From IMG/VR virus record IMGVR_UViG_3300050821_009314, positions 1 to 45,357 of that record: 45,357 nucleotides of DNA; one strand, written 5' to 3'. The notes below the pieces were generated by a model. That model was not told the origin of the DNA and did not search any database. It saw only the letters and a list, made by a program, of their open reading frames with translations. Source of the DNA: a virus. Shown here one piece after another: positions 1 through 45,357 of the stretch; position 1 is the stretch's first letter; each line of letters starts with the position of its first letter. Both the position numbers and the translations under genes were made by a program.

Positions 1-11
1 CCTGCTTGTAA
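1..11. repeat. left attachment-site core (11-bp direct repeat)
   Basis: The sequence CCTGCTTGTAA opens the window and is repeated exactly at 45347-45357. At the right end it forms the 3' side of the anticodon stem and loop of a tRNA-Val, the classical place for tyrosine-integrase crossover. The integrase gene begins its 3' end only 350 bases away. I read this as the left core of the att site; how far the identity extends into host DNA cannot be seen. Confidence 0.8.
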
Positions 12-38
12 GAAAGGGTATCTAAAACCTTAAGCAGG
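1..38. repeat. inverted repeat at the left att site
   Basis: CCTGCTT (1-7) is answered by AAGCAGG (32-38). Four more pairs, AAGG with CCTT, extend the stem inside. On the minus strand this makes a hairpin whose arms repeat the tRNA anticodon-stem sequence. A direct repeat CTAAAACC lies at 22-29 and 43-50, exactly 21 bases (two helical turns) apart, which would suit a DNA-bending factor or integrase arm binding. Confidence 0.5.
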
Positions 39-54
39 GGCGCTAAAACCAATT

Positions 55-66
55 CACACGTAAGCC
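55..66 (+). promoter_or_regulatory. candidate integrase arm-type site
   Basis: CACACGTAAGCC is embedded in a longer match: CCAATTCACACGTAAGCC here against CCAATCACACGTAAGTC on the minus strand near 45300-45316. A third, shorter copy lies at 45276-45285. Three copies of one motif flanking both att cores is what is expected of arm-type binding sites for a lambda-type integrase; this role is inferred. Confidence 0.55.
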
Positions 67-70
67 GAGA

Positions 71-370
71 TTAACTTGCCTTTAAGCCGCTATCCATCTC
101 CGCGGCTGCTTTTTCCCCAAGGTCAATAAGAAAATCCTTAAGGGTTTTGCGTACTGACCTAGCGGCCTTTTCCAGCCGGTCTTTCTGGGCCTTAGAACGA
201 AACCGCAATGGGTAATTCGATAACGGTTTCTTCTTCGCTTTTGGAATCTCTTGCTCCATGTTCTCTGGATTATGCGCCGAGACGTCATTCGACGTCAAGC
301 ACTTTATTGAAATTATTTTCGGATATTGCATCTCGTTTATTTTCAGCATCTCTGGAAGTTTATCCCGCAT
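71..370 (-). CDS. small ribbon-helix-helix-like DNA-binding protein, candidate excisionase/regulator
   Basis: 99 residues. The C-terminal part fits a ribbon-helix-helix: a short strand (PLRFRS, about residues 52-57), a basic amphipathic helix, a turn and a second helix ending in EKAAAE. Its ATG overlaps the integrase stop by 11 bases with AAAGG upstream, so the two are translationally coupled. A shorter start at the internal Met of MEQEIP is possible. Lying between int and the att core, it is the best candidate for an excisionase or for the repressor of the palindromic operators near 1.7 kb; neither is shown. Confidence 0.6.
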   Translation of the reverse strand: MRDKLPEMLKINEMQYPKIISIKCLTSNDVSAHNPENMEQEIPKAKKKPLSNYPLRFRSKAQKDRLEKAARSVRKTLKDFLIDLGEKAAAEMDSGLKAS

Positions 371-1568
371 TTTCCACGCCTTTCTTCTTTGTCAGAATGG
401 CGGACAGAGCCTCAAACTTACGATCTACTCGGATGCGGGAATAAAACTGGCTCATGCGAATGGACTGGTGGCCAGCGATGGAGGTTATGGTTTCGTCCGG
501 TGCACCAGATTCAAAGAGTTTGGTAATCACTTGGTTCCTGAAGTTCCGCGGCTGCAGCCAGCTCAACCCTGTTGCTTCCCGCATCTGAGCAAACGTCTTT
601 TTGATGAATGCCCGCGATGCCGGTCTGGTCACATCCCAAGTGCCGCGGTTAACTCTGAAAGGGAAGATAAAATGGTCGGGATGGCCAGCTCCAAGCTTGC
701 GCGCCCGTTCCACGATCCGGCGCATCTGCTTTTCGGCAACTTCGTTTAAAGGGATGACACGCGCACGGAATTCGTTTTTAACCTTGCCATCCGGAATGTG
801 AATCATGGGCGGTTTTTGGTCAAGGAATACATGCTTGAGCTGAAGATTGCGCAACTCAGTACCTACCGCGGAAGTGTTGTTCGTCACAGATACAGCCCAA
901 TATGCGACTGACCAATCAGGATTACTCGCGGCCACGCGAAAGAACCTGTCTTCCTCTTCTGGCGTCAACACCTTTGGCGGCGTCCAATTGCCGGTCGGCA
1001 AGGGCTTATAGTGCTTTTCTACTAAATCCCAGAGGTCTGCCCGTTTAAGTATCTGGGCCAGAGTATTGGTTTCGTGGTTCACATACGAGGCGCATGCTTT
1101 CTGGGCTTTACGCAGTTGCTGGTAGGTCAGCACATGGCCTATATGAATCTGGGATAGCTGGACTTGCCCAAGGTTCTTCTTAAGATTGCTGATGTACAGC
1201 GTATAGGCTTCCAGCGTTCGCGGTTTCTTGATGTGGAGTTTCTTCTCTTCCAGCCAGATGTCGGCAGCTTCACTGAATGGTAGCAACTTGAACTGCTCAG
1301 GATGCTTTTGCATGGTGTGGGCCCTTGCGCGTTCTACGCGCTCCTGAAAGTCTGGGGTACTCTCAAGATAACTTGTTCGCTTGACTTTCGCCACATCGAA
1401 ATCTAGTGGTTTGCGCCCGGAAGAAACACAATCTGTAGATTTTTCGGCTTGCGATGTACCTGTAGACCGTTCAGGAACTCTGAAGTTGCATAAGTTTTCA
1501 CTTAATTTTTCAGACTTTTTGGGCATTGCAGGCCATAGGAAGGCCAGCGTAGACGAGGATGAGGACAT
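360..1568 (-). CDS. int: tyrosine recombinase / phage integrase
   Basis: 402 residues, the usual length for a phage integrase with a SAM-like core-binding domain (about 95-195) and a C-terminal catalytic domain. Visible catalytic elements are Lys in the DGKVKNEFR strand, Arg344 in PRNFRNQ, His367 in AGHQS and the nucleophile Tyr376 in QFYSRIR. Box II has Arg at 341 where most relatives have His, and the usual box I Arg before the Glu-Leu pair looks like Val. The start is supported by AGGAG upstream. I recall similar variant motifs in acidobacterial integrases. It should catalyse integration into, and excision from, the tRNA-Val gene. Confidence 0.92.
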   Translation of the reverse strand: MSSSSSTLAFLWPAMPKKSEKLSENLCNFRVPERSTGTSQAEKSTDCVSSGRKPLDFDVAKVKRTSYLESTPDFQERVERARAHTMQKHPEQFKLLPFSEAADIWLEEKKLHIKKPRTLEAYTLYISNLKKNLGQVQLSQIHIGHVLTYQQLRKAQKACASYVNHETNTLAQILKRADLWDLVEKHYKPLPTGNWTPPKVLTPEEEDRFFRVAASNPDWSVAYWAVSVTNNTSAVGTELRNLQLKHVFLDQKPPMIHIPDGKVKNEFRARVIPLNEVAEKQMRRIVERARKLGAGHPDHFIFPFRVNRGTWDVTRPASRAFIKKTFAQMREATGLSWLQPRNFRNQVITKLFESGAPDETITSIAGHQSIRMSQFYSRIRVDRKFEALSAILTKKKGVENAG

Positions 1569-1682
1569 TTTGGTGCTCCTAGATATGAAGTTTTATGAAT
1601 GCGCTCAGCGGTATAAGAAAAGGCTTAGGAATTGCCGAGCAGGGAAAATCTAAACGAGTTGCGGCAAGATTTCAACAATTAT

Positions 1683-1699
1683 TTTTACTATTGGTAAAA
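1683..1699. promoter_or_regulatory. operator-like palindrome 1
   Basis: TTTTAC-TATTG-GTAAAA, 6-bp arms around 5 bases. It lies in the 186-base divergent region between int and the plus-strand operon and is nearly identical to the palindrome at 1717-1733, 34 bases away. Two such sites beside a promoter suggest binding of a dimeric repressor. No conventional repressor gene was recognised in the window. Confidence 0.6.
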
Positions 1700-1705
1700 T
1701 TGTTC

Positions 1706-1734
1706 TTGCATTGTTGTTTTACCTTTGGTAAAAG
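1706..1734 (+). promoter_or_regulatory. promoter of the plus-strand left operon
   Basis: TTGCAT (1706-1711), a 17-base spacer and TAAAAG (1729-1734). The -10 overlaps operator 2, and the first gene begins about 20 bases downstream. The same arrangement, TTGCAT-16-TAAAAT, recurs at 2900-2927, which strengthens both calls. The individual matches to sigma70 consensus are modest. Confidence 0.45.
1717..1733. promoter_or_regulatory. operator-like palindrome 2
   Basis: TTTTACC-TTT-GGTAAAA, a perfect palindrome with 7-bp arms around 3 bases. It covers the probable -10 region of the plus-strand promoter, so an occupied site would block transcription. The half site GGTAAAA recurs at 2920-2926 in the second promoter. 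Confidence 0.65.
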
Positions 1735-1754
1735 TAATCATGCAAGGAGCAATG

Positions 1755-2039
1755 ATGGCCGCGAAAACAGCAACCAAACAGGAATTCGATGCAGTGCTTA
1801 AAACGGTTGGGGCTACTCTGGACTGGAAGGCCGATAACCGCTGCCTTAATGTTGATGCCCCCAAAGGTAAAACATTCAATGCGAATGGATGCCATTGCTT
1901 AGTTGAGCAGTTCAGCAATGAAGGGCAGTCATGGAAACCCGAGGCCTACTACAACGTCATAGAGCGGCTATCTTACGGGCTTTCTGATTGCACTGACCCT
2001 GACTGTGACATCTGCCATCCGCTACAGGATGAAGCGTAA
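1755..2039 (+). CDS. hypothetical small protein, first gene of the left plus-strand operon
   Basis: 94 residues from the ATG that follows AAGGAG by five bases; an ATG three bases earlier is too close to that site. The C-terminus holds Cys residues in a C-x4-C-x2-C pattern (CTDPDCDIC), perhaps a metal site. Not recognised. It sits directly behind the operator/promoter pair, so it is the gene most exposed to whatever binds there. It shows no helix-turn-helix and is not an obvious repressor. Its stop overlaps the next ATG (TAATG). Confidence 0.65.
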   Translation: MAAKTATKQEFDAVLKTVGATLDWKADNRCLNVDAPKGKTFNANGCHCLVEQFSNEGQSWKPEAYYNVIERLSYGLSDCTDPDCDICHPLQDEA

Positions 2040-2284
2040 TGAACGCCTTTCCTGTAATAGAATTCTGCTCCATGGCTGTCATTCGCTGGAAGGGCTGGTA
2101 TATCTGCTGCGATGAGGAATGCCCAGAGAACAACGGGGAACCTCACGTATGGGCCACAAAGACAAAACCAACGCACAACACGACTTGCGGCAAGTGCAAG
2201 CGCATAACCTGGAATCGGGAAGATAACCGGTTTAAGGATGCGAAGCGCGGCCCCAAGCCCAAGGTTAAACGCCGGAAAAAGTGA
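2039..2284 (+). CDS. hypothetical zinc-ribbon-like protein
   Basis: 81 residues; start overlaps the previous stop. Cys pairs at CCDEEC and CGKC, separated by about 26 residues, resemble a zinc ribbon, followed by a strongly basic tail (KRGPKPKVKRRKK) that could bind nucleic acid. An internal Met (MAVIRWKGWYICC) could be an alternative start. Function unknown. Confidence 0.6.
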   Translation: MNAFPVIEFCSMAVIRWKGWYICCDEECPENNGEPHVWATKTKPTHNTTCGKCKRITWNREDNRFKDAKRGPKPKVKRRKK

Positions 2285-2291
2285 GGATGAG

Positions 2292-2651
2292 ATGGCAAAC
2301 AAGCCGAGCGCTGAGCAGATAGAGAAGCTGCCGAAATGGGCGCAAGATAGAATCCGTGATCTGGAGCATGAGAGGGAGTTGTCCGTTCGCAGCCTCAATG
2401 AGTTCGTGGACGGCCAGACAGAATCGCGAATTTGGGTTGATGAACTTGTCTGCACCGGAGAACGTGCTGGCCCCACGACCAAAAGACACTACATTCAATC
2501 TCGCAAAATCACCATAATGGTAGGAAAAACAGAGGTTCATATGGGGCTGGATTTGGATGATTCTAGCAGGCTAGGGATCAACTGTGGGGGTCGCACAATG
2601 GTATTTCAGCCTGTCGCCAGCAATTCAATCAAGATTATTGACCAATCTTGA
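2292..2651 (+). CDS. conserved phage hypothetical protein (KLPKWAQ motif)
   Basis: 119 residues from the ATG preceded by GAGGATGAG. The N-terminus, EQIEKLPKWAQDRIRDLE followed by more acidic/basic heptads, is a motif I know from many small phage proteins of unknown function, usually in early regions. The rest is mixed beta. The longer open frame upstream overlaps the previous gene and lacks a ribosome site. Confidence 0.65.
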   Translation: MANKPSAEQIEKLPKWAQDRIRDLEHERELSVRSLNEFVDGQTESRIWVDELVCTGERAGPTTKRHYIQSRKITIMVGKTEVHMGLDLDDSSRLGINCGGRTMVFQPVASNSIKIIDQS

Positions 2652-2692
2652 GTTCAGGCGGCGGGTTAAACGCAAGAGAGGAAGGTGATTTT

Positions 2693-2893
2693 ATGGGCCA
2701 TTACGAAGATGTAGCTTGTTTGCCGGGTTGCGACGAGAGACACGCGGAAGATTGCCCGCGCTTCGAGGCAGAGAAGTCTTATTGGGCTGCTTATTTCGGC
2801 GTGGGAACTCCAGCATTTTGGAATTTCAAACCAGGGGATTGCAGTTGCAACGAACATGGCCGCGATCCCGAATGTCAAAGACACGCTTTATAA
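2693..2893 (+). CDS. hypothetical Cys-rich small protein
   Basis: 66 residues; ATG after a good AGGAAGGTG site. Seven Cys/His-rich positions (CLPGC, CPRF, CSCNEH, CQRH) suggest a small metal-binding fold. Not recognised. It is the last gene before the second internal promoter. Confidence 0.55.
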   Translation: MGHYEDVACLPGCDERHAEDCPRFEAEKSYWAAYFGVGTPAFWNFKPGDCSCNEHGRDPECQRHAL

Positions 2894-2899
2894 TTTCCT

Positions 2900-2927
2900 T
2901 TGCATAAAGGCGTACAAAAGGTAAAAT
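2900..2927 (+). promoter_or_regulatory. second left-operon promoter
   Basis: TTGCAT (2900-2905), a 16-base spacer and TAAAAT (2922-2927, five of six to consensus). It contains the GGTAAAA half site of the upstream operators. The ATG at 2935 is only about eight bases beyond the -10, so the transcript would be nearly leaderless. Confidence 0.5.
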
Positions 2928-2934
2928 CCTATGC

Positions 2935-3117
2935 ATGAAAACCCTTTACAAAGCAGTCCTTTTGGCCATTATTTTGGCAGTGGCAAGCTGTGGATTGATG
3001 CACATTTCCTCTCTGCGCCACAAAGCCGATGGGCCGCACTGCATTCCAGTTCCCACGAAGCCTTGCCCGAGCGTGGCCTATGATGTTCGCTCTCTGGGCA
3101 GTATCAACTTGGCTTGA
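2935..3117 (+). CDS. putative small lipoprotein
   Basis: 60 residues. The N-terminus is a signal peptide with a hydrophobic core (residues 7-17) and a lipobox-like VASC at 16-19, so mature protein would be an acylated peptide of about 42 residues. Its 3' end overlaps the start of the next gene in another frame. It follows promoter 2 directly. The overlap means its C-terminal half may not be under selection; moderately sure it is real. Confidence 0.45.
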   Translation: MKTLYKAVLLAIILAVASCGLMHISSLRHKADGPHCIPVPTKPCPSVAYDVRSLGSINLA

Positions 3118-3754
3118 GCTTCTGGGCGCTTTCCTCTCTTTGAAGCGCCGGAATTGGATGCTGTTCTCTCTACTCCTGTTCGCAGCAGAGAGTGATGTTG
3201 CTCTTGTCCCTATCCGTATATTGGCCTCTGGTTACGTTTATGGCATCTGCTTCTTTGCTGCCTTCGCCGTGAAATACGCTCTCATGTGTCTCTTGGCCAT
3301 CACGATCTGCGGACATCTCGTAAGCGCTGAAAAATCCATGCACACTCGCATGTACGCGGCAATCTTTACTTTGGCCTCTGCTGGCGTAGTCGTACGCGTG
3401 TTCTCGGATGGAGCAACCTGGACAGACAGATTTAAGGATGCCGAGAACGCGGCCAACATCATCATTCTGGTGGTTCTGTGCGTGGCGTGGATCTCGCGGA
3501 GCAAGTCTCTTCAGGCACCATGGAGCATGGTTACGGCTGGGTTGCTCGTAATGGTGCTTTCTGACTTTGGTATTACGCTGCTCTGCAACTGGTTTCAATC
3601 GGCATGGAAGCTATACCCTCTGGGCGCTATTCCAGCCTATGCAATATGGTGCTGGGCCATGAGGAAGGGGTATCCTGCAGGCAATGAGATACCGATGCTT
3701 GTAAGAGGGAAAATGTACGTGCGGGACTTTATCAATGAGATGGTGCAGCAATGA
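3080..3754 (+). CDS. polytopic membrane protein of unknown function
   Basis: 224 residues from ATG 3080 (ATGATG); an ATG at 3029 would add 17 residues but overlap the previous gene by 89 bases and has no ribosome site. Six or seven hydrophobic helices cover most of the length (for example around LLELLGAFL, GICFFAAFAVKYALMCLLAI, IIILVVLCVAWI and VTAGLLVMVL). A cytoplasmic-type polar tail follows. Such proteins in a lysogenically expressed position often act in superinfection exclusion, but that is only a guess. It overlaps the next gene by ATGA. Confidence 0.65.
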   Translation: MMFALWAVSTWLELLGAFLSLKRRNWMLFSLLLFAAESDVALVPIRILASGYVYGICFFAAFAVKYALMCLLAITICGHLVSAEKSMHTRMYAAIFTLASAGVVVRVFSDGATWTDRFKDAENAANIIILVVLCVAWISRSKSLQAPWSMVTAGLLVMVLSDFGITLLCNWFQSAWKLYPLGAIPAYAIWCWAMRKGYPAGNEIPMLVRGKMYVRDFINEMVQQ

Positions 3755-3978
3755 GCGAATGGATTAGCGTAGAGGTTCGGTTACCAGATATGCGCAAGCC
3801 GTATAAAGATGCCGCATATGTTGAATCTGAGCGCGTATTGATATTCAACGGGCATTACTCTCAGATCGGAAAGTATGCGCAAACATATACCGCTAAAAAA
3901 ACGAGATGGGAAGCAGATGGCCGAGTCGCAAAGCCGACGCATTGGATGCCGCTACCTGATCCTCCAACTAAAAGCTAG
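3751..3978 (+). CDS. DUF551-like protein
   Basis: 75 residues. It begins EWISVEVRLPD and ends THWMPLPDPP, the bracketing signatures of the DUF551 family common in phages, with a central VLIFNG strand. The family has no established function. Coupled to the preceding membrane protein by an ATGA overlap. Confidence 0.75.
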   Translation: MSEWISVEVRLPDMRKPYKDAAYVESERVLIFNGHYSQIGKYAQTYTAKKTRWEADGRVAKPTHWMPLPDPPTKS

Positions 3979-4017
3979 CCGCTAAGGATTAATCCCCCAG
4001 CGGAATGAAGGGGTGAC

Positions 4018-4206
4018 ATGAGCAAGCTGACAGAAAAGCAGCGCCTTGAGGTTTATGACCATCTCCGCAAGGCCCATGCCGAAATAGGGAATATTTGGCG
4101 CTTTTATGGCGACTCGATTAGAGATAGTTATGATGAAATCGCCATAGACGCCGTAGACAATGTTCTCTATCTCGCAGAAGGCGTTTTCGCTAAATCGGAG
4201 CAATAA
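4018..4206 (+). CDS. hypothetical small helical protein
   Basis: 62 residues, mostly helical, acidic; ATG after GGGGTGAC. Last gene of the plus-strand operon; its stop codon merges with the U-tract (read on the other strand) of the convergent terminator. Not recognised. Confidence 0.55.
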   Translation: MSKLTEKQRLEVYDHLRKAHAEIGNIWRFYGDSIRDSYDEIAIDAVDNVLYLAEGVFAKSEQ

Positions 4207-4231
4207 AAAGGCCGCCAGTTTCCCGGCGGCC
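4205..4231 (-). terminator. rho-independent terminator of the late operon
   Basis: On the minus strand GGCCGCC (4231-4225) pairs with GGCGGCC (4216-4210) across an 8-base loop and is followed at once by TTTTTATT. It lies 28 bases beyond the last minus-strand gene and exactly where the plus-strand operon ends, so it separates two converging transcription units. The plus-strand reading lacks a U-tract. Confidence 0.88.
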
Positions 4232-4258
4232 CCGCCTCTTGAATGGAATCCCCTACGG

Positions 4259-4825
4259 TTAGATTTTGGCCCTTGGAAAGTCCTGTGCAATTGCGTTGTT
4301 CCATGCCTTTTTTAGGTCTTTATGGCTCTTTGCGGTTGCGATCAATGGCAGAGATGAATTGCTTACCACGGCTGACTGCGTAGTCGCCGCCGGCGTCGCA
4401 TTCAATTGATTGAGCACCAGCACAACTGCAGAATTGACCACTGCCACGGCAACGGTAATATCTCGCACAAGGCCCGGATTCTTTACGCCCACATCCTGCA
4501 GGACTGCAGACAGATTCCCTTGAATGGTCGTAAGCGTAGCCTTGAGGTCTTCGGCCTTCTGGCCTTTCAAAGACACTTCGGCGGCTTCGTAATCCTGGAA
4601 TCCCTTGATGACTGCCTTTAGATCCGTGTCCACTTTGGCCAGCACATTGGTGCTCTGCGCGTTCACTGGCGCAAGGATTGATTCTGCTGAGACGACGACT
4701 GAATCAGCGGTTTGCAGGCTGGCAATGACTTCATCTGTTGAGCAGCCTGTGGTAATGACTGGCAAGCAGCTCAATGCCAGCATAAGGACGATTGAAAGAC
4801 ACTTTGATGCGAACGTGGTTTTCAC
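4259..4825 (-). CDS. putative outer-membrane lipoprotein, last gene of the late operon
   Basis: 188 residues from a GTG preceded by GGAGAG; the longer ATG start at 4861 lacks such a site. The signal peptide has a hydrophobic core (about residues 11-25) ending in VITTGC, an imperfect lipobox. The mature part is Ala/Val-rich helix with a second hydrophobic stretch (DITVAVAVVNSAVVLVL). Placed at the end of a holin-containing cassette, it may help outer-membrane disruption as a spanin does, but it is longer than usual o-spanins. Not recognised. Confidence 0.7.
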   Translation of the reverse strand: MKTTFASKCLSIVLMLALSCLPVITTGCSTDEVIASLQTADSVVVSAESILAPVNAQSTNVLAKVDTDLKAVIKGFQDYEAAEVSLKGQKAEDLKATLTTIQGNLSAVLQDVGVKNPGLVRDITVAVAVVNSAVVLVLNQLNATPAATTQSAVVSNSSLPLIATAKSHKDLKKAWNNAIAQDFPRAKI

Positions 4826-4949
4826 GCTATTTACTCTCCTGAAATTTAATTTTTGGTCCATGCATTTGGCGTGGACTTGAGCCTGTAGGTAGGCGAATTG
4901 GCGTAGGGTTTAAAAGTGGATGGTCCAGGCTTACTGAAGGCCTTGGGAA

Positions 4950-5180
4950 TTAGCCTTGGGCCGGATCCGAAGAATTTGAGGGTTGAGGGACTTGAGATTG
5001 AACTTTTCCGAGCAAATCCAGTTCAGCGTTTACGTCTGCAATAGAGGCATCCACTTCGTTCCTTGAATGAGAAAATGCGGCATCGGCGTCCACCTTCGCC
5101 TGATTTGCTACGCGGCATGCTTCCGCATTGAGGGAATGCTTGGTTAGTGCTGCCTGTATTCGTTCTGATGCTTTGGACAC
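4950..5180 (-). CDS. hypothetical small coiled-coil protein
   Basis: 76 residues; helical with heptad-like spacing up to about residue 60, then a Pro/Ser-rich tail. ATG preceded by AAAGGAG. It lies between the holin-like gene and the lipoprotein, so it is probably part of the lysis cassette. Not recognised. Confidence 0.6.
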   Translation of the reverse strand: MSKASERIQAALTKHSLNAEACRVANQAKVDADAAFSHSRNEVDASIADVNAELDLLGKVQSQVPQPSNSSDPAQG

Positions 5181-5191
5181 TTGTTTCTCCT

Positions 5192-5410
5192 TTATGGGTT
5201 TGGGGGTTGAGGGTTTGGCAGCAAGGGTGATTGCTTCAGGTACAGCAGCACAGCTTTCACGGCAATGACTGCCGCCGCGCTGCCTGTTTTCACTAATCCC
5301 GCCTTGCTGAAGTTGAATTGATCTGGCGCAATGGTCATGGTAGTTGCCGCTGTAATCAGCGCACTGGCAACTGCCACGCCCAAGCCTTTAAGCCATAGTT
5401 TTAGGTTCAC
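5192..5410 (-). CDS. putative holin
   Basis: 72 residues with a short basic N-terminus (MNLKLWLKGLG), two hydrophobic helices (about 9-27 and 43-58) joined by a short polar loop, and a Pro-rich tail. Size, topology and place fit a class II holin. I recall relatives opening with NLKLWLKGLG and ending in YLKQSPLP in other prophages. The start overlaps the upstream stop. Holin function is inferred from topology and context. Confidence 0.65.
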   Translation of the reverse strand: MNLKLWLKGLGVAVASALITAATTMTIAPDQFNFSKAGLVKTGSAAAVIAVKAVLLYLKQSPLLPNPQPPNP

Positions 5411-5610
5411 GCGTTCTCCTTAAATCCTGCGTAACAGGGAAGATTAAGAGTTTTCTCACGGTCAATAGTCCCGTCCGCGTTAAAGAACATTGGCGTCTCA
5501 ATCTCTATGCCTTCCACTGGTCCGCCCATGAAAGCATTGAGCTGCTTTTTGAACTCATCGTCGGCAGCGTCTTTGGTTACGCGGTGCTTGAAGTTTTCGG
5601 TTTGGTTCAT
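5407..5610 (-). CDS. hypothetical small phage protein
   Basis: 67 residues, charged, no membrane segment; overlaps the putative holin by four bases. Not recognised. Tight spacing in the late cassette suggests co-translation. Confidence 0.55.
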   Translation of the reverse strand: MNQTENFKHRVTKDAADDEFKKQLNAFMGGPVEGIEIETPMFFNADGTIDREKTLNLPCYAGFKENA

Positions 5611-5614
5611 CGTT

Positions 5615-5791
5615 TTACTCCAGTCCTGCAGCTAAAGCCCGTATCTCGATAGAGAACTGATTGAGCTTGCCGACTAAGCTGCGCCGTACAGACGCTTGGC
5701 CTTTGTCATCGTTTACGCTCCAAGGCGTCTTAGTGATTTCCTTGGCAACCTCTTCTGCATCGATAGCGAGCTGGAATATTTTGGCGTTCAT
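5615..5791 (-). CDS. hypothetical 58-residue protein
   Basis: Reading from the ATG that overlaps the upstream TGA gives 58 codons beginning MNAKIFQLAIDAEEVAKEI, amphipathic helices throughout, ending AALAAGLE-like before TAA (IRALAAGLE). The ATGA-type overlap upstream and four bases to the next gene support expression. Function unknown. Confidence 0.6.
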   Translation of the reverse strand: MNAKIFQLAIDAEEVAKEITKTPWSVNDDKGQASVRRSLVGKLNQFSIEIRALAAGLE

Positions 5792-5964
5792 GCTTCCCCT
5801 TTCAATCTCTTCAGCAGCTCAAAAGCCTGAGTTTCAGCTTCCTTCCATTGAGGATTAAAGACTGCCAAGATCACGTTATTTTCTAAGCGCCCATCAATCT
5901 CAATTTGGCCGCGAATGTAGTAATACGGATCGTCATGCTTTGGCGGGCAGAGAAACGGATTCAC
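5788..5964 (-). CDS. hypothetical 58-residue protein (GTG start)
   Basis: GTG at 5964-5962 overlaps the upstream TGA, and its own TGA overlaps the next ATG. It begins MNPFLCPPKHDDPYYYIRGQ, continues with a beta-rich stretch and ends in a helix (FELLKRLKGEA). Perfect coupling on both sides makes it very likely real. Not recognised. Confidence 0.62.
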   Translation of the reverse strand: MNPFLCPPKHDDPYYYIRGQIEIDGRLENNVILAVFNPQWKEAETQAFELLKRLKGEA

Positions 5965-6146
5965 TTTGCCTTCCTCTCCATTCTCCGTTTGCGTGGCCCT
6001 GCATTGGTAAGCACAGAATCAATATTCACCAGAGAGCCTGGTACGGCCTTCAACTCTTTCTCGTATCCGTCGCGGCTCAGTGGTGGGCAGTTCATGCGCT
6101 TACAAAACGCCAAATAAGACTGGTACGCGGCCTCATCGCGGGTCAT
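5961..6146 (-). CDS. hypothetical small basic protein
   Basis: 61 residues; starts MTRDEAAYQSYLAF, ends in a strongly basic tail (RKRRMERKAK). ATG overlaps the stop of the small lipoprotein upstream. Not recognised. Confidence 0.58.
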   Translation of the reverse strand: MTRDEAAYQSYLAFCKRMNCPPLSRDGYEKELKAVPGSLVNIDSVLTNAGPRKRRMERKAK

Positions 6147-6322
6147 TGCACTTTCACCACTACTGGAACAAAGTGAGCCTTGTCGCAGTAGTAATCGCCC
6201 TTTTCTCCGTCGTGGCAGTTCTTGAGCTGGATGTATGTGCGTGTAGGAACATCAGGCTGGTAGTTGCGCAGAGGCTTTTTAGCGCATCCAATTAGCAGCA
6301 GCGACAAGAGAGCGACTCTCAC
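6143..6322 (-). CDS. small lipoprotein (59 residues, GTG start), spanin-like candidate
   Basis: GTG at 6322-6320 overlaps the TGA of the holin-like gene (GTGA), and its TGA overlaps the next ATG. A short signal peptide MRVALLSLLLIGC ends in a canonical lipobox (LIGC), giving a 47-residue mature lipoprotein with three further Cys. Size and place beside a one-helix membrane protein resemble an o-spanin, but no i-spanin partner is certain. Clear lipobox; function inferred. Confidence 0.65.
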   Translation of the reverse strand: MRVALLSLLLIGCAKKPLRNYQPDVPTRTYIQLKNCHDGEKGDYYCDKAHFVPVVVKVQ

Positions 6323-6549
6323 GCTCCAGCCCCTTTGCCATTGGCATAAAGCTGTTGAATTGGCGTTGGCTCATAGCCTTCTGGATAGACGATTGATCCA
6401 TTGATATGGCGGTGAGGCGGAAAGTTTTTGAAGGTTGTTTCCACACGTTGAGCTGCGCGGATTACTTTGACGGCTGTGGCAATGCACGTTCCGCAGATCG
6501 TCAAAAGAGTGAGTATTTCAGCAATGTGAAAGCTGAGGTCAAAGTTCAC
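6319..6549 (-). CDS. single-span membrane protein of the lysis cassette
   Basis: 76 residues. One transmembrane helix at about 9-32, then a charged helix and the motif PPHRHINGSIVYPEGYEP, which I recall from many small phage membrane proteins of unknown role. N-out/C-in or the reverse could suit a holin or i-spanin-like part. It is the first gene of the minus-strand cassette after the antisense morons. Confidence 0.6.
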   Translation of the reverse strand: MNFDLSFHIAEILTLLTICGTCIATAVKVIRAAQRVETTFKNFPPHRHINGSIVYPEGYEPTPIQQLYANGKGAGA

Positions 6550-6593
6550 GGTTTCGGGTGTCCTGAAGTGGGGTATAAGGCCGAAAATTGTGG

Positions 6594-6599
6594 TACTAT
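6594..6599 (+). promoter_or_regulatory. extended -10 promoter of the moron gene at 6609
   Basis: TGGTACTAT supplies an extended TGn and a TACTAT hexamer; no -35 match is visible. Transcription would begin about 6606, three bases before the ATG, so the message would be leaderless, which agrees with the absence of a ribosome site. Confidence 0.45.
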
Positions 6600-6608
6600 G
6601 CTTGCCCT

Positions 6609-6974
6609 ATGAAAGCTCTAATCCTTGCTCTTTTAACCTTGTCAGTATTTTCGTTCGCAAAAAATAAGCCTGCTGATCTGGAATGGAAAACCGGAACGCT
6701 CTTGAATCAGGACTCCGAGCGTCAATGCGGCCTAATCGATGGCAGTAGTTACTGCTCCAAAACTACATATTTTGAAGTCGACGCTGGCGATATGGTCTTT
6801 ACTTTCAGGCGAAAAATTCGCACTAAATGGGACAAGGAGCTAGACGTTACGGTTAACGCCCCAATCAAATTCGCAGCATCTGGCGGAAAGTTTTTTCTTC
6901 AAGATGATCATGGCCAAGCCCATGAGGTAGCGCTCGATAAGAAAGTTCTGAAACCAAGCAAGTTGATCAAGTAG
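6609..6974 (+). CDS. exported moron protein of unknown function
   Basis: 121 residues. Signal peptide MKALILALLTLSVFSFA precedes KNKPADLEWKTGTLL, then an all-beta region. Small exported proteins with an N-terminal WKTGTL-like stretch are frequent, in my memory, in Acidobacteriota and their prophages. It is transcribed against the late operon from its own promoter and is the sort of gene expressed by a lysogen. Function unknown. Confidence 0.72.
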   Translation: MKALILALLTLSVFSFAKNKPADLEWKTGTLLNQDSERQCGLIDGSSYCSKTTYFEVDAGDMVFTFRRKIRTKWDKELDVTVNAPIKFAASGGKFFLQDDHGQAHEVALDKKVLKPSKLIK

Positions 6975-7092
6975 TAACGGCGAAGGCTTTGCGGTTGACG
7001 AGAGTAGCTGAAAATGGGAAGATTTGAGCGTTCCAGACAGGTGTTATCAGCACCCGCCCGGAACTAATCAAAGCGCCTGGTTAGGAGGCACC

Positions 7093-8121
7093 ATGACTTT
7101 CCGCATACTACCACTGTTCTCTCGCCTTTTCAGCAACTCTGCTTTACACTCTCTGGGCATGAAAGCCCCGATCTTTGCTCTTATACTTTTACTTGCTGGT
7201 TGTGGAGGTTCAGTTAAACAGACCTTCGCTCCTACTCCAACCCCAACGCCTGTTGCTTCTTCCACGATACCTTCGCCAACACCCACGCCTACGCCTGTAA
7301 TTCCTAACGTAACCATTACCGCTGCATCAGTTTTCAGTATGTCGAATATTGGCCAGAATTGGACATTCACAAACGGCTATGGAGATACATGCGAAATGGC
7401 GGTCGAAGCTCCGCAGGCGAACAATGTAGAACCGGATGGTTCAATCATTAACATCACTTGGACAGATACCTCTCAAGTTGCCGGACGCACTGGCGATACA
7501 GCAGTGATTCATTTCAATCCTGGCGGCATCAAGAGTAACGACCGCTGCTATTGGATGGTGAATGTTCACGGCGCTGAATTGTGGTTCCCTTTGCACTTTG
7601 AGGCCGATGGTTCTTCGCGCTCAATATCAAGCGTGATGGATCTGCGTAACGGATGCCCATGGTGCGGCCCAACTGGTCAGGCATCTACCGATCCATACAT
7701 TTTGAGTTCTCAGGTAGTGGACAATCAACCAGGAATGCCGATGCCTTATTTGATTACGCCGCCCACGGTAACTACTGGCGATCATCTCATTAATGACACC
7801 CGCGTCTGCGGCGTTGCTGCTGGAAGCGGGTTGACCTATGATCCATCTACCCCAGCTCCTCCATTGTGCGGCCCCACGGACGGAGAATACTGGCGCACCG
7901 ATTTCTACATCGACAACGTTTCTACCCCCGTGTACACAGGCCCTGCAATTGCCAGCGATCAGTTTGAGGGAATGTGTGGCCATGAAAAATGGTACTTCGC
8001 TCCCGGTTGGGGAATTGTAAAAATAGAGCAACCGTATGACGGCGGAGAGATAAAAAACGATCCGCGCTGCATTGATTGGTTGACTCATGATCCCAAGCTG
8101 GACATTGTGCGCACTAATTAG
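7093..8121 (+). CDS. surface lipoprotein moron with Thr-Pro linker
   Basis: 342 residues from the ATG that follows TTAGGAGG; an inner ATG at 7159 gives a neater signal peptide. The core FALILLLAGC is a canonical lipobox; then a repeated TPTP linker (about 45-75) projects a Cys-rich globular domain with CPWCG, CGVAAG and CGPTDGEY segments. A lipid-anchored, linker-borne domain on the host surface suggests lysogenic conversion or receptor masking; not recognised. The 3' end overlaps the convergent fibre gene by eight bases with no terminator. Confidence 0.72.
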   Translation: MTFRILPLFSRLFSNSALHSLGMKAPIFALILLLAGCGGSVKQTFAPTPTPTPVASSTIPSPTPTPTPVIPNVTITAASVFSMSNIGQNWTFTNGYGDTCEMAVEAPQANNVEPDGSIINITWTDTSQVAGRTGDTAVIHFNPGGIKSNDRCYWMVNVHGAELWFPLHFEADGSSRSISSVMDLRNGCPWCGPTGQASTDPYILSSQVVDNQPGMPMPYLITPPTVTTGDHLINDTRVCGVAAGSGLTYDPSTPAPPLCGPTDGEYWRTDFYIDNVSTPVYTGPAIASDQFEGMCGHEKWYFAPGWGIVKIEQPYDGGEIKNDPRCIDWLTHDPKLDIVRTN

Positions 8122-9247
8122 ATGGACTCATGATGAATACCATCGACGGGGCCACCGTAGTCGACACATTCGCCAAAAGGACAGAATCGGATGCGTTTGA
8201 AGTCTTAAAACGAAGGTCAATCGTATGCGATGCCCCGTTGCCCGTTATTACCGTCATCAAGGATGAAGTTGCAGCTACCGTCCCCGTTGTTGCGGGGGTT
8301 AAATTGTCTTCAACCAAAACGGTGCCACCATCCGCGATAGCCACCCCGACAAGAACAGCAGCAGTACTGCTAGTAACGTTTGCCCGCGTGAAAACAGCTA
8401 GCTTCCATCCAGTTGGAATGGTGACCGTGAAGAGCAGGTTGGTTGCGTCAACCTGGACGTAGGATGTAGACGCGCTGGTATAGTTTCCTGCTCCGCTCCC
8501 CTTTTTTAGCGTGTAAGTGGGGATTCCTGTTCCCGTTGGAGTGCCATTGATTATTGGGGAATTAGCAGTTTTATTGTTCAGTACCTCTGCTCCGTTGTCC
8601 GTCCCCGTTGTTGTTGGGCTGCTGAGAGCGGGAGCATTTGCAAACACCAAACTTCCTGAGCCGGTCTCATCGCTGATAAGGCCCGCGAGTTGCGCCGACG
8701 TTGTTGCCGCAAAAAACGCTAGGTTGTCACTCTGTAGCGCTACCGTTGCAGCGGAGCCATTGTTATTGATGAATCGTGGCCTATGCAGCGTGGAGTCGCC
8801 GTACAGAATATCTGAGCCGATGACCCCGCTTGGCGCAGTGCGTTCCAGCAGCGTGACCAGGGCAACGCTACACGTACTTTCTGGCTGGCAGGGCGTAGAC
8901 CTCAATTTGGTATAAGGATTGAATCCAGCGCGCGAAACCGTCTCCTGCACTCCAAACAATTGCGGCGCAACCCAATATCCGTAGTTGCCAAAATTGTCAC
9001 CGGTGATCGGGTTTGGCACAGAGCATCCAGTGTCGCTCTGAGACGAACACAGCGCCGCCGGTGACGTGATTGTGCATGCCGCATTCGTGCATACGTTTAC
9101 CGTGACAACCGGCGACTGAAGAAATGGCGAGTTTTGAACAAAACTGAATGCCACATCGTCAACACGCACGTTCTGCCCATACGCCAAAGAAGACGCCAGC
9201 AGAACCAAAAACAGCCATTTACATCCCATCGATCGGTGTGTCCTCAT
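8114..9247 (-). CDS. fibre-like protein with N-terminal signal peptide
   Basis: About 377 residues from the ATG behind AGGAG; ATG 9229 (MGCKW) is the alternative. A signal-peptide-like segment ends SLAYGQ, then NVRVDDVAFSF, a small domain with NYGYWVAP, then DILYGDSTLHRPRF and a Thr/Ala-rich region ending in a beta-sandwich-like domain (about 250-377). The layout is that of a phage fibre or appendage. The signal peptide is odd for a virion protein. It overlaps the adaptor candidate by about 30 bases. Confidence 0.65.
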   Translation of the reverse strand: MRTHRSMGCKWLFLVLLASSLAYGQNVRVDDVAFSFVQNSPFLQSPVVTVNVCTNAACTITSPAALCSSQSDTGCSVPNPITGDNFGNYGYWVAPQLFGVQETVSRAGFNPYTKLRSTPCQPESTCSVALVTLLERTAPSGVIGSDILYGDSTLHRPRFINNNGSAATVALQSDNLAFFAATTSAQLAGLISDETGSGSLVFANAPALSSPTTTGTDNGAEVLNNKTANSPIINGTPTGTGIPTYTLKKGSGAGNYTSASTSYVQVDATNLLFTVTIPTGWKLAVFTRANVTSSTAAVLVGVAIADGGTVLVEDNLTPATTGTVAATSSLMTVITGNGASHTIDLRFKTSNASDSVLLANVSTTVAPSMVFIMSPSN

Positions 9248-10073
9248 TGCCATCCCACTCCTGCCGTGCATAACTTGTTCCCTGACCGCGCCGTACTTCT
9301 TCGTTCCTGAGGTCGTAAACAGCTTCTTTCACCATTGCATCCAAAAACTGAATCATGGCCGGATTAATGCCAAAAGATAGATTCCTGAGCGTCATCCAAA
9401 CCACGCAATCGTCGCAGTCAAAAACCGGAATTTGCGTGTTCGCAAAATATCCTGCCTGCACGGGGTTTGTCGGAAAGAACGACGGCAGGAATGCCAGATA
9501 TTTAAGTCGCACGTCACGCTGGGTAATGGCCCCACGAAAGTTGATCCTGCCTTCGCGCCATTCCCAGACAGATAAATCACCCTGCTGATTCGACGGCGAA
9601 ATACCGTTCTTGGCCTCACGCATGGGCGAAAACACATCCTGCGTTCCGTTCTGACGCTCCCACATTCTCAAAGGCATCATCAGGTCAGACGGAAGATTGA
9701 AACTGGTATTCGTATTTGACCCATCAAAGAAAGAAGAGAATGTGAGATAGCACTGAATCGTAGGATCGGGCACAGATGCCCCAAGCGGCCCATTCACTAC
9801 CGGCAAGCCAGTCAGAATGTAGTTGTCCCGGATCAAGGCTTTGGCTTTAACGTTGCGCAGTTTGCGGTACATCTCGCCGATGGCCAGATTCAGGCAGTTC
9901 AATAACTGCGGGTTGTAACTGGTCGTTGCCTGATAGAGGTCAGTCAAAACCAGACCTTCGCCGGGAGTGGACGTGTTCCCGGCGAAGCTGTCATTAGCAA
10001 CCGCCCTGACCTTGTTGAGAATACTCTCCAAGGTCGGGTAATTCGCGGAAGTTGTCGGGCCTAAAACTGGCAT
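9219..10073 (-). CDS. head-tail adaptor-like structural protein
   Basis: 284 residues. An N-terminal helix-rich part (YPTLESILNKVRAVAND...LNLAIGEMYRKL) followed by a beta region and a C-terminal helix that ends in acidic residues. Length and place after the capsid gene resemble the gp4-type adaptors of short-tailed phages, which sit under the portal. No sequence signature proves this. Ribosome site is weak. Confidence 0.5.
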   Translation of the reverse strand: MPVLGPTTSANYPTLESILNKVRAVANDSFAGNTSTPGEGLVLTDLYQATTSYNPQLLNCLNLAIGEMYRKLRNVKAKALIRDNYILTGLPVVNGPLGASVPDPTIQCYLTFSSFFDGSNTNTSFNLPSDLMMPLRMWERQNGTQDVFSPMREAKNGISPSNQQGDLSVWEWREGRINFRGAITQRDVRLKYLAFLPSFFPTNPVQAGYFANTQIPVFDCDDCVVWMTLRNLSFGINPAMIQFLDAMVKEAVYDLRNEEVRRGQGTSYARQEWDGNEDTPIDGM

Positions 10074-10081
10074 AAATTACA

Positions 10082-10915
10082 TCACGCGCCGGTCTTGCCA
10101 CGCCGCAAAGGAGACTCCGTTCCCGGCGATGCAGCATTTCCAGCGCGTGAAGCCTTTTCATCCTGACCCATCAGCGCATCGGCAGAGCGTTCCTTGTCGA
10201 TCACGCAGATTAGTCCGGCAGAATTAATGTGATAAGCGAGCTTGGTTGATTTCAGCGGCTCTCCGCAGTTGGGGCAGTCCATTTTTGCCACCAGCTTGCG
10301 ATGCCACGGTGTCTCTAACCCGAAGTGCTCAGCGGCAAGGTGGTAGTCCTGGTTCAGCAGAGATTCCAGTTCCTTTGGGTTGGCAATTTCCAATTGCCGC
10401 GCGCGCTCGATCAGTTGCATGTAGTACTTATCAACGCGAGCATGCGCTTTCTGCAGTTCGTCTTTGGTCGGAACCTCATTCTTTGACCAAAACACTCCCT
10501 GCGCGTTCAGGTCTACCCCAAGTCCGGTAGGTATGCGAATTTGTGCATCCTGATCAAGCGAAGAGTTGTTTGGGTTACAGATAGACTGGGCAACGCGCTC
10601 TGCCTGATGCCGGAAGATTTGCGCTTCGTTCTTGTCCGGATGGCGCTCGATCTGCAGCATGGGATGTGGAATTTTTACGACCAGCTTGTAGTCTTCGTCG
10701 GCGGAGCATGCCGGAACGATCAGGTATGGAATCAAAGGCGGCTGCTGAACAATGTGCTCGCGTTTTGAAACGGTGAAGATTGAAATGTAATAACGTGGTG
10801 CTTCAATCTCTGCCTCTCCTACATACATATCGCCCATCTGTGAGCGGGTGAAAGACATAGACATCGGGTCGCTTGGGCCGTGGACTTCGCCTACGGTTGC
10901 ATCAAATTTACTCAT
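10082..10915 (-). CDS. structural-module protein with C-terminal zinc ribbon
   Basis: 277 residues; good AAAAGGAG site. The middle is mixed alpha/beta; near residue 215 CPNCGEPL is followed after about 20 residues by a Cys in LICVID, so a zinc ribbon or knuckle is probable. The last 35 residues are Ser/Gly/basic and look disordered. Not recognised; lies between capsid and adaptor genes. Confidence 0.6.
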   Translation of the reverse strand: MSKFDATVGEVHGPSDPMSMSFTRSQMGDMYVGEAEIEAPRYYISIFTVSKREHIVQQPPLIPYLIVPACSADEDYKLVVKIPHPMLQIERHPDKNEAQIFRHQAERVAQSICNPNNSSLDQDAQIRIPTGLGVDLNAQGVFWSKNEVPTKDELQKAHARVDKYYMQLIERARQLEIANPKELESLLNQDYHLAAEHFGLETPWHRKLVAKMDCPNCGEPLKSTKLAYHINSAGLICVIDKERSADALMGQDEKASRAGNAASPGTESPLRRGKTGA

Positions 10916-10930
10916 ATCGGGAGTCTCCTT

Positions 10931-11641
10931 TTAGGCTATCGATAAACCTTTACCGCGCTGGCGCAGCGTTGAAACTCCGCTTTGCCAGTATTTCTCTATG
11001 GCTTCCATCTTTTTTTGCACGGCAGAAACACAATTGAGACCGGCGGCGCTGCGTATCTCGCCAAATTCCGGATGGGCATTCTTGAGGGAATCTTCGATCT
11101 GGGAAACTTCCATGGCCCGCTGCCGTTCTTTCTCTTCCGCAATCACGGCCTTTTTTTGTTCAACCGTAATCTCTTTCGCAGTCACAATGACGTGAACCAG
11201 CATGTTGACGATGTACTGACTGAGTGGGACGGCTTCTCCTGTAGGCGTGACCAGAGGAAATACCGTAAGGTATCGCCCGCCGTGCGGATACTCGCCAAGC
11301 GTCTGTAGGCCTGTCCCAATGTCATATCCTGCAATGTAATAAGCCCTTGGCGTTCCAAACAGTTCATTCCCTGCGATGTCTTTAGCGTCTGGCGCATACC
11401 ACTGCTGCAATAACCAGCACGGAGTAAATTGCTCAAGCAAAACATCGCGGTACCCAAGGTAGTGCTGGACGCCGGGGAGGTCTGGGTTGTCCCATATTCC
11501 GCCGCAGCGAGTAAGCGTTTCGGACGATTGCGACCAGACCAGACGGAAATTAGGCTCGTCATACGGATTGACTCCGCCAATCTCGCGCACATGCTGGGCA
11601 ATGTCTTCAGGGCAACTAAGACGCCAGTCGAAGTGAGACAA
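10931..11641 (-). CDS. structural-module protein of unknown function (TTG start)
   Basis: 236 residues. The first codon is TTG behind GAGAGGGA. The N-terminal 130 residues are aromatic-rich and globular; a long charged helix (about 150-200, EITVEQKKAVIAEEKERQR) follows. It overlaps the GroES-like gene by 26 bases, an unusual degree of overlap that suggests coupling. Not recognised. Confidence 0.6.
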   Translation of the reverse strand: MSHFDWRLSCPEDIAQHVREIGGVNPYDEPNFRLVWSQSSETLTRCGGIWDNPDLPGVQHYLGYRDVLLEQFTPCWLLQQWYAPDAKDIAGNELFGTPRAYYIAGYDIGTGLQTLGEYPHGGRYLTVFPLVTPTGEAVPLSQYIVNMLVHVIVTAKEITVEQKKAVIAEEKERQRAMEVSQIEDSLKNAHPEFGEIRSAAGLNCVSAVQKKMEAIEKYWQSGVSTLRQRGKGLSIA

Positions 11642-11933
11642 TTTTTTTCCCTCTCACATCCTGTACCCGGCAGGACTGAAGTTTCTTGCCCTCAAGCTCA
11701 ATTTCTTCAATGTTGTACGGGGATACGAAAATAACGTCGCCGACGCTAACGAAATCTTCAATCGGGAATTTCTGACCGCCGAACATCACGAAATCACCAA
11801 CAGCGACGACCTCATATCGGTTCGATTCGGAGTACGACTCTGCTTTCTTGAGAATTCCTTCTCCTAGAAACAGGTCGGCTTCATTCACGACGCGCTTAAG
11901 CAAAATACGGTCAAGTACTGGCTTGTAATCCAT
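11616..11933 (-). CDS. GroES-like co-chaperonin
   Basis: 105 residues, the length of GroES/Cpn10. It opens YKPVLDRILLKRV (compare the family's PLxDRVLVKR), has EVVAVGDF in the place of GEVVAVG, VSVGDVIFV for VKVGDRVLF, and IEEIELEGKKL for the conserved TEIKLDGEEY, ending with an Arg/Asp strand. The mobile-loop region (about 18-36) is divergent. Such a protein would cap GroEL; T4 gp31 does this to fold its capsid protein. The gene follows the capsid gene here, which fits that role. Good confidence in fold, capsid folding inferred. Confidence 0.8.
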   Translation of the reverse strand: MDYKPVLDRILLKRVVNEADLFLGEGILKKAESYSESNRYEVVAVGDFVMFGGQKFPIEDFVSVGDVIFVSPYNIEEIELEGKKLQSCRVQDVRGKKIVSLRLAS

Positions 11934-11952
11934 GGAGTCTCCTTGTGGTTAA

Positions 11953-11976
11953 GTGGGCCTCCCGAAGGAAGCCCAC
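11953..11976 (-). other. UUCG-capped intercistronic hairpin between capsid and co-chaperonin genes
   Basis: On the minus strand GTGGGCTTCC-TTCG-GGAGGCCCAC forms ten pairs, one G-U, closed by the extra-stable C(UUCG)G tetraloop. No U-tract follows, so it is not a standard terminator. It may protect the capsid message's 3' end or reduce read-through. Confidence 0.7.
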
Positions 11977-11988
11977 GCAGGTTAATCG

Positions 11989-13314
11989 TTATACGGAAGG
12001 AATAGCAGCGCCTTGCACGTAAAGACCGAGTTTGGGAGCGGAATTCACCAGATTGAAGCCGCACACATAAGCGAACATGTGGCTCATCAGGTAGGTTCCG
12101 TTGGTGGTTCCCACGTCAGGGACTGGCATCACGGTATTGCCGCCGCCAAAGTCGTACAGCTCAAGCGGGGTCAATTCGCCCATGTACCAGGTGTCGAACA
12201 GCAAAAGGTCAACGCGACCAGGCTGCGCAGTCCAGCTCGCCTGATACTCGCGCCCGCCAAACGTTTCGGCAAAGCCCTTGCGCGCCATGTCGGGAACGTT
12301 TGCGCCCTTTTCCTGGTTCTGGCTGATCTGTGCGTTATAGAACAGGTTTGAAATAGCAAACGCCTGCTCTGGAGGACCGTACCAAACGCCTGACTTGATT
12401 GCCTTGGCGTCCGGCCCGATAGCGCGTCCCAGCAGCACCAAAGCGCGCTGAGCAACGCTCTGCGTGATTGGCCCGCCGTTCAGGTTGATGGTCGGGGTTG
12501 TCAGCCGTCCGGGCCACTTCGTACGGCTGACGCCGGCGAGTGTTCCGGTATTGCTGTTGACCTGCCAGTAGCGGATTCCAAGAATTGAAGATCCCGCCGC
12601 GCCGCTGCCGCCCTGAACCACAAGAATGTCGCCAGTGGTTGTTCCGGCGGGCAGAACAGTCGAGAAATAGATGGTATTGGCTACCGGATCAACGGTAGAA
12701 ATGGTTGCAGAACCACGGTTTGTGCCGCCGATGGCGGAGAACACCTGCACGACTTGCTGATCGCTGAAGGCGAACGCAACGTTCATGCCCACAATCGAGC
12801 TGGTCTGCAGTCCAGAGCCGGTGTTGTTGTTGACGGTTGCAGTTGACGGGATAGCGTCGAAGGTTCCCGAGCCGTCACCGTTAATCAAGCCTTCAATGCC
12901 CTGCATGGCCTGATCGAGAGAGTTTTTCAACTCTTGGGCCTTTACATTGAAAAGTCCCCGGGCCTTGCCGGATGTGGCCTGCTGCGAAAGGTAGCTGAGT
13001 TCGCAAACGTTAAAGACAACAACGGGAGATGCCGCAAACCCGTCCCAGCTTGAACCAGTGCCGCGCAACATCGAGTTGGCATCGCCTGACCCCTGCTGAA
13101 TCGGAGCGCCCGCCTGTGGACGGAACGGGACACGGAACGATGGCCGCGTAGTGCCGCCTGCCTGCGTTGCGTTCGAGACAGGGATGGTTGTGGCACGGTT
13201 TTTGAACAGCGAATAGGCTGTCGTGCCTTTTGGAATGAGACTGGGAATGTCCTTTGAAAATGCTTCCAGCTCAACCGCTTCAACAGACGCTTCTAAAAGA
13301 GGATTTACCGCCAT
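11989..13314 (-). CDS. major capsid protein
   Basis: 441 residues, the usual length for HK97-fold capsid proteins. The N-terminus (about 1-60) resembles a processed or extended arm. The middle carries an Ile/Val-Gly beta insertion (about 160-240, with ATISTVDPVANTIYFSTVLP), and the C-terminal half has the helix-strand pattern of an A domain (PDAKAIKSGVWYGPP...). Scaffold candidate upstream and co-chaperonin downstream support the call. No single diagnostic motif exists, so this rests on size, composition and gene order. Confidence 0.82.
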   Translation of the reverse strand: MAVNPLLEASVEAVELEAFSKDIPSLIPKGTTAYSLFKNRATTIPVSNATQAGGTTRPSFRVPFRPQAGAPIQQGSGDANSMLRGTGSSWDGFAASPVVVFNVCELSYLSQQATSGKARGLFNVKAQELKNSLDQAMQGIEGLINGDGSGTFDAIPSTATVNNNTGSGLQTSSIVGMNVAFAFSDQQVVQVFSAIGGTNRGSATISTVDPVANTIYFSTVLPAGTTTGDILVVQGGSGAAGSSILGIRYWQVNSNTGTLAGVSRTKWPGRLTTPTINLNGGPITQSVAQRALVLLGRAIGPDAKAIKSGVWYGPPEQAFAISNLFYNAQISQNQEKGANVPDMARKGFAETFGGREYQASWTAQPGRVDLLLFDTWYMGELTPLELYDFGGGNTVMPVPDVGTTNGTYLMSHMFAYVCGFNLVNSAPKLGLYVQGAAIPSV

Positions 13315-13399
13315 ATAGAGACACCAGTGGGTGTAATCTCAGCGACCATTCCGGAGTCGAATGTTCCTGGTGTGGGAGTCTATTTTTGGCAGCACATTG

Positions 13400-13445
13400 A
13401 GGACAGTGGCTATTTTGTTAACGCGGGACTTGAACCCGCTGTCCT
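13400..13445 (-). other. tRNA T-arm-like hairpin in the capsid gene leader
   Basis: On the minus strand GCGGG-TTCAAGT-CCCGC (13439-13423) is a perfect 5-bp stem with a 7-base loop matching the tRNA T-loop. It is enclosed by AGGACA and TGTCCT arms (13445-13440 and 13405-13400). No anticodon or D arm and no matching acceptor strand could be built, so it is not a tRNA. It occupies the 153-base gap upstream of the capsid gene and could be an mRNA element or tRNA relic. Confidence 0.5.
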
Positions 13446-13467
13446 GATTAGGCTTGCCAAAAAGTTA

Positions 13468-13764
13468 CTACTGAACTTTTTCCTTGTCAATAACTTCCTG
13501 TTGTGGAGTCTCGCCTTCGGCGCGCACGGAGTCTTCTGGAATCTCAGAAAGCACAGACACAGGCGCTCCACTAGGACTTGCGACGATTTCGCGCTCCGGT
13601 TCCGGAGTCGCAACTGGAGCTTTCACTTCGTTTTGTGGGTGCGTTCTGAAAGAACTTGCGTTGCATTCATCGCAGCATCCATGAATTGTTCCCGTACCGG
13701 GAGGGTTGGTTATACCTGAACCATCGTCAAAAATCTTTCCACATCCTGCACATTGCTTAGTCAT
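13468..13764 (-). CDS. small zinc-ribbon protein of the head module
   Basis: 98 residues. Two Cys pairs (CAGC and CDEC, with CC before) about 23 apart make an N-terminal zinc ribbon; the remainder is a Pro/Glu-rich, probably disordered tail. Lies between scaffold candidate and capsid gene. Not recognised. Confidence 0.6.
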   Translation of the reverse strand: MTKQCAGCGKIFDDGSGITNPPGTGTIHGCCDECNASSFRTHPQNEVKAPVATPEPEREIVASPSGAPVSVLSEIPEDSVRAEGETPQQEVIDKEKVQ

Positions 13765-13767
13765 TTC

Positions 13768-15033
13768 TTATCTCCATTTCACTAGTTTTCCTGAACCTTT
13801 GAGGTAGGCTTTGCCGGTAATAAACAGCATGCGGTCTGGGTCTTTGTCCCAATCGATCTGGTTGTCCGCCGGCCGCTCGTTGACCTTGATCGCCGCCGTA
13901 TTCGCGGGTGGAGTCACATCTCCGGCCTTTGGCGTCTTGGGCGCTGTCTTGCCGGGAGACAATTTGTAATCCGCTACGATCTTCTTTGTGACCGCTTCTG
14001 ATACTGCCGAAATTCTGGTTTTGGCAATGTTCGCGATAGCAGATTTGTTGCGGCTGCGGGACTTCATAGCAGTTGCAATCTGGTCGTTGTACTGCTTTCC
14101 GAACGCCTTCCCAAGCTCTCCCATCCACTCCCTTGCCACAGCCTGACGCATCTTTTCTGGTAGCGCATTCAATGCCGCTGCATAGGGTTTCATGTGTCTG
14201 GAGAACTCATTATTCATGTGCGGCGCGACTTCAGCGTTTACCTCGCCCTCAAACTGCTTGTATTCGCGCTCTGCCAGTGCGGTTTCGCGTTCCGTGAATT
14301 TCTGACGCTCCGGCTCAAGGGAATCGAGATTCGTTTTTTCCGCGTCTCTCTTCTGCCCCTGAAACCATTCCCCCATTGATTCAACGGCATCCTTGACCTG
14401 CGCCAAAACAACTTTAGGATCAGTCCCGGAAGCAATGGTTCGGAGTATTCCATTTACCGTTCCGACAAAGTTCGCGCTTTCAAGATTTCTTACCAGATGG
14501 GGCTTGATCGCAGTACCAAAAGCCTCAGGGTCTGCCTTCTCCACGCGGTTCATGTAGTGGGGCAGGATTTTTACTGCGCCTTTGCCGCCATCTTCAAAAA
14601 CCGTATCGAGCGCCGACGGATCGCCGGAATCCCATTTCGAGTTGATGTCTTCGACAAAATCCTGCAGCGACGAGAGCTTGGTCAGCCCTTCAATCCCGCC
14701 TGCAGCTTCAAGAGCTGCTTTAACGCTGCGCGCCGTATCCACATCCGGGAAGGCTTCGGTCATTGCCTTATAGCGCAATGCATCGTTCAGCATGGTCTTC
14801 AAGTGCGGGGCCATCTGAGGATTGGCCTCAGAGAACGATTTCACGGCATCGCGCACTGCCTTGAGGCTGGCAGGCTTGCCGCCTTCCGGTTTTTCTGCTT
14901 CGGCCTGTTCCGGTTCAGTTTCTTCCGTTGTGGGTTCCGCAACCTCTTCTACTTCGGTTGGAGTTTCTACTACTTCCGGTGATTCAAGTACCGGCGCTTC
15001 CATGGACGCAAAATCAATTACCGATTCAGACAT
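13768..15033 (-). CDS. putative scaffolding protein
   Basis: 421 residues. The first 50 are extremely acidic (repeated EVVE/TEETEPEQAEAEK), the middle is helical with coiled-coil-like stretches (ERQKFTERETALAEREYKQFEGE), and the C-terminus is basic. This charge layout and the place directly upstream of the capsid gene are typical of internal scaffolding proteins that direct procapsid assembly and then leave. Assignment is by character and position. Confidence 0.7.
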   Translation of the reverse strand: MSESVIDFASMEAPVLESPEVVETPTEVEEVAEPTTEETEPEQAEAEKPEGGKPASLKAVRDAVKSFSEANPQMAPHLKTMLNDALRYKAMTEAFPDVDTARSVKAALEAAGGIEGLTKLSSLQDFVEDINSKWDSGDPSALDTVFEDGGKGAVKILPHYMNRVEKADPEAFGTAIKPHLVRNLESANFVGTVNGILRTIASGTDPKVVLAQVKDAVESMGEWFQGQKRDAEKTNLDSLEPERQKFTERETALAEREYKQFEGEVNAEVAPHMNNEFSRHMKPYAAALNALPEKMRQAVAREWMGELGKAFGKQYNDQIATAMKSRSRNKSAIANIAKTRISAVSEAVTKKIVADYKLSPGKTAPKTPKAGDVTPPANTAAIKVNERPADNQIDWDKDPDRMLFITGKAYLKGSGKLVKWR

Positions 15034-15643
15034 TGACGGGAGTCTCCTTCTCTTTTACTTTCTTGCTTTCTTTAAAAACCGGACGGAGCACATAGCTGCC
15101 GTCCTCAAAGTGGATTTCACATAACCCTCCGGGATCGATAATATGATCGACTCCCGGCCTTAAATCCCGGTTTCCATTGACCAGATTGGCCAGAACCACG
15201 CCGGTGCTTGAATGGGCCATATACAGGGTGAAGGCGCTGTTTTTCAGGTCTTTCTCGAAGAAATCCCCGACCCTGTCATGCACCGTGTTCATTGATTCGC
15301 CGCGCGGGATGGTAACGCTCGGGTTCTCAAGGAAAAATTCATATACATCGTTGAATTCGTCCTTGTCCTCGCCAGTCAAAAATCCTGTGTCGGTTGCCAT
15401 GAGCGCGCCTTCCTGGATAATCTCCAGACCAAATGCTTTCTTGATTGGCTGCGCAGTTTCCATTGTTCTCAGCAGCGGAGAAACTACCAATCGTTCAACC
15501 GTATAGTTTTCAAAAACGTAATCCGCCAAGTCTCGCGCCTGTTCTTCGCCTTCTTTGTCAATCGGAGCGTCTATTCTCCCGCGAAAAATGTTGAGCTTGT
15601 TTGCCGGGTTCTCTCCATGCCGCGCATACAGTCCAACGATCAT
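15026..15643 (-). CDS. histidine phosphatase (phosphoglycerate-mutase-like) superfamily enzyme
   Basis: 205 residues, a normal length. The catalytic RHG is at 8-10 (LYARHGE), the second Arg in SPLLRTMETA, the acid in PRGESMN and the second His in YMAHSS: the complete active-site set of branch-1 histidine phosphatases. The nucleophilic His would take a phosphate from sugar phosphates, nucleotides or proteins; the substrate is unknown. It is joined to the portal gene by an ATGA overlap and to the scaffold by an 8-base overlap, so it is fixed in the head operon. Very clear family call. Confidence 0.9.
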   Translation of the reverse strand: MIVGLYARHGENPANKLNIFRGRIDAPIDKEGEEQARDLADYVFENYTVERLVVSPLLRTMETAQPIKKAFGLEIIQEGALMATDTGFLTGEDKDEFNDVYEFFLENPSVTIPRGESMNTVHDRVGDFFEKDLKNSAFTLYMAHSSTGVVLANLVNGNRDLRPGVDHIIDPGGLCEIHFEDGSYVLRPVFKESKKVKEKETPVNV

Positions 15644-18048
15644 CTGGAGAGCTTCCTGTAAGTCTCAGGCACGAGCTTCGGTACAACCTTTTCATGGATC
15701 TTGTGCTGCGTATCGGTCAATTCTTTGTTCTCAAAGTCTTTCGGAGCTACGTTCATGCCGATTTTTGCCACAGCCTGACTTTTGCCGGAAGATGGCAGCT
15801 TTTCAAACGGGATATTCAGCCGCGGCGGCTGAGCCGGAGGCGGCGCAGTGAGCTTCCCGGCCATTTCAGTATGTGCCTGCCAGTGAAGATGAACATTCTC
15901 GTACGCTAGCTGCTGTTCCGCTGTGCCGTTCTTGTATTTTTGCCCCTCTTCTCCATTCATCCATTCAAAACATGTCTGCCCTTCGGTTGAATGGTCTTCT
16001 GATGCATCCGTAGCTACGGGGATACTAGAAACCTGCCTCGGAATGCTTTCGACTTGCTGCTGCACTTCCGGCGGTACAGGCTTTCCAGACGCCGTCATCT
16101 CATCAACATGACTCTGAATTTCCATCAATTGAGGATTGGGCAGTGGGACGGAAGAAATCAGCTTCTCAATCTCAAGAATTTGCTTTTTAACTGAAACGTC
16201 ACCCGGTACGGACATGCCGCTCATTCTCATGTTGTCGGCAATCACCCGGATGTTTTTGGGAATCTTGATGAGCGCCTGGTCGAATGGACTTCCGTTGGCG
16301 GCGCGGGTTACTACCGCCCCAAATCGCGCTTCGCGCCCAGACCAATCCTCAGGGAAGGCCGCATCATATTCTGGATAGCAAAGCACATCGCCTTTAAGAT
16401 CGTTCGAACTGACCGTAACCACTCCCTTGTCGGGGATGTTTTCGCTGATCAACTCGCCTTCTGGCCTGCAAGAGGCTGCTGCTATAACTGCCTGACGCGC
16501 GGTAACCGCAAAGGCTGCTTTGGCCGCGTTCCATGCCAGACCGGCGCGCGCGAGAGCCTGATCCCTGCGAATGGTGATCGTTCCTACCGGCGTCGGCCCC
16601 GGATCGTCTCCCGAAGTTGAACCAAAAAGCGTATCCACAGCGCCCGACAAAGATGCAGGCACTTCGCCAAAGAAAGATTGGATGAAGTCCGGCATAAATG
16701 TCTGCGCTGTTGGGGTTGGCTCGACGAAACACAACTCGGATACGTTCTGTCCCGGCACAGGCTCGAAACTGCCTGTCTTTCCCGGCGCGTTGTCCTGTGA
16801 TTGGATTGCTTCAATATCGAATGGGCCTGCAGCGTACCAGCGGCGCGGAACGGTGCGCTTAATGAAGGCATCGCCAAGGTCAATCCATGAGTTCAGCCGT
16901 TTTTGAATCGGAATTTCGCTCGACAGGAGTGCGCGGCGGTTCTGCCCGATTCCTGGAAGCGCATGGGACACCTTCAGGTGATCATCCATGGCCTCGTTAC
17001 GGGAAAAGCAGTATTCCTGTCCGCAATAAACTATCAAGGCCCCCATGGGATACAGTTCCAACAGGGAGTTGCGCATTTCTTTTGATACCGTGTCATCAAA
17101 GAACGCCGCCGGCCTCAGCCAGCACATTTGCTCGGTAACGTTGCGCTGCATGGCGTCACCGGTCACATAGCTTCCAAGCAGCGCCAGCCGCGTATTCACG
17201 CGGGCAATCATGTCGAGTTCAATTTCGCCGATTCCCGGCGTTCCGGGCTTGATCTTGTCGGCCATCCATGAATATTTAGCCCTTGCAGAGGCAATATCTA
17301 GCTCAGTGAATGTCTGGATGGCGTCCATTTCTCCCTGTTCCTGTGCCTGCATGGGAACCTTATGTTCGAGTTTCCCGAAAACGGACGTTATCTCCGCCCC
17401 GCGCGGATTCCCTTCGTCGTCCAAGCCAAACATTTCGGCGCTGCGCACGTGCCGGGTATAAAACAACACGCGATCATCGGAGCAATAGAACATTGCCGCA
17501 GTCATCAGGAGATCGCGGAGGTTGGAATTTTTTTCGTAGATGTACTTGTATTCATTCGCAGCGTCTGCCGCGCGCATGGACGATGGATCTTCCGGTTTCT
17601 TTGGGAAGAAGTTTACCTTTGGGACTTCCCGCGCAATCGCCGCGCACAGAATGTCCGTATCTCTTCCGACGATGTTTGTTGCATAGAGAGACGCTGAATC
17701 GCTGGTAGCCATCACGCCGGTGACTTTATTTTCCCCCGGCAAAGACCATCCGCCGCCGCGTCTTGGTAGCAAATGCTGGTAGCCACGCGGGAACAAACGG
17801 GCTTCCCACGCCTGCTCTACCTCAAAACGCCGGCTGGCAACATCGGTACGCGACTTCAAAATAACAAGATCACGCAAAACGCGCTTTTGCTCAGCGTTTG
17901 GCTGGGCGTAAGGCTCGGCTGAAAAATCGCATGGAGCGTACTGGCCGGGAATAAATCCCGCCATATCGACCGTATCAGCGTTCTTGCCAGAGTCTTGCTC
18001 TTGCGATTCTTCTTCTTCCGTATTGTCTACGGCTAATTCATCCGGCAT
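15640..18048 (-). CDS. portal protein
   Basis: 802 residues, in the size range of the large portals of podoviruses such as P22. Acidic N-terminus, then a region beginning QKRVLRDLVILKSR and an aromatic-rich clip/stem region; the C-terminal 150 residues are Gln/Pro-rich helices (possible barrel). It lies between large terminase and the capsid genes. Recognised by size and order more than by motif. It would form the DNA gate of the capsid and the terminase docking site. Confidence 0.8.
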   Translation of the reverse strand: MPDELAVDNTEEEESQEQDSGKNADTVDMAGFIPGQYAPCDFSAEPYAQPNAEQKRVLRDLVILKSRTDVASRRFEVEQAWEARLFPRGYQHLLPRRGGGWSLPGENKVTGVMATSDSASLYATNIVGRDTDILCAAIAREVPKVNFFPKKPEDPSSMRAADAANEYKYIYEKNSNLRDLLMTAAMFYCSDDRVLFYTRHVRSAEMFGLDDEGNPRGAEITSVFGKLEHKVPMQAQEQGEMDAIQTFTELDIASARAKYSWMADKIKPGTPGIGEIELDMIARVNTRLALLGSYVTGDAMQRNVTEQMCWLRPAAFFDDTVSKEMRNSLLELYPMGALIVYCGQEYCFSRNEAMDDHLKVSHALPGIGQNRRALLSSEIPIQKRLNSWIDLGDAFIKRTVPRRWYAAGPFDIEAIQSQDNAPGKTGSFEPVPGQNVSELCFVEPTPTAQTFMPDFIQSFFGEVPASLSGAVDTLFGSTSGDDPGPTPVGTITIRRDQALARAGLAWNAAKAAFAVTARQAVIAAASCRPEGELISENIPDKGVVTVSSNDLKGDVLCYPEYDAAFPEDWSGREARFGAVVTRAANGSPFDQALIKIPKNIRVIADNMRMSGMSVPGDVSVKKQILEIEKLISSVPLPNPQLMEIQSHVDEMTASGKPVPPEVQQQVESIPRQVSSIPVATDASEDHSTEGQTCFEWMNGEEGQKYKNGTAEQQLAYENVHLHWQAHTEMAGKLTAPPPAQPPRLNIPFEKLPSSGKSQAVAKIGMNVAPKDFENKELTDTQHKIHEKVVPKLVPETYRKLSR

Positions 18049-18163
18049 TGGTAGTCCCTAAACGATTCAGCAGCTTGTTTGCTGCGTTGCCGCTCGCCTT
18101 AATCTTGACTTTCAACTTAGGCTGTTTCGGCGCGTCTTTTTTGGTTTTTGGGGTTCCGTACAT
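18038..18163 (-). CDS. 41-residue basic protein
   Basis: ATG at 18163, TGA inside the portal start region (11-base overlap). It begins MYGTPKTKKDAPKQPKLK and is rich in Lys; it fills the gap between the Cys protein and portal genes. Too short for family recognition; coupling and position argue that it is expressed. Could bind DNA or RNA. Confidence 0.5.
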   Translation of the reverse strand: MYGTPKTKKDAPKQPKLKVKIKASGNAANKLLNRLGTTNAG

Positions 18164-18165
18164 GG

Positions 18166-18369
18166 TCACTTTGCCTCGAAGAAATCACAGCAGTATCGAT
18201 CAACCGGAACAGGAATAACGTGCGACCCATTCCACTTCACAAAATCCTTTTGTTTGCAGTTCTGCCCGTTGCGGTATTCGCACTTCTCGCAATCTGACCC
18301 GCCCTTGGGGACAACCATGCCTACCTTGTGATCGGCAGGATAATTAGGCAGTTTGTTTTTGCCGTACAC
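18166..18369 (-). CDS. small Cys-rich phage protein
   Basis: 67 residues. CEKCEY, NCKQKDFVKWNG and YCCDFF provide five or six Cys in a spacing I recall from other phage head-module proteins, probably a zinc or iron-sulphur site. Function unknown. Confidence 0.62.
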   Translation of the reverse strand: MYGKNKLPNYPADHKVGMVVPKGGSDCEKCEYRNGQNCKQKDFVKWNGSHVIPVPVDRYCCDFFEAK

Positions 18370-18642
18370 CTAGTAACCTTCGCTGGCCTCGTCCGCCACG
18401 TCATCGCTGCCGGAATGCCCGCCAAAGATTGAGCGCGCATGATTCAAGGCCGACTCAATATCGGCATGCGCCTTGCCTTCAACGTGATACTGCGAGCCGT
18501 CATGGACTACCGTCACGGCCTTATGGCCGGATTTAGTATTTTCAGTTGGAGTGTGCGGCGATTGTTCCGACATCCTGTCGTGCCTCCGCGCCGCTGCCGG
18601 ACTCGTGAACGCCTGCTTGCCGTCTTTCGTTGGAAATGCCAT
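18370..18642 (-). CDS. hypothetical phage protein
   Basis: 90 residues from the ATG behind AAGAGGAGAAAA, a strong ribosome site. It begins MAFPTKDGKQAFTSPAAARR; the second half has a predicted alpha/beta stretch with HARSIFGG. It overlaps the coiled-coil gene upstream by 101 bases in another frame. Not recognised. Confidence 0.6.
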   Translation of the reverse strand: MAFPTKDGKQAFTSPAAARRHDRMSEQSPHTPTENTKSGHKAVTVVHDGSQYHVEGKAHADIESALNHARSIFGGHSGSDDVADEASEGY

Positions 18643-18907
18643 TTTTCTCCTCTTCTTCAATCTCTTTGATCTGCTTGTTTAAATACGATTGCCAGCCAAC
18701 TTCACCAGCTTCAGCGATGGGCGCTGTCGGCTTTTCTTTTGGCATGGGAGGCAATAGCCGTAACTCCAGACGGTCTATCCTCGACTGCAACCGCTTGTTC
18801 TGTTCGAGCAGAAAATGAATCATCCGCTCTTTTTCTGCACAAACATTCTTGAGCAGGGTTTCCTGCTTCAGCATTGCAGTCAGGTGAGTTTTTTGGAGCA
18901 TGATCAT
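18542..18907 (-). CDS. hypothetical coiled-coil protein
   Basis: 121 residues. Its ATG overlaps the large-terminase TGA (ATGA). Residues 15-55 form a coiled coil (LLKNVCAEKERMIHFLLEQ and onward, RLQSRIDRLELRL), then a Pro-rich linker and a Glu-rich helix. The last 34 codons are shared with the next gene. Perhaps a terminase or portal accessory; not recognised. Confidence 0.55.
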   Translation of the reverse strand: MIMLQKTHLTAMLKQETLLKNVCAEKERMIHFLLEQNKRLQSRIDRLELRLLPPMPKEKPTAPIAEAGEVGWQSYLNKQIKEIEEEEKNGISNERRQAGVHESGSGAEARQDVGTIAAHSN

Positions 18908-20454
18908 AGTCGTGATTGCCAATCGTGGGACACGCCAGTGAGTTGCTTTTCCCTGTTCAGCGTGTGCCTGAGTTGCGTCAGCTTCTTTGCCAGAGGATCG
19001 GAAATAGATTCAATCTCTTCTCGCTCACGCTGCTCTCTTGGCTTCTTGCGGTCTTGTAGCTGGCCAAAATGCCCATAGGTAAACCCGTCATAGCAGTCGT
19101 CCGCCTTGCCATCGACCTTTAAGACATCGTCCAGATGGTCAGGGTCGGTCTGAAGGGTTGGCAGGGCCGCGATAATCTCTTCGCAGCTATCGAGAATCAC
19201 AATTTCCGACTGCTGCAACTGACCATAAAGAAATGACGCTCTGCCGACTCTGTCCCGCGTTGCCGGGGTAACCATTGGCAGATTTTTCTCGCGCAGCAAT
19301 TTAGAAATGGCGTCCGCCGGCGAGTGCGCCTCGATGTCGCGCACAAACTTTTCATGGGAAAAGTAAATGGCCTGGACTTTTAACGATTGCCCTGTCTTCG
19401 GATGTTTTGCGGCTTTGGCGATCAGATCCACCATTGCCTTACCATCAAGACCTTGTGATACAACTTCGCGAAAGCATACGGTCTTGAGTTTGTATTCGCC
19501 GGTCAATGAACTCTTAACCAGGGCGCGCGTGAATAGATAGAAAGCGTTGTAGTGGGTCTTCCCCCAATCCCAGCCGCCCCAAACCGGCTGGAAGTCCTGC
19601 CAGATGACCGCGTCAGGGTCTTCTCTCAGGTTTACAACGTGATGTTCTCCGGCAAAAACATCGTAATACTGTCCTTCCACCCTATCGAGCAAGCCCAGCA
19701 GCATCTTGTCGCGCTTTGCCGGTGAAAGCATGTTCAGGCGCGGAATAATTGAAGGATCGCGCTTCAAGTAAGGAGCGTTGTCTAAAACCGTTGAATGAGA
19801 AAATGAATAATTTCTCGGGTCATAGATGCAACGTGGAGGCTTGCCAACCCACCATGCTCCGTCTTTGTCGCGCCATGCTCCATCCGGCACTGGAGTCGGC
19901 TTCTTATCGACAAAAATCGTCTTGTAATAAAGCCAGTACGGGCCGATTGGGTTTGTGCATCCCCAAACTGTAGGGTGCGGCATGTTCCCGTTTTCGTCCG
20001 GCTTGCATTCCGGGTTGATGCCGTTTCGAGATACGAAACGCTCCCATGAGTCGGGAGAAAACTGCCCAATTTCATCAATCAACATGAAGGGATACTTTTG
20101 CCCGAGGTATTGCTTAAGATCGGCTTCGAGGTTATGGACGCAATGAGCGAAGATGACCTTGGAACCGTTAAAGAATGTTGCAATCTTCTTTTGCTCATTC
20201 CATGTAAACAGTTCTTCGTCAACAAACTCTTTCAAGTCTGAGATTGCTCCGGTTTCCAGTTCCTTCAAGGTTCTGCGGACGATCAGCAGATTGCATCCGG
20301 CGTACGGCAGGGCATAATTGCGGATGCCGTACATCAGCGCGTTGCACGTCTTGCCGCTGAATACGCCGCCCGCAGATAACCGGTAAGGCGCTGGCCTTTG
20401 GTCGATCAACTCCCGGTGCTTTGGGAGGTATTCCCAGTCTGCAACTTTGCTCAC
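18904..20454 (-). CDS. terL: terminase large subunit
   Basis: 516 residues, the usual length. Walker A GGVFSGKT at 29-36, Walker B MLIDE at about 124-128 with the catalytic Glu, and a C-terminal RNase-H-like nuclease with WDWGKT and an acidic cluster LDDVLKVDGKADD. It packages concatemeric DNA through the portal. GTG start overlapping the upstream gene. It lies 9.7 kb from the small subunit, separated by tail genes. Confidence 0.93.
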   Translation of the reverse strand: MSKVADWEYLPKHRELIDQRPAPYRLSAGGVFSGKTCNALMYGIRNYALPYAGCNLLIVRRTLKELETGAISDLKEFVDEELFTWNEQKKIATFFNGSKVIFAHCVHNLEADLKQYLGQKYPFMLIDEIGQFSPDSWERFVSRNGINPECKPDENGNMPHPTVWGCTNPIGPYWLYYKTIFVDKKPTPVPDGAWRDKDGAWWVGKPPRCIYDPRNYSFSHSTVLDNAPYLKRDPSIIPRLNMLSPAKRDKMLLGLLDRVEGQYYDVFAGEHHVVNLREDPDAVIWQDFQPVWGGWDWGKTHYNAFYLFTRALVKSSLTGEYKLKTVCFREVVSQGLDGKAMVDLIAKAAKHPKTGQSLKVQAIYFSHEKFVRDIEAHSPADAISKLLREKNLPMVTPATRDRVGRASFLYGQLQQSEIVILDSCEEIIAALPTLQTDPDHLDDVLKVDGKADDCYDGFTYGHFGQLQDRKKPREQREREEIESISDPLAKKLTQLRHTLNREKQLTGVSHDWQSRL

Positions 20455-21186
20455 TTACGCTTGCACCTTGGCAATCCATGCTGTGCCACCGGATACTCCG
20501 CTCACGTTAAGCCGGTAGAAGCGGGCCTGATTCAATGTCAGTTGCGGATTAAGACTGCCTGATGTGATTGCGCCAGTACCAATCGTTACCAGATTGGCGA
20601 ACTTCGTATATTCCGAGTCCTGATTGAGCAGTGCCGTTTGCAGGTCAACTACAGCCGCTGTTGGCAGGCCGGAAGGAAACTCGATCAGGAAGCTAAGAGT
20701 TCTGGCCGCGTCCGTTTTTGGGTCTTGTACAGGAACAGTGATAGGAATGGATGCACCGTTCACGATTGTTTCCGTGTTTTCCACTTGTGGAACGGTTGCC
20801 ATGCCAGCGTCAGCCGTTGCGCCAATGTTGGCATTGACCAGGGCAAAGCTGATCGTTCCAATTCCGGTATTGGCATTGATCGAGACGGCAGTGATGGCAA
20901 CCGCTGTGACATTAAAGAGTCCGGCGCTGGTCTGCGTTCCGCGAACAGTGATGAGTGCGCCAACCTGGGGAATCTCACCCTCAATGATCGATCCGGTTAT
21001 GGTGGCAACGTTGCTCGTCAACTGCACCTGTGTAATCAGGAAGCGCGATGGAGAGGTAAGCATCCCCAATCCCTTGACCGTGGTGCCGCTGATGTTGTTG
21101 GTTCCCCATGAGCCAAAGAAGTAACTCGGGAATCCGGCAACCAGTGAAATTACTCTTGCTCCCGGCGTTTTATCGAATAAGGGCAT
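20455..21186 (-). CDS. structural protein with FNVT beta-repeat
   Basis: 243 residues, all beta. It contains ATITG...VGALITVRGTQTSAGLFNVTAVAI, the same NG/AG-x-FNVT repeat unit seen several times in the 1231-residue tail protein. The C-terminus (QARFYRLNVSGVSGGTAWIA) is also beta. Probably a tail or decoration protein. Lies between an ejection protein and large terminase. Confidence 0.6.
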   Translation of the reverse strand: MPLFDKTPGARVISLVAGFPSYFFGSWGTNNISGTTVKGLGMLTSPSRFLITQVQLTSNVATITGSIIEGEIPQVGALITVRGTQTSAGLFNVTAVAITAVSINANTGIGTISFALVNANIGATADAGMATVPQVENTETIVNGASIPITVPVQDPKTDAARTLSFLIEFPSGLPTAAVVDLQTALLNQDSEYTKFANLVTIGTGAITSGSLNPQLTLNQARFYRLNVSGVSGGTAWIAKVQA

Positions 21187-22748
21187 TAATCATCTCCTGC
21201 GTGCGCCGATTTGGCTTTCTTTGCACGATTGATTTCAACCTGCTTGCGCATGTTCTCTGTGTTCCACTCCGCGCTCTTTACTGGACGTGCTTTCGCGCCT
21301 TCATCCAGAGTCGTTTCGCCTTTAGGGCCGCGCTGAACAATGCGTTCATAAGGCCCCGGCTTGACATCAACGGCGTCCACTCCGAAGAGCGGCGTTTCTT
21401 TCCCGCTGCGCGTGTCAATCTTGAATCGCTTGATGCCTTGCGATTTCTCGCTGGTCATGCGGTTAATTGCTTCTTGTGAGGCTGCGGATTCTCCAGAGGC
21501 ATTGTTGACTACCGGAGACGGTTTCTTTGCTCCGGGCTTCTGCTGATTGTGGTCAGCCATGAACCTGTCGGCTGCCTCTTGCCCCTCAAGTCCGGTAGCG
21601 GTTGGCTCTTCCAGAGATTGCCGCGTCTTGTCGATGAAGTACTGCTGGGCTGGTTCATAGCCCATCTTTTCGACCGGCGGGAGTTCTCCATTACGCATGG
21701 GCCGCGTGAGGTATTGCGTGTTAGCGGCTTTGCCTGTTTTCGTGTCGATGATCAGCTTGCGAGCTGCCGGGAGTACGCCTTCTTGCTCTCCGGGCGCTGC
21801 CATGCTGCTCTGTGGCAATTCAATCGGCCCTGACTTCGTAGCCTCGGGGAGTAATAATCCCATGCGCTGCGCGCGCGTGGTAGAAGCGATTGGCTGAATC
21901 TTGGCGTCCGGTACGTTGCCGCTGGTGTCCGGCGATGAAACGATGGTTGGCCCTTTGCCAAGTTGCCGGGGAGCCGGACGTACTGGATCTTTGCCCATGC
22001 CAACAAACTTGCGCATGGATGCGGTTGGCGATTGCACCGGAGCATCTTTTAAGCCCCATGCATCCCGCAATCCTTCAGGAACTTCACTGAGCGCTTGCGC
22101 CGTCTTTACGAATTTATCTACTACAGGAAGGTGGCCAAACGGCTTGGCCATAACCTTCGCGCTCCGCATAATCTCCGGCGCTTTGTGGACAGCTCCGCCG
22201 GCCGCCAAAGCAGCAACATTGCCGCTGAGTTCGGAATACTCAGGGTCGACACCCATGGCATCAAGACCGGATTGCGTGAGATGCTGTGCGGCAACGCTTG
22301 GCGCAGCGTAAGCCATTGTTGACGGATTCATCACGGCAGCCGGAAGGGCCACGGTCTGACCTATGCCGCCAATCATGTTATTGATGCCACGTACAGGATG
22401 TTCATGAGCCTGGGCGTAGCCTTTAGCGGCGCGGATTGGGCCAAGAGCCATGCCGCCGATAACGTCACCGGCAGGCTTATGGTCTGCTCCCATAAAGTCC
22501 CGCATGCGGTTGTATTGCCGATCAAGCCATGCCACAGGGCCAGATTCAGGCGCACTTATACGTGCATCATCCGGGACCAGCGCAGGCTTGGCCGGAGCGT
22601 CTAAATTGACGCTCTGCTTATACTCGGGATGCTTCGCTACGATTCTTTGGGCTAAATCCCGGTTATCCATATCGGAGTAATCCGGGTATTTGGCTTTTAT
22701 CTTCGCAGCAAAATCATCAACGCTTAAAAGGGATGGAGCAGTGCTCAC
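21186..22748 (-). CDS. putative DNA ejection / internal virion protein
   Basis: 520 residues, GTG start overlapping the previous stop. The N-terminus has two copies of a short unit, AKIKAKYPDYSDMDN and QRIVAKHPEYKQSV, well known at the start of many phage internal and tail proteins. The middle (about 90-190) is Gly/Ala-rich and hydrophobic enough to enter a membrane; the C-terminus is charged. Together with the next two genes it resembles the ejection trio of short-tailed phages. Confidence 0.6.
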   Translation of the reverse strand: MSTAPSLLSVDDFAAKIKAKYPDYSDMDNRDLAQRIVAKHPEYKQSVNLDAPAKPALVPDDARISAPESGPVAWLDRQYNRMRDFMGADHKPAGDVIGGMALGPIRAAKGYAQAHEHPVRGINNMIGGIGQTVALPAAVMNPSTMAYAAPSVAAQHLTQSGLDAMGVDPEYSELSGNVAALAAGGAVHKAPEIMRSAKVMAKPFGHLPVVDKFVKTAQALSEVPEGLRDAWGLKDAPVQSPTASMRKFVGMGKDPVRPAPRQLGKGPTIVSSPDTSGNVPDAKIQPIASTTRAQRMGLLLPEATKSGPIELPQSSMAAPGEQEGVLPAARKLIIDTKTGKAANTQYLTRPMRNGELPPVEKMGYEPAQQYFIDKTRQSLEEPTATGLEGQEAADRFMADHNQQKPGAKKPSPVVNNASGESAASQEAINRMTSEKSQGIKRFKIDTRSGKETPLFGVDAVDVKPGPYERIVQRGPKGETTLDEGAKARPVKSAEWNTENMRKQVEINRAKKAKSAHAGDD

Positions 22749-24022
22749 AGAATTCCGAGAGGATCAGCTTTCTTTTCTTTCGATGGAGAGTTTTTTTCGC
22801 TTCCTGATTTAGAGCCGGACTTTCCCGCTTTAACTTCTTCATGCGCCTTCTGAAGAGATGACATTGTTTCCACGATCTGCTTGCGTTGCGTGTCAGAAAA
22901 ATAAGGCGCTTCGGGGGTGAACATGTGCTTGGCTTTGGCCTCAAGCGATCCCATAACGTCGCGGGCGTGCTGAAGCATCTCAAGCTGAGGTTGCGTCATG
23001 CGGAATCCGCTGGACGGCTTGGCCAACTCAAAATACTTTTCCAGCAACGCTTCGTCTCCAGCTCCAGTAAACTTTCCTGAAGCCATGTAGTCGTCAGCAT
23101 ATTGCTTGGCAGCAGCAGCAGATTCCTCGGACGCCTCGGATTTCGCCGCTCCCGATGCCTGCCCTCTGGCTTTCCAGTAGTCGTCCATGGTTGCGCCCGG
23201 ATGATCCTTCATCCATTCTTCCCGCTCGGTCGGAGCGCGCGGCGTAGTCGTGTCCTGCTTATGTTCTTTATCGAATTGCAGGCGTGTTCCGTTCGGGTGT
23301 GTTTGTTTCCATTCCTGATAGGTCTGCTCTTCAAATGAAGGGGTTTTATCGGGCTTTGTGTCTTGCGCCGCCTGCTTGACGGCCTGGTACGCTTCCAGAT
23401 ATGAATATGGCTTCTGGGTTTGCGGATTGATGCGTGGCTGACCCTGTTCGCCGGTCATCAGATCGTGAATCGTTGTCTCTTCTGGCGTCTGGCCTTCTTT
23501 GGGAACAGGATGCCTCAGGGAGTCAGCCCGAGCATGCGCTTCGTCGGCCTGTGCGCCTTCCAGGTTCTCTTTGCTGGTGGCTTCTTCCTGCGTGAGCTTC
23601 TGTTTCGCGGCATGATTGGCTTCAAGACGCTTGTTTAAATCCGTTCCCTTCGTCACTGCCATTAGTTCAGGAGCAAATACATCTCCGGCAACGTTCCCCA
23701 TTTTGGCCAGTACGTGTCCAATCTTTCCCATCACGCCGGTATGCTTTGGCGCACCCATGGTCATTGAGTTTGGCGATGACATGTCCGTCGGCGTGTCCGG
23801 AATATCAGACGGCGGAGCGGACATGCTCGATTTGCCCATCTTGTCGATATGCCCAAGGGCGGTAATCGAGGAATCAATCTTCTTCAGGTAGCCCGGATCG
23901 TTCGGATTGGCAGACGCCATTGTCCCGGTCACATCCGCGCGCAGATGATCTAGCCCGTCATCTTCAGGCAGATCAAATGGGATGATCGGTTTATCTTTTC
24001 CGGGTTGAGTAGATCCCATCAT
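22745..24022 (-). CDS. putative internal virion protein, coiled-coil rich
   Basis: 425 residues, hydrophilic. Long helices rich in Lys, Glu and Gln (about 130-290), several proline breaks, and a Ser/Lys-rich tail ending in KKADPLGIL. Coupled to the previous and following genes. Character and place fit an ejection protein; not recognised by motif. Confidence 0.5.
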   Translation of the reverse strand: MMGSTQPGKDKPIIPFDLPEDDGLDHLRADVTGTMASANPNDPGYLKKIDSSITALGHIDKMGKSSMSAPPSDIPDTPTDMSSPNSMTMGAPKHTGVMGKIGHVLAKMGNVAGDVFAPELMAVTKGTDLNKRLEANHAAKQKLTQEEATSKENLEGAQADEAHARADSLRHPVPKEGQTPEETTIHDLMTGEQGQPRINPQTQKPYSYLEAYQAVKQAAQDTKPDKTPSFEEQTYQEWKQTHPNGTRLQFDKEHKQDTTTPRAPTEREEWMKDHPGATMDDYWKARGQASGAAKSEASEESAAAAKQYADDYMASGKFTGAGDEALLEKYFELAKPSSGFRMTQPQLEMLQHARDVMGSLEAKAKHMFTPEAPYFSDTQRKQIVETMSSLQKAHEEVKAGKSGSKSGSEKNSPSKEKKADPLGIL

Positions 24023-24610
24023 TTAAGTCAGTCCAAACGCTGAAGCGCCTTGCCCAGCGTCCTTGAACCCGCTCATTAGTTTTGTTGCGGAATCGACGAG
24101 GTTACGCATCCATCCGCCGGTTGTGCTTCCCGTCATCTGGTTCTTGATGGCGTCCTGCTGCAAGCCCATCGCCTTGAGCGCGTCCCCTGTATCTGCTCCG
24201 TACAAAGACTCCATCCCGGCAGCTCCGGCCTGTTTGTTTTGCATGGTGGCGTTCACGTCTTCTGCTGCAATGCCTTCATTGGCCTTTGCCAGCCCTTGGG
24301 TCTTGGCGCGTGAAATCTTGTCCAGGAGCGCCGGAAGCGCAGCCGAATTTCCTGTGCGCGTTGCATCCAGACCAGCTTCGCCAGCTAAACTCCCGGCGGC
24401 CCCGCCCGCACCAGCGCCTGCCGACGTAAGCAACTCATTCAGCTGCGTTGGTGAAAAGGCATGATTAGCAGTCATCTCGCCGCGTAAAAACGGCAGCAAC
24501 TGCGCTTGTATCCCTTGGCCTTCGCTGAAAAGCGTTGAGCCTTGAGAGTTGAGCTGCCCAGAGGTTTGCTTTGCGGTATTACTTGCCCAGCTGTCGCCAA
24601 ACAATCCCAT
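24023..24610 (-). CDS. putative internal virion protein
   Basis: 195 residues. It begins MGLFGDSWASNTAKQ, contains an Ala/Gly-rich stretch (AGAGAGGAAGSLAGEAG, about 66-82) and amphipathic helices, like the small ejection proteins of short-tailed phages. No catalytic motif. First of a three-gene ejection-like set. Confidence 0.5.
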   Translation of the reverse strand: MGLFGDSWASNTAKQTSGQLNSQGSTLFSEGQGIQAQLLPFLRGEMTANHAFSPTQLNELLTSAGAGAGGAAGSLAGEAGLDATRTGNSAALPALLDKISRAKTQGLAKANEGIAAEDVNATMQNKQAGAAGMESLYGADTGDALKAMGLQQDAIKNQMTGSTTGGWMRNLVDSATKLMSGFKDAGQGASAFGLT

Positions 24611-24622
24611 TGAAGTTAATCC

Positions 24623-25936
24623 TCAGAACTTGTTGAAGTTGTGCGCTGCACTGCCATCCTCAAGAATGTAGTGCGCGTCTTCTTCTTTGCCGTCAATAAC
24701 GTGCAGGTTGTAAACAGTCCCGCGCCATGTTGCCACCATGCCCGAGAAAACTTCTTTCGCCGGAATGTAATCGTCACCAATTACCGGGCTGATGCCATGT
24801 CCAGGCGTAACCAGTCCGCGTCCCATATCAATCATCAGGCTGTTGTAGTTCTCGTGCACGATAAGCTCTGCGGGATGAAAGCCGGTGCGATTCCATATAC
24901 TGAATTGCAAAGGCAACGTATCAAATCTCCTGAACGCTCCATCTGCCATCAGAATTTTCGTGTCACCTGAAAAACATCCACCACCGCCGCCTGATCCGCC
25001 ACCTGTTCCGCCGCCGGCCCCGGACGTAACGACCTTGCCCAGCGGGAAGCGTCCGGGAGCCTGCCCGAGCACCGTGATGTTGGTCGTGACTTGCGCCGTA
25101 AAATTTCCACTCAGCAAGTCTGGATTGTCGATAAAGGCGTAATACGTTCCGAAAGCCCCCGGATCAACATTGCTTGGACATGACATCTGAATCGTGAGAC
25201 CGCCCAGAAAGAATGTCTGCGTTCCATTGATGGAGATAGCGGTCGAAGTGCCGACCTGAGAGATGCTTGTAACGGAAGCTGCCTGCGTAATGTCTGCCAG
25301 CAGATGTGGAGCTGCGCCCACAACCGGTGAAGAAACAGGGGTGTTAGACGCCTGCAGTTTCCCGATACGTGTAACCTTGGGAGTGGAAATGCGCTGCTTT
25401 CCAAGCCCAGCACCGCCTTGCTGTCCAGTAGAAGACGCTGTACCGCTGCCAGTCGAAGGCAGCAACGTCAGTTTGGTCGATCCCTTCAACATTAAAGGCG
25501 TCGGGTTAGCCAAGCCTCCAAGCACTGTAGGCGGAGACGGCCTTGATCCGGGATTCTGAGCGTATGCCCTTAAGTACCACGGCTGCTGTACGCCGCTATC
25601 GTTCAATGCCGGAAGATGAAATACGTGGCCACGGCTTGATTTAAGCTCCATGACGTGAGGTTGCGGAAAAGATGGCGAGTTGTCTGCCTCCAGAAAGTAA
25701 TGGATTGACCGGCTGACCTCTGCACCATGCGATAGGGTTGCGTGGACCATTTCGCCGTTGGCCTTAACGGTAATGGCATTGATGGGTGGCGGCGGCGTCA
25801 GATCGCCTGTTACCGCAACTCCTGCTCCTGCGGCAACATTGTTGATCCCGGTGATCAGACGATCAAGAAACGCGGCATGCAGTGCATCTCTTGTACGCAG
25901 ATCGGCCAAGAATCTGTCTTCCGTAAGGCTACGCAC
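24623..25936 (-). CDS. tail protein with C-terminal Hint (intein-like) domain
   Basis: 437 residues from a GTG that overlaps the stop of the long tail protein; an upstream ATG adds 14. N-terminal region (1-300) begins RSLTEDRFLADLRTRDALH and is a phage structural domain. A poly-Gly linker (GGGTGGGSGGGGG) then meets Cys321 in CFSGDTKI, followed by T-x-x-H in LVTPGHG (377-380) and a C-terminal AHN (433) four residues before the end. These are the A, B and G blocks of a Hint domain, so the protein may cleave itself at Cys321. No C-extein nucleophile is present (HNF). Clear fold, function inferred. Confidence 0.82.
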   Translation of the reverse strand: MRSLTEDRFLADLRTRDALHAAFLDRLITGINNVAAGAGVAVTGDLTPPPPINAITVKANGEMVHATLSHGAEVSRSIHYFLEADNSPSFPQPHVMELKSSRGHVFHLPALNDSGVQQPWYLRAYAQNPGSRPSPPTVLGGLANPTPLMLKGSTKLTLLPSTGSGTASSTGQQGGAGLGKQRISTPKVTRIGKLQASNTPVSSPVVGAAPHLLADITQAASVTSISQVGTSTAISINGTQTFFLGGLTIQMSCPSNVDPGAFGTYYAFIDNPDLLSGNFTAQVTTNITVLGQAPGRFPLGKVVTSGAGGGTGGGSGGGGGCFSGDTKILMADGAFRRFDTLPLQFSIWNRTGFHPAELIVHENYNSLMIDMGRGLVTPGHGISPVIGDDYIPAKEVFSGMVATWRGTVYNLHVIDGKEEDAHYILEDGSAAHNFNKF

Positions 25937-28900
25937 TAGATGCCCCCATGAGCGGCATGGTCGGATGCGGCCCGCCAACCATAATCATCTTGGACACAGT
26001 CGCGCTTGATTCTCCAGTGCCGCTGAATTGTGCAAACACGCGATTACCCGCTACGTTGATCGATCTTTCCAGATCATCAGATGGTGACGCCTGCAATGAA
26101 ATTCCGCCGGTAGCCGACAAAACTGACCATGTATGCTTAGCGTCGGCATTCACGCGGTTGGACAGAAAATTTACTGCCATCACTCCTGAGCCGTAGGCAT
26201 TCAACTGCAAATATGTGAACAGCTTGCGATGGAATCCCAGCAGCGGATTCTGTTTACTCATGCCTGAGTTCACAAATCCATACGTGGTATAAAGCCATGG
26301 AATAGGTGTCGTGTTGTCGTCCTGAGTCAATCCCGCCTGAAGCTGATATATCTTTCCACTGGAATTACCATTGCAGAGCAGCAATGGACGGCTGACCCCG
26401 TCCGCGCGCGTTACAAAGTCTGCATATGGGGCGTTAATTTGCCAGATGTTCCATTTGCGCTTCATGTCCACGGAGACAAGGTTGCCAAACATCGTGACGT
26501 GCATCTGCGCCATAGCAGCCAGCTCTTTGATGTCGCTGATCCCCTGGTAGCCCATCACGAACTCAACATTGGGCGACTGCGGATTAGAGTTGACCGGGGC
26601 CTGAGGAAGATAAACATTCGGCGTGGCCATGGGTGCGCCAATATGAATACGCCTGTTTTGGATGTCGACTTTCAGCCACATCGTCCCTGCGGCGCTCCAG
26701 TTGATCAAGTCCCATGCCTTCTGAATCTCCCATGCAATAGGAATAGGCGCTCCGCCAACAAAGACGTACACGCCTTCACGGCAGGCTGTCGCCATCCATT
26801 CCTCGCCCACGTCATAGCTCCAGATAGAGCATGTTCCAACGCGATTTGAGACCTCATGCACATCCCAATCTGCAGGTTCGTCACCCTTGGAATCGCTGGT
26901 TACAAACATGGACTGCTGCTTGAGGAAGTAGAGCTGGTCGTACATCACAAACGCGCCATTGGTCGCCTGATTGTTTCGCGCCGAAAGTCCAACGTTTCCT
27001 GTAATGGCCGCGACGGCCTCAGGCTGACCCGCATAGCTTGCCGCAACATCTGACAGGTTGACCGGCTGCGAAATATCGAACGGCTCAATCCTGTCCACGG
27101 TAACTGTTGAGCCATTGGTGAGATTTGTGGCGTACAGGCGTATGACCAGATTGGAAGGAACCGTTGCGAACTTGGTTACCAGCAACGTTCCGGTATAGAC
27201 TGCCTGCGAAGTCGTCATGCTCGATAAAGCCAGCGTGAATGATCCGTAAACCGTTCCATAGCCGCGCTGCGTATCGAAGGTCGTCAAGTCCACAACCAGA
27301 TTGCCAGCGTCTGTGTTTGTCCCTTTGGCCGCTGTAACGCGGATCGAGTAGGCAACGTTCTGCTGGAATATCGGGGCCTGGTAAGCGTCCTCAAACGCTC
27401 CCTGCGTGATCATTCCGTAAACACTCTGCGCGCTTCCAGTCGTGTTCTGTATCTGGTAGGACTGGCCGAATATCGTGCTTGTGACCAGCGAGCCGCCAGA
27501 GCCATTGGTAGCGTCAGGAGTCCATCCAGATGGCAGCAGTGACGCTCCACTCGTTGCCTGATACCCGCCATTGAATGAAATATTCAGCAGGTTGACGATC
27601 TTTAGCTGCTCTTGCCCATAAAACATCCGGTCGGCATACAGCACATTCCACCGGCATGCTCCAAGCTCGCGCAAAGAGAACAGGTCATTGCCTGGCACAT
27701 CAATTTCAGTCGAATCGAGCAGGACGGCATCCGTGAACACAAACGAGGCAGTAGTGGAAACATTGTCATTCACTACGGTCGGCTGAAATGTAAACGGCTG
27801 TCCGTTCACGATGGTCGACACTGGTACTGGAATGTAATAGAAGAAAGCTCCCGGAACGCCGTTTGCACCAGCCTCAGTGAACGCGACAACCCTGCCGATT
27901 ACATCCGGCGGGCCTATGGGCAGATTGGAACAGGTGATTGAGGCCGTCGATTGATTGGTCGTAAACGTCACCGGCGGCGAAGGTCTGGACAGGAAACCAT
28001 TGCGCGTTTTGAACAGCACAACCGCCTGTCTCGTACCGGGGCCAATGTTCAATACGGTATTGGTGATAACAACCTGACCAGTACCGCTGTCATTGCCAAA
28101 GATGGGGTTGGTCTGGTTTGATCCGCCCACAAAGTTCGATCCGGGATCAATAGAGAAGATGCGCCCGAATGTTTGGGCCGACCCTGTCTCTACCTGACTG
28201 CCGATAGTTGCGGCACCAGCAAAACCGTTCACCGTGAACTGACTTCCAGCTACCGTTGCGATAGTGGCATTGGTCACGTTGAAGATGCCGTTGCCGTTGG
28301 TTGTGTTCTGCACCGTCACCAGATCGCCCACAACAGGAGCAGAGCCGGATACTTGCGCCCACGTGTAAGTCGCTACGCCAGCAGAGAGAGCCGTGGCATT
28401 GATGTTCAGCACTCCGCCGTTTGGCGTCTGCACAACTCCCCAAGTGTTATTCCAGTTTGTTGGCGTTGCACCCTGAATGTTGACCGTCCCGCCTTCAACC
28501 ACATTAGGCGCTGGCGTCGAAAGCGTGACCGTGGCAATCGTTACCTGATAGGTCGTAGTGCCGGGAGGATCAAGGCGCACAAAGTTGCTCGATGGCGCTT
28601 GGAAGGTAAAGAACGGACGCGGAGCGGAAGCATTGACCGACAGTCCAGATCCCAGCGAAGTGACCTGATACGTGCCATTTACAAACGGCGAATTGGTAAA
28701 CGTCATGTAGACGTAAACCGCAATACCAGCTTGAAACTGCTGGACTAATACAGGGTCTTGAGGCGCATTGGAGTTGCCATAATAGACCGTGATAGTCGTT
28801 CCGGCGTTAGGGCTTCCAGGGCCTGCACTCCAGAGCAGCTTGCCGCTGGCTGAGATGGTGACCTGTGCAGGCTGAGTGATGCTGCTGATTGGGAAATTGG

Positions 28901-29624
28901 TTAATGGGAACGCCGTACCAACCGCAGCCGTGGCCGGGGTGTTCGCAGAGGTAAAGTTAGCCTCAAACTGCGTACCACTCAGGCCAGTCGAGATTACTGT
29001 AAGCACTGCGCCATTCAGGGCGCTTACGCTGGGCAACTGTATCTGCACAATCTCGCCAGCAGTAAAGCTGTTCAGGGCCTGGAACGTTACAACGTTGGAC
29101 GCAATGGAGTAGCTGGTGATGTTTGCCAGAGCAGGGTTAGACGCTGCATTGACCTGATACTGCGCATTCGCTCCCGGCCCTTCCTGCGAGATGCGGTCGA
29201 ACACAGAGCCATCGAATTGCCACGGCGTGTCATAGCCTCCGAATGGGGTTGAAAGGGAAATGTACTCACGATTGAACGCAGAGGTTGATTGCGCCATGTC
29301 GCCAGCGTTGAAGAAGTTTACGGAAGTCAGGACGCCGGGATTGAGCGTCACATTCTCAACCCATAGCTGACCGGTAACGTCTAGCGCCAGAGTGCGCAAT
29401 GTGCCATCAAGCGTCCGCATAGTCTTGACGTACACGAAATTGCTAGCTTGCCCTGAGGAAAGCACTGCAGCCAGTCCGGGCCGCGTTGTGAACGCGCCAA
29501 TAGGGAAATCGCAGTCCCACGTGAGCGGAGATGCCCCTTCAGGCAAGGCTTCAGGCGGGGCCTGAGTGATCAGCCCGCCAAAGTTATCAAGGGTTACGGA
29601 TTGTTTGCCGTGAGTGGAGAACAA
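25929..29624 (-). CDS. large tail/receptor-binding-type structural protein
   Basis: 1231 residues, the longest gene. The N-terminal domain NFGGLITQAPPEALPEGASP is found in other phage tail or stopper proteins. The middle (about 170-540) is several all-beta repeats ending in FNVT/FEANFT (for example GNGIFNVTNATIATVAGSQF). The C-terminal 400 residues are a WD-like or sandwich region (FVMYDQLYFLKQQSMFVTS). Probably the main tail tube, nozzle or fibre-associated protein. Position upstream of terL is unusual. Confidence 0.68.
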   Translation of the reverse strand: MFSTHGKQSVTLDNFGGLITQAPPEALPEGASPLTWDCDFPIGAFTTRPGLAAVLSSGQASNFVYVKTMRTLDGTLRTLALDVTGQLWVENVTLNPGVLTSVNFFNAGDMAQSTSAFNREYISLSTPFGGYDTPWQFDGSVFDRISQEGPGANAQYQVNAASNPALANITSYSIASNVVTFQALNSFTAGEIVQIQLPSVSALNGAVLTVISTGLSGTQFEANFTSANTPATAAVGTAFPLTNFPISSITQPAQVTISASGKLLWSAGPGSPNAGTTITVYYGNSNAPQDPVLVQQFQAGIAVYVYMTFTNSPFVNGTYQVTSLGSGLSVNASAPRPFFTFQAPSSNFVRLDPPGTTTYQVTIATVTLSTPAPNVVEGGTVNIQGATPTNWNNTWGVVQTPNGGVLNINATALSAGVATYTWAQVSGSAPVVGDLVTVQNTTNGNGIFNVTNATIATVAGSQFTVNGFAGAATIGSQVETGSAQTFGRIFSIDPGSNFVGGSNQTNPIFGNDSGTGQVVITNTVLNIGPGTRQAVVLFKTRNGFLSRPSPPVTFTTNQSTASITCSNLPIGPPDVIGRVVAFTEAGANGVPGAFFYYIPVPVSTIVNGQPFTFQPTVVNDNVSTTASFVFTDAVLLDSTEIDVPGNDLFSLRELGACRWNVLYADRMFYGQEQLKIVNLLNISFNGGYQATSGASLLPSGWTPDATNGSGGSLVTSTIFGQSYQIQNTTGSAQSVYGMITQGAFEDAYQAPIFQQNVAYSIRVTAAKGTNTDAGNLVVDLTTFDTQRGYGTVYGSFTLALSSMTTSQAVYTGTLLVTKFATVPSNLVIRLYATNLTNGSTVTVDRIEPFDISQPVNLSDVAASYAGQPEAVAAITGNVGLSARNNQATNGAFVMYDQLYFLKQQSMFVTSDSKGDEPADWDVHEVSNRVGTCSIWSYDVGEEWMATACREGVYVFVGGAPIPIAWEIQKAWDLINWSAAGTMWLKVDIQNRRIHIGAPMATPNVYLPQAPVNSNPQSPNVEFVMGYQGISDIKELAAMAQMHVTMFGNLVSVDMKRKWNIWQINAPYADFVTRADGVSRPLLLCNGNSSGKIYQLQAGLTQDDNTTPIPWLYTTYGFVNSGMSKQNPLLGFHRKLFTYLQLNAYGSGVMAVNFLSNRVNADAKHTWSVLSATGGISLQASPSDDLERSINVAGNRVFAQFSGTGESSATVSKMIMVGGPHPTMPLMGASSA

Positions 29625-29630
29625 TTAGGG

Positions 29631-30056
29631 CTAGATGCTCTTTCGGAAGCGCGCTGCAAAGCGGATGGTGTCATTGCTTACGGCGGCTGGGATGGCAGTG
29701 CCATTCGTCAGCTCCTGCGACACAGTGCCAGTGCCGGCGGTCTGTGTACCTGAAGAAGCCGTGATTTGGAACTTGTTGTTGGCCTTATTCCATGTGTAGC
29801 CAAAGCCGCCCACGGTTGTTCCTGCCGTTGCGCCACTGTAGAGCGATACATCGAGCGGCACAGGATTGCCCACCTTCGGGAAGTCGCCAACAACCCAGTT
29901 GATTGGGCCGGAGGTTGCCGTTCCCAGCCCACCGGTGGCATAGGTAGATGCAGCCGGAGATACAGATATGGTTCCGTACATCCACTGCGAATGCTGGTCA
30001 GAATCGCATGCTGATAGCGGATCGTCGTAAGTGATTGTTACTGTTGCTTGTGCCAT
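29631..30056 (-). CDS. small structural protein
   Basis: 141 residues, beta-rich, opening MAQATVTITYDDP and ending IRFAARFRKSI. Composition (Thr, Gly, Ser) resembles a decoration or small tail protein. First gene after small terminase; an AGGAG site precedes the ATG. Not recognised. Confidence 0.55.
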   Translation of the reverse strand: MAQATVTITYDDPLSACDSDQHSQWMYGTISVSPAASTYATGGLGTATSGPINWVVGDFPKVGNPVPLDVSLYSGATAGTTVGGFGYTWNKANNKFQITASSGTQTAGTGTVSQELTNGTAIPAAVSNDTIRFAARFRKSI

Positions 30057-30071
30057 ATTTTAAACTCCTGA

Positions 30072-30143
30072 TTTATGCAACGATTAAGGTTAATACTCTA
30101 CGTACTATGCCGTGTTTTGGGACACCCTTTATGCATTTATGCA
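30072..30143. repeat. TTTATGCA repeats between small terminase and the first structural gene
   Basis: TTTATGCA occurs as a contiguous tandem pair at 30128-30143 and once more at 30072-30079. The pair overlaps the small-terminase stop codon. The 80-base gap otherwise holds only a ribosome site. A role as regulator binding sites for late transcription is possible. Confidence 0.4.
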
Positions 30144-30607
30144 TTGCTAGGCGTTGTCGGCATACTCACCGGCGGAGTCTCTGGGTCACGCTTGAATGCA
30201 ATGCTGATGCGGCCTTCGTGTTCAACTGTCTGCTTGTCGCCGTATTTCTTGGGCAAGAGCTTAGCTGCTACCCATTTGCGGGAATCTACTCTGAGCCGCG
30301 CACGATTGATGTTCTCCTGATCGCAAACAAGCACAGTAGCGCCGTTTTTCTTCTGCATCTCCATGAAATCATTGGTTGAGTCGTCGGCTATCTCTATGAT
30401 CTCGTCGGCCATGATTTCAGCCTGAATTTCGCGCGCGCGGGCGTATTGCTCCGAGAAGTCTTTATTCTCAGAAAGCCACTTGAAAACCGTTGAACATACA
30501 GGCATGCCTTCATCGTTGCAGATGGAACGCATGGATCTACCTTCCATGATCTTTGCGCAGATGGAGTTAGCTACTGCTTGGTTAAATGAAGAAGGTCGAC
30601 CAGTCAT
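30137..30607 (-). CDS. terS: terminase small subunit
   Basis: 156 residues. Helix-turn-helix-like N-terminus with GRPSSFNQAVANSICAKI and GRSMRSICNDEGMP (about 22-36), a central helix (ARAREIQAEIMADEIIEIAD), then NRARLRVDSRKWVAAKLLPKKYGDK, a signature I recall from small terminases of many phages. It recognises the packaging site and feeds DNA to TerL. Confidence 0.85.
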   Translation of the reverse strand: MTGRPSSFNQAVANSICAKIMEGRSMRSICNDEGMPVCSTVFKWLSENKDFSEQYARAREIQAEIMADEIIEIADDSTNDFMEMQKKNGATVLVCDQENINRARLRVDSRKWVAAKLLPKKYGDKQTVEHEGRISIAFKRDPETPPVSMPTTPSNA

Positions 30608-30610
30608 AGG

Positions 30611-30907
30611 TCAATACGCTGGAAACGTACGTTGATCGGCCAGAGGGTAGGTTAAAAGTAAAGGTTCGTTCCATTCTCTTACTGGCAATTTGATGGCATC
30701 CTTGCTCTTGATTGGGCTTAATTCCTTCTTGATCTCTGCAAATAACTCGCAGGTCTTAAGCTGGATTGCCTTCAATCTGCCTTTTTCGTCAAAGAACTGA
30801 TTGACTGACTTGCGTTCGCAGATTTTAGCGGCGAGAGGAGCCGCAATTACATGGGCAGGTACGCCAGATGATGGATCTTGAGATTTTAGGTAGAGATGAA
30901 TGCGCAT
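30611..30907 (-). CDS. hypothetical protein
   Basis: 98 residues, mixed; ends with RTFPAY. ATG follows directly after the stop of the small zinc protein. Not recognised. Adjacent to small terminase. Confidence 0.5.
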   Translation of the reverse strand: MRIHLYLKSQDPSSGVPAHVIAAPLAAKICERKSVNQFFDEKGRLKAIQLKTCELFAEIKKELSPIKSKDAIKLPVREWNEPLLLTYPLADQRTFPAY

Positions 30908-31063
30908 TTAGCGGCGAGGTATAGAGCCTTTTTCGCAGTACATTGAGCAATAATCGGCACCATTATCCGCAGTGGATACGGTAAATGGCTGGGCGCATCC
31001 TTTACATGCACCCTTATGGCACGATTTGCAGTCTTTTCGATTGCCTGAGTGTATTTTCTTCAT
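30908..31063 (-). CDS. 51-residue zinc-ribbon-like protein
   Basis: ATG at 31063, TAA abutting the next ATG. MKKIHSGNRKDCKSCHKG is followed by CKGC and CSMYC, six Cys in pairs, so one or two zinc sites. Ribosome site is weak. Found by reading the gap between the HNH gene and its neighbour. Function unknown. Confidence 0.5.
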   Translation of the reverse strand: MKKIHSGNRKDCKSCHKGACKGCAQPFTVSTADNGADYCSMYCEKGSIPRR

Positions 31064-31276
31064 TTGGGGCTAAAAATCCCTTGGTCTTTACTATCGCCTC
31101 TTTATCCGTGCACGCAAATGGCGAGAAACGTGGCTTTCATGTTGCAAAGCGGGAAACTCTTCCGGAGAAACCCGCCTCGCCCTCAAAACATAACAAACAA
31201 TCAGTTTCAGAAAGTTGTGCTCAGCTTAGAGCAGAGTAGAAGGGTTAAGCAAGAAACTTGTGCCTTCGTAACACAT
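31064..31276. other. 213-base non-coding stretch
   Basis: No open frame of more than about 15 codons was found on the minus strand. A weak promoter candidate (TTGCGT, 16 bases, GATAGT) faces the small zinc gene. It lies between the HNH gene stop and the terminase block, so it may be the start of the late transcription unit, but this is not supported by strong motifs. Confidence 0.3.
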
Positions 31277-31720
31277 CTATGACTGCTGAGCCAGTATCTT
31301 GATCTGTCCACATGCCTTTTTGATTCTCTGAACTGTGCGATCTATCGCAATAGCATTCATCACTGCCCGACTGGAACGCTCGTAATCCCAGAAGGCCTTT
31401 ACAGCCGAAGGTATCAAGCAAAGCCTTCCACGGCTGATTAGCGTGTGATGGAGCCTGCATATGGAGATGGTCATGAGCGGGCGATCATAGTCTTCATGAT
31501 GGAATTGCAGGTTGTGAGTGGTATTGCAGATAAAGCAGGGCTTGCGCTCGATCTTTCCGCGCCGCAAATAGCTGTTAGCGTACGCTCGGGCATTTTGCTT
31601 GATGCGGTTCTGAGGAGTTACCACGGCAGTGCGTCGATACTTCCGCTGGTAGGCTGCAAGGCATATTTTGCAGGTACGTTTAGGCCCTGGATGCGGGTGT
31701 TTTCGTAACGCGTTCTCCAT
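31277..31720 (-). CDS. HNH-type zinc-finger nuclease-like protein
   Basis: 147 residues. Basic N-terminus; CFIC at about 63-66, then LQFHHEDYDRPLMTISICRLHH, the C-x2-C ... HHxDY ... C/H-x-H layout of a common phage HNH-like family in which the catalytic His-His-Asp is retained. The second Cys pair is reduced to C-RLHH. Near small terminase, where HNH proteins aid packaging in other phages; that role is inferred. Confidence 0.65.
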   Translation of the reverse strand: MENALRKHPHPGPKRTCKICLAAYQRKYRRTAVVTPQNRIKQNARAYANSYLRRGKIERKPCFICNTTHNLQFHHEDYDRPLMTISICRLHHTLISRGRLCLIPSAVKAFWDYERSSRAVMNAIAIDRTVQRIKKACGQIKILAQQS

Positions 31721-31810
31721 GGCTTATATTGGCATAGATCAATGTGCAAAACAAGATAAATCTTCAATGTTTATGCGGGTTTTATGCAACTTTAGTTTCC
31801 TGTTCGGGCT

Positions 31811-32050
31811 TCACGGTTGCTTGCTCTCCAGTTCCCCCGCCTCAATGCAATCATGTTTTTGGGGATATCTGCTCTTTTCAAAGCCGTGCATAAATCCATA
31901 ACGATGAAGCGAACAGATGAGACACCTTCCGGGGAATTTACGCATGAACTCGCGTACCGTTTCATTGGCATCCGCTTTCATCCAAGCATTCAACGCCATG
32001 AAAGTTACCGCGCACACTGCCACAACTGAAATGCATTGATATAGGCTCAC
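31811..32050 (-). CDS. small membrane-anchored Cys protein
   Basis: 79 residues, GTG start. One hydrophobic segment (5-22), then CLICSLHRYGFMHGF and KHDCIE, a pattern I have seen in other phage proteins of unknown function. Metal binding is likely. Confidence 0.6.
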   Translation of the reverse strand: MSLYQCISVVAVCAVTFMALNAWMKADANETVREFMRKFPGRCLICSLHRYGFMHGFEKSRYPQKHDCIEAGELESKQP

Positions 32051-32268
32051 TTTCCGCCCTCCAGTTCTTTAATCCGCGCCCCGGCCAGAATTCCCTTTGA
32101 ATCAAAGTCTGTTCGCTTTCCCGTGTGCGTGTCGATTACGAATCCGGTGTAATCTCCGCGATCTTGGCAGCGGCTTATTTCTCGGGCGATTACCTGCCAA
32201 TCGTCGGTTTCTGAATGTTGGTTAGGCCATTCGCTGGTAGTCATGTGGTATCGCGGTGAGTATCCCAT
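32047..32268 (-). CDS. hypothetical protein
   Basis: 73 residues; contains DWQVIAREIS and DTHTGKRTDFDSKG. ATG follows the upstream stop at once; an inner Met (MTTSEW) is also possible. Not recognised. Overlaps the next gene by four bases. Confidence 0.5.
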   Translation of the reverse strand: MGYSPRYHMTTSEWPNQHSETDDWQVIAREISRCQDRGDYTGFVIDTHTGKRTDFDSKGILAGARIKELEGGK

Positions 32269-33486
32269 TTAGTTTTTAGCCTCCAGTTGCTTCCGCGCTT
32301 CCAGTAGAGCCGCTTCTGCCGCGTCTTTTTCTTCGGAAACCATTGCCAATAATCGAGCTCTAATATCAGAACCGTCCTTGGCAGAGGCAAGCTCTGATTC
32401 CAGGCGCTCGATTTTTGCCTGCGCCAACTGCATCGTTTCATGCAGCCGATTCAGGGCGCGAAATTTCTCTTGATTTATCTCGTCCCTCTCCCGCCTCAGC
32501 TCGGCAACCAGCTTGAGAAGCCGCAAAACTTCAAAGTAAAGATCATTTGCAATGCCAGAAAATTTACCGCTCTCGGCATCTAGCATCTTGCGAATGGACT
32601 GCAGGTAATTTTCAGTTAATGGGCGCTCTGCTGTGGGGTCGGCGGCTGGTGGCTGCTTTTGGCAAATGTGGTCATCGCAAAATCTTCCGTTATCGCAGCA
32701 CCGGATTTCACCTTTGGCCTTCAATGGGTCGCGGCATGTCATCTGCCTGCCCATAATCACGGGTGCTCCGCATTTTCCGGGCTTGCAATAACACCCATGT
32801 GGCGCTCTATCTGAGGGCTTCCGCAATAGACTGTCCCGGCGCGGCTGCTCACTTACTCCTGTGGGCTGGGCATTTTTTCCAAATGCTTCATCCTGCCAGC
32901 AGCCTCTTTTTGCTGAACAAGAGTCAGGCGTGATACAGGTTTCACAATAGTCGAATACAGTCAGCAATACTTCATCTCTCTCAGCGAGAGATATGACTGC
33001 CTTTATTAGCCTACCTATACACCTGTTTGCTGATTTTATTTCGTCGTCCTGTTCGCGGGGCGACGGCCTTAATATGCCGGGAATATATGTATAAGACTTA
33101 TGGCAGATTGGGCACTCAGTCTGCTGCGGAACATCATCCCGTTCGCGCATTCTTTCCTCTTCACTTCTCATCTTCCGCTCCGCGTCTCCCTGTACTGGAG
33201 AGGGGCGTGGAGTATGAATTTTGCAACTTACGCAATATTGCGAAACTGAACAACCAAAGTCGCATTTTACGCACTTGGGGCAGATCACTACCGCGCCGGC
33301 CGATGGGATAATCTCTTTTTTGTCTTTGCAGAGCAAACAATTGGGGGCCGCTTCTACGCGGGGCTGGAAGGCCGGGCATTGGCAGTGCATACAATATGTT
33401 TGGATATCGCCCGGACTCGGTAATTTGTGTTGGCTCTGTTCGTGGCCGCATCCTTCATATCCGCATGTGGGTTTACTCGTCATCAT
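32269..33486 (-). CDS. multi-zinc-finger hypothetical protein with coiled coil
   Basis: 405 residues. At least five Cys/His clusters before residue 290 (CGYEGCGHEQ, CMHCQC, CLLCKD, CPKCVKCDFGC, CPICHKSY, CCDNGRFCDDH), followed by a coiled coil of about 110 residues (LAELRRERDEINQEKFRAL onward). It looks like an assembly of short zinc modules on a helical stalk; ligand may be nucleic acid or protein. Not recognised. Overlaps the next gene by 14 bases. Confidence 0.6.
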   Translation of the reverse strand: MMTSKPTCGYEGCGHEQSQHKLPSPGDIQTYCMHCQCPAFQPRVEAAPNCLLCKDKKEIIPSAGAVVICPKCVKCDFGCSVSQYCVSCKIHTPRPSPVQGDAERKMRSEEERMRERDDVPQQTECPICHKSYTYIPGILRPSPREQDDEIKSANRCIGRLIKAVISLAERDEVLLTVFDYCETCITPDSCSAKRGCWQDEAFGKNAQPTGVSEQPRRDSLLRKPSDRAPHGCYCKPGKCGAPVIMGRQMTCRDPLKAKGEIRCCDNGRFCDDHICQKQPPAADPTAERPLTENYLQSIRKMLDAESGKFSGIANDLYFEVLRLLKLVAELRRERDEINQEKFRALNRLHETMQLAQAKIERLESELASAKDGSDIRARLLAMVSEEKDAAEAALLEARKQLEAKN

Positions 33487-33616
33487 CTCTCCGATCTAAA
33501 GGGCAATGCCGCCCCGTGGCCTTGGGTTCACCATCCCGCAACTGTGGGCAGTCTGCATGTTCGCAATCACCATCACGGTCAGCATGACAAAATTCCTGTT
33601 CCGTGGCTTTAGTCAT
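33473..33616 (-). CDS. 47-residue Cys/His-rich protein
   Basis: ATG overlaps the upstream TGA. CHADRDGDCEHADCPQL and RHCPLD give a C-H-C-H-C-H-C set. A longer open frame upstream overlaps another gene and is not used. Probably zinc binding. Confidence 0.5.
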   Translation of the reverse strand: MTKATEQEFCHADRDGDCEHADCPQLRDGEPKATGRHCPLDRRDDDE

Positions 33617-33822
33617 CGCTTGGTTTCCTCCGCTCGCCGGAAATCGATGGGATATAGTTTGCGTTCTACTTCCACGGCGGCCAATATTCTTTGCCGCAAA
33701 TCGCTCTCGAAACACATACGGCATTGCGGTACACATTCGTTTTCGTCCTCACCATGGGCACCGTAAATACCTGCTTTATCGGCAACGTAGGTAATTACAT
33801 CTTGAAGAGTTTCTATCGGCAC
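33613..33822 (-). CDS. hypothetical protein with Cys cluster
   Basis: 69 residues from a GTG behind GAGGAGGGA; the ATG further up is in the previous gene. Middle motif CVPQCRMC. Ends basic. Overlaps neighbours on both sides by 4-10 bases. Confidence 0.52.
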   Translation of the reverse strand: MPIETLQDVITYVADKAGIYGAHGEDENECVPQCRMCFESDLRQRILAAVEVERKLYPIDFRRAEETKR

Positions 33823-34013
33823 TTCGTTCCCTCCTCTGGCCCACGCGTAGCCTGAATACATCCGCATCCCCAAATGGACTGGTACAAGCAACTGCACCGA
33901 GTGCAGACGTACATCGTCAAGGGCTTGGCTTTGTCCTCGCGGATAAGGGCTTCTACTTGCTGCGTGAGCTTGGCGATTTGATCGTCTATCTCTTGAATCT
34001 TCAGCGTGTTCAT
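33813..34013 (-). CDS. coiled-coil zinc-ribbon protein
   Basis: 66 residues. First 30 form a helix (IQEIDDQIAKLTQQVEALI), then CTRCSCLY and WGCGC, a four-to-five-Cys metal site. AGGAG site. Not recognised. Confidence 0.55.
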   Translation of the reverse strand: MNTLKIQEIDDQIAKLTQQVEALIREDKAKPLTMYVCTRCSCLYQSIWGCGCIQATRGPEEGTKCR

Positions 34014-34040
34014 TTGCTCTCCTCTGGCCCCTCAGGGAGA

Positions 34041-34067
34041 GGGGCGCGCCTTTTCGTAGAGCGCCCC
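34041..34067. repeat. GGGGCGC inverted repeat in a gene gap
   Basis: GGGGCGC (34041-34047) and GCGCCCC (34061-34067) enclose 13 bases. The hairpin lies in the 63-base gap after the 45-residue gene, without a U-tract on either strand. Perhaps an attenuator or RNA processing site. Confidence 0.4.
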
Positions 34068-34076
34068 TAGATTCCC

Positions 34077-34214
34077 TTATTTCATTTCTGTCAGTGCATG
34101 CTTTGCGTTGGCAGCATTCAAAGCGGCTTGAGAAAATCTCAAGGCGTCCTCTGATTTTTCGCTTTTGGTTGCTTTTTCAATCAGTTCTTCTACTTGCTTG
34201 TTTAGTTCACTCAT
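34077..34214 (-). CDS. 45-residue helical phage protein
   Basis: ATG at 34214 behind AAGGAG. It begins MSELNKQVEELIEKATKSEK and continues DALRFSQAALNAANAKHAL, a pattern I know from tiny proteins in many phage genomes. Single helix-turn-helix hairpin, function unknown. Confidence 0.6.
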   Translation of the reverse strand: MSELNKQVEELIEKATKSEKSEDALRFSQAALNAANAKHALTEMK

Positions 34215-34301
34215 GGGGTTCTAGCTCCTTAGAATGTTCAGCCGTTTGTTTTTAATTTCGGCGATAGGCTGATGTTTACCATCCGAAATCACATTTCATG
34301 C

Positions 34302-35282
34302 TTAACCTTCCGGCTTCTGAGATGGGGCGGCGAAGAATTGAGCGCGGACTTGTTCGGCAAATTTATCTGCATTACCCTTTGCTGAAAATACCCGCAACCG
34401 GAGATGACCTTCTCCAAGCACTACCTCAAATTGCGGATCACCCCATCCGTTTTCTCCCCCACGCATTAACTCTCGCACTTCAACAAGCGGCTGAGTCCGT
34501 GGCGCGGTAGGGGCCATTCGCTTAACCCGCTGGATGGCGTGATCTAACTCGACATGGCAGTCTTCAAGAAAATCAATCAAGCTGCCTAGGCGCTCAAACC
34601 CGACCTTCTTACCATCTTTCGTATCGTCTCTAAGTTGTCTAGCTATGTTGATAGCCGTATCGCCACGGAAGAATACTCCGGGCCAATCGTTATCGAATTG
34701 CACGTTGCCCGTTTCAATGCGTGGAAGCGGCTCTTGCTGCACAGTCGCTGCCTCGCCTCTAGCAATTGCTATCTCGGCTACCCGGATACATTCAGCAAGT
34801 TCAAAATACCAGTCCGCAAGCGCCCTATTATGATTTTTCTCCACGAAGCTAGAAGCCTCTATATTATTGTCTTTGTTGGAAAAATCCCTATGTCTAAGAT
34901 TAAGGTGTAGACACATTGACCTTCCACCTACCTTGATCTTTTTCAATGCGGCCAACATTTCTTTTTCCAATGGAGTCTGCGCATCACATGAGGGCGGCAT
35001 CTCCGGGCGCGGACTAGCGGCCTCGCATTTGGGAAGTTGCGATAGCTGCATTAGTAGGTTGCGCATCATATCTGGTTCTTCCTGCCAAAGTTCATCAACT
35101 GCCAACCTAGTAGCTTCTGGATCGGCAAGTAATTGATGCATGCACGCCATCATTTCGTGATATTCACTCTTCGGCTGCTCCTGTGAGGCTGGAGCGGATG
35201 AGGGTTCGTGACACTCACATCTGCATTGCGGCCCAGCGTATCCGCAAGAGGTTCCATTTCGGCAAGATTCACACATGTTCAT
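34302..35282 (-). CDS. hypothetical protein with N-terminal Cys cluster
   Basis: 326 residues; strong AAGGAGAAGTAG site. MNMCESCRNGTSCGYAG followed by CRCECHE makes a dense metal-binding head; then a disordered linker, a helical domain (about 40-200) and a beta-rich C-terminus. Not recognised. The 5' overlap with the previous gene is nil (stop and site share bases). Confidence 0.58.
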   Translation of the reverse strand: MNMCESCRNGTSCGYAGPQCRCECHEPSSAPASQEQPKSEYHEMMACMHQLLADPEATRLAVDELWQEEPDMMRNLLMQLSQLPKCEAASPRPEMPPSCDAQTPLEKEMLAALKKIKVGGRSMCLHLNLRHRDFSNKDNNIEASSFVEKNHNRALADWYFELAECIRVAEIAIARGEAATVQQEPLPRIETGNVQFDNDWPGVFFRGDTAINIARQLRDDTKDGKKVGFERLGSLIDFLEDCHVELDHAIQRVKRMAPTAPRTQPLVEVRELMRGGENGWGDPQFEVVLGEGHLRLRVFSAKGNADKFAEQVRAQFFAAPSQKPEG

Positions 35283-35501
35283 CTACTTCTCCTTAGCCAG
35301 TCTCCGGCTTCGCTTGCCTCCATTGTCTTTGCCGTCATGCCACGCATCGGGGCAGTAACCGCAATACCATAATTTGCTATCGACAACGCATTCCGCCTCT
35401 TTGCCGCGTTTAAAGTTCTTAGGCAACTTGACAGCAGCATCCCAAGCACTAAGCAGGCTTTTGGAGCCTCTATACTCGCTTCCGCAAGTGGGGCAACTCA
35501 T
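35283..35501 (-). CDS. zinc-ribbon protein
   Basis: 72 residues. CPTCGSEYRGSKS at the start and CGYCPDAWHDGK near residue 47 form a ribbon; C-terminus is basic. Start overlaps the upstream stop. Function unknown. Confidence 0.55.
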   Translation of the reverse strand: MSCPTCGSEYRGSKSLLSAWDAAVKLPKNFKRGKEAECVVDSKLWYCGYCPDAWHDGKDNGGKRSRRLAKEK

Positions 35502-35746
35502 AGCATCCTCTCGTCTTTAAACCAGCAAAATCTTTCGCGAGGCCAGTGGATATACTTGTGCTCCCCTGTAACGTGGTTGACGTATTGAGCTATAACCAGA
35601 ACGGTGTTATTAGCTGTCCAAAAGAAGTGCTTAACCTTCTCGAAAATAACCTGCACTGTGGAATCATCTCGATATAAGGTCAGCTTACGCATGGACGAAA
35701 GAGCTTTTAAGTCTTGCTGCAATATTTCTCGCGTAACTTGTTTCAT
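35498..35746 (-). CDS. hypothetical small protein
   Basis: 82 residues, alternating strands and helices (VQVIFEKVKHFFWTANNTVL), aromatic-rich, no Cys cluster. ATG overlaps the previous stop. Not recognised. Confidence 0.52.
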   Translation of the reverse strand: MKQVTREILQQDLKALSSMRKLTLYRDDSTVQVIFEKVKHFFWTANNTVLVIAQYVNHVTGEHKYIHWPRERFCWFKDERML

Positions 35747-35991
35747 ATCTGCGCTTTCTCCTTAGCCAGTTCACGGATTGCGGCGGCGATCTCAAAAGAT
35801 GTTTCCAGGGCAATGCCTGTAATTTCTGCTAGCTCGGCGCACTTCTCGAACGTTTCCTGCTGGATGATGGAGGCGAACGCCGCGAGATCGTCAACCATGC
35901 TTTCCTGTTTCGATTCAGCAGCGAAATTTACAGCCCGCTGCATTAACCCCTCATTTACTGGCTGGGTCATTTTGTCAGTCTCTGGCTTCAC
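35743..35991 (-). CDS. hypothetical helical protein
   Basis: 82 residues from a GTG behind AAAGGAG; the ATG at 35970 is the shorter option and a longer frame runs into the neighbour. All helical (AVNFAAESKQES, FEKCAELAEITG). Not recognised. Confidence 0.5.
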   Translation of the reverse strand: MKPETDKMTQPVNEGLMQRAVNFAAESKQESMVDDLAAFASIIQQETFEKCAELAEITGIALETSFEIAAAIRELAKEKAQI

Positions 35992-36010
35992 TGTGAATCT
36001 CCTTTCCAAT

Positions 36011-36178
36011 TTATTCCCGAATGTTTTCGTTAAGCTCGATAAGCTGCGCGAGAATCTCTCGCAGAAACCAAAGCTCAGAGCCTTCTTGAATATCTTCGCG
36101 GTGATAGGTTCTTCCGCCATTGTTCGTTATTGCGTAGGCTCTCATTTTGCGAACTTCATCCGCTGTTAAATTAGCCAT
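36011..36178 (-). CDS. 55-residue hypothetical protein
   Basis: ATG at 36178 behind GGGAGAAACG, overlapping the stop of the Lar-like gene. MANLTADEVRKMRAYAIT, then REILAQLIELNENIRE, a C-terminal helix that recurs in small phage proteins. Function unknown. Confidence 0.52.
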   Translation of the reverse strand: MANLTADEVRKMRAYAITNNGGRTYHREDIQEGSELWFLREILAQLIELNENIRE

Positions 36179-36449
36179 TCGTTTCTCCCTTCTGGGGTGC
36201 CGCTGCATTGCGTCTATTCCATCTAGCTATGGCCGTTTCTGGGCTGTAGTTAGCGATCTGCTGAATCTCACAATTGCCACACGACACAAAGAAATCGTCA
36301 GCATCAACCAAGTTATCCAGCTTCACATTGGTGCTGCCACAGAATGGACACGGCAAAAGCTGTTGAGATAATTTCTCTTTGGAATGCGGTCCACAGATGT
36401 AGCCCACAGAGTCGTCGCAGCTACAATCAATGTTTAACTTTTTAGCCAT
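36171..36449 (-). CDS. Lar-family-like restriction alleviation protein
   Basis: 92 residues. CPFCGSTNVKL, then VSCGNCEIQQ and SPETAIARWNRR: the two Cys pairs and the terminal AIxxWNRR of the Lar-like family. Rac-prophage Lar modulates type I restriction in E. coli, but many members in phages have no tested role. The ATG overlaps the upstream TGA by one base. Family clear, function inferred. Confidence 0.8.
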   Translation of the reverse strand: MAKKLNIDCSCDDSVGYICGPHSKEKLSQQLLPCPFCGSTNVKLDNLVDADDFFVSCGNCEIQQIANYSPETAIARWNRRNAAAPQKGETNG

Positions 36450-36802
36450 CACTCTCCGTCCTTCTGGGGTGCGGTGCTCAGGGCCGCCTCTGCGACTTCT
36501 TGCGCTTTCCGAAAGCATTCCGCCTCGCCCCACTCATTAAATCCACTGTACGTATCTGACGGATCTAATTGCTTGATCTTCTCCAGTGCCGCTCTCAGCT
36601 TCGCGTTCTGCTCTACTAGGGAGGCGTAAGAGTTGCGTCCGGTTAACCGTTTATCGTCAAGATCAAAGGCTGAGCAGCAGTTATCGCTATCGCTGCAAGC
36701 CAACATCAACACCAGCTCGCTCCCGCATTCGGGGCAAACGTCCTGTCCTGTCTGCTTTGCGTCACTCGCTTTTTCCTCGTTTCGGGGCTTCCCTGTGCTC
36801 AC
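36449..36802 (-). CDS. hypothetical zinc-ribbon and coiled-coil protein
   Basis: 117 residues from a GTG behind AAGGAG. CPECGSEL with a later CC pair forms a ribbon; SLVEQNAKLRAALEKIKQL is a short coiled coil. Frequently such proteins stand beside Lar-like genes. Not recognised. Confidence 0.55.
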   Translation of the reverse strand: MSTGKPRNEEKASDAKQTGQDVCPECGSELVLMLACSDSDNCCSAFDLDDKRLTGRNSYASLVEQNAKLRAALEKIKQLDPSDTYSGFNEWGEAECFRKAQEVAEAALSTAPQKDGE

Positions 36803-36812
36803 GGTTAGCTCC

Positions 36813-37181
36813 TTAAACTTCTTCAATGTCAATATCCCACGTGGCCTTAAGTAGCTTTTTCTTCAATCGGTAAACATCAGTTTTCATGCCCTTACAATCG
36901 ACTGTGTGTACCTGCAGGTCGGAATGATCCAGATACTGAAAGTCAGCTATGTATTTGCAGATCAATTGTCCATTTACCTCAATCCTGAATACTGGCTGGA
37001 GCTGCAATGCGCTGATCTTTTTGGACTTCTCCAGCAGCTTCAATGTGCCGTAATGACGCGCTTCTTTTTTGCTATCGAAGACAATTCCATCGGCGGTTCG
37101 TTCTGCCTTGCCAATATCATCAGTCCGCACCCTAAACTTGTTCCGCACAATTCCTGATTTTTTGGGCATCCTATATGGCAT
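36813..37181 (-). CDS. DUF1064 protein, nuclease-like
   Basis: 122 residues. FDSKKEARHYGTLKLLEKS followed by LQPVF, IADFQY and VDCKGMKT, then the C-terminal helix YRLKKKLLKA: the family's PD-(D/E)xK-like pattern (E, D, K in KEARH, IADF, DCKG). Members are thought to be phage nucleases, possibly in recombination or Holliday resolution. Start chosen at ATG 37181; GTG 37187 is possible. Confidence 0.78.
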   Translation of the reverse strand: MPYRMPKKSGIVRNKFRVRTDDIGKAERTADGIVFDSKKEARHYGTLKLLEKSKKISALQLQPVFRIEVNGQLICKYIADFQYLDHSDLQVHTVDCKGMKTDVYRLKKKLLKATWDIDIEEV

Positions 37182-37210
37182 ATCCACCCCACTTGCTGCG
37201 CTGAGAGAGT

Positions 37211-37480
37211 TCAGGCATTCGCGGCCTCACCTTCGTCTAAGTCGTATTCACTCAAGTGAACCCATGTGTCGTCTGCTATATCTCTTCCCATTGGTTCATA
37301 CGGGCAAGGACTTAAACAGAAAGAGCATCTGAGACCGTGATCTCCTGAGGTATCGGATATGTCCAACGTAATCTCACCTTCGCCAGTAGTAGCAGCAATT
37401 CTTGCCTCACAGCACTTAGACCACTCTGGCAAATGCTCCTCAGCTTTAGGCCGCGCCTTAACCAACTTATGTTGCTTCAC
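37211..37480 (-). CDS. hypothetical Cys protein
   Basis: 89 residues; Cys at CCEAR and CSFCLSPC form a possible metal site, acidic C-terminus. Its start overlaps the upstream gene by 14 bases. Not recognised. Confidence 0.52.
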   Translation of the reverse strand: MKQHKLVKARPKAEEHLPEWSKCCEARIAATTGEGEITLDISDTSGDHGLRCSFCLSPCPYEPMGRDIADDTWVHLSEYDLDEGEAANA

Positions 37481-37661
37481 TTTTCCCCCAATTGCTTGAC
37501 GCCATCAGCACCAATCCGCTTCTATGCCGCCAAAAATTACCTTCCTTGCTCGCTACGAAGTACCAGCCTGAGCCGTATATGCTGTCGTCCTTGAGCGTTA
37601 TCGGCTTCAGCTTTTCACCCTGTGCGCTGATCTTGTCGAGTTCCTTCTGGATCGGACTCAT
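37467..37661 (-). CDS. hypothetical protein
   Basis: 64 residues; beta-rich centre (GSGWYFVASKEGNFWRH). ATG overlaps the helicase stop by four bases. Not recognised. Confidence 0.52.
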   Translation of the reverse strand: MSPIQKELDKISAQGEKLKPITLKDDSIYGSGWYFVASKEGNFWRHRSGLVLMASSNWGKSEAT

Positions 37662-39049
37662 GCTTGGGCCGCCATTGCTTTGCCGTCGCGTGAAACTGCA
37701 ATTCCGTGATCAAGTTCGCGCCAAACCATTGTTTTTGCTTCATAGGTAACAGCGATTTCAAACGATGGGCCGTTTCTGTTTTTCCCGATAATCATGGCGT
37801 CGTTTCCGGTGTAGCGCATTTTGCCTTCAAAATCCTCCTGCTCACGCCAGAGCAATGCGACGACATGAGCGTCCTGCTCGATATTTCCGGACTCTTTCAG
37901 GTCGTGCATGGTAGGCTTCCGCAAGTTGGAATTCTTGGAAGTCTTTTCCAGACGTGCGAGCTGCGAGAGGCTGAGCAATGGAATATTCCCCGACTTCGCC
38001 AACTCGCGTGTGCACTCCGAGGCATTGTTAACCTGTTCGCGCAGATTGCTTCCAGGCGCTCTGAGTTTCTGCAGGTAGTCAGAGACGATTAGCTTTACCC
38101 CGCGAGCGGCCAGCATTCGCCCTCTTGCATACATCTCGCGGATTGATAGACCTGCAGTGTCGTCAATCCATAGCGGCCATTTTTTTATTTCCTGCAACGC
38201 TTCCAGAATGCGCGTGAATTCGTCATTGTTGAGGTTTCCGGGATTTCTCACCTTCCAGTGATTGATTCCCGTCATGGAAGCCGCCAAACGCAGCAGGAGT
38301 GATGGCGTGTCCATTTCCATTGAGAACCAACCCACAGGGTTATCTTCGAGGCAGTTTGTCTGTGTGACGTTCAAGGCGAAAGCTGTTTTGCCCGTTCCGG
38401 TGTCACCTGCTACCACGATGAGTTCTTTTTTGGCCAGACCGCCAAGGGCATAATCCAGCCGCCCGATTCCAGTGGGCAGCCCGATTGTTTTTGTTCCGGC
38501 ATGGAAGTGCTCAGAAAGGCCATGGCAAACTTCATCCACTGAACTGGAAACAGGCTTGCATCTGTCTTTCTGGGCGCGTTCTGTTATCCGGTTCAGGCTG
38601 TCAGTAAGATCGCCGATGATTTCCGCCGGCGTTTCGCGTTCGTAGGCCCTGGAAATCGCCGCTTGTGTGGCGTGGATAATCTTCCGCTGGTCGGCATTCT
38701 TCAGGACGATCTCGACGTATGGATCAATGTTTTTTAGCGGCCATCCCTGCGCGGGGCTAACCATGTCCGTGATGTATCCAAGTCCACCCATGGCATCCAT
38801 GCCGTCTTTGCCGACATGATCCCAGAGAACCTGATACTCAATCGGCTTTCCCGCTTCGTGAATTTCCAGCATGTATGTGAACAGCTTGCGGTGAGAATCA
38901 AGGCCAAAATCTTCAGCCTTCAGGCGTGATGCAGCCTGCAGAAAACATTCGTTTGGCTTCCGCTGGTCAAGAAAGATCGCTGAGAATATCTGGCGTTCTG
39001 TGTCCTGGCTAACGGGTAGCCCTTTATCGAGAATGTGATCTTGGTTCAT
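37658..39049 (-). CDS. dnaB: replicative DNA helicase, DnaB type
   Basis: 463 residues. N-terminal DnaB domain (about 10-110, with ERQIFSAIFLDQRK and GGLGYITDM), linker helix, then RecA-like core: Walker A GDTGTGKT (215-222), Walker B LIVSDYLQ, and a C-terminal region with DLKESGNIEQDAHVVALL and IIGKNRNGP typical of DnaB. It would unwind the replication fork of the phage. ATGA overlap with the initiator gene suggests an initiator/helicase pair. Confidence 0.95.
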   Translation of the reverse strand: MNQDHILDKGLPVSQDTERQIFSAIFLDQRKPNECFLQAASRLKAEDFGLDSHRKLFTYMLEIHEAGKPIEYQVLWDHVGKDGMDAMGGLGYITDMVSPAQGWPLKNIDPYVEIVLKNADQRKIIHATQAAISRAYERETPAEIIGDLTDSLNRITERAQKDRCKPVSSSVDEVCHGLSEHFHAGTKTIGLPTGIGRLDYALGGLAKKELIVVAGDTGTGKTAFALNVTQTNCLEDNPVGWFSMEMDTPSLLLRLAASMTGINHWKVRNPGNLNNDEFTRILEALQEIKKWPLWIDDTAGLSIREMYARGRMLAARGVKLIVSDYLQKLRAPGSNLREQVNNASECTRELAKSGNIPLLSLSQLARLEKTSKNSNLRKPTMHDLKESGNIEQDAHVVALLWREQEDFEGKMRYTGNDAMIIGKNRNGPSFEIAVTYEAKTMVWRELDHGIAVSRDGKAMAAQA

Positions 39050-39915
39050 TGGCCTAGCTGCCTTTTCATTTCCTCGTCCGCGTCCGCATTGCTGACTGGC
39101 TTTGAGGGTTTGGGTTTTTCAATCACTTTCGGTTTCCAGTACTGATCCAGTGGTGTCCTTACGAATTTAGGCAGCTTGTGAAGCCACTCTGAGGGGCGAG
39201 TGCCGCTCGAAATGCAATCACTTTTAGCGAGGTTTGAGAGGCAATTAAAAAACTCTGCGTCTGCAACTCCTGGCCATGCCTTGAGCAATTCAGAAAGCTG
39301 TCTTCCCTCTGCGCCGTTCCAAGGGCAGTCAGTTCCGGCCCATTCGCGGTACCAGTTTTGAATTGCTTCCTGATAGCGGGAGTGGCGGGTCTGGCATTGC
39401 GCTTTTGCGGTTTGGGAATTGTTCACTTCGGCTCCGCGAGCTTTGCGAGCGGAAGGTTTTTCTTTCCCTTCCTTTCCCTTCCTTTCCCCTTGGCCATCTC
39501 TACTTTCCGTGGGGCTCGCGTTATCGTTACGTGGCTCACGCGTGCTCGACGCGTCAACTGGTTGAAGAAAAAAGGTTTCCTTAGGGTCAGGTAAAATGCT
39601 CTTACTCTCTCTGTTATTTATTACTTGATGTGTGTGCCAAGTCGGGATAAACCCATAATCAGTCGAATCTACCCTGTACTTTTTAATGAAACCATGCGCA
39701 AACAACGCGTCGAGCACGCGTGAGAAATCAACCTCATCATGCGGAATAATGTCGGATTTGAGTTGGCGGGGCTTCCATTTGAACCTGCCTTCACGATCAC
39801 AGCAAGTCCATAGTCCGGCGAACGAAATCCTTATCGGCAATCCAGATGATTTCTCCAAGTCGAATAAATCCTCATGCTTAAAGAATTGCGGTTTTATAGT
39901 CCTGATTCGTGGCAT
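39046..39915 (-). CDS. phage replication initiator-like protein
   Basis: 289 residues. N-terminal RIRTIKPQFFKHEDLFDLE, GLWTCCDREGRFKWKPRQLK and winged-helix-like pattern are typical of phage proteins that bind the origin and load the helicase. The C-terminus (about 190-289) is a second helical domain. Sequence between has low complexity (KGKEGKEK). Directly upstream of dnaB. Confidence 0.8.
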   Translation of the reverse strand: MPRIRTIKPQFFKHEDLFDLEKSSGLPIRISFAGLWTCCDREGRFKWKPRQLKSDIIPHDEVDFSRVLDALFAHGFIKKYRVDSTDYGFIPTWHTHQVINNRESKSILPDPKETFFLQPVDASSTREPRNDNASPTESRDGQGERKGKEGKEKPSARKARGAEVNNSQTAKAQCQTRHSRYQEAIQNWYREWAGTDCPWNGAEGRQLSELLKAWPGVADAEFFNCLSNLAKSDCISSGTRPSEWLHKLPKFVRTPLDQYWKPKVIEKPKPSKPVSNADADEEMKRQLGQ

Positions 39916-40230
39916 CTATCTAACACCATGGCGCTTAGGTTGCTTACCCGTGGCCTTGCTCCGGTTGCAACGCCTGCAAGCTAAAACTATGTTTTCCGGG
40001 AGAGACGATCCTCCATTAAATTCACAGCTGTAATGGTCTAATTCCAATCCCTGAAAATGAACCCACCTAGCTGGTTCGCCAGAGCGCTTACGGGTCCAAT
40101 TAATAGTTCCAGTCTTAGGACAATAATGGCACTTTGCCTCCGTTCTACCTCCGGGCAAGCATCCGTATCTAATTGCCACGGCAATGCGTGTCGCCTGTGG
40201 TATGGGTCTCTTTTTATAAATTCGTGGCAT
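39916..40230 (-). CDS. HNH endonuclease-like protein
   Basis: 104 residues. CHYCPKTG, LELDHYSCEFNGGSS, NIVLACRRCNRSK: the complete Cys4-type HNH motif with Asp-His and Asn-x-x-x-x-Cys. Small size is typical of phage HNH nucleases. It ends one base before the initiator ATG. Confidence 0.82.
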   Translation of the reverse strand: MPRIYKKRPIPQATRIAVAIRYGCLPGGRTEAKCHYCPKTGTINWTRKRSGEPARWVHFQGLELDHYSCEFNGGSSLPENIVLACRRCNRSKATGKQPKRHGVR

Positions 40231-40417
40231 GAGGTACTTCGTCTCCGCCTGATTCGATTGAGTTTTCCACTGCCATAAAAAGCCGTTCTTTCGCCAGTTC
40301 CATCTGGGCTAATATCAGGCACAGATCAGCATCGTCCTGGTGCTCATCCATGTAGAGCACGGCGTTCAATAATGCCGACCTGATACCTGAAAGTTTCACT
40401 ACTGCTTCTTTCTCCAT
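40214..40417 (-). CDS. hypothetical helical protein
   Basis: 67 residues, two or three helices (IRSALLNAVLYMDEHQDD, MELAKERLFMAVE). Overlaps neighbours by 17-19 bases. Not recognised. Confidence 0.5.
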   Translation of the reverse strand: MEKEAVVKLSGIRSALLNAVLYMDEHQDDADLCLILAQMELAKERLFMAVENSIESGGDEVPHATNL

Positions 40418-40791
40418 TCTGCTTTTGGGCAGGCTTTAGGGTTGTGCCTCTTGTCGTGGCAATCTTTGCAGCTTGCTATTGAGCACTTCGGGTCAAGGCA
40501 ATCGCATTTATTGGCTGCATGACGTGCGTGGCTCCATTCGGTTGCACGGTTATTGCAGCGGCCATACTCAATTTCACCGTTAAACCAGAACCTTCTGTAT
40601 GGAACTAAGTCCTCACATTTTCCGCCTGCACGGGCAAAAATCTCTTCCCTCCGCTTCGCTCTGGCTGCTCCGTATAGCCTGATGCGCTTATGCTCAAGCC
40701 CTGAGCGTTCAGAATGCACGGCGCGAGGCTTACTCCGTTTCTTGCGTGGAGGCTTGCTACGGGGCAACGTATTAAGTTTCAGGAAGGTCAC
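40399..40791 (-). CDS. HNH-like zinc protein
   Basis: 130 residues from a GTG overlapping the upstream TGA. Basic N-terminus, then an EEIFARAGGKCEDL helix, CNNRATEWSHARH and two Cys pairs up to CKDCHDKRHN. Follows the broader HNH layout with EWSH in place of the typical EVDH. Could be an inactive or structural relative. Confidence 0.62.
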   Translation of the reverse strand: MTFLKLNTLPRSKPPRKKRSKPRAVHSERSGLEHKRIRLYGAARAKRREEIFARAGGKCEDLVPYRRFWFNGEIEYGRCNNRATEWSHARHAANKCDCLDPKCSIASCKDCHDKRHNPKACPKAEWRKKQ

Positions 40792-41066
40792 GCTGCAACC
40801 TCTTGGCATCTGTTTTCAATCCTGTGAGCTGCGTAATCCTCAGGGCAAAACCATTTGTCACATCTCACGCAGACAATGGCGTGATCTAATTCCACTGTGC
40901 CGCAAACCCAAGCCGTACACGTTGTGCATTGAACCTTGGCCAGTTGAAGGCATTTCTTGAAGGTCGAAGGCTCACCATCATCCCCTGGAATTTCAACTTT
41001 CATTTCACAGGGATGGTCCACGGCGTTTATTCCCGGCTGCTCGATTTGTTCTGTTTCGGCGATCAT
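40788..41066 (-). CDS. B-box/RING-like zinc protein
   Basis: 92 residues. Eight or more Cys/His: CLQLAKVQCTTCTAWVC, HAIVCVRCDKWFC, AAHR, CQE, compatible with two zinc sites. Middle of an operon of small replication-linked genes. Not recognised. Confidence 0.58.
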   Translation of the reverse strand: MIAETEQIEQPGINAVDHPCEMKVEIPGDDGEPSTFKKCLQLAKVQCTTCTAWVCGTVELDHAIVCVRCDKWFCPEDYAAHRIENRCQEVAA

Positions 41067-41074
41067 GGGTTCTC

Positions 41075-42283
41075 CTAGAACGCAACAGCATCCTCTTCTG
41101 TAATCTCCAGACCTTGCTGCACAAGGCTCTCTTTTAGCTTCCGTTCGAGCAGGGTTTCGGGGGATTCTTTGCCGTTTGTAACGTCCTCTTTGGCCATGTC
41201 CACCAATGCGATCAGGTCTTTGTCTTCCTTGACCGGCTCTGCCTTGATGCGCTTTTCAAACTGCATAAGCACCATCACGCAATATTGGAGCTGGGCTGCG
41301 TCAAACCCTTCAAACTTTGTCTTTGAGCGGACAGAAGTAACGGCCTCAGTAACAACCATGCGCTGATGCTTGCCTTCGTCTGTGCGCGTCGAAAACAGCA
41401 GATCCATGGTGGCGTACCACTCTTCCAGAAGGGATTGCTTAACTTTTTGCTTCTGGTGGAATTGGCTGTCACCGTTTGGGACGATTGAGGCGCTGTTGGA
41501 TTTCGGCAGGTTTGTTCCTGCGATGCTTTCCAGTGCTTCGATATGAGGTAGGAAGGCATTGAGAACTTGCCGATAGTCACCGGATTTGTACTGCGATAGG
41601 TCGGAGAATGTGAACTCCTTGCCATTCAAGGCCCGGACGCGATCTTTCAGCACAAAGCAGACATACTCCAGACCGCCCAGCTTGCCGCCTTTCAGCTTTT
41701 TGCGCTGATGGTTCATTTCACAGGTAAGGTGAGGCTCATAGCCGAAAGATTCTCCGCCGCCGGCCTTCATCTTCGTGTCGCCCTTGACCAGCTCTTTCTT
41801 GCCGTCTTCCTGCTCTTCATAGAAGTACTCAAAGCCCAAGCGTCCATTAGCAATGGCATGGAGCGGAGCATTCAGGAAGTCAATCGTCCAGTCGTTCCAA
41901 AGAGGCTTGATCTGGTTGAATTTGTGAAAGGGAACGCGGCCCGTTGAATCGGCAAACCGCTCAAGTAATTCGCTCCATGTGTGAGTTATTGAGTCAACCA
42001 CGAAACCGCAGCATCCTCGCTTAACTGCGGTCACAATGGCGTCATGCATTCCCTTGAAGTGGCGTCCGTTCTCGATGATGAGTTCTACACCTTCCGCCTG
42101 ATAGAGAGGCTTCAGGAACTGCCATCCAGGTTCGGTATCGAATACCATTACAGGCGCTTTGTTGTGGCGCTTTACGCTCAATCCAAGCTGCAATAATCCT
42201 GCAGTGGTTGATTTACCTGTACCTGCGCTGCCCTGAAAACCTGCCTTCAGGAAACAGCCTAATTTGTCAATCTGGGTTGCCAT
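41075..42283 (-). CDS. RecA-like/AAA phage ATPase (Sak4/AAA_24 type)
   Basis: 402 residues from ATG 42283; the ATG at 42349 lacks support. Walker A GSAGTGKST at 18-26, Walker B FVVDSITHTW, KAGGGESFGYEPH further on, then a helical C-terminal domain. Family resembles the phage RecA-like ATPases that act with single-strand annealing or as Rad51-like Sak4. No annealing protein or SSB was recognised beside it, so whether it drives recombination or loads helicase is open. Confidence 0.8.
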   Translation of the reverse strand: MATQIDKLGCFLKAGFQGSAGTGKSTTAGLLQLGLSVKRHNKAPVMVFDTEPGWQFLKPLYQAEGVELIIENGRHFKGMHDAIVTAVKRGCCGFVVDSITHTWSELLERFADSTGRVPFHKFNQIKPLWNDWTIDFLNAPLHAIANGRLGFEYFYEEQEDGKKELVKGDTKMKAGGGESFGYEPHLTCEMNHQRKKLKGGKLGGLEYVCFVLKDRVRALNGKEFTFSDLSQYKSGDYRQVLNAFLPHIEALESIAGTNLPKSNSASIVPNGDSQFHQKQKVKQSLLEEWYATMDLLFSTRTDEGKHQRMVVTEAVTSVRSKTKFEGFDAAQLQYCVMVLMQFEKRIKAEPVKEDKDLIALVDMAKEDVTNGKESPETLLERKLKESLVQQGLEITEEDAVAF

Positions 42284-42320
42284 AAACTTCACATTCCTTT
42301 CTGTTCGGGGCCGCGCTCCG

Positions 42321-42545
42321 TTATTTGCAGTACATGCGCTTGAGATCAACTAATGCCTGCAATATTTGCTCAATGTCTTTCTTGGTTATTCCTGTGGCAT
42401 CTTTCACCAGCGTTACGATTGCGTTGCGGTTTAATCCCGATGCAGACAACTTCCGCATCGCCGCGCTCACGTTCACGATTGCGTCTGCCAAAATTTCTTT
42501 CTCTATCGGCTTCTCGCCATCCTTCTGAATAACTTTTAGTGGCAT
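42321..42545 (-). CDS. hypothetical helical protein
   Basis: 74 residues from ATG behind GGGAGAGG. Helical with a helix-turn-helix-like segment (NRNAIVTLVKDATGITKKDIEQILQAL, written here in two parts: NRNAIVTLVKDATG and ITKKDIEQILQAL). Could bind DNA as a small regulator; not recognised. Confidence 0.52.
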   Translation of the reverse strand: MPLKVIQKDGEKPIEKEILADAIVNVSAAMRKLSASGLNRNAIVTLVKDATGITKKDIEQILQALVDLKRMYCK

Positions 42546-42598
42546 TTCCTCTCCCTTCACTCTCTGTTACCGCATCCGATCCGCACGTACTGCAACGG

Positions 42599-42736
42599 CT
42601 ACCAAAATTTCTTGATGAAATGCCATGCGATCCAGCATATTCCGCCGAAAAAGCCGACATACAGAGCGGCAAAAAACAGCCAGACTAGAACTGCAAAAAT
42701 CTTGAATCCAGTTCCATTGCCTATTAACGTAACCAT
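42599..42736 (-). CDS. 45-residue membrane protein
   Basis: ATG at 42736 behind GGAGGAAAG. MVTLIGNGTGFKIF leads into two hydrophobic segments with WLFFAALYVGFFGGICWIAW, ending KKFW. Longer frame upstream belongs to the next gene. Not recognised. Confidence 0.55.
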   Translation of the reverse strand: MVTLIGNGTGFKIFAVLVWLFFAALYVGFFGGICWIAWHFIKKFW

Positions 42737-42738
42737 AT

Positions 42739-42954
42739 TCACTTTCCTCCACTGATCTGCATGTACTCGCTGAGTTTCTTTACTGCGCATTCCTGACCAC
42801 ATAGACTCGCAACTTCTTCGTTTGAAGCAAGGGACTCCTGCCATTGCGAAACCATGTATCCGCATCCATTTGAGGCATAGCCAATCCACCAATGATTGAC
42901 AGAGCCTTTTTGCTTGCCGCAAACGTCACACGTAAATTGTTTTACCCATGCCAT
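42739..42954 (-). CDS. zinc-ribbon hypothetical protein
   Basis: 71 residues from ATG behind GAGGATTTATTG. CDVCGKQKGS and CGQECAVK flank an aromatic core. Its stop precedes the membrane gene by two bases. Not recognised. Confidence 0.52.
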   Translation of the reverse strand: MAWVKQFTCDVCGKQKGSVNHWWIGYASNGCGYMVSQWQESLASNEEVASLCGQECAVKKLSEYMQISGGK

Positions 42955-42964
42955 CAATAAATCC

Positions 42965-43066
42965 TCATCGGCCCAAAACCCTTGCCAGCCAAACCAGCAA
43001 GTGCGCAAATCCCACGCCGGCGGCAACGGCCAAACAGAACAACACGCCACCTGCCAAAAAGGGCAT
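42965..43066 (-). CDS. possible small membrane protein, start unclear
   Basis: ATG 43066 gives 33 residues, MPFLAGGVLFCLAVAAGVG and a second hydrophobic half ending WLARVLGR. The open frame runs a further 30 codons upstream (VNRIAGVSLREGQTVYKIL, then DERREQPEPK) with no ATG, GTG or TTG. Another frame has an ATG at 43195. Either the short form is used, an indel split the gene, or a rare start is used. Confidence 0.4.
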   Translation of the reverse strand: MPFLAGGVLFCLAVAAGVGFAHLLVWLARVLGR

Positions 43067-43198
43067 CAGCTTAGGCTCTGGCTGCTCGCGTCTTTCATCC
43101 GGATCAGGCAGAATCTTGTAAACGGTTTGCCCTTCTCGCAGGCTTACGCCAGCAATGCGGTTTACTTCTTTGTGCGCGGTAGTAAGTGGGCGTCATGG

Positions 43199-43603
43199 CT
43201 ACTCCGCGCCTTTGGTTTTTATGAAGTGCTCGATACGGGCAACGGCAACCTTGGCTCTGGCCGCAGGAGTTTTGCCGCGCCGAAATCTATTGCGGAATTT
43301 TTCTGGCCAGTCAATAACGCGGAATAGTCTCTCGGCTTGAGGAACAGAAATGTCAAAAAGTTCCGCGCCAGAAATAAAAGCTCCCTCAGTACGAAACTCT
43401 TTATTGACAAGTATGTGACCCCAGCCATTAATGCAGGCGGCAGTTCCGCACTTCGGGAAATCCCATATTTCCTTTCCGTCCACATTTTCCATCTCTACGA
43501 TTTTGGAATCGCCGTGCTTGCGTAAAATCCACGCTCCCATTACAAAGCGTTTCGGTTCTTCGGCAATGTGCTTTGCAACTTTTCTGAGCAATCGTGTGTT
43601 CAT
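43199..43603 (-). CDS. conserved phage hypothetical protein
   Basis: 134 residues. CGTAACINGWGHIL in the middle and PQAERLFRVIDWPEKF near the end are signature stretches of a family seen in several phages with unknown role. Start overlaps its upstream neighbour by four bases. Mostly helical. Confidence 0.65.
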   Translation of the reverse strand: MNTRLLRKVAKHIAEEPKRFVMGAWILRKHGDSKIVEMENVDGKEIWDFPKCGTAACINGWGHILVNKEFRTEGAFISGAELFDISVPQAERLFRVIDWPEKFRNRFRRGKTPAARAKVAVARIEHFIKTKGAE

Positions 43604-43824
43604 GCAAATCTCCTGTCTTCCGCAGGATCGCGGTAGCCGCCTAAATCTTCTGGAATCTCTTCTTGCTCATCGCCAGGAACAGATTCGGGGGCAGAGGTTT
43701 CTTCGGCAGGTTCGATTGAGCGGACGTAATCAACGAGCTGCTCGTAAGTCCATTGCTCACGCTCCATTACGTGCGTGTCGAAAATATGATTTCTTCCAAG
43801 TAACATCCCGACGCTTAAACGCAT
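43600..43824 (-). CDS. hypothetical acidic protein
   Basis: 74 residues; DTHVMEREQWTYEQLVDYVRS helix (residues written in part: EQWTYEQLVDYVRS) then a Pro/Glu-rich acidic tail. Overlaps its neighbours by 4-10 bases. Not recognised. Confidence 0.5.
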   Translation of the reverse strand: MRLSVGMLLGRNHIFDTHVMEREQWTYEQLVDYVRSIEPAEETSAPESVPGDEQEEIPEDLGGYRDPAEDRRFA

Positions 43825-44303
43825 GACATTTTTCCTTTCGCCGATCTAATGAAATTTGCATCTGCCATGACTGCGCTTATGCGCTCGTATAGCGTGTAAC
43901 CTGATACGCGATGGCAGGAAACTTTTAGGGAGTCAGCAGACGGAGCAGCGTTTAAACAGCCGAGAGCATCAGTACGCGGGCGCTCAGATACGGTTTCAAA
44001 GCCGATACCCTCTACGCTTGCGCTTGGTGATGGCAACTGCCCTTCAGTGTGGACGCTACCGACTCCCTCATTGCCAACCGTGATGGACTCTTTAAGCCCG
44101 TTATTCGGGCGTCCCGGGCTAGCAACGTCAAACTCTTCTGCTGCCTCCATCATTTTCAGGATGAAGGTCTTTAAATACCGTTCTTCCATGTCCGCGACTG
44201 AAGGGCCATAAATCAGCGCCCAGCGCTCCGGTGAAATATCGGGCGACATCATCCGGTTGTGCACATAGGAGCGGAATACAAGTTCGTCTATTACGGCTTT
44301 CAT
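43815..44303 (-). CDS. hypothetical protein
   Basis: 162 residues. First 60 are helical (ERWALIYGPSVADMEERYL), the middle is Ser/Gly-rich, C-terminus has a short helix (LYERISAVMADAN). Not recognised. Overlaps the next gene by four bases. Confidence 0.5.
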   Translation of the reverse strand: MKAVIDELVFRSYVHNRMMSPDISPERWALIYGPSVADMEERYLKTFILKMMEAAEEFDVASPGRPNNGLKESITVGNEGVGSVHTEGQLPSPSASVEGIGFETVSERPRTDALGCLNAAPSADSLKVSCHRVSGYTLYERISAVMADANFIRSAKGKMSCV

Positions 44304-44518
44304 AATTCCTCCACAAAAGCAATGGCATCGGTTATGCGCTGATTGAATGCTTCGTACTCCGCAAGAAGCTGCCTACGAGTTTTTCCCGATTGCCCATACA
44401 TGGAGTCCATCTCTTCATCGGAAAGGAACTTGAAGTTCGCTTTGGCCCTGTAAAGATCGTCGCCACGATAGGCCGATAAAGCGTCAAGAATCGTTCTCTT
44501 GATAGCCATATTTTTCAT
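44300..44518 (-). CDS. hypothetical small helical protein
   Basis: 72 residues from the ATG behind GGAG (44518). A helical bundle, LDALSAYRGDDLYRAKANFK, then KTRRQLLAEYEAFNQRI. The previous TAA and this ATG share bases (TAATG). Not recognised. Confidence 0.55.
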   Translation of the reverse strand: MKNMAIKRTILDALSAYRGDDLYRAKANFKFLSDEEMDSMYGQSGKTRRQLLAEYEAFNQRITDAIAFVEEL

Positions 44519-44676
44519 TACTTGCTCCAGTCCAAAAACTTGATAATTGCCAGCAAAACCACAGGCAGAGTTAAAACTGCGCCCCACGTAACCAAACGCA
44601 GGCGGGAAAGTAGAGGCTTACTTTTACGCAAGCCCCTGAGTGGAGCGACTTCGTTATCGAGCCAAATCAGCGACAT
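44518..44676 (-). CDS. 52-residue single-span membrane protein
   Basis: ATG 44676 to TAA 44518. A polar, basic N-terminus (MSLIWLDNEVAPLRGLRKSK) is followed by a hydrophobic helix (TWGAVLTLPVVLLAIIKFL). Overlaps the HNH gene by ten bases and shares TAATG with the next. Not recognised; perhaps an early membrane effector. Confidence 0.55.
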   Translation of the reverse strand: MSLIWLDNEVAPLRGLRKSKPLLSRLRLVTWGAVLTLPVVLLAIIKFLDWSK

Positions 44677-45278
44677 AGCGCCCCCGGCACATGCTGGGCT
44701 GCCGCGGCTTTAGCTTTTCCATTGCTAACCGCGGGAACGTGATCAGACACGCACGATCCTGCCCCATGCTCGATAAGGAATTGATTTACGACTTCCGCGG
44801 CTTGGGCCGCATCGTCATACGTGCCTAGATAGTGGTATTTGTTATTCAGGCGGACGCGAGTCCAGAAATTGCCCAGCCCACGCTTTGAGTGGTACACGCC
44901 GCGGTATCCTGTGCGCCCATGTCCCCCATAAATCCGGTTGAGGACATTTAGGCCCTGGGAGCACTTGCGGGTTTGGGATTTCCGGTTGTCCAGAGTCCGG
45001 TGAAAGATGTGATCAACGTATTCACCCTTTTGTGCGCCATGGACGAACCGGTGGAGGTAGAGGTTCCCGCGGATGCCAGTGTTCGTATAGCAGTAAAAAC
45101 CAGCAGGGAAGAGAGAGACACGCCAGAAGCCGCGGCCAATCACCCTGCCTAAATCTTCAAGGTCGATTGTTACGGCAAACTGTTTTCCGTTGGAGGAAGG
45201 GCAGACGAGAACTGCAATATTCTGCCCAAGCATCACTTGATTGCGCTTTGGCAGTGCGTTCTGTTTTTCTGAAGTCAC
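44667..45278 (-). CDS. HNH homing endonuclease with AP2 domain
   Basis: 203 residues from a GTG behind AAGGACTTAC. N-terminal beta region, then LHRFVHGAQKGEYVDHI and TLDNRKSQTRKCS, the HNH core; C-terminal GYRGVYHSKRGLGNFW, KYHYLGTYDDAAQAA is an AP2 DNA-binding domain. This architecture is a free-standing homing endonuclease of phages. It is the first gene of the right operon. The start codon lies in a 10-bp inverted repeat. Confidence 0.88.
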   Translation of the reverse strand: MTSEKQNALPKRNQVMLGQNIAVLVCPSSNGKQFAVTIDLEDLGRVIGRGFWRVSLFPAGFYCYTNTGIRGNLYLHRFVHGAQKGEYVDHIFHRTLDNRKSQTRKCSQGLNVLNRIYGGHGRTGYRGVYHSKRGLGNFWTRVRLNNKYHYLGTYDDAAQAAEVVNQFLIEHGAGSCVSDHVPAVSNGKAKAAAAQHVPGALCR

Positions 45279-45309
45279 GTAAGTCCTTCTTTGGTGAAAG
45301 ACTTACGTG
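45276..45309. repeat. 10-bp inverted repeat at the right att site (candidate arm-type sites)
   Basis: CACGTAAGTC (45276-45285) and GACTTACGTG (45300-45309) are a perfect inverted pair, 14 bases apart. The first includes the HNH gene's GTG start. Both copies match the left-end motif at 55-66. In DNA they could bind integrase; in the minus-strand transcript they would hide the start codon. Confidence 0.65.
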
Positions 45310-45313
45310 TGAT

Positions 45314-45357
45314 TGGTGGGCGATGACGGACTCGAACCGCCGACTTCCTGCTTGTAA
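45314..45357 (-). tRNA. tRNA-Val(UAC), 3' half only, at the right att site
   Basis: Reading leftward from 45357: TTACAAGCAGG gives U33, anticodon UAC and the 3' side of the anticodon stem; then a T-arm GGCGG-TTCGAGT-CCGTC, acceptor strand ATCGCCC, discriminator A and an encoded CCA ending at 45314. The 5' half must be in the flanking DNA. The phage carries this to restore the gene on integration. It is not a complete gene in this window. Confidence 0.9.
45347..45357. repeat. right attachment-site core (11-bp direct repeat)
   Basis: CCTGCTTGTAA, identical to bases 1-11, spans the anticodon loop and 3' anticodon stem of the partial tRNA-Val. With the left copy it brackets the element exactly. 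Confidence 0.8.

Follow-up and report, generated by a model that had tools for sequence, protein, structure and literature searches.

The window analysed here is a stretch of 45,357 nucleotides and represents a viral record. It contains a gene for a protein with a C-terminal Hint domain behind a poly-Gly linker (Table 1). The gene lies on the minus strand, which the original prediction had left unstated. The GTG start at position 25936 agrees with the starts found in homologues. The positions previously given for the catalytic residues were exact, namely Cys321, T377-P-G-H380 (TPGH, 377-380) and H432-N433, followed by FNKF. The large protein encoded upstream possesses a hot spot around residues 56-61, at which its relatives have insertions of up to about 550 residues, consisting mainly of beta-rich repeats, or none at all. 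A gene for an HNH endonuclease is located at positions 39916-40230 of the window (Pfam HNH, E 1.3e-6). The GC content was considered as a sign of recent transfer and was uninformative (0.50 for the Hint, 0.56 for the N-terminal part and 0.52 for the window).

Table 1. Features of the Hint gene and its neighbours (window coordinates)
Feature	Position	Strand	Remarks
Whole Hint gene	24623..25936	-	437 aa from GTG
Alternative start of the Hint gene	25978	-	TTG
N-terminal part, residues 1-186	25379..25936	-	helical hairpin and FN3-like domain
Beta-rich domain, about residues 211-305	25022..25306	-	
Gly-rich linker, residues 306-320	24977..25021	-	15 residues; last is Gly320 (-1 residue)
Hint domain, residues 321-433	24638..24976	-	113 residues; Cys321, T377xxH380, His422, His432, Asn433
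Phe-Asn-Lys-Phe after HN	24626..24637	-	stop TGA at 24623-24625
Upstream gene	25929..29624	-	1231-aa beta-rich structural-type protein
Next gene downstream	24023..24610	-	order kept in relatives

The two halves of the protein were modelled apart; a single multi-domain alignment had misplaced the Hint block. The AF2 model of the FN3-like N-terminal part reached a mean pLDDT of 82 and aligned with FN3 domains at Z scores of about 11, with tail proteins among the viral matches. The beta domain preceding the Gly linker was modelled with low confidence. No match to the N-terminal part was found in PHROG or Pfam, and none to the Hint protein of the window in PHROGs, NCBIfam or the phage collection. 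A function as tail protein is plausible. Moreover, the gene position, the FN3-like fold and the relatives point to a location of the gene product in the virion.

The fold model of the C-terminal domain, as had been predicted, is that of a Hint domain, far beyond chance. Residues 321-433 were modelled with a pLDDT of about 78-91, and the model aligned end to end with solved inteins, BIL domains and Hedgehog, so that Cys321 coincided with the first residue of the intein and Asn433 with its last. The best Foldseek match was Tetrahymena BIL2 (3e-6; VIA Z 12.3). Z scores were 10-12 against inteins, 11.8 against the Clostridium thermocellum BIL domain 2lwy (rmsd 2.2, 108 aligned residues), 11.8 against a Vint domain (8r2c) and 10.5 against Hedgehog (1at0). 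In Pfam, the Vint family matched with an E-value of 7.9e-5, its 23 bits lying below the curated cut-off of 27 bits; the Hint of locus L119 passed this cut-off with 39 bits (E 8.4e-10). A profile built from nine phage Hints found 2lwy as its best PDB sequence match (E 2e-5). BIL domains hence rank first by sequence and among the top matches by structure, and with the catalytic motifs intact the earlier description as a bacterial intein-like domain holds.

Eight compact phage Hints with a mean pairwise identity of 31% were compared. Seven columns were invariant: C1, T57 and H60 (block B), H102 (block F), G108, and H112-N113 (block G). Every tested catalytic residue is among them. The probability of finding all four of T, H, H and N among the six invariant columns other than Cys (of 112) is 2.4e-6, a value to be read with the ascertainment in mind, as the eight domains had been trimmed with the help of their HN ends and one search pattern included Cys; the columns of the block B Thr and His and of the block F His are free of it. 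The terminal HN is retained in all eight domains. It is followed by F, I, K, F, I, V, I and I, and never by Cys, Ser or Thr. Gly at position -1 is not universal, as Val was found in L115, Thr in L171 and Tyr in L123. A T7-like Providencia phage, PSTNGR1, also encodes a protein with a C-terminal Hint-like domain (QPB11246.1, L125:3557-4510). This domain reads YLVSS at the expected HN position and apparently lacks the Asn cyclisation.

An initial search of 20 related records showed the N-terminal part as a separate protein of ~200-240 amino acids in 13 of them, and homologues were detected in 42 loci, with some overlap among the records. Some 50 relatives showed no Hint extension. Homologues with a visible end stop near PKRxx or shortly past a Gly-Gly-x-Gly motif (0 with an extension), and the beta-rich domain is missing from them. 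A single relative, in L158, has a poly-Gly tail without a Hint. As relatives terminate near PKRxx and almost always lack a Gly tail, the window phage has gained the entire beta-Gly-Hint block as one unit.

Among records linked to the window by terminase or by the Hint protein, other compact Hints were found only in G009 and G014 (L116 has the same sequence as G014). In both, the Hint resides inside a homologue of the upstream 1231-aa protein, placed after a FATVSLT-type strand and a Gly run. In G009, a TIG domain precedes the Hint and the reading frame runs on past it. In G014, the Hint ends with ...HNKQLK-stop and the remainder restarts from AAGGGAGTAACC-ATG, so that the protein consists of two chains. 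A frameshift or assembly artefact was considered for this stop and rejected. The stop looks real because a second contig, L116, contains it as well and because a Shine-Dalgarno-like AAGGGAG with an ATG comes after it. At L111:2148-7469 (the same in L116 and L117) a large beta-rich structural gene is split by a TAG directly after the Hint; its second half restarts at an ATG with a Shine-Dalgarno-like site, midway through a beta-sandwich domain. The corresponding genes of L104, L106 and L112 are likewise split near this site.

In other phages, a C-terminal Hint was found in L118, L119 and L171 and, as a more divergent version, in L123, where the protein is a J/tail-fibre homologue (PHROG 5616, 2e-72). 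An internal Hint is present in L115. The L119 Hint gene comes after a gene for the head-closure protein Hc3 (PHROG 578, 1e-111) and is followed by a GNAT acetyltransferase gene and a DUF6445 gene (L119:5602-6635). An acetyltransferase gene also adjoins the gene for the Hint-less beta-domain protein of Pam1. Lambda-J-like tail proteins at L001:2744-5500 and L002:3520-5184 begin with MGGGSCF...VHNKGGGG, i.e. with an N-terminal Hint flanked by Gly on both sides, and two GNAT acetyltransferase-like genes lie just upstream; L120 and L122 contain a similar N-terminal Hint. At L121:4206-5489 a degenerate tandem-repeat protein (PFTYQAPARQPFIANARQ) ends with poly-Gly and a Hint. Free-standing homing endonucleases beside the Hint genes of L111 and L115 were considered as movers and rejected, as they are also found in many Hint-less loci. 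Scanning contigs of GTDB genomes with either the Hint profile or the J-type domain, an approach that relies on short near-exact peptides, gave no confirmed relative.

The beta domain of the window protein resembles those of L118, L119, L123 and gp10 of cyanophage Pam1. The profile match had an E-value of 9e-10, whereas the best among 2,000 shuffles reached 0.02, and pairwise matches were obtained as well. Hint-less homologues of the L118 protein (L172, L174-L177) carry a Gly-rich tail and a short peptide at the end, for example GGGGFGQGGGDGD-ATPPVH. The L118 protein itself ends with GGGGAHGTGGGGGA-Hint-ISPPPQ, and in this family the residues past HN are found where the Hint-less homologues have their short C-terminal peptide. 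This comparison, made by eye on short Gly-rich ends, is suggestive of an insertion of the L118 Hint between Gly tail and final peptide. Cutting or splicing out the Hint would consequently restore the C-terminus of the relatives, an argument based on the L118 family and not on the family of the window protein.

The original prediction had judged splicing unlikely on the grounds that only four residues, beginning with Phe, follow HN. These residues are indeed present and there is no +1 nucleophile. Nevertheless, the conclusion was too strong, since type A BILs without a +1 nucleophile can splice, although cleavage dominates (PMC4031507). In addition, HN is kept in 8/8 compact phage Hints, and the L118 family shows the post-HN residues at the position of a C-terminal peptide.

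We consider it fairly likely that the Hint is a self-processing domain resembling A-type BILs, which sits in a flexible Gly linker and cuts at Gly320/Cys321 and after Asn433. As its chemical core is intact, the domain probably cuts itself off. The fold model, the motifs, the conserved catalytic residues and the occurrence of one module in unrelated structural proteins are observations; its reactivity and the dominant product are inferred. An N-to-S acyl shift at Gly320-Cys321, aided by T377 and H380, would yield a thioester, and cyclisation of Asn433, aided by H432, would free FNKF. The thioester would then be hydrolysed, leaving a protein that ends with ...GGGGG, or it would react with the amine released on Phe434, as known from type A BILs, resulting in ...GGGGG-FNKF. 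By either route the Hint would be gone and a Gly-rich C-terminus would remain, as in the Hint-less carriers of the beta domain. Some ligation to FNKF perhaps takes place. On this reading, the Hint would be mostly a passenger, tolerated since it lies in floppy Gly linkers and removes itself.

The resemblance to the A-type BIL of C. thermocellum (2lwy) comprises the Hint fold, Cys1, TxxH, the terminal His-Asn and the lack of a +1 nucleophile. A-type BILs are located in variable regions, and the phage Hint is likewise missing from relatives and found in differing host proteins. The described BILs reside in bacterial proteins, whereas the phage Hints occur in structural-cluster proteins, follow a Gly-rich linker, frequently lie 4-8 residues ahead of the C-terminus and are shorter (109-119 aa). 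In type A BILs, His-Asn is retained, a +1 nucleophile is missing and cleavage is the usual outcome; splicing can also occur, through attack of the freed amine on the N-terminal thioester (PMC4031507, PMC5874633, PMC7765530). Since the phage Hints fit these features, removal of the Hint is to be expected.

A class 1 intein would require a +1 Cys, Ser or Thr, where the window protein has Phe434, and a conserved insertion site with both flanks, whereas the N-terminal homologues end before the beta-Gly-Hint block. The Hedgehog Hog domain (1at0) shares the Hint fold and the Gly-Cys-Phe junction, which in Hedgehog marks the C-terminus of the processed protein, but the window Hint has no sterol-recognition region and retains the intein-type His-Asn. 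Vint (PF14623, 8r2c) is the best Pfam match and a close structural one; however, the match is below the Pfam cut-off, and by Pfam the window protein lacks a VWA domain, showing an FN3-like fold instead. Vint as described is eukaryotic (PMC2362128). Phage TerL inteins, such as those of phiCbK (PMC3556154) and of the related phages L067, L071 and L074, are phage-borne members of the Hint superfamily as well. They are found in an enzyme gene, and those of L067, L071 and L074 are followed by Cys, while the window Hint is followed by Phe and sits in a variable structural-cluster protein. The terminase large-subunit genes at L071:8783-11332, L074:4546-7122 and L067:1-2163 contain these intein-like insertions ending with HNC, and thus canonical-looking TerL inteins and structural-gene Hints without a +1 nucleophile occur in the same phage group.

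Alternatively, the Hint might be folded and unreactive, i.e. a decayed intein relative serving as a structural end-cap. The lack of a +1 nucleophile, the rare and patchy occurrence with three cases among the related phages searched, and the PSTNGR1 C-terminus that seems to lack HN are in line with such a cap. We regard it as rather unlikely, since the residues left invariant in eight diverged domains are the catalytic ones, and a structural cap would need neither Cys1 nor the block B Thr and His nor the terminal Asn.

It is still less probable that an external amine or hydroxyl captures the Gly320 thioester and the protein thereby becomes attached covalently via its Gly tail, in the style of Hedgehog or the ciliate BUBL proteins. 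The Gly-Cys-Phe junction and a Gly tail long enough to reach a partner would suit this chemistry. Furthermore, ciliate BIL2, a top structural match, forms isopeptide bonds and conjugates a ubiquitin-like domain to lysines (PMC8616854). The BIL2 of the Tetrahymena BUBL1 polyubiquitin locus (6y75, 6tmm) is also a Hint with intein-type ends. The window protein has no downstream domain; upstream it carries the N-terminal part with its FN3-like model and the beta-rich domain, the latter modelled at low confidence, apparently in place of ubiquitin-like domains. Against conjugation, no acceptor or acceptor-binding domain was seen, the protein ends four residues past HN, and a comparable Gly tail is the normal C-terminus of the Hint-less L118 relatives. 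Conservation of Asn433 indicates that the C-terminal reaction matters, which neither a Hedgehog-like role nor such conjugation would require. A coupling of the activated Gly tail to an amine or hydroxyl of a virion protein or the host surface thus appears improbable to us; if true, it would constitute an enzyme-free, ubiquitin-like conjugation system within the phage particle.

Least probable is processing as a controlled maturation step on which the phage depends, e.g. release of the Hint once in the virion, for although the catalytic residues are conserved and the Hints are placed at flexible ends, most related phages manage without a Hint and its position varies between genes. This patchy distribution and changing position favour a largely passenger-like domain over an essential step.

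Self-processing Hint domains studied so far belong to enzymes, secreted proteins and Hedgehog, and our literature search found no account of such domains in phage structural proteins. Here, a compact Hint with almost exclusively catalytic invariant residues was found in no fewer than eight phage proteins, of which several belong to the tail or structural cluster; most of these Hints lie behind a Gly-rich linker. If these domains are active, phages would remodel their own structural proteins after translation and without a protease, using a remodelling domain that lacks a homing endonuclease and is found across unrelated proteins. The compact Hints would further provide very small domains (about 110 aa) for self-cleavage or ligation.
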